This document shows positions 1 through 24,001 of a DNA stretch of 24,001 nt, in pieces. Position 1 is the first letter of the stretch. Each line of letters begins with the position of its first letter. Position numbers and translations under genes: made by a program. The notes under the pieces are model-generated. The model saw only the letters and a program-made list of their open reading frames with translations. It was not told where the DNA came from and did no database searches. This DNA comes from a virus: the IMG/VR virus record IMGVR_UViG_3300007511_000152, positions 1-24,001 of that record; one strand, given 5' to 3'.

Positions 1-101
1 TTATATTCATCATTAGCAATTATTTGTTCTCCAACTTTCACATCACCAATTTCTTTAATTGTACCATCACGTAATTGTATTTTCTCTTTCACATAGATAC
101 A
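1..101 (-). other. N-terminal splicing block of an intein inside gp41 (partial)
   Basis: From Cys374 of the helicase frame (codon 101..99) the 33 residues read CIYVKEKIQLRDGTIKEIGD then VKVGEQIIANDEY. This is the layout of an intein block A: Cys1, a hydrophobic beta strand, a DGT turn, then an I-x-D-V-K-V-G-E/D-x-I hairpin. T4-like helicases instead continue from DTSE with SFGLPA-type sequence, so the downstream extein should begin with Ser, a standard +1 residue. Only the first 33 residues lie in the window. The histidine block, any homing endonuclease domain, the C-terminal His-Asn and the second extein cannot be seen. It may be contiguous or split. Confidence 0.85.
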
Positions 102-1220
102 CTCGCTGGTATCTTCCAACCCCACATCAGTTGACATAAATCCAGCACGATTTAATTGCGTGGCGCTAACGATTGGAATATCCCATTCTACTGCCAATCC
201 TCTCAACTCTTCTGCAATCGCCTTGACTACAAAATAAGACCCTGCACTAATGTTATTTTTATATCTGATTGATGTACAAAGGTTTAAGTAGTCCATGAAT
301 AAAATGTCTGGTATAAACCCCTTCTTAATCTTCAGTTCGTTCATCAACGCACGAAAGTTATTAACAGATGCAGTTGCAGTAGGATACTCCTTTACAATCA
401 ATTTTCCTTTAATTTTATCTCTCAATTTCCCTATCTTTTTTTGATAAGATTCCTTGGGCATATCTTTCAACATATCCATAGGAATATTCATGAGATTTGC
501 ATCAATTCTTTCTGCAATCCTTTCCTCTGCCATTTCCAAAGTTATATAAAGAACATTCTTATTGTCAGATAAACAATTTGCGGCCATATGACACATGAAC
601 AGGGATTTGCCAATTCCAGTTCCAGCTAGCGCAATGTTGAGCGTTTTTCTTGGTAATCCCCCAGCAGTAATTTTATTGAAATATTCTAAATCAAATGGTA
701 TTTTTTCTTCTTTTTTCCGATAGAAGTCAAACCGTTCATCAGAATTATCAAGATAGTCATGACCAATATGAGTATCAAAACTAACGGAAAGAGCGTCACT
801 AAGAATAGTAGGGATAGCGTCTTTGGTATAATCTGATTTTTTAGTTTCGTCAAAAATCCCAATTGAATTGGTGATTGCGTTGTAAAGGGCCTTGTCTTGG
901 CAGAATTTTTCACTTCGTTCCAGTAACCATGCAAGACTTTCTCTGTCTTCTTTTGACCACCTATCTTCTGCATCTTTGAGTAATTCCGTTGTTGTTTGAA
1001 AATGTTCTTCTGTTAGATCATTTCTCTCATTTAATTCAATAATAAGCGCTTCTTTACTAGGAATATTAGAATACTTATTGAAATATTTTCTTATCTCTTG
1101 AAATACTGCTTTATCTGTAAACTGATTGAAGTATTCTTCTTTTATAAATGGTAGAGTTTTTCTTGCATATTCTTCATTATACAACAGGCTTCGCAAAATG
1201 ATATTTTCTAGTCGTTCCAT
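1..1220 (-). CDS. 41: Replicative DNA helicase gp41 (DnaB-like), N-terminal extein, interrupted by an intein and cut by the window edge
   Basis: Hexameric 5'-3' replicative helicase that unwinds the fork with primase and polymerase. Reading from ATG at 1220, the product has a DnaB-type N-terminal region. Walker A is AGTGIGKS (residues 199-206) and Walker B is ILFMDYLNL, with Asp310. The H3/H4 region reads VSATQLNRAGFMSTDVGLED up to DTSE (residue 373), close to T4 gp41. The next residue is Cys374, and the sequence stops resembling a helicase there (see the intein entry). The C-terminal part, about 100 residues in T4 gp41, lies beyond position 1. The start MERLENIILRSLLYNEEYAR matches the short N-terminus of T4 gp41 (475 residues). 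An in-frame ATG at 1256 is a less likely start. The gene overlaps the end of the upstream 122-residue gene by 44 nt, as expected in a coupled operon. Confidence 0.93.
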   Translation of the reverse strand, partial: MERLENIILRSLLYNEEYARKTLPFIKEEYFNQFTDKAVFQEIRKYFNKYSNIPSKEALIIELNERNDLTEEHFQTTTELLKDAEDRWSKEDRESLAWLLERSEKFCQDKALYNAITNSIGIFDETKKSDYTKDAIPTILSDALSVSFDTHIGHDYLDNSDERFDFYRKKEEKIPFDLEYFNKITAGGLPRKTLNIALAGTGIGKSLFMCHMAANCLSDNKNVLYITLEMAEERIAERIDANLMNIPMDMLKDMPKESYQKKIGKLRDKIKGKLIVKEYPTATASVNNFRALMNELKIKKGFIPDILFMDYLNLCTSIRYKNNISAGSYFVVKAIAEELRGLAVEWDIPIVSATQLNRAGFMSTDVGLEDTSECIYVKEKIQLRDGTIKEIGDVKVGEQIIANDEY

Positions 1221-1545
1221 CTTCGCTTTCTTCTTTCCGTTTCTCAAGCTCTTCATTAAGAATGTTTATATAAATTTGTCCTAACATATATTCAAATTCC
1301 TCCCCTTCTTCATCAGTAAATTCTTTATCTTTAAAATCTGGTGGAATCCCAATCATTTCATATTCATATCGTGCCTTAGTTGTTCCATCATCATTATCCT
1401 TGTCTGCCATTTGGAATCTACCAAACGCAACAGTAATTCCTGCAAATGGGCCCAATTCAATAAATATACAACATCTATCCTGTTCTTCTGGGTCAGGTAT
1501 TATTCTATGATAATTCTTTATCTGTTCCGGCGTCAATTCCATCAT
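1177..1545 (-). CDS. Conserved-position hypothetical protein between uvsX and gp41
   Basis: A 122-residue acidic protein starting MMELTPEQIKNYHRIIPDPE. I do not recognise its family. It has a hydrophobic beta-rich middle (CCIFIELGPFAGITVAFGRF), two acidic stretches and a charged C-terminal helix. It occupies the position of gene 40 in T4, between uvsX and 41, but I see no similarity that would make it gp40. The frame is open further upstream to 1743, but that part lies inside uvsX. I chose ATG 1545 because GGAG sits six bases ahead of it and because a promoter (1571..1599) would start transcription near 1564. Its 5' end overlaps the uvsX 3' end by 41 nt and its 3' end overlaps the helicase start. 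Confidence 0.75.
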   Translation of the reverse strand: MMELTPEQIKNYHRIIPDPEEQDRCCIFIELGPFAGITVAFGRFQMADKDNDDGTTKARYEYEMIGIPPDFKDKEFTDEEGEEFEYMLGQIYINILNEELEKRKEESEDGTTRKYHFAKPVV

Positions 1546-2572
1546 ATTCATCTCCATTTGTTCTACCATAAGTATACTCTTTTTTGGTGTAATTGTCAAG
1601 TTGATTGAGAATGTCTTCTGTGAAGTATTTCTCTGGTTCTTTGAGGATTTGTTTTCCGAATAATTTTGAACCATCTGGAAGTTCAAATCTTGTTGATACT
1701 CTTTTAAAGATTCCTGCGGCTTCGGCCATCTCAAGAAGTCCATAATACTTACTCAAACCATCATTATAAGTCAATAGAACATCAACCATTTTGTTCTCTT
1801 TTGTCAATCGTGATTTGTTCATCTTACAATGAATGACATTTCCAATCACTTCTGTACCATCCTTCTCTTTTCGTTTGGACAAGAACACGATTGAAGATGC
1901 GGCATATTGCATTGCAGAGCCACCACCCATAACTTTAGTTGGATACATCGTACCAATCTGGTCATAGACATGATTGGTTACTATAAACGGAACATTCACT
2001 TTCGCAAGTCTTAGAGTGAGAACACGAAATGCACCCTTGATTACTTGAGCCTTTGTCATGTCTTTTTTTCCAGTATCTTCGGAGATATCTGCCATCTCTT
2101 TTGTAGTAGACAACATACCCAAAGAATCCAGACACATCATCAAAGGTGGTCTTTCCGACTCATCTATTTCACCATGTTTTTCTAAAATCTTTACCGCTTG
2201 ATGTCGAAACTCTTCAACTGTTGCAACTGGCATATGATATACTCTTGTAGTATCAATTCCACGTTCCTTGAGCATTTCACTTGTCAATGCAGATTCCGAT
2301 TCAAAGTAAATACAACCACCAGTAGGATTCATGTCAAGAAAATGTTTGACTAATCCTAAAGTGAAAAATGTTTTACCAGTTGCAGACTCTCCAGCAAGTG
2401 CAGTTATCTTGTTTGCAGGGAGTCCACCATATATTGAACCAGATAAAAGTGCATTGAATACATAAGAACCTGTATCAATGTATTGTGAAACATCACCTCC
2501 AAAAATTCCATTATCAACTAAACTTCCATATTCATTACCGGCCGCTTTGGCCAGATCTTTCATATAACTCAT
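1505..2572 (-). CDS. uvsX: UvsX, RecA-like recombinase
   Basis: Strand-exchange protein of T4-type recombination-dependent replication and repair. It coats single-stranded DNA and works with UvsY and gp32. The product is 355 residues (T4 UvsX 391). Walker A is GESATGKT (residues 61-68), the catalytic-glutamate strand is CIYFESESALT (about 87-97), and Walker B is LMMCLDSLGML with Asp149. VPFIVTNHVYDQIG and the glycine-rich KVMGGGSAMQYAASS match the RecA-type ATP-linking segment and L2 region. The C-terminus is acidic. ATG 2572 is preceded by AAAGGA at good spacing. It lies between a 33-residue ORF and the 122-residue gene, and the T4 order uvsX-40-41 is preserved in outline. Confidence 0.96.
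   Translation of the reverse strand: MSYMKDLAKAAGNEYGSLVDNGIFGGDVSQYIDTGSYVFNALLSGSIYGGLPANKITALAGESATGKTFFTLGLVKHFLDMNPTGGCIYFESESALTSEMLKERGIDTTRVYHMPVATVEEFRHQAVKILEKHGEIDESERPPLMMCLDSLGMLSTTKEMADISEDTGKKDMTKAQVIKGAFRVLTLRLAKVNVPFIVTNHVYDQIGTMYPTKVMGGGSAMQYAASSIVFLSKRKEKDGTEVIGNVIHCKMNKSRLTKENKMVDVLLTYNDGLSKYYGLLEMAEAAGIFKRVSTRFELPDGSKLFGKQILKEPEKYFTEDILNQLDNYTKKEYTYGRTNGDEYDGIDAGTDKELS
1571..1599 (-). promoter_or_regulatory. Sigma70-like promoter inside the uvsX 3' end
   Basis: Minus strand TTGACA (1599..1594), 17-bp spacer, TATACT (1576..1571). It lies in the last codons of uvsX, about 25 bp ahead of the 122-residue gene and gp41, and could drive these two genes separately. Confidence 0.6.
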
Positions 2573-2590
2573 AATTTTCCTTTCAATATT

Positions 2591-2692
2591 TCAAAATCCA
2601 TGTGGTTTATCCCAAAAATATATTATTTGACCCATCCAACACATCCAAATTAAATTTTTCCAGAACCATGTTACAAAATATGCTTCTATCAT
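2591..2692 (-). CDS. Tiny aromatic, membrane-type peptide (33 residues)
   Basis: A 33-codon ORF with ATG at 2692 overlapping the stop of the preceding membrane-protein gene as ATGA, behind the ribosome site AAAGGAAAAAA. The product begins MIEAYFVTWFWKNLIWMCWM and contains five Trp and four Phe in 33 residues, consistent with one short membrane-inserted helix. It fills almost all of the gap ahead of uvsX. No family is recognised. The overlap and ribosome site are visible, but whether the peptide is made is inference. Confidence 0.45.
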   Translation of the reverse strand: MIEAYFVTWFWKNLIWMCWMGQIIYFWDKPHGF

Positions 2693-3588
2693 TTTTTTCC
2701 TTTCAGCTTCTTAAATAAATCCCACGTAAGGATTTTAAAATCGTTTCCATCATCATCTGAATATTCTGCTACATTTTCCTTATCTATTACTTCTTTGTCT
2801 GATAAATCCGGCATGACTGTAACAGTCCTAGTCGCCATTTTTCTTTCCCTCCGATAATCCCTCAATGAAATATTTGCAGCAATCACAAGGACAACTGCAA
2901 GAGGGTCAAATACAAAGATGAGAAGTATAATTATCCAACGCACGGCTTCTTCAAGTTGAGTATCACTCACCTCATCATATAACATACTCGCTACATATTT
3001 TATAGGCCCAACCTCTACTTCTGCAAGATTTAATTTCGTTTTCAATTCATACTTCTCATCCGTCAAACCATCAATCTCTCCTTCTAGATTTGAAATTCTC
3101 GTTTTCAATAAATTTGTTTCATTATCCATTGCACCAATCTTGGCCAATCCTTTTGAGATTGCACCAAGTTCAATGTATCTTTGAAGTGCTTTATCTAATG
3201 TATCTAATCTTCCTTCATATCTTTCTATCTGAGATTTTCGTTGAACAACCTTTAATTCTATTCTTTCTATTCGCTCTTCCAAGAGGGCGGTAGGACTTGA
3301 TTGTTGTATATGCGCTCTTGAGAGAAAACCAAATATCCCTAATGATGTAATCAACATCAAAACAACTACGGCTATAATGAAATAGGATTTGATTGTGTTT
3401 GGTGCAGATTTCCAATTTTGAAAAGTCCAACTTGCACATACTAATTTGCCTATTTCAAGGACAATCCCCATTATCATAATTGCAGTTGTAGCTCCTGAAA
3501 ATATCGCTATTAATCCAACAATGGAATACCAAGCCGCTACAGTTGAAATTGCAAGTGCAACAAATAATGTTAATAACCCAAAAAATAT
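2689..3588 (-). CDS. Coiled-coil membrane protein with non-canonical or frameshifted N-terminus
   Basis: The frame from the first ATG (3477) gives 262 residues: a membrane helix (about 32-52, SYFIIAVVVLMLITSLGIFG), a long heptad-rich coiled coil (about 65-150), a helix (about 179-203, WIIILLIFVFDPLAVVLVIA) and a charged tail. The same frame stays open upstream to 3600 and encodes two further hydrophobic segments (GLLTLFVALAISTVAAWYSI, then VGLIAIFSGATTA), so the true protein starts earlier. No ATG, GTG or TTG exists there. The coordinates used assume an ATA start at 3588, just after AAGGAG. The alternative is ATG 3604 with a one-base slip in a run of six T. This arrangement (paired N-terminal helices, coiled coil, C-terminal helix) recalls hypothetical proteins of marine T4-like phages and possibly DUF4407. 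The function is unknown. Confidence 0.75.
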   Translation of the reverse strand: MFFGLLTLFVALAISTVAAWYSIVGLIAIFSGATTAIMIMGIVLEIGKLVCASWTFQNWKSAPNTIKSYFIIAVVVLMLITSLGIFGFLSRAHIQQSSPTALLEERIERIELKVVQRKSQIERYEGRLDTLDKALQRYIELGAISKGLAKIGAMDNETNLLKTRISNLEGEIDGLTDEKYELKTKLNLAEVEVGPIKYVASMLYDEVSDTQLEEAVRWIIILLIFVFDPLAVVLVIAANISLRDYRRERKMATRTVTVMPDLSDKEVIDKENVAEYSDDDGNDFKILTWDLFKKLKGKK

Positions 3589-3604
3589 ATTTCTCCTTCT
3601 TCAT

Positions 3605-3835
3605 CTATGGATGTACATACGATTTAGGTTTTACCCATTTCTTTGATTTGTATGATTTTGATTTTGATTGTAGTTCCTTATTATCACATTGAATAATGCA
3701 CTCATTCCATTTTTTATATGCTTTTAACGGAATACACTCTTCTTCTTTCATTATTTTCCAACATCTATATGATTGATTAGAAACACAAGAAAATATAAAA
3801 AATTGTAATATAACAAAAAGAAAAATATTTCTCAC
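3605..3835 (-). CDS. Small predicted lipoprotein or secreted protein
   Basis: A 76-residue product starting at GTG 3835, which overlaps the stop of the glycosyltransferase gene as GTGA. It begins MRNIFLFVILQFFIFSC, a hydrophobic export signal ending in a lipobox-like IFSC. This is followed by a Cys-containing polar part (four further Cys-type positions in SYRCWKI, EEECIP and ECIIQC) and a Lys/Ser-rich tail. The frame extends upstream to an ATG at 3889, but that would place 18 extra residues inside the glycosyltransferase gene and ahead of the signal. Small lipoproteins in phages can act in lysis or in superinfection exclusion; nothing here decides between these. The next gene begins right after its TAG stop. 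Confidence 0.6.
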   Translation of the reverse strand: MRNIFLFVILQFFIFSCVSNQSYRCWKIMKEEECIPLKAYKKWNECIIQCDNKELQSKSKSYKSKKWVKPKSYVHP

Positions 3836-4641
3836 ATATAAAATTCTTTTATGTTTGACACTTGCGAATCCATATATAATTTTTTCCATTGAATTCTAAC
3901 TTTAGGTTGTCCTTGTTTATGTTCTTCGTTTAAGACAGTTACATAATCCCCAAATCTTTCTTTAACAATATTCATTCCAGTTAAAATAGAATCATCAGTC
4001 CTAAAAGTTGAACAACCACCATCTGACCCAAATTTTGTATCATATAAAAATTCATCAAATTTCCCTATTTTATATCCTCTACTTAAAATTTCTAAATTAA
4101 GAAGAATATCTTCGCATACTATTGTAGTATCATCAACCCATGACCAATCTATTTCTTCGTAAAGTTTTGAAAATACCTCACCATTTAGTGCATATGCATT
4201 ATATTGACCACCTCCTGTATCCCAATATCTTTCTTGTGCTGGGGGCATAAAGGCCAATCGGGGGCCAACCAAAACAACATTTCCATCTAATTTTTCATCA
4301 ATACTTTCAATCATTTCATCATAATCATTATCAATAAAATCCCTCTTAGACATTTCCATATTTGAAACATCACCATAATATTTTACATTTCTTCTTACAA
4401 ATTTAAGGTCATCATCAACTATAAAATATTTAGATATTCCACCATGACGATGTATAATATCTCTTGTCTTCGCTATTCCTATATCATTATTAACCACCAA
4501 ATATTCACAATCATATTCATACAGATGCTCTTCCTTTTTCTGCACAACCATTATTACAAGTTTTTTCCATTTATCGGGAAGTGCATTGTAAGTTATTTGA
4601 TTATTATGTCGGCCTAAAGTAGGTATGTATATTTTATCCAA
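3832..4641 (-). CDS. TAGT-like (TET-associated) GT-A glycosyltransferase
   Basis: 269 residues. The N-terminus KIYIPTLGRHNNQITYNALP, the middle ILxTR-like block (IGIAKTRDIIHRHGG) and the DDD metal/sugar-nucleotide motif in YFIVDDDLKF (Asp76-78) match the TAGT group of phage glycosyltransferases. That family was described next to TET/JBP-type base oxidases and is proposed to glycosylate modified bases in phage DNA. No TET/JBP gene is visible in the window, so the substrate is inference. The start is TTG at 4641, supported by GGAGG six bases upstream and by the conserved motif beginning at residue 3. Both the start codon and its ribosome site lie inside a duplicated copy of the polymerase 3' end (4633..4659). 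The stop overlaps the lipoprotein gene. Confidence 0.78.
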   Translation of the reverse strand: MDKIYIPTLGRHNNQITYNALPDKWKKLVIMVVQKKEEHLYEYDCEYLVVNNDIGIAKTRDIIHRHGGISKYFIVDDDLKFVRRNVKYYGDVSNMEMSKRDFIDNDYDEMIESIDEKLDGNVVLVGPRLAFMPPAQERYWDTGGGQYNAYALNGEVFSKLYEEIDWSWVDDTTIVCEDILLNLEILSRGYKIGKFDEFLYDTKFGSDGGCSTFRTDDSILTGMNIVKERFGDYVTVLNEEHKQGQPKVRIQWKKLYMDSQVSNIKEFYM

Positions 4642-4659
4642 AGAAATCCTCCAACGTTG
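4633..4659. repeat. Direct repeat, downstream copy of the gp43 3' end
   Basis: A 27-bp element identical to 5452..5478 except for one base (22 bp perfect, one mismatch, then GTTG). It encodes the last codons of the endonuclease gene (T-L-E-D-F-F-G-stop). On the same bases it holds the GGAGG and TTG start of the glycosyltransferase gene. The two copies are 819 bp apart, exactly 273 codons, and bracket the GIY-YIG gene. Confidence 0.85.
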
Positions 4660-5449
4660 GTATGCTATTTTTTACTTTAGCCCATCTTACAAGACTGGCC
4701 TTTCTACATATTTCTTTTCGTCTTTCTTTACCACAAGCGAGTGACCTTCTACTTTGTTCTTTACTTTTTTCTTCATCAGGCATATTTGACCATCTTTGAG
4801 AAACCCCCTTTCCTATTGCTATTCTTTGCTCTTCTGTAATAATTCTTTCACTCATGGCTTGTTTGTATTTCTCACTACTGTTAATACCCTCTCCTATTTT
4901 TCGTTTATGTTCTTCTGATAAATTTTTACCTTTGTGAGCATCACTCAACTTCTTTTTGGTTTCTTCTGAGATTATTTTACCTTTTTGCCCTTCACTTATA
5001 TTCTTCTTGTGTTCTTCTGAAAATTTCCTGCCATAATTTGGATGATTCTCACCTTTTTTGACTTCTCTCATCTTCTGTATGGATTCTGATGAATGTTTCG
5101 TACCTGTTCTTGCTTGTCTTATTTTTTCACTTCTTTCTGGATCTTCCATATTTTGATAAGGCCAAATTGCTTTATTCAAATATAAATTAGTATTAATCAC
5201 ATCATTTTCTTGTTGAAATTTTCTCTCTTCTTCAATAGTTTCTTTATCATCTTTAAATTCTCTTACCCAATCAATTTTAAAAGATTCGGCTCCATATTCA
5301 TCTATTAATTTTTTAACATGAGCACTACTTGTAAAATAAATTTTCCAAAAATCTTCTTTTGCACTTACTTTATTAGCAATTCTTGAACCGACATAACATT
5401 TGTTTGTAGGTATATGGGTTATATGATAGATATAGGGTTTTATATTCAT
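4634..5449 (-). CDS. GIY-YIG homing endonuclease with NUMOD3 repeats (Seg-like)
   Basis: 271 residues. The N-terminal GIY-YIG nuclease domain reads YIYHITHIPTNKCYVGSR (about 6-23), followed by the helix HVKKLIDEYGAESFKIDWV and the acidic catalytic region TIEEERKFQQ with a later Asn (YLN). From about 110 to 195 there are four or five NUMOD3-type DNA-binding repeats (SEEHKKNISEGQKGK, SEETKKKLSDAHKGK, SEEHKRKIGEG). This layout is typical of free-standing homing endonucleases such as T4 SegA-SegE. The start ATG 5449 follows the polymerase stop by three bases. The C-terminus, PTLEDFFG, is nearly the same as that of gp43 because the gene lies between two copies of the gp43 3' end. This is most simply explained by insertion of the endonuclease gene behind the polymerase gene. 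Confidence 0.93.
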   Translation of the reverse strand: MNIKPYIYHITHIPTNKCYVGSRIANKVSAKEDFWKIYFTSSAHVKKLIDEYGAESFKIDWVREFKDDKETIEEERKFQQENDVINTNLYLNKAIWPYQNMEDPERSEKIRQARTGTKHSSESIQKMREVKKGENHPNYGRKFSEEHKKNISEGQKGKIISEETKKKLSDAHKGKNLSEEHKRKIGEGINSSEKYKQAMSERIITEEQRIAIGKGVSQRWSNMPDEEKSKEQSRRSLACGKERRKEICRKASLVRWAKVKNSIPTLEDFFG

Positions 5450-5451
5450 AA

Positions 5452-5478
5452 TTTATCCAAAGAAATCCTCCAAAGTTG
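5452..5478. repeat. Direct repeat, original copy at the gp43 3' end
   Basis: Upstream copy of the repeat described at 4633..4659. It carries the last codons and TAA of gp43 (S-T-L-E-D-F-F-G). Similarity continues weakly for about ten bases beyond the stop. Confidence 0.85.
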
Positions 5479-8002
5479 ATATATGTTCTGTTTTCCACCC
5501 AATAGCACCCATTACAGAAGACATTGGTTCAATGAAAGATTTATTGAATTGTAAATCATAATCTATAAATTCTTTCAATCCAAATTCAGGAGGCAAATTA
5601 TTGAGAATTGCAATCACAGAATCACCAACAGGGTTGGGTTTTTTGAGATATGCAAACTTTATTTTCTCACCATCCTTAATTGTTGGATATGAATTGAGTA
5701 AATTTTTGTCCTTCAGGAGTTTATTGTACATCAACGCTCCCTTTACATGAATTGGAGTGCCTTTGCGATACAAATGAGCTGCATCGTGATATTTTTCAAG
5801 ACCACGAACTGACCTTGGAAAGAAGATATCTTCTGCTGCAAGTTTACTGAATTCTTCTCTGAAATCTTCAATATATCCTATAGCATCATCTTCTGTACCA
5901 TTCATAATAATTTTGAAAATACCTTTCATTTTTTCTTTGCACGCTGCAGGAGTAGAAGAACGAACCGATTCAATTCCCATAACCTTGAGTTGTGGTTCTT
6001 CATAACGAACTCCCTCAGAATCATAGACATTCATGATATAACGCTTTTTAGCAGTCCATAATGCTCGATCTGCAATATTCTCACGTTTCATTACCATCTT
6101 CTGGTCGAATGCATTAACATAATCTGCAAGCCCTTGGTAAGATTTTTCTATGATTTTTTCCATTTTTTCAGAACAAACCTTGTCCAAAAAATTAACAATC
6201 TTTGTCTTATCTTCAACATTATCACCAAAAACCTGTTTTACCAAATCATCCATACGAATATAAACAGAATCAGTATCAACTGCAACAACATAATCTTTTT
6301 CCTCTTCTGGTTTAAGTAGATTATTTAAATACTTGTTGATTTCTTTCTCAATCCAACGAATAGATAATTGTCCCGATGTTGTTACGGCTTCTGCAATTCT
6401 TTGGTCAAAAAAACGAAAATATTCATTTCCCATTGCACCAAAAGCAGAATTCAATGTTGTTTTGAGATTATTCTGCATATTATGATATTTGGAAATCAAA
6501 TTGTTCAATTCATGTTTTTTATTTTTATCTTTTTCCTTGGTAAGTTTTTTCTTCGTTTCAATCATCAATTTCTTATACTTCACACGGTCATTATAAATCT
6601 GTTCCATCATTTCTGGAAGAAACCCTTGTTTGTCCGTTTTATAAAATTCATTATTTGGAGTATAAGTTACATTATATTTCTTCAATGCATTTAATGATTG
6701 AGATTGGTCAAGAAGACCATCCACTTTGGCTCGTGAATTCTTAATTTCCTGTAATTCTGGTGGGAGTTCATCAGTAATCAATGTTTCTGGACTTAAATTA
6801 TATTGCATTATGAGATGAGGATAGAGTGAATTCAAATCGAAATTTACTACCCATTCATGAGCTCCAAGTATTGGTTCTTTTACAAATGCACCTTCAAAGT
6901 TGGATGATTTACTAGCGTGTGTTTTAGGTGGAATAATAATATTTTTACTCAACAAATGATTATAAATCAACGTATCCCACATTCTAACTTGACCAAATGT
7001 ATTCCTATAATTTACTTTACAGAGATATGCTAATGAAACAATCATTTCAAGAAGTTTCAATTTTCCTTCAAGTCGTTCTACTAACTCCACATCTTTGATA
7101 TTGTATTCAATGAACTTTTGATAATCATTCTTGTATAGAAGATGCAATGTTCCTTGTTCAGAATAATCAAGTTTACTTTCTCCAAGTTCAACATTTGCAA
7201 TATGGTCTAATCTATATGATTCTTGATTATAATAGATAAATTTACGATACATTGAAAGATAGTCAAGAGTATCCACGCCATAAATTTCAAACGCTTGGAG
7301 TTCTTTTCCACCCATTCCAAACATTGCATATTGACGAACCTTCTTCCAAGGTGAAAGTAAACGATATGGATTCTTCTTTTCATCAAATAATCGTTTTGCA
7401 CGATTCACTAAATATGGTATATCAAATGTTTCTACATTCCATCCTGTAACAATATCTGGTGATTCTTTATCCCACATCTTGAAGAATTTTTCAAGAAGTT
7501 CTCGCTCACTTGAACATTTGAGATAATATACATCTTTTCGGTCATGTTGAAATTCTTCACAACCAAAAACATAACAATTTTTTCCAATTTTAAAGGTTAT
7601 TGCAGTAACAGTTTCACTTGCATCTTCTACATTTGGAAATCCATTATCTGAACTTACCTCAATGTCAATATATGCAACTTTAATAAAAGAAAAATCATAA
7701 TCAATATGTTTTTCGGGAAAGTGTTCTGCTATGAAAGAATATTCAAACTTATCATTACCATAGATATTGAAATTATCAATCTCTTTATATTTGGCAATGA
7801 ATTCCCGACACTCCCTCATCGTACCCGGCCGAATTTCTCCAACTGGGTCGCCTTCTAGAGTTTGGAATTTTGTTTCTTCTTTGGTAGGAATGTAAAGAGT
7901 GGGATGATACTCTATACGGTCTTTGAATCTTTTTCCGTCTTTAGAGACACCCCGAAATAGTATACTGTTTCCAATAGTTGAGACATTCGTATAAAAACTC
8001 AT
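5453..8002 (-). CDS. 43: DNA polymerase gp43 (family B)
   Basis: Replicative polymerase with 3'-5' proofreading, 849 residues (T4 gp43 898). Exo I is YIDIE (Asp113, Glu115). Exo II is VTGWNVETFDIPY (about 185-197). Exo III is YNIKDVELVERL (about 300-311). Polymerase motif A is FDLNSLYPHLI (388-398), motif B is KTTLNSAFGAMGN (514-526) and motif C is VAVDTDSVYI (573-582). All catalytic residues are present, so it should be active. The last residues, STLEDFFG, resemble the C-terminal clamp-binding tail of T4 and RB69 polymerases. The ATG has no clear ribosome site and overlaps the stop of a 55-codon ORF as ATGA, suggesting translational coupling. A consensus promoter lies about 60 bp upstream. 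Confidence 0.98.
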   Translation of the reverse strand: MSFYTNVSTIGNSILFRGVSKDGKRFKDRIEYHPTLYIPTKEETKFQTLEGDPVGEIRPGTMRECREFIAKYKEIDNFNIYGNDKFEYSFIAEHFPEKHIDYDFSFIKVAYIDIEVSSDNGFPNVEDASETVTAITFKIGKNCYVFGCEEFQHDRKDVYYLKCSSERELLEKFFKMWDKESPDIVTGWNVETFDIPYLVNRAKRLFDEKKNPYRLLSPWKKVRQYAMFGMGGKELQAFEIYGVDTLDYLSMYRKFIYYNQESYRLDHIANVELGESKLDYSEQGTLHLLYKNDYQKFIEYNIKDVELVERLEGKLKLLEMIVSLAYLCKVNYRNTFGQVRMWDTLIYNHLLSKNIIIPPKTHASKSSNFEGAFVKEPILGAHEWVVNFDLNSLYPHLIMQYNLSPETLITDELPPELQEIKNSRAKVDGLLDQSQSLNALKKYNVTYTPNNEFYKTDKQGFLPEMMEQIYNDRVKYKKLMIETKKKLTKEKDKNKKHELNNLISKYHNMQNNLKTTLNSAFGAMGNEYFRFFDQRIAEAVTTSGQLSIRWIEKEINKYLNNLLKPEEEKDYVVAVDTDSVYIRMDDLVKQVFGDNVEDKTKIVNFLDKVCSEKMEKIIEKSYQGLADYVNAFDQKMVMKRENIADRALWTAKKRYIMNVYDSEGVRYEEPQLKVMGIESVRSSTPAACKEKMKGIFKIIMNGTEDDAIGYIEDFREEFSKLAAEDIFFPRSVRGLEKYHDAAHLYRKGTPIHVKGALMYNKLLKDKNLLNSYPTIKDGEKIKFAYLKKPNPVGDSVIAILNNLPPEFGLKEFIDYDLQFNKSFIEPMSSVMGAIGWKTEHISTLEDFFG

Positions 8003-8166
8003 TTAGTATCTAATTGATCAAATTTATGGATTTTAATATAATTCACTTTTAACTCATCTAACTTATTATAACATATTAGGATATGTTTGTCAATCCAATT
8101 TTTTCTTCCATTGAATTGCCCGGCAACAAACAAAAATTGGAGATATATTAACCAGAAATACTTCAT
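7999..8166 (-). CDS. 55-residue leader protein overlapping the gp43 start
   Basis: An ORF from ATG 8166, preceded by AGGGGGAAGTAC, to a TGA that overlaps the polymerase ATG as ATGA. The product starts with a hydrophobic, signal- or anchor-like segment (MKYFWLIYLQFLFVAGQF), followed by a mixed charged part rich in Lys, Asp and Ile. No family is recognised. The strong ribosome site and the overlap, together with the lack of such a site for gp43, suggest that translating it feeds ribosomes into the polymerase gene. A perfect promoter lies within this ORF (8065..8093), so some transcripts would omit its start. Confidence 0.6.
   Translation of the reverse strand: MKYFWLIYLQFLFVAGQFNGRKNWIDKHILICYNKLDELKVNYIKIHKFDQLDTK
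8065..8093 (-). promoter_or_regulatory. Perfect sigma70 consensus promoter upstream of gp43
   Basis: Minus strand TTGACA (8093..8088), 17 bp, TATAAT (8070..8065). The spacer is itself a dyad, AACATAT-CCTA-ATATGTT, reaching the first base of the -10 box. This could be an operator-like site or chance in AT-rich DNA. Confidence 0.75.
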
Positions 8167-8178
8167 GTACTTCCCCCT

Positions 8179-8643
8179 TTATTTTAGAAGACCTTTTTTA
8201 TATTGTGTCTTTCCACCAACTCTCAGAGCTGTCAATGTATTATGACGATTTGAACCATCCTTTTTATAAGAACAATGTATCCATCCACTATTCGGATTTT
8301 TCCCATCATAAAATTCTAAAATAAGTTGGTCAAAATCTAAATTTTTAGCAATCCATGCTGCGAGATCTGGATTTGATATTCGTGAAGATTCAAAATCTGC
8401 AGCCTCACCATTACAATGCTGACTCGTTTTAGATCCGCCCACTTTTGAATTGAGTGTGGGAGAACGATAACCACTGTTGATACGAATTGGCCCAAATTCC
8501 TCTCTCACTGGTTGCAAAATAAAATTACAGAGATTGACTAAGTTGATAACGTGTTCAGTTGTTGGTTCGTTTGAAACCCCCATCCGATCAGCCGTTGAAC
8601 TCTTAATCATCTCTAAATATGAAAAATTCTTTGTCATGTACAT
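8179..8643 (-). CDS. M15-family peptidase (Peptidase_M15_3 type), endolysin-like
   Basis: 154 residues. The sequence RINSGYRSPTLNSKVGGSK followed by TSQHCNGEAADF is the signature of D-Ala-D-Ala/L-Ala-D-Glu metallopeptidases, with zinc ligands His and Asp about seven residues apart (QHCNGEAAD). The third ligand is the His of GWIHCSY near residue 123. Such enzymes cut peptidoglycan cross-links or stems, either as lysins or as virion-associated enzymes. There is no signal peptide, so export would need a holin or packaging in the virion. ATG 8643 is preceded by GGGAGTAATT. The gene follows the hypothetical protein at 8646..8960 with a two-base gap, suggesting co-translation. Confidence 0.9.
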   Translation of the reverse strand: MYMTKNFSYLEMIKSSTADRMGVSNEPTTEHVINLVNLCNFILQPVREEFGPIRINSGYRSPTLNSKVGGSKTSQHCNGEAADFESSRISNPDLAAWIAKNLDFDQLILEFYDGKNPNSGWIHCSYKKDGSNRHNTLTALRVGGKTQYKKGLLK

Positions 8644-8645
8644 AA

Positions 8646-8960
8646 TTACTCCCTATTCAATATTTCTAATTTTTGTGTATTTGGATCAAATTTTAAAGTA
8701 ACATTCATCTCTATCGGCATGAATTTACCATCTTTCATTTGTACAGGGAGTTTGCCTTCGACTGCTCCTTTTAGAGCATCTTTTGCATTTTCAAAGATGT
8801 GAGATGGATCATTTTTTACAATTTTATCCAATTCTTTTTTTGCATTATCTGGTAAAATATCGTCTATCATTTTTTCAACGTGTGCTTCTGCTAGATCTTG
8901 TGCCTTATCGACTACCAATCCAGCAACTACGTTGAATAACATTCCGGCGAGTGGTAACAT
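8646..8960 (-). CDS. Hypothetical protein upstream of the M15 peptidase
   Basis: 104 residues from ATG 8960, chosen because AAGGAG lies at the right distance; an ATG at 8975 precedes the ribosome site. The N-terminus (MLPLAGMLFNVVAGLVVD) is hydrophobic and could be one membrane or amphipathic helix. It is followed by an Ala/Asp/Lys-rich helical region and a beta-like C-terminal part (MPIEMNVTLKFDPNTQKLEI). I do not recognise the family. Being next to the peptidase raises a lysis-related role as a possibility, but nothing in the sequence proves it. A terminator separates it from the hsp20 gene, and no clear promoter of its own is visible. Confidence 0.8.
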   Translation of the reverse strand: MLPLAGMLFNVVAGLVVDKAQDLAEAHVEKMIDDILPDNAKKELDKIVKNDPSHIFENAKDALKGAVEGKLPVQMKDGKFMPIEMNVTLKFDPNTQKLEILNRE

Positions 8961-8978
8961 ATTATTCTCCTTCATTAG

Positions 8979-9025
8979 ATTAAAAACAAAAACCCCATCA
9001 AAGTATATATTCCTCGATGGGGTTT
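8979..9025 (-). terminator. Rho-independent terminator after hsp20
   Basis: On the minus strand, arms AAACCCCATC (9025..9016) and GATGGGGTTT (8999..8990) form a perfect 10-bp stem with a 16-nt loop, followed by TTTTGTTTTTAAT. It lies 10 bp after the hsp20 stop. Confidence 0.9.
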
Positions 9026-9034
9026 GGAGAATGA

Positions 9035-9493
9035 TTACTTACTAATCAACTTAGTAATGGGAATCAAACGTGGTTTCTTTTCTTCGGGAACCACTTTCTC
9101 CAAAGAAATATTTAGAAGACCATTGTCAAACTCAGCTCCCTTGACAACCATATCATCAGAAAGAGTCCAAGATTTAGAGAATGCTCTTCGGGCAATTCCC
9201 CTGTGAACATACTGAGTAGTATCAGTATTTTTGTCTTCTTTTGAACGTACTGTGATTACCCCTTCCTTTACCTCAACTTCAATGTCAGATTCAGAAAACC
9301 CAGCAAGGGCTATCTCAATGACATATTTGTAATCATCCGCTTTACGGATGTTGTAAGGTGGAAACCCACTATCCTGAGTGGAATTGGGTGAATCCATCAA
9401 ACGATTGAACATACGGTCAAATCCTACGGAAAGACCCATAAATCGTTCAAGATCGCCTGCTGTGAATGGGGTGTGATGTGCTAGTGTTACCAT
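9035..9493 (-). CDS. Small heat-shock protein (Hsp20 / alpha-crystallin)
   Basis: 152 residues. An ATP-independent holdase chaperone of this kind is often carried by marine T4-like phages and is presumed to protect or fold phage proteins. The alpha-crystallin domain spans about 45-140: PPYNIRKADDYKYVIEIALA, then FSESDIEVEVKEGVITVRSK. The diagnostic A-x-x-x-N-G-L-L-x-I-x-L motif is present as AEFDNGLLNISL, and there is a C-terminal I-x-I (IPI). ATG 9493 follows the excellent ribosome site GAAGGAGG; the frame is open further upstream but has no site there. The gene looks like its own transcription unit: a promoter at about 9557..9584, a leader hairpin at 9515..9531 and a terminator at 8979..9025. 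Confidence 0.96.
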   Translation of the reverse strand: MVTLAHHTPFTAGDLERFMGLSVGFDRMFNRLMDSPNSTQDSGFPPYNIRKADDYKYVIEIALAGFSESDIEVEVKEGVITVRSKEDKNTDTTQYVHRGIARRAFSKSWTLSDDMVVKGAEFDNGLLNISLEKVVPEEKKPRLIPITKLISK

Positions 9494-9514
9494 ATTACCT
9501 CCTTCTAAAAGCAA

Positions 9515-9531
9515 GGTTATTAAAAATAACC
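9515..9531 (-). promoter_or_regulatory. Leader hairpin ahead of hsp20
   Basis: Perfect inverted repeat GGTTATT-TTT-AATAACC, 7-bp stem with 3-nt loop, about 11 bases upstream of the hsp20 ribosome site. A stabilising or regulatory 5' hairpin is possible. Confidence 0.5.
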
Positions 9532-9556
9532 CATTCTGTAGCACACAGCAATGGGT

Positions 9557-9584
9557 AGTATAATGAGGTCTCCACTATGGACAA
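9557..9584 (-). promoter_or_regulatory. Possible hsp20 promoter
   Basis: Minus strand TTGTCC (9584..9579), 16 bp, TATACT (9562..9557). It is weaker than the other promoters here but lies directly before the hsp20 leader. The -35 box begins just after the stop of the 43-residue ORF. Confidence 0.45.
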
Positions 9585-9586
9585 CC

Positions 9587-9718
9587 TCAATCCCGCCAAC
9601 CCTCTCCTTTTAGGAAATGTTCGGCACGATGTTTTAAAACAATCCAAATCAATTTTATTAGTGAATCTTCAGAATAATTTCCTACATCTCTCACTAATAA
9701 TTTGTATTTTGTTTCCAT
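9587..9718 (-). CDS. 43-residue hypothetical ORF
   Basis: ATG 9718 to TGA 9587. The product begins METKYKLLVRDVGNYSEDSL, then a hydrophobic/basic helix (IKLIWIVLKHRAEHFLKGEG). The composition looks protein-like and it fills the space between the methyltransferase stop and the hsp20 promoter. The ribosome site is weak (GAG about ten bases upstream). No family is recognised. Confidence 0.45.
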   Translation of the reverse strand: METKYKLLVRDVGNYSEDSLIKLIWIVLKHRAEHFLKGEGWRD

Positions 9719-9735
9719 AGTTATTTATCTCACAT

Positions 9736-10953
9736 TTAACTTTTTTTTGTAAAAAGATATAATCTTTCACTATTCCCAAATTCTTTCTGTTTTCCAACAC
9801 CTAATGAAGTTTGAGTTTTCCATTGAATTTGTTTAACTCCAATATCAGTAAAATATTTCTTTGCAATATTTGAAAGATCATCACCGATAAAAATTGTTTC
9901 ATTTTTACTCCTATATTGTGGAACAATAACAAAACTAAAAATACCACCTTTTTCAAGAACACTATGACATATTTTCACAGTCTCTTCCCAATATCCTTTT
10001 AACCAATCTTGATAATTAGGAAAAGATTCAATTGATTGTTCTCCACCTTCATATACTTCTAAATCAAAATATGGTGGAGAAAAAAATACTGAATCAAAAT
10101 ATTCTTTATATGTTTCAATAAAATTGTGTCGTTTGTCTATTTGTTCAGAAGGACAACAATAAAAATCATATTTTAAATTATTACTATTAAATGGATTACT
10201 GGTATGCTCTTCACATAACTGTTTGCATTTATCCACTACATGAGGAATTACATCTATACCCACATAATGTTTAACATTAGCACTAAATGAACCTATAAGA
10301 TAAGATGCCCAACCCAAACATGGTGTTAATAATTTTTCTGACTTTAAAATATTACTAATAATATATGCAGCTGTATTGGGATTGAATATTGAAGCTTTAC
10401 TTGATGTGCCTCTAAGTATACCAAAAAGACGAGAATTATGATGTTTATCTCTTACTACAAATTTTTGAGAACTAGGAGTTTTCCATATTCTAAAAATGAA
10501 AGGTTGTTCTACACATTTTTTTAAAACTTCATGGGTTGTGGGAAGTCCCATTGAATTTGTCGTATAAGTTGAATATACATCTTCCCAAAATAGATTTTTG
10601 ACAATTCTCCCATACTCAGTTTTTATAGAACCATCTATAATTCCATTCATTTCACATGGTACAATTCCAGAAATATGTTGTCTCGCTGTTTGTTTTATGT
10701 GCATATCATACCAATTTTCTAAAAACTTTTCTGGAGCTTCTACAAATACTTGATAACATCGTTTACAAAAATCTTCTATTAATTCATCTGTCCAAAGTTC
10801 ACTTTCGTTAGCCCATTCAACAAATAACTTAGCCTCTTCATAAGTTTCTCCATACTTAGCTAATAATTTTAATTTGGATTTATATTCCAAATATTCTATT
10901 TTTTCTGGTATATTAAATGATTTTAAAAAATCATTATACGAAGTGTAAATCAT
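9736..10953 (-). CDS. DNA methyltransferase-like protein (SPPY motif)
   Basis: 405 residues from ATG 10953. The C-terminal half is an amino-methyltransferase fold. An AdoMet-binding region reads LTPCLGWASYLIGSF, then HYVGIDVIPHVVDKC (about 210-245). The catalytic motif IV is FFSPPYFDLE (SPPY at about 292-295), and a later strand is GGIFSFVIV. SPPY is common in N4-cytosine enzymes, but PPY-type motifs alone do not fix the target base. The N-terminal 150 residues are helical and not recognised. The gene overlaps the HNH nuclease gene by 20 nt. This pairing suggests a nuclease-methylase cassette, though a stand-alone phage methylase protecting its DNA is equally possible. Confidence 0.85.
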   Translation of the reverse strand: MIYTSYNDFLKSFNIPEKIEYLEYKSKLKLLAKYGETYEEAKLFVEWANESELWTDELIEDFCKRCYQVFVEAPEKFLENWYDMHIKQTARQHISGIVPCEMNGIIDGSIKTEYGRIVKNLFWEDVYSTYTTNSMGLPTTHEVLKKCVEQPFIFRIWKTPSSQKFVVRDKHHNSRLFGILRGTSSKASIFNPNTAAYIISNILKSEKLLTPCLGWASYLIGSFSANVKHYVGIDVIPHVVDKCKQLCEEHTSNPFNSNNLKYDFYCCPSEQIDKRHNFIETYKEYFDSVFFSPPYFDLEVYEGGEQSIESFPNYQDWLKGYWEETVKICHSVLEKGGIFSFVIVPQYRSKNETIFIGDDLSNIAKKYFTDIGVKQIQWKTQTSLGVGKQKEFGNSERLYLFTKKS

Positions 10954-11830
10954 TTGGTCTTTTTGCAAGAGCTTCAGCAACCCGTTTTGTTAATATTTCC
11001 CATTTCCAATCAGCATTCTTTCGTTTTGAAAATGTATAGTCATGAACTAAGTCTTCATTAACTAAAAACCAATCAATAAAATCATAATTAAATGTAGGGT
11101 TATTCAATAACGACAAAGAATATCCAGAAATTTTAGATAATATTATAAGTTTTGATTCGGTATAAAATTCACCTGGCCATCTTTCTTTTTTTGAACGATT
11201 ACATGGTGTACATAATGGTATCATATTATTTAAAGTATTAGCATAAAAATTATGTAATGGTAAAATATGATCTAATTCAAGTTTTTCAGTCGATCCACAA
11301 TTAAAACATTCTTCTCCATGTTGTTCATAACATAGTATATCTAATTCATCATTTAATAAAATTGCTTCATTAAGATGTTTTTCCCTAAAAAGTCTCAATA
11401 CAGTTTCAAAATATCTACTACTAGCAGCCTTCTTCAATTCTGCTGGAGTTCGTAAATAATTCCTATATCTTGTCATGTATTTACATGTTCCATTCCTCCC
11501 TTCGTGTTCTGTAATCCATGAAAGAGGATGAATAGCATTTAATCCTAAAAATTCACACCAATCACAATGTACCATATCTTCATCATAATCATTGAAAAGA
11601 TTTGCAGAAGGACGTAAATTTATTTTCTTTTTATATCCAAATTCACCAAGTAGTTTCCCACTACTATGCGGCCCACGCCCACCTTCATGTACATAACCAC
11701 GTTTTTCTATAAAAATATTGTTAATTTTCTCGAACACATTTTTAAGTACAGAACCATTGTATATAAAATTACCACCTGAATCTCTCTCAGACAATATTTT
11801 CAAATCATTTTCAGTCAACACAGTTTTCAT
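10934..11830 (-). CDS. HNH endonuclease, overlapping a methyltransferase gene
   Basis: 298 residues. The HNH/zinc core is at about 175-214: CFNC, LELDHILPLHNF (Asp187-His188), NNMIPLCTPCNRSKK (Cys207, Cys210, Asn211). A second CxxC (HCDWC, about 89-92) suggests another metal site. The N- and C-terminal parts are not recognised. Start ATG 11830 is chosen for AAAGGAATTGATT; a GTG at 11848 is the other choice. It has its own consensus promoter (11862..11890) and overlaps the methyltransferase downstream. Homing endonucleases are usually single genes, so the tight pairing with a methyltransferase points instead, or as well, to a restriction-like enzyme. Confidence 0.87.
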   Translation of the reverse strand: MKTVLTENDLKILSERDSGGNFIYNGSVLKNVFEKINNIFIEKRGYVHEGGRGPHSSGKLLGEFGYKKKINLRPSANLFNDYDEDMVHCDWCEFLGLNAIHPLSWITEHEGRNGTCKYMTRYRNYLRTPAELKKAASSRYFETVLRLFREKHLNEAILLNDELDILCYEQHGEECFNCGSTEKLELDHILPLHNFYANTLNNMIPLCTPCNRSKKERWPGEFYTESKLIILSKISGYSLSLLNNPTFNYDFIDWFLVNEDLVHDYTFSKRKNADWKWEILTKRVAEALAKRPNDLHFV

Positions 11831-11861
11831 AATCAATTCCTTTTTCACTCTTTCAACTTAC

Positions 11862-11890
11862 ATTATACTAAATTTTGTCAGGGATGTCAA
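11862..11890 (-). promoter_or_regulatory. Perfect sigma70 promoter for the HNH-methyltransferase pair
   Basis: Minus strand TTGACA (11890..11885), 17 bp, TATAAT (11867..11862), about 32 bp ahead of ATG 11830 in the gap after dUTPase. Confidence 0.8.
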
Positions 11891-11931
11891 GTGTAATAAT
11901 TAATATTTAATACAACTCTTCTATGTCAATA

Positions 11932-12459
11932 TTATTTCTTTCCTGTTGACCCAAATCCCCCCTCTCTATCTGTTTTTGTCTGTGGACGATCTTTCACCTC
12001 TTCTATTATACATGGTTGGTCTTTAAATAATTCACCCTGACAAATACGTTCATTATGATTCACATATTTAACATCTCCACTTATATTTACAATCATTGCA
12101 AAAACTGGTTCGACATAATCCCAATCAATAATCCCAACATTATTTGCTAATGTTAATCCTTGTTTGAGTGCAAGGCTGGATCGTGGATATAATCTAACCG
12201 AATAACTTCTTGGTATATCAAAAATGAGGCCTGTGGGTATTAAAACTCTTTCATTAGGATTGACTTGTACCCTTCCGTTTAATACTACTCTATTTTTATT
12301 CTCTACTACTTCTAGTTGATTTAAATATACTTTTATTGGTTTATCTTCTTGTAAGAAAGAGTACAAGTCAAAACATGCAGACCCCCTCGTAGCACGAATG
12401 GGGTCTTTTACTTCTGGATGTAATTTATAATAATGTAAATCATTGCTCATTGTCAACAT
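11932..12459 (-). CDS. dut: Trimeric dUTPase
   Basis: Hydrolyses dUTP to dUMP and pyrophosphate, keeping uracil out of phage DNA and supplying dTMP synthesis. 175 residues, and all five motifs are visible: GSACFDLYSF (1), YPRSSLALK (2), NVGIIDWDYVEP (3, with the catalytic Asp and Tyr), ERICQGELF (4) and REGGFGSTGK (5). An insertion between motifs 1 and 2 (about 40-65) is longer than in the bacterial enzyme. ATG 12459 lies within the end of regA behind AAAAGGAATTCTG; an in-frame ATG at 12450 is also possible. The gene ends the clamp/regA operon segment. Confidence 0.95.
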   Translation of the reverse strand: MLTMSNDLHYYKLHPEVKDPIRATRGSACFDLYSFLQEDKPIKVYLNQLEVVENKNRVVLNGRVQVNPNERVLIPTGLIFDIPRSYSVRLYPRSSLALKQGLTLANNVGIIDWDYVEPVFAMIVNISGDVKYVNHNERICQGELFKDQPCIIEEVKDRPQTKTDREGGFGSTGKK

Positions 12460-12865
12460 CAGAATTCCTTTTATTCCCAATATTATATTTTGGAGTTAAT
12501 TCCCATTCATCCTTTTCTTTAAAGGACAGAATCTTTAACTGACTCAATGGCACCGTAGGTTCTGAAGATTTTACTGGTTCCGCTAGTTTGATTAACTCCC
12601 ATTCTGCGAGAAGATTTGCAATCGTATTTCTTCGTGCTTCATCATTCTCTGAAAAATTTGTTGCTTTTCCGTCTAGTGCGAACAGTTCTTTAAAATGTAC
12701 TATGTAATATTTACCCTGCTTGTGCAGGATGTGACAAGATTGAAATAAAGTTTTTTCTTTTCGTGATGCAATCCCGATTCGTGTAAGGGTTTCTCGTACC
12801 TTTAGGAAATCATCCGGCTCATTTAATTTCACTTCAATCATCGCTTGGATAATTGTTTCACTCAT
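12440..12865 (-). CDS. regA: RegA translational repressor
   Basis: RNA-binding protein that represses translation of early phage mRNAs, including its own, by binding near their starts. 141 residues (T4 RegA 122). MIEVKLNEPDDFLKVRETLT, RIGIASRKEKTLFQSCHILH, KQGKYYIVHFKELF and the C-terminal ILSFKEKDEWELTPKYNIGN follow T4 RegA almost residue for residue. There are eight extra residues in front and a polar tail behind. ATG 12865 overlaps the gp62 stop as ATGA, the same neighbour as in T4 (62-regA-43). In T4 the next gene is 43; here about 4.4 kb of other genes intervene. Confidence 0.96.
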   Translation of the reverse strand: MSETIIQAMIEVKLNEPDDFLKVRETLTRIGIASRKEKTLFQSCHILHKQGKYYIVHFKELFALDGKATNFSENDEARRNTIANLLAEWELIKLAEPVKSSEPTVPLSQLKILSFKEKDEWELTPKYNIGNKRNSDVDNEQ

Positions 12866-13251
12866 TTTGATCCTTTCAAACCACCTGTATCAATTCTTTG
12901 TTTAATAATATCCAGTTGCGAATCATCGAGTAAAGTAGCATATTCTCTCGCTTTCGCATAACTGCATTTATAATATACCTTGATTAATTCAAGAACTTCA
13001 TTATTTTCTCTTTTTAACCATTTACTATACCTTTTTTTAGGTCTAATAGTATTTAGAAAAAAGTCAAATTGAAGTTTTGAATCAAGATGGTTGTTGAAAT
13101 TCATTTCATTTGCATAAAGAACAGTATCATGATTAAAACTTAGTGCCCGATTTATAATGAATTGTTTATACTCCTTCTCAAGCTCAGGAGTTTCATCTAT
13201 CAGATTAACCTTTCCATGATTAATCTGTTTTACAAAATCAAAAGGATTCAT
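12862..13251 (-). CDS. 62: Clamp-loader small subunit gp62
   Basis: Non-ATPase subunit of the gp44/gp62 complex that loads the gp45 clamp. 129 residues, shorter than T4 gp62 (187). The match is clearest at FNNHLDSKLQFDFFLNTIRP followed by KKRYSKWLK (about 73-82), corresponding to the T4 block with KRYGKWAK, and in the following helix VLELIKVYYKCSYAKAREYA. Position between gp44 and regA supports it. ATG 13251 overlaps the stop of the glycosyltransferase gene (ATGA); an in-frame GTG at 13257 is less likely. Confidence 0.88.
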   Translation of the reverse strand: MNPFDFVKQINHGKVNLIDETPELEKEYKQFIINRALSFNHDTVLYANEMNFNNHLDSKLQFDFFLNTIRPKKRYSKWLKRENNEVLELIKVYYKCSYAKAREYATLLDDSQLDIIKQRIDTGGLKGSK

Positions 13252-14915
13252 GACCACAATCCTGACAAATCAGATATTTTTCCACCTCTAGTTAATTCAC
13301 TATGAAAATCTTTGTGTTTTTCCAACTTACCATTTGCATCTTTTCGTGTTTTAGAACTATCAAATCCTTCAAGGTGTTTTATCATCTTCTCTTTAATAGT
13401 ATCATCTGGAATGAATAAACGAGTATGACGAGAAGTTGGGTCATCTTTCAGTCCAAACTGCAAACACCATCTACGAATAGTTTCCCAAGAATTTCCACCT
13501 TGGCCATCAACCATTTTTCGGTGTGTTTGAAATAAGAAATCTTTTTTATATTCTAACCCATTAAGAATAAAATACAACCAAGGTTTACAAAACGAACCTT
13601 CCTTATTTTTCTTGGTAAGATTCCAACTTTGAATCATGGCCTGAACCAAATTGTCCCGAAATACAGCATCGTGTTTTGGAATATCATGAGAAAAATTATC
13701 TGGTAAATTTTGCAATTTTTGTTGAAATTCTCCTTTTGTCTTAAAATATAGAGGATAATTATCACCAAGAACTTCTCTCATCATAGAGGAATCATACACC
13801 AATGTAGGTGTACCCACTTGTATTGGGTCTTGTACTGAAAGATTCCAAGTTGCATACCCTTTAATCCATGCAACCGATGCATAAGAACCACGTAGAAAAT
13901 CAGAATACAATTCAAAAGAACCAATCAAAGATTTAGGAATACCATCATATGCATACTTAAATCTACCTGGCTCAAATACTGATTCTTCTTGGCTTTCTTC
14001 TAATTCCTCTAATCCAGATGTCTCAACTGGTGAATATCCAGACAATGGTTTCTTGACTTTTTCATCAGTCACCAAAACTTGATATTCTTCTGGCAAACCT
14101 TCCATCATCTTATGAAGTTGTCTCGCTCCAGTTGTTTCATTCCAACGATGATTGAACGCTATTATTTTCTTTCCTTCTGGTGGACTCCAATACTCTCCAT
14201 TTGTTTGTGGAAGTGGTTTTGCTTTAAGTGGTAATTTTGCAATTTTATCCAACAAAACCTTTTTATCTGGAACTAAAACATGCGATACTTTTTCAAAATT
14301 TGAAAGAATATATTCTGCACTAGCATCAGAATGAAAAAAGATTTTACTACATCTATCAATAGCTTCAAATTGTCTGAAAAATGTAGGTGGAAAGGCTGGT
14401 GCCGGACTTGATGCATTACAATCAACCCAATGAAAAAATGCAAATGCATCTGTATTGTTCATACTATAACGTAGAGACAACAAATTCCAAAGAACATTTG
14501 TAAGAATTTCTGGTTGATGTGTGAATACAAAATCAATATCAATTGAAGATGTTTCTAATGTAATGAATTCGCCAGGACGAAATTCTACTTTTTGTCTTCC
14601 TGAAAAGATACGACAAAAGGTTTTACCATCAAAATTAGCACGATTCTGCATAACAGATTGAGGATAAGGAAACGGAATTATCGTTACGTTATCCATTGAA
14701 TACAGACGGTCAGAAGGGGAGAGAGTGTTCAATTCTGGTATCATGATATAGTGATGGCACATTGGTAGAAAATCCACCGTATCCATCATCACTTTCCAGT
14801 TTGAACATCTCTCCACCACATATTTACTCCCTTTCCAACGAACAGGAGAAGCTACGTGAAGAATACGTTTCCCGAATATTGGAACGTTACCATACTTTTT
14901 AAATATTTCATTCAT
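13248..14915 (-). CDS. GT-B-like glycosyltransferase inserted between gp44 and gp62
   Basis: 555 residues. Rossmann-like segments and motifs suggest a GT-B (GT4-like) fold. The N-terminal half has DIDFVFTHQPEILTNVLWNL, FFHWVDC and CSKIFFHSDASAEYIL. The second half starts at GKKIIAFNHRW (about 248-258), with YQVLVTDEK and the sugar-nucleotide region WNLSVQDPIQVGTPTLVYDS, then EVLGDNYPLYF. About 150 C-terminal residues (FCKPWLYFILNGLEYKKDF onward) are not recognised and could form a separate domain. The start overlaps the gp44 stop and the end overlaps the gp62 start, both as ATGA, so it is fully built into the clamp-loader operon. Whether it modifies DNA, a virion protein or a host surface sugar cannot be told. 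Confidence 0.75.
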   Translation of the reverse strand: MNEIFKKYGNVPIFGKRILHVASPVRWKGSKYVVERCSNWKVMMDTVDFLPMCHHYIMIPELNTLSPSDRLYSMDNVTIIPFPYPQSVMQNRANFDGKTFCRIFSGRQKVEFRPGEFITLETSSIDIDFVFTHQPEILTNVLWNLLSLRYSMNNTDAFAFFHWVDCNASSPAPAFPPTFFRQFEAIDRCSKIFFHSDASAEYILSNFEKVSHVLVPDKKVLLDKIAKLPLKAKPLPQTNGEYWSPPEGKKIIAFNHRWNETTGARQLHKMMEGLPEEYQVLVTDEKVKKPLSGYSPVETSGLEELEESQEESVFEPGRFKYAYDGIPKSLIGSFELYSDFLRGSYASVAWIKGYATWNLSVQDPIQVGTPTLVYDSSMMREVLGDNYPLYFKTKGEFQQKLQNLPDNFSHDIPKHDAVFRDNLVQAMIQSWNLTKKNKEGSFCKPWLYFILNGLEYKKDFLFQTHRKMVDGQGGNSWETIRRWCLQFGLKDDPTSRHTRLFIPDDTIKEKMIKHLEGFDSSKTRKDANGKLEKHKDFHSELTRGGKISDLSGLWS

Positions 14916-15853
14916 ACAAATTCACATTCTGCCATTAATTCAACAAGGCACGCTACAAGGTTGATTTCTTGGTCTGCAACAAAAGCAGATTTATACTGGT
15001 AATCAGCAATTATCAAGACGGCCTGCGGAATAGAACTTTTTTCCGATACACTATATAGCTCATCATATATTTTACGATAGACTGATGTTGGATCATTATC
15101 AACATTAGAAACAACCCATTGTCTCATATTTGAAAAGTTTTTTTCACGTAATGAATTTATCAACTCCTTCATATTCATTTCTTTGATATTTGCAAGAATA
15201 CCAGAATTGATTTCACCAGAAGTTGAATACCTTTGTAACTCATTTAGTACTCTCCTAAAATCTGGAAAGTGCTTGAGAACAAGTTTTGCAATTACATTTT
15301 TATCAAATACAATATTTTCATTAGAAAGAATATACTCAACTCTATTCATAAATTGAGATGCAATTATTGGTCTTTCATCTTTATCAAGAGTGAAATCAAT
15401 AACTGCACAACGTGAATGAATAGGTTCAATAATACGATTTTTGTAATTACAAGTAAAAATAAAAGAACAATTATCAGCAAACTTTTCTATAAAGTTTCTC
15501 ATCGCTGGTTGTACTGAATCGGGATTCATATAATCCGCTTCATCAATTATTACAACTTTACGACTACCTGTCAAAGAAATAGTAGAACAGAATTGTGTCA
15601 TCTTAGTTCTAAGAGTATCAATCATTCTACCTTCATCAGAACCATTGATGATTAGATAGTCCGCTCCTGTCTCGTTGCAGATTGCACGAGCAGCAGTTGT
15701 TTTGCCAATACCCGATGTTCCTGAGAACATTAGATTTGGAATTTTATTTTGACTGACTACATCTCTAAGAGTTGTTTTGATTGAATCAGATAAAACACAA
15801 TCATCAATAGTTTTTGGCCGATGCTTCTCGACCCATAATAAAGATTCTATCAT
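14912..15853 (-). CDS. 44: Clamp-loader ATPase gp44
   Basis: AAA+ subunit of the clamp loader that opens and places gp45 on primed DNA. 313 residues (T4 gp44 319). LLWVEKHRPKTIDDCVL is the typical start. Walker A is GTSGIGKT (45-52), Walker B is VVIIDEAD (100-107), sensor 1 is FTCN (133-136) and the arginine finger is HSRC (Arg148). DFRRVLNELQRYS is the sensor 2 region. ATG 15853 follows the gp45 stop by two bases, with GAGGGG of the gp45 end as ribosome site. Confidence 0.97.
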   Translation of the reverse strand: MIESLLWVEKHRPKTIDDCVLSDSIKTTLRDVVSQNKIPNLMFSGTSGIGKTTAARAICNETGADYLIINGSDEGRMIDTLRTKMTQFCSTISLTGSRKVVIIDEADYMNPDSVQPAMRNFIEKFADNCSFIFTCNYKNRIIEPIHSRCAVIDFTLDKDERPIIASQFMNRVEYILSNENIVFDKNVIAKLVLKHFPDFRRVLNELQRYSTSGEINSGILANIKEMNMKELINSLREKNFSNMRQWVVSNVDNDPTSVYRKIYDELYSVSEKSSIPQAVLIIADYQYKSAFVADQEINLVACLVELMAECEFV

Positions 15854-15855
15854 GA

Positions 15856-16527
15856 CTACCCCTCATAAGTGGAGTTTTGTTCTAACGCTATCCAATAATT
15901 TAAAGTATCGGTCTTTCTTTTAAAATGAGAAATACGTTTGGATGAAAGTGCAACATGATAATCACCTTCCATTATTTTACTGAGATTTTCCGCTTTGAAA
16001 ACCATACGAAATGTCTTATCCGTTTTTCCTACTATAGTTGAAAATCTATCTGAACTTGCATTACCTGTATCTGATACATTAAGTTCTATATTACCATTAT
16101 TACTTTCAACTACAATTTCAGGTAATCCCAAAGTATTAGCCGCATTGATAGTAGTTTTGAATTGTTCATGTGACAATTCAAATACTATTTCTGGTTCTGG
16201 AAAAGATAACTCTTTTTCTGGTGGTGTTTGAAACATTGAACTACTCCCACAATAACGATAGATTGCCGAATGTTTATCATCAGCGATAGACACTCCACTC
16301 TCATCAAAACTTAATTCTGGATTTTTGAATAGATTTAAAGTTTCCAAAAATCGATTCACTTCATAAATCGGAAATTTTCTTGGAAAATCTTCTTCGATTT
16401 CAACAGAGGTTAGAATTGTATTTAAAGGAGAAACCGTTTTAAGAGTTTTTCCTTCATGGAATTCTATGCTCTGATTAATGTTTGCATAATTTTTTAACAA
16501 ATTAATTGTTCGTTCGCTTATTTTCAT
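15856..16527 (-). CDS. 45: Sliding clamp gp45
   Basis: Trimeric processivity clamp for gp43 and, in T4, co-activator of late transcription. 223 residues (T4 gp45 228). The start MKISERTINLLKNYANINQS corresponds to the T4 N-terminus. ATG 16527 is chosen because GGAG lies seven bases ahead; the frame is open to 16563 but without a ribosome site. Other clamp features are the domain-linking PEIVFELSHEQFKTTINAAN and a C-terminal strand TLNYWIALEQNS. The gene has a consensus promoter in the end of the previous gene (16578..16606). Confidence 0.95.
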   Translation of the reverse strand: MKISERTINLLKNYANINQSIEFHEGKTLKTVSPLNTILTSVEIEEDFPRKFPIYEVNRFLETLNLFKNPELSFDESGVSIADDKHSAIYRYCGSSSMFQTPPEKELSFPEPEIVFELSHEQFKTTINAANTLGLPEIVVESNNGNIELNVSDTGNASSDRFSTIVGKTDKTFRMVFKAENLSKIMEGDYHVALSSKRISHFKRKTDTLNYWIALEQNSTYEG

Positions 16528-16852
16528 TTGAATTCTCCGTTTCACGTTGATAATAATTATCATGTAGGTATAACATAATTATAACATAATGCACTACCTT
16601 TGTCAAGTCGTTACGATTAAACCCACCCTTCTTACCATATCTTTGGGCATATTTGATAATATTGCCAATACAAAATCCTTCACCATGTCCTGCATCAGCA
16701 ATAAATTCTGTTGATTGTATTTTATTTTGAGCATAATGAGAAGTATAAGTGGAATCAATAGCATTCCAAATTTCCTTCAAATATTTACCCTCATCAAAAA
16801 CATAATCAATTTTTTTTCTTTCGTTTTCCTCTATTTCTTTTTCGTTTTTCAT
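16502..16852 (-). CDS. DUF3310-like small phage protein
   Basis: 116 residues from ATG 16852 (GTG at 16858 is the alternative). After a charged N-terminus, the core FCIGNIIKYAQRYGKKGGFN followed by RNDLTKVVHYVIIML matches the G-N-x-I-K-Y-x-x-R-x-G-K-K-G...D-L-x-K-x-x-x-Y pattern of DUF3310 proteins, which are common in phages and of unclear role (sometimes annotated as nucleotide kinase). Its 5' end overlaps the GT-A gene by about 47 nt. Its 3' end contains the gp45 promoter and overlaps the gp45 start region. Confidence 0.8.
   Translation of the reverse strand: MKNEKEIEENERKKIDYVFDEGKYLKEIWNAIDSTYTSHYAQNKIQSTEFIADAGHGEGFCIGNIIKYAQRYGKKGGFNRNDLTKVVHYVIIMLYLHDNYYQRETENSNENKRTNN
16578..16606 (-). 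promoter_or_regulatory. Perfect sigma70 promoter for gp45
   Basis: Minus strand TTGACA (16606..16601), 17 bp, TATAAT (16583..16578), about 50 bp ahead of the gp45 ATG and inside the DUF3310-like gene. Confidence 0.8.
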
Positions 16853-17708
16853 GTCCACTCACTTTCGATTCATTATCCATTCCATGTGCGGCAAATTCAA
16901 GATTTGCTAAACTGGCCATCGAACCAGAAAAAACATAAGAACCCATATGTCCAAGTTTCATCCAAGGGCACAAATATATTTTATATCCCAATCTACGAAC
17001 AAATTGACAAAAGAAATAATCTTCAGAAAGATATCTGTCACTTTCTCCTGCAATATCACCCAAGTATGCTTTTGAATCAATTACTGTATCAAAATATGCA
17101 TGGATTATTCTATCACCAGTAAAATGCTCTGAACGATTGTGGTCTGGACGATATGCGAATTGAGGATATGCTTCTTTAAAATCATTAAACACTTCTCGTT
17201 TTATCAACATAAAGCCAGTTCCAATTTCTAAAACATCAACTGGTTCTGAAACTTGAATTTTATGTGTATTTTCTACTGGATTGAAAACATAATCGCCAGT
17301 ATATTGGTCTAAAACAGTAGGATCTTCATCTGCAAGCCCACTATCAACTGCATTGCGAACTTTTTCCCATGCAATACATTTTTTCGGATAAGGCCCACCA
17401 ATTATGTCTCTATCCAATGCGGCTAAAGTCAATACATCATTTGGATCAAAATGTATGTCTGCATCAATAAACATAAGATGAGTATATTCGCTTCGTAAAA
17501 ATTCATCACACAAATAGTTTCTAGCTCTTGGAATTAAGGACTCATTGAAAAGATAAAAGAATTTCAAGTCCATTTCATACTTAGTAGACAATGTTGCAAG
17601 GTCACAACTTGCTTTTGCATACATTCCACTGCACATCCCCCCATACATTGGAGTGCAAACCATTATCTTTTTTTCACGTAATTCTTCAACTGGTATTTTA
17701 ATATCCAT
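16806..17708 (-). CDS. GT-A (family 2-like) glycosyltransferase
   Basis: 300 residues. IMVCTPMYGGMCS begins the nucleotide-binding fold. The D-x-D metal motif is FIDADIHFDP (Asp82, Asp84). A later acidic residue lies in YLSEDYFFCQFVRRLGY (candidate catalytic base), followed by a GHMGS loop. The region IGTGFMLIKREVF is typical of phage and bacterial GT-A enzymes. The C-terminus is a basic Lys/Arg tail. Similar proteins are common in marine T4-like phages; the acceptor is unknown. GGAAAATA precedes ATG 17708. The 3' end overlaps the DUF3310-like gene. Confidence 0.85.
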   Translation of the reverse strand: MDIKIPVEELREKKIMVCTPMYGGMCSGMYAKASCDLATLSTKYEMDLKFFYLFNESLIPRARNYLCDEFLRSEYTHLMFIDADIHFDPNDVLTLAALDRDIIGGPYPKKCIAWEKVRNAVDSGLADEDPTVLDQYTGDYVFNPVENTHKIQVSEPVDVLEIGTGFMLIKREVFNDFKEAYPQFAYRPDHNRSEHFTGDRIIHAYFDTVIDSKAYLGDIAGESDRYLSEDYFFCQFVRRLGYKIYLCPWMKLGHMGSYVFSGSMASLANLEFAAHGMDNESKVSGHEKRKRNRGKRKKKN

Positions 17709-17726
17709 TATTTTCCATAATACATG

Positions 17727-17843
17727 TTAATAAATTTTCCAAACACATACTCCATCTTTATCATATGATTTAATGATTGGTGGAACATACCCCAATTCTT
17801 TTAATTCATTTGGAACAGTTTCGTTAAACGTAGGTTCATTCAT
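17727..17843 (-). CDS. 38-residue hypothetical ORF
   Basis: ATG 17843, two bases after the methyltransferase stop, to TAA 17727. The product has the form MNEPTFNETVPNELKELGYV, then PPIIKSYDKDGVCVWKIY, with a beta-hairpin-like end. The ribosome site is weak, so it may depend on ribosomes ending the upstream gene. It fills the gap before the GT-A gene. No family is recognised. Confidence 0.45.
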   Translation of the reverse strand: MNEPTFNETVPNELKELGYVPPIIKSYDKDGVCVWKIY

Positions 17844-17845
17844 AT

Positions 17846-18661
17846 TCAAGTTTTTTTCCGAAAAACCAATAATTCCTCATGTATTCTGACAGTTTTTCTA
17901 TTGTTCCATAGTTTCAATCTTGAAGGAGCTGTACCCAAAGGTTTCTTGATTATCACCTTATCATATAATACCAAACCAGAATCTTCACCACATCCAATCA
18001 TATCTGAAACAAAAGGAACCAACCGATTGATCAATTTACGACCTTCAGAATAATCTCTGAAATCGGCCACTACAAAACAACAATAGGAATCCTCATGCAT
18101 CAAAGAAGAACACTTTTCGTATACTCTACTCATCTCTTCAAGGAAATCGGAATAGTTTGATATGTTGCTCATATCATTATTCTGATCGGAATATGTTTCC
18201 AAATTCCAATATGGCGGACAAGTGAATATCAAATCAAATTTATCATCATGTTCAAATTCTCTACAATCCATATTTAAAACATCTACTTTATTTGTCTCAA
18301 ATAAAGAATTGTAATTCAATACATCTTTTATCTTTATATATTCTTCTGTTCTAACTTCACAACCAACATAATTGAAATCTAATAATTTAGCTACATAAGG
18401 ACGAACCACAGAACAAAAAGGATCAAATATTTTTCCATTCTTTGGACAGTAAGAAGAATATATCATCCTACAAAGTTTTGGATTAAAATAACTTGTAGTT
18501 GCGGTATACGCTGTATTCTCTCCGGCTCCACCAAAACTTTTTAAAGTATTTTCTCTGGTAGATTTTCCTTGTCTTTCTTTTAAAAATTTGAGAATTGGAT
18601 TTGAAAATTTAGCATCCTCGCTTTCCCATATAGAATAAGGTATCATACCATAAGTAGACAT
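17846..18661 (-). CDS. DNA methyltransferase (CPPY motif)
   Basis: 271 residues from ATG 18661, preceded by GAAAGAG; an ATG at 18691 is the longer option but has no ribosome site. AdoMet motif I is KIFDPFCSVVRPYVAKLL, an altered form of the usual D-P-F-x-G-S-G, followed by FNYVGCEV. Motif IV is LIFTCPPYWNLE (CPPY about 138-141). The N-terminal part (FGGAGENTAYTATTSYFNPK) and order of motifs fit a beta-class N6-adenine or N4-cytosine methyltransferase. The loss of the glycines in motif I is unusual and could affect cofactor binding. No nuclease gene adjoins it, so a lone methylase for protection or regulation is likely. Confidence 0.85.
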   Translation of the reverse strand: MSTYGMIPYSIWESEDAKFSNPILKFLKERQGKSTRENTLKSFGGAGENTAYTATTSYFNPKLCRMIYSSYCPKNGKIFDPFCSVVRPYVAKLLDFNYVGCEVRTEEYIKIKDVLNYNSLFETNKVDVLNMDCREFEHDDKFDLIFTCPPYWNLETYSDQNNDMSNISNYSDFLEEMSRVYEKCSSLMHEDSYCCFVVADFRDYSEGRKLINRLVPFVSDMIGCGEDSGLVLYDKVIIKKPLGTAPSRLKLWNNRKTVRIHEELLVFRKKT

Positions 18662-18711
18662 GAAATCTACTCTTTCATAATTTTCACCCATTTTTAGTAC
18701 ATACAGAAATA

Positions 18712-18736
18712 GGAGTTAGGCAATTTACCTAACCCC
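18712..18736 (-). terminator. Terminator-like hairpin after the AAA+ gene
   Basis: Minus strand arms GGGGTTAGG and CCTAACTCC (9 bp with one G-U pair, 7-nt loop), followed by TATTTCTGT. The T tract is poor, so it may attenuate rather than stop transcription. It lies 12 bp after the AAA+ stop. Confidence 0.6.
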
Positions 18737-18747
18737 ATATCTTTTAT

Positions 18748-19974
18748 TTAGAAAGGTCTAAAATCTCCCTCTTCTTCTTTTTCAGTTGATTCAGAAGTTT
18801 CACTTTTTTCTTCTTCTTCAGAAGGCATAGAAACCTTATCATCCAACTTGGAATACAAGTCCATGAAAGTTTCTTTGGTTTGGTCATCAAACCTCGCAAC
18901 ACACATTGCAATCGCTTTCATGCGATTCTTGAAGATTGAAAACGCTTGGACAATGTGAACCAGACGGCGAGTAGCGATGATTTCATCAATTCCACCATCA
19001 TAGAAAGTCTTACGAATCAAATCCGCCCAATCTACCAGTTTTCCAGCAAATTCCGAATCTTCACAACCAAGAGATTCCATCAACTTTATGATGATTTTTC
19101 TCTCAACTGAAACAGAAGGATATTCTTGTTCAACTGTGATAGGAAACCTTTCAAGAAAGGCTTCGTTTAGGATATTGGTCCCGATAAAGCGTCCATCTTC
19201 AGAACCCTTACCTTTGGTATTTGCAGTCGCCATGACTGTAAAACCTTCTTTCGGACGAACAATCCTACCTTCTTTTTTAATCAAAAGAGGATTTCCTTCC
19301 AGAACAGGCTGGAGACACATGATCTTGTTTGATGCAAGGTCAACTTCATCAAGAAGAAGAGTTGCACCACGTTCCATGGCCATCGTAACTGGCCCGTCCT
19401 GCCAAACCGTCTTACCATCAAGCAATGCATAGTGACCAATCAAGTCATCTTCATCGGTTTCAATAGTAATATTCACCCTGAAAAGTTCTTTTTTCAGTTC
19501 AGCATGAACTTGTTCAATCATCATGGTTTTTCCGTTTCCAGAAAGACCAGTAATAAAAACAGGATAAAATTGACCAGATTTTTTGATGGTTTTTACATCA
19601 CCATAATGTCCGAATTTTACATATTCTTCAACTTTTGAAGGAACATATGATTCTGATTCTGTTTTCGGAAATTCAATGACATTAGTTGCCATAGATACTT
19701 CTTCCGATTTCATTGCAACGTTAGTTGCAAGAGAAACTACATTAGATTCATCAACAGTTTCGGTTGATGTAACATTAACAGAAGGAAAACGATATTCTCC
19801 CCTGTCAATTTTTTCACAAACATCAACTAAAAACCAAGGGCGAATAACCCCAAGCTCTTTATGAGTTTTAGTCTCATCCGTGAAACGTGAAATGTCCTTT
19901 CTAGTAAAATACTCACTACCAACAAAGGAACGAAACGCATCAAGAGACTTTTCTTGTTTTTCATTCAACATCAT
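18748..19974 (-). CDS. cobS: MoxR/CobS-like AAA+ ATPase
   Basis: 408 residues. An N-terminal region (1-125) of unknown fold is followed by an AAA+ core. Walker A is TGLSGNGKT (142-150), Walker B is TLLLDEVD (205-212), a sensor 1 region is VMATANTKG, and an arginine-finger candidate lies in LNEAFLERFP. The segment ETDEDDLIGHYALLDGKTVW and the following QDGPVTMAMERG are typical of MoxR/CobS proteins. In bacteria such ATPases pair with a VWA-domain partner (CobS-CobT, MoxR, RavA-ViaA) to remodel or metallate targets. Here the upstream gene is exactly such a partner. Phage copies are often called CobS, but a role in cobalamin synthesis is unproven. The C-terminus is a long acidic tail ending GDFRPF. 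It has its own promoter and a structured leader. Confidence 0.92.
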   Translation of the reverse strand: MMLNEKQEKSLDAFRSFVGSEYFTRKDISRFTDETKTHKELGVIRPWFLVDVCEKIDRGEYRFPSVNVTSTETVDESNVVSLATNVAMKSEEVSMATNVIEFPKTESESYVPSKVEEYVKFGHYGDVKTIKKSGQFYPVFITGLSGNGKTMMIEQVHAELKKELFRVNITIETDEDDLIGHYALLDGKTVWQDGPVTMAMERGATLLLDEVDLASNKIMCLQPVLEGNPLLIKKEGRIVRPKEGFTVMATANTKGKGSEDGRFIGTNILNEAFLERFPITVEQEYPSVSVERKIIIKLMESLGCEDSEFAGKLVDWADLIRKTFYDGGIDEIIATRRLVHIVQAFSIFKNRMKAIAMCVARFDDQTKETFMDLYSKLDDKVSMPSEEEEKSETSESTEKEEEGDFRPF

Positions 19975-19984
19975 AACAAATAAT

Positions 19985-20029
19985 CTCCGTATTGGAGGTT
20001 TAAAATAGGAGAGAAGTCAATCTTCTCTC
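19985..20029 (-). promoter_or_regulatory. Structured 5' leader of the AAA+ gene
   Basis: Between promoter and start lie a perfect 8-bp hairpin (GAGAGAAG, ATTGA loop, CTTCTCTC; 20029..20009), followed by TATTTT, and a small CTCC-AATAC-GGAG hairpin (19997..19985) that would cover the ribosome site. Both are visible inverted repeats; a regulatory role is inference. Confidence 0.45.
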
Positions 20030-20043
20030 ACTTTCACAATTAT

Positions 20044-20072
20044 ATTATATCAAATTTAAACACGAATGTCAA
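20044..20072 (-). promoter_or_regulatory. Perfect sigma70 promoter for the AAA+ gene
   Basis: Minus strand TTGACA (20072..20067), 17 bp, TATAAT (20049..20044). Its upstream edge belongs to an 18-bp cassette (20064..20081) that starts with the TGA stop of the VWA gene and recurs at 22577..22594 and 22791..22808. Confidence 0.82.
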
Positions 20073-20078
20073 ATTTTT

Positions 20079-22520
20079 TCACGCAACCTTCTCAATAAAT
20101 GCATTGAGAAGAATTCGATTCTGTAACTTGCCCTTGGTATTCTTTTTCAGAGCTTTACGAAGTTCTGATTTTGAAGAACCAACTTCAACTTCACTGATAT
20201 GGTCAACTTCATCAATTTCAAGTCCTTTAACATTAATGACATAAAGTTCATCATACGCTGTTCCTGAATCAATCAAGAATTTATTCTTACGAAATTCTGC
20301 AAGTTCTGATACCATAGGATAACGATTTATGATCCAACTCAGATTTGAAGAAGCTCTCCTTCCACCACCAGAAGTCAGAAAAAATCCAAGAAGATTAATT
20401 CCAAGTGATTTCTTGAGTCCAAGTAAAAGCAAAGAAGTCATTCCATCCCTTGAATTCTTCATATCAGAAGGATAAACTCTCATACGAGTTGCAGGGTCAT
20501 CAATATGAACTGCATCACCTCTTCCGAAACCACGAACTTCATTATCTGAACCTAAATATTCTCGACTACGATTACTTTGTCCATCAGTCAAAAATACTGC
20601 ATTAACTATCTGTGCTCGTGATTTCATTTTGAATTCTTCAATCACACTCTTTGCAGCAATAATTGTATCATCCAACGGAGTTCCGCCGAGTGAAAAATTA
20701 TTAGGTATTCCATAATATGCATGTCTGTTAGAATAATAATACTGATAACGTGTATTAAAACATTCTGCAATTAAAAGAAGATTCCGATATGCATCATTCA
20801 GTTCATTTCTTCTCATTCTGGAAGAAAACAGATTTACCAGACGAAAACCAGAACTGACAACCATATCATTTTTCTTATAATCTGCAATTTTGTTTCCTAC
20901 AACCGTATAGTTATAAGGATTACTTTCATACCTTCTTGACATCACATTATTATCATCATCTTCCCAATCTCGATATTGGTCATTAAAAGAATATACTTCA
21001 AAAGGTATTTGAACTTTTGAACAAAACATTGTTAAATTAATCAACTGTTCAATTGTCTCTTTCATATAAGGGCTCATTGAACCAGACCAATCTATAAACA
21101 TAACCATACCATGATTCTTTCCTTCAGGAAAAGAAGTAATCTGTTGAAACAGATTTTCACTGTACTTATATGCATGAATCTTATTCATGTCCAGAGTTCC
21201 TTTTTTTGAATTATATGCCCTTCGATGAATATCTGCGGCTTTCTTCATTTCAAACTCTTTGACCATATAACTAACCATTTTGTCATTGTTTGATTTGAAC
21301 TTTTTCAGAGATTCGTTTCCCGCTTCAACAGCACCTTCCATTCCTGCATAATACTTGTTCATTTCTTCAAGAGACTTTTTATAATCAATTACAATAGACT
21401 TAGTATTAATTTTTGGAAAAGTCAGATAAAGAGGAACAGAGACATTTTCACTCATATCTGCAAATTCTTCTTCTCTCTCACGAAAATTCTCATCCGTAAG
21501 TGATCGTGGCTCAGAAACCATATCATTACGGTCTCCAAAAGGATTTCCAACCCCACCTTCAAATCCATCAGAAGTGACAGATTTTGAATCATTTTCTTTC
21601 TTATCTTCAGAAGATTCATCAGAAGATTCATTAGACTTGGATTCGTTTTCTTCTCTCATTTTGTCCATCGCTTCTTGAAATTCTTTTTCAATAGAACTCA
21701 ATCCACTATCAGATTCTTCTGATTCAGATTCATCACCTTCACCTTCAGAAGAACTTATCCCAGGCTTATCTTTTTCAGATTCTTCTTCTTCAGAACCATC
21801 TCCTTCACCAGAAGGAAGTGAAATATCCAAATCATCCATTTCAAAATCACCATCTTCAGAACCTTCAGATTCTTCAGAATCATCACCTTCTCCAAACTCA
21901 TTTGAAAAATCTCCATAACTGTTATCAGTTTCAGATTCATTCTCTTTACAGTAATCATACAGAGCATCACAGACTTCAACTACATCTTCAAACGTTTCCG
22001 TTCTCATGATTTTTTCAACCCACTCTCGCTCTTCTTCTGAAAACTCAATTCCATAATTGGTTCCGGCTTTGGTATATAGATTAATACGATCAATCAAACC
22101 AAGATCATTGACATCCATGCCCATCTTTCTCAGTCCGAAAAAATCTTCATTCATCAGTTCTTCGTAACCCTTCAACATATGTTTACGAGCACCAGCAAAC
22201 TTTCTTTTGATTTTCTTTTCGATTCTTGCATCTTCTACAACATTAAGAAAGGACTTGTATCCTTTTCCTTTTTTATTTACAGAAGAATGCCATCCATCTT
22301 CAGGAGTCCATAGTGCATGACCAACTTCGTGAGCACAAAACAGGTCATAAGTATCTGAACCAGGCTTCCATTTGAGGATAGGTAGATACAACACTCGATT
22401 TTTTACATCGAATGCTGCGGTAGGAATTTTCTTATGTTCAACAGAAATGTTTTCTGCAGCCATCAATTTGGCAAGAAGAGATTTCTGTTCAACTAATTTA
22501 GTATTTTCTTTCATAAACAT
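20079..22520 (-). CDS. VWA-domain protein with HExxH metallopeptidase-like N-terminus (CobT-like)
   Basis: 813 residues. The N-terminal domain carries FCAHEVGHALW (HExxH at 64-68) and, about 30 residues on, NVVEDARIEKKI, whose Glu96 could be the third zinc ligand. A low-complexity Ser/Glu/Asp linker follows (about 193-320). The C-terminal von Willebrand A domain has the MIDAS motif FIDWSGSM (Asp477, Ser479, Ser481), the Thr of SLGGTPLDDT and the Asp of FLTDGQSN. This is the organisation of CobT/ViaA-type partners of MoxR AAA+ ATPases, and that ATPase is the next gene. Whether the HExxH site is catalytic is unknown. The start is ATG 22520 or, two codons on, 22514, which has GAG six bases ahead. 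A consensus promoter precedes it. Confidence 0.9.
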   Translation of the reverse strand: MFMKENTKLVEQKSLLAKLMAAENISVEHKKIPTAAFDVKNRVLYLPILKWKPGSDTYDLFCAHEVGHALWTPEDGWHSSVNKKGKGYKSFLNVVEDARIEKKIKRKFAGARKHMLKGYEELMNEDFFGLRKMGMDVNDLGLIDRINLYTKAGTNYGIEFSEEEREWVEKIMRTETFEDVVEVCDALYDYCKENESETDNSYGDFSNEFGEGDDSEESEGSEDGDFEMDDLDISLPSGEGDGSEEEESEKDKPGISSSEGEGDESESEESDSGLSSIEKEFQEAMDKMREENESKSNESSDESSEDKKENDSKSVTSDGFEGGVGNPFGDRNDMVSEPRSLTDENFREREEEFADMSENVSVPLYLTFPKINTKSIVIDYKKSLEEMNKYYAGMEGAVEAGNESLKKFKSNNDKMVSYMVKEFEMKKAADIHRRAYNSKKGTLDMNKIHAYKYSENLFQQITSFPEGKNHGMVMFIDWSGSMSPYMKETIEQLINLTMFCSKVQIPFEVYSFNDQYRDWEDDDNNVMSRRYESNPYNYTVVGNKIADYKKNDMVVSSGFRLVNLFSSRMRRNELNDAYRNLLLIAECFNTRYQYYYSNRHAYYGIPNNFSLGGTPLDDTIIAAKSVIEEFKMKSRAQIVNAVFLTDGQSNRSREYLGSDNEVRGFGRGDAVHIDDPATRMRVYPSDMKNSRDGMTSLLLLGLKKSLGINLLGFFLTSGGGRRASSNLSWIINRYPMVSELAEFRKNKFLIDSGTAYDELYVINVKGLEIDEVDHISEVEVGSSKSELRKALKKNTKGKLQNRILLNAFIEKVA

Positions 22521-22556
22521 CTCAAAAAATGGTTATTTCTTAACCTCACATATACT

Positions 22557-22585
22557 ATTATACTAAATTTTGAGGGGAATGTCAA
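22557..22585 (-). promoter_or_regulatory. Perfect sigma70 promoter for the VWA gene
   Basis: Minus strand TTGACA (22585..22580), 17 bp, TATAAT (22562..22557). The -35 box overlaps the TGA stop of the 53-residue gene. Confidence 0.82.
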
Positions 22586-22743
22586 GTTTTTTCAGATTTT
22601 TCAAATTTTTCTTCAGAATCTTCTGGTACGTTTCTTGCATAATCGCCCGTTCCATCATTCAAATGTTCATAACCCGATAGGGCTTCTCCCGAATATTTAT
22701 TCATCAATCTTTTTCGTAGTTCTTTAACTGTTTTTCCTGTCAT
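22582..22743 (-). CDS. 53-residue charged protein
   Basis: ATG 22743 behind the strong ribosome site AGAAAGGAGCGAAA and its own promoter (22770..22799). It begins MTGKTVKELRKRLMNKYSGE, then SGYEHLNDGTGDYARNVPED and a Glu/Lys-rich end. The first half is a basic amphipathic helix and the second half is acidic. No family is recognised. Promoter, ribosome site and snug fit between neighbours make expression likely. It lies directly ahead of the VWA/AAA+ pair and could belong to that module. Confidence 0.7.
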   Translation of the reverse strand: MTGKTVKELRKRLMNKYSGEALSGYEHLNDGTGDYARNVPEDSEEKFEKSEKT

Positions 22744-22769
22744 TTTCGCTCCTTTCTCATTACAAGTAT

Positions 22770-22799
22770 ATTATAACATAGAAACATGCTGAATGTCAA
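22770..22799 (-). promoter_or_regulatory. Sigma70 promoter for the 53-residue gene
   Basis: Minus strand TTGACA (22799..22794), 18 bp, TATAAT (22775..22770). It lies immediately after the stop of the kinase-like gene within the 18-bp cassette 22791..22808. Confidence 0.78.
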
Positions 22800-22805
22800 G
22801 TTTTT

Positions 22806-23648
22806 TCACGTTTCATCAAGTGATACCATGTCCTTTGTCAATTTTGTCTTTGGAACATTTGCAGAAATCCAACCCAAAAGTTGCTTCTTAATTCCCAATT
22901 CTGGACCCATAGATTTTCCCTCTTTCTTGAAGGACAAATAAGTAAAATCTTTTACTAAAACATCACCAGATTTGTGGTCTTTCATTGGTTTTTTTGTATC
23001 TGGGTCTACCCAAGGAATCGTATTATCACGATTATTGAGAACTACACGAACTCCACCATTTAAACCACGTGGCAATTTTCCTTTTATTACTTCATACATA
23101 CTTTTTGCGGCCCCTTCATGAGAAAGGAGCATAATGTCTTCTGGTACAACTCTTTCACGATTTCGATTATTAACAATTGCAACTGCATAATTTGTCAATA
23201 CCCAAGTTAAATGTATATTTTTGGAATCATATCCAGCTTCAATAAGTTTGGGCAAAACATCTTCAATATCATTTGCATCTTTCATTGTAATATCAAACAT
23301 AATATTGGGTAATCTATTGGTATTTGAATCCTGTAGTAAAAGATCAAGAGTTTTGTCTTTAATTCCTTTATTTCTTACAAATGTATGAAGTTTATACACA
23401 TCCTTTGGATTTGATAATTTCAATCCTTGAATTTCTGGATATACCCCTTTTGTGTCTGCTAATGTTTGAAATGCTTTTTTCCATTCATCTACATCACGAA
23501 TCTTGAATTTTTCTTTTTCCATAAAGTTTGCAATTGCAAAACCCTTTCCAGAGCCTGCACCACCAGCAAGAAATACGATTTGCCCGTATCTCTTCCCTTG
23601 ATTGTACATTATTAATTTTTCTTCTAGGTATTGTCGAAATGATATCAT
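22806..23648 (-). CDS. P-loop kinase-like protein with capsid-targeting-like N-terminus
   Basis: 280 residues. A P-loop GGAGSGKG (29-36) follows a beta strand (GQIVFLA). A strand ending IMFDITMKD at about 116 could be Walker B, and the R-N-R-E-R segment (about 158-162) is a possible lid arginine cluster. The overall look is that of zeta-toxin-like or nucleotide/polynucleotide kinases. The substrate is unknown. The first ten residues, MISFRQYLEE, align position by position with the T4 internal-protein capsid-targeting sequence (MKTYQEFIAE, from memory) and end in a gp21-type L-x-E cleavage site. A late-promoter box (23684..23691) lies upstream, unlike the neighbouring genes. The ribosome site is GGATTCTT-ATG, weak to moderate. 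Confidence 0.82.
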   Translation of the reverse strand: MISFRQYLEEKLIMYNQGKRYGQIVFLAGGAGSGKGFAIANFMEKEKFKIRDVDEWKKAFQTLADTKGVYPEIQGLKLSNPKDVYKLHTFVRNKGIKDKTLDLLLQDSNTNRLPNIMFDITMKDANDIEDVLPKLIEAGYDSKNIHLTWVLTNYAVAIVNNRNRERVVPEDIMLLSHEGAAKSMYEVIKGKLPRGLNGGVRVVLNNRDNTIPWVDPDTKKPMKDHKSGDVLVKDFTYLSFKKEGKSMGPELGIKKQLLGWISANVPKTKLTKDMVSLDET

Positions 23649-23683
23649 AAGAATCCGTTTTAGATATTAATTGGAATCATTAA

Positions 23684-23691
23684 TATTTATA
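23684..23691 (-). promoter_or_regulatory. T4-type late promoter box
   Basis: TATAAATA on the minus strand, the exact T4 late consensus -10 octamer, 36 bp ahead of the kinase-like gene and after the tRNA. No TTGACA precedes it. AT-rich DNA makes chance matches possible. Confidence 0.6.
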
Positions 23692-23702
23692 AAACGAAAG
23701 GA

Positions 23703-23778
23703 TGGAGCTGGTGATAGGAATCGAACCTACGACATTCTGATTACAAATCAGACGCTCTGCCATCTGAGCTACACCAGC
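23703..23778 (-). tRNA. tRNA-Thr (anticodon TGT), CCA encoded
   Basis: All arms fold. The acceptor stem is GCTGGTG/CACCAGC. The D stem is GCTC/GAGC. The anticodon stem is TCTGA/TCAGA with loop TTTGTAA (anticodon TGT, reading ACA). The T stem is GTAGG/CCTAT with loop TTCGATT. The discriminator T is followed by an encoded CCA at 23705..23703. It probably supports reading of ACA codons in this AT-rich genome. Confidence 0.97.
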
Positions 23779-24001
23779 ATCATAGTAAATTTAAAACACA
23801 ACTTTAAATTTGCAAGGTAAAAAGGGGGGAGAAGCGAGAACAGCAATGAATCCTCTAAGAGTGATTCAGACAAGGTTCAAAAGTCAAAAAACAAATTTGA
23901 TACCTAATGTCATTCTCCGTCTGCAAAAAAGGCGAGCGACCTAACAAAAAGCAAATATTCTTCTTTTAACGGAAGCAGATATCTTAGTTCTTTGTTCGAT
24001 T
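23779..24001. other. Gene-poor right end with inverted repeats
   Basis: No confident gene. Just upstream of the tRNA is a perfect AT-only inverted repeat, AAATTTAAA with 7-nt loop and TTTAAATTT (23787..23811). Further on is a hairpin, TGAATC-CTC with loop TAA and GAG-T-GATTCA (23847..23868). The minus frame is open from the window edge to a TGA at 23910 (29 codons, ending SLAFFADGE) and could be the end of a gene beyond the window. A purine run GGGGGGAGAAG lies at about 23824..23834. Confidence 0.5.

What the first reader, a model, noticed from the sequence alone, without database searches (positions are those of the whole stretch)
1..101. Intein in the gp41 replicative helicase, possibly split
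The helicase reads normally through Walker A, Walker B and DTSE, then changes abruptly to a Cys-initiated block with the intein N-terminal pattern (Cys1, DGT, I-x-D-V-K-V-G-E-x-I). The break falls next to the conserved Ser of the TSES motif, a proper +1 residue. Helicases of this family are known intein hosts: Ssp DnaB, and the split inteins gp41-1 and gp41-8 found in marine phage helicases. From memory, gp41-1 sits a few residues earlier (between SGY and SSS), so this may be a separate insertion site and a new allele.
Basis: partly seen in the sequence, partly recalled or inferred. Interest (0 to 1): 0.86.

Follow-up and report, generated by a model that had tools for sequence, protein, structure and literature searches.

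The report
Split intein in phage replicative helicase
The truncated phage helicase gene at the edge of this contig contains the start of a self-splicing protein insert (an intein) that, in every close relative, is encoded in two separate pieces, at a third helicase site that differs from the known gp41-1 site.

Summary
Window 3-1256(-) is a T4-type gp41 helicase that reads normally to DTSE and then enters an intein N-terminus (window 1-101). The record itself stops there. A relative (L005) has the same first 99 intein bases and carries the rest: an 88-aa N-half ending at a stop, a 54-aa endonuclease remnant, then a separately started 91-aa C-half ending LTKN, followed by SFGLPATAD. Intein-free relatives read DTSE-SFGLPATAD directly. 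I found 37 distinct two-halved loci at this site. All are split: 25 have a Vsr-like (EDxHD) endonuclease gene between the halves, 2 a remnant, 10 none. So this is the known 'fractured gene' arrangement, at a site separate from gp41-1's. Unusual: the penultimate residue is always Lys and the block-F His is Asn or Gln; every C-half has about 45 extra residues, modelled as a helical hairpin; three contigs carry a second split intein just upstream, so the helicase is encoded in three pieces with a 12-15-residue middle extein. Recent transfer is shown: 99/99 intein bases identical against 74% of helicase bases. A cultured Tequatrovirus, ESh36, carries the element unannotated. Splicing itself is inferred, not shown.

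The parts
102..1256 (-). N-extein: gp41/DnaB-family replicative helicase, N-terminal 385 codons (start may be ATG at 1220)
   Evidence: Walker A 603-626, Walker B 288-305, DTSE 102-113
1..101 (-). N-terminal part of the intein (Cys1 codon at 99-101; 33 codons plus 2 bases), cut by the contig end
   Evidence: identical in DNA to L005 and L003 over all 101 bases, L006 over 92
102..113 (-). insertion site DTSE^ (the +1 Ser of SFGLPATAD lies beyond the contig end)
   Evidence: empty-site relatives DTSE-SFGLPATAD; L005 C-half ends TKN^SFGLPATAD

Best explanation
The window holds the first third of the N-half of a mobile split intein inserted between Glu and Ser of the DTSES motif of a T4-type gp41 helicase. 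Most likely two proteins are made: helicase-N plus an ~88-residue N-intein, and an ~90-residue C-intein plus helicase-C from its own start codon. The two intein halves associate into a HINT fold like gp41-1 and splice in trans (Cys1 thioester, attack by Ser+1, Asn cyclisation), restoring an intact helicase. The element spreads by homing: an EDxHD (Vsr-like) endonuclease encoded between the halves in most relatives presumably cuts intein-free helicase genes, and repair copies the whole insert. Shown: site, split genes in relatives, fold similarity, endonuclease family, recent horizontal transfer. Inferred: that the window's own copy is split, that splicing occurs, and that the endonuclease cuts this site.
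For: Complete relative L005 with N-half stop, endonuclease remnant, and C-half in another frame. All 37 distinct two-halved loci are split; 27 have the C-half start out of frame with the N-half, and most C-half starts have a purine-rich, Shine-Dalgarno-like stretch. All 24 aligned members match Pfam Intein_splicing, best E 1.2e-7. A profile matches gp41-1 6qaz at E 1e-26. The AlphaFold model (pLDDT 91.2) aligns to gp41-1 at Z 21.7, rmsd 1.7 over 124 residues. The endonuclease model's best matches are Vsr 1cw0 and homing endonuclease I-Bth0305I 3r3p, both Z 9.0. Window vs L005: intein 99/99 nt identical, extein 74.1% of 987 nt; identical-residue codons 33/33 vs 134/249, Fisher p 1e-8. L235 vs L246: 267/267 vs 65.7%. 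Cultured phage ESh36: helicase flanks 97.6% identical to intein-free ESh31, about 1.55 kb extra.
Against: The window has only 33 intein residues and neither the C-half nor the endonuclease elsewhere in its 24 kb. In the closest relative the endonuclease is reduced to 54 aa, so the window's copy may no longer be mobile by itself. Both histidines that usually assist Asn cyclisation are missing in the family, so splicing chemistry cannot be taken for granted. No splicing data exist here.
Confidence: 0.9

Rival explanations
1. The window's own copy is a contiguous (cis-splicing) intein, split only in relatives.
For: The window does not reach the position of the stop codon. In a few relatives the halves are in the same frame and separated by a single stop codon (L125, L096, L251).
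Against: 37 of 37 complete loci are split, none contiguous. The relative with the same intein DNA over the whole overlap is split.
Confidence: 0.05
2. The gene is broken by an endonuclease gene and the two helicase parts assemble without splicing, as with T4-type split genes such as Aeh1 nrdA or phage 25 gene 43 (PMC2988022).
For: Endonuclease genes between helicase halves; both halves have their own start.
Against: Both halves carry conserved intein blocks with invariant Cys1, block-B His and terminal Asn followed by Ser, and together model as a HINT domain. Ten loci have no endonuclease and keep both intein halves.
Confidence: 0.03
3. A decayed intein: the missing block-F and penultimate His mean that it no longer splices.
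For: Lys at the penultimate position in 40/40 unique C-halves; Asn or Gln at the block-F His. Endonuclease decayed in L005.
Against: The LTKN motif and the rest of the C-half are strictly conserved across diverged loci, and the helicase flanks stay intact. About 5% of functional inteins have another residue at the penultimate position, and neither His is required in all inteins (PMC4031507).
Confidence: 0.06

Closest known systems
gp41-1 split intein (PDB 6qaz, 6riz), helicase site SGY^SSS
   Same: Same host protein, split, HINT fold (Z 21.7), N-half length about 88 aa, +1 Ser; an endonuclease gene between the halves (GIY-YIG in L130 and L251).
   Different: Site is about 12 residues further on (DTSE^S). 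C-half is 87-105 aa instead of about 37. Ends LTKN not LTHN, block-F His replaced by Asn/Gln. Endonuclease is EDxHD, not GIY-YIG.
'Fractured genes' of Dassa et al. 2009 (doi 10.1093/nar/gkp095; not held here, known to me from memory of its abstract and from later citations)
   Same: Conserved phage gene broken by a split intein with a free-standing endonuclease gene between the halves, often Vsr-like.
   Different: To my memory the published gp41-1 to gp41-9 C-halves end in LTHN; whether the DTSE^S site was listed could not be checked.
I-Bth0305I / EDxHD homing endonucleases (PDB 3r3p) and Vsr
   Same: Best structural matches of the endonuclease model; conserved E255, D272, E283, H290 in the alignment.
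   Different: Sequence similarity is marginal (Vsr E 0.15); the N-terminal ~220 residues have no match.
Haloarchaeal MCM inteins at neighbouring sites (PMC10643990)
   Same: Several intein sites packed into one helicase, occasionally two occupied together.
   Different: Here both neighbours are split inteins, so the middle piece is a separate polypeptide with only 12-15 extein residues.

Membership tests
Intein (HINT splicing domain) | N-terminal Cys/Ser, block-B His, C-terminal Asn, nucleophilic +1 residue, homology to splicing domains | tested here: met
   Window: Cys1 present. Family: Cys1 and block-B His in all aligned N-halves, terminal Asn in all C-halves, +1 Ser; Pfam Intein_splicing in 24/24; gp41-1 Z 21.7.
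Intein (HINT splicing domain) | Penultimate His and block-F His assisting Asn cyclisation (usual, not universal) | tested here: not met
   Lys in 40/40 unique site-C C-halves; block-F position Asn in 39, Gln in ESh36. Not a strict requirement for membership: PMC4031507.
Naturally split intein / fractured gene | N-half and C-half in separate open frames, each joined to its extein part | tested here: met
   37/37 distinct complete loci of the family; for the window itself not readable.
Naturally split intein / fractured gene | Free-standing homing endonuclease gene between the halves | tested here: met
   25 of 37 loci with an intact-looking gene, 2 remnants, 10 without. Window's own copy not readable.
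EDxHD (Vsr-like) homing endonuclease | Vsr/I-Bth0305I catalytic fold with E, D, H, D residues | tested here: met
   Model best matches 1cw0 and 3r3p, Z 9.0 each; invariant E255, D272, E283, H290. Catalysis not tested; Z 9 is modest and pTM is 0.42.
gp41-1 intein allele | Insertion at SGY^SSS | tested here: not met
   Insertion is at DTSE^S; the window helicase reads through AGFMSTDV without interruption.
Trans-splicing intein | Ligation of the two helicase parts | not testable with these tools
   Needs protein experiments.

The most novel reading that the evidence does not exclude
The DTSE^S inteins are a distinct class of split inteins that cyclise Asn without either usual assisting His, and whose C-half hairpin gives partner specificity, so that in some phages one helicase is assembled from three polypeptides by two orthogonal trans-splicing reactions around a 12-15-residue middle extein.
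Probability: 0.4. Interest if true: 0.75.

Novelty: new variant of a known kind. Interest (0 to 1): 0.58.

Why it matters
Split inteins from this helicase (gp41-1, gp41-8) are among the fastest protein-ligation tools in use (PMC7090010). This is a separate, widespread and, as far as I could find, untested set at a third site with different catalytic residues and an extra segment, including one in a cultured T4-like phage. The three-piece helicases offer a natural pair of neighbouring split inteins, and the family allows a direct test of what replaces the two histidines.

Tried and rejected
Looked for the C-half or endonuclease elsewhere in the window: none. Looked for the family in bacterial and archaeal genomes: none confirmed by tblastn. 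Looked for other cultured phages: only ESh36 carries it; other hits were inteins in other genes such as terminase and UvsX. One combined alignment placed C-halves on N-halves and was discarded, replaced by loci whose halves lie in one frame. An uncorrected pairwise identity table was spoilt by indels and by upstream second inteins and was redone with codon alignment. The 2009 fractured-genes paper, the 2012 activity paper and the I-Bth0305I paper are not held, so prior description of the DTSE^S site could not be excluded.

Full report
What is there. The window is a whole virus record of 24001 bases. On its minus strand, 1256 to 3, lies a 418-aa frame that runs off the end. It is a gp41/DnaB-type helicase (DnaB_C E 5e-20, covering profile positions 5-181 of 255). 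It reads normally through Walker A, Walker B and SATQLNRAGFMSTDVGLEDTSE, and then changes to CIYVKEKIQLRDGTIKEIGDVKVGEQIIANDEY at window 1-101.

What follows beyond the edge. A scan of public viral contigs returned close helicases. About 70 of them read DTSE-SFGLPATAD without interruption, which fixes the insertion point and the +1 Ser. One contig, L005 (IMGVR 3300009374_000273), has the same N-terminal residues and continues: 88 intein codons, a stop, a 54-aa frame, and then in another frame MKNDKLKESC...DISVSGDNLFYCNNILTKN followed by SFGLPATADFMF. The 54-aa frame aligns with the C-terminal end of the endonuclease found in other loci, so it is a remnant.

The family. Searches with N-half and C-half alignments gave 37 distinct loci with both halves. 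Every one is split at this site. N-halves are 88-96 aa, C-halves 87-105 aa; 27 of 37 have the C-half start out of frame with the N-half, and most starts have an AGGA- or GGAG-like stretch upstream. An endonuclease gene lies between the halves in 25, a remnant in 2, nothing in 10. None was confirmed in the one-genome-per-species cellular collection. In the phage collection only Shigella phage ESh36 carries it, annotated there merely as two primase/helicase genes and a hypothetical protein; its helicase flanks are 97.6% identical to intein-free ESh31.

Fold and chemistry. All 24 aligned members match Pfam Intein_splicing. A profile search of solved structures returns gp41-1 first (E 1e-26). A model of L125, whose halves are in one frame and were read through one stop, has mean pLDDT 91.2 and aligns to gp41-1 over 124 residues at Z 21.7. 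About 45 residues at the start of the C-half, which gp41-1 lacks, are modelled as two helices (96-109, 117-139). The list of 40 unique C-halves shows Lys at the penultimate position in all, and Asn (Gln in ESh36) where gp41-1 has the block-F His. Both positions usually assist Asn cyclisation, though neither is required in every intein and about 5% of functional inteins differ at the penultimate position (PMC4031507). His at N-half positions 40 and 41 is invariant in the 24 aligned members; whether it compensates is a guess.

Endonuclease. Twenty aligned endonucleases share E255, D272, E283 and H290. The model (pLDDT 83.7, pTM 0.42) has its best matches in Vsr and in I-Bth0305I, both Z 9.0, in the C-terminal 130 residues. 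This points to the EDxHD family, described as phage homing endonucleases (PMC3943268).

Mobility. Over 99 shared intein bases, window and L005 are identical, while their helicases share 74.1% of 987 bases; among codons for identical residues, 33/33 against 134/249 are identical. Ungapped identity is 95% in the 60 bases before the junction and 79% over 300, as expected from repair copying a short flank. Another pair, L235 and L246, shares 267/267 intein bases and 65.7% of helicase bases. The window and three other contigs all end 92-101 bases into the intein; this is what an assembler would do where several viral lineages share identical intein DNA, though I did not test it.

Neighbouring sites. 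Two other split-intein sites lie within about 20 codons upstream: after TTR/TNR (L127, L128, L095) and after SGY/SGF (L129, L130, L267-L275), the latter being the gp41-1 site (native SSS junction, PMC7090010), with GIY-YIG-like genes between the halves in L129, L130 and L251 (read by eye). Three contigs carry two split inteins: L093 and L251 (SGY site plus DTSE site, middle extein 12 residues) and L095 (TNR plus DTSE, 15 residues). A targeted scan found no more. In these the middle polypeptide is a C-intein, 12-15 helicase residues and an N-intein. Three contigs from three metagenomes make an assembly error unlikely, but it is not excluded. In haloarchaea two neighbouring inteins with active endonucleases hinder each other's homing (PMC10643990).

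Judgement. The kind (fractured gene with split intein and EDxHD endonuclease) is known; the site, the residue changes and the C-half extension make it a variant that I could not find described, with the reservation that the founding paper could not be read.

Noticed in passing
window 4634-5449(-) and 5453-8002(-): A GIY-YIG/NUMOD3 SegE-like endonuclease gene sits directly behind the DNA polymerase gene; both end in TLEDFFG, coded by an identical 21-bp stretch (TTGGAGGATTTCTTTGGATAA). The endonuclease insertion seems to have duplicated the polymerase tail, which looks like a clamp-binding peptide; only two other contigs share the gene at 100%.
   Followed up: partly
L093 1401-5479, L251 127-3252, L095 4224-6252: Helicase genes broken twice by split inteins, with a separate middle polypeptide carrying only 12-15 extein residues.
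   Followed up: partly
L087 (ON528746.1, Shigella phage ESh36) 2436-5416: Unannotated split intein with an EDxHD-like endonuclease in a cultured Tequatrovirus helicase.
   Followed up: yes
window 1; ends of L003, L006, L070: Four contigs end within 10 bases of each other, 92-101 bases into the intein; probably an assembly break where lineages share intein DNA.
   Followed up: partly
window 10934-11848(-): HNH endonuclease gene (PF01844) overlapping a following methyltransferase-like frame (9736-10980).
   Followed up: no
window 3832-4641(-): Gene matching PF20691, TET-associated glycosyltransferase, suggesting glycosylated modified bases in the phage DNA.
   Followed up: no
window 23703-23778(-): A tRNA-Thr gene (anticodon tgt) near the far contig end.
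   Followed up: no
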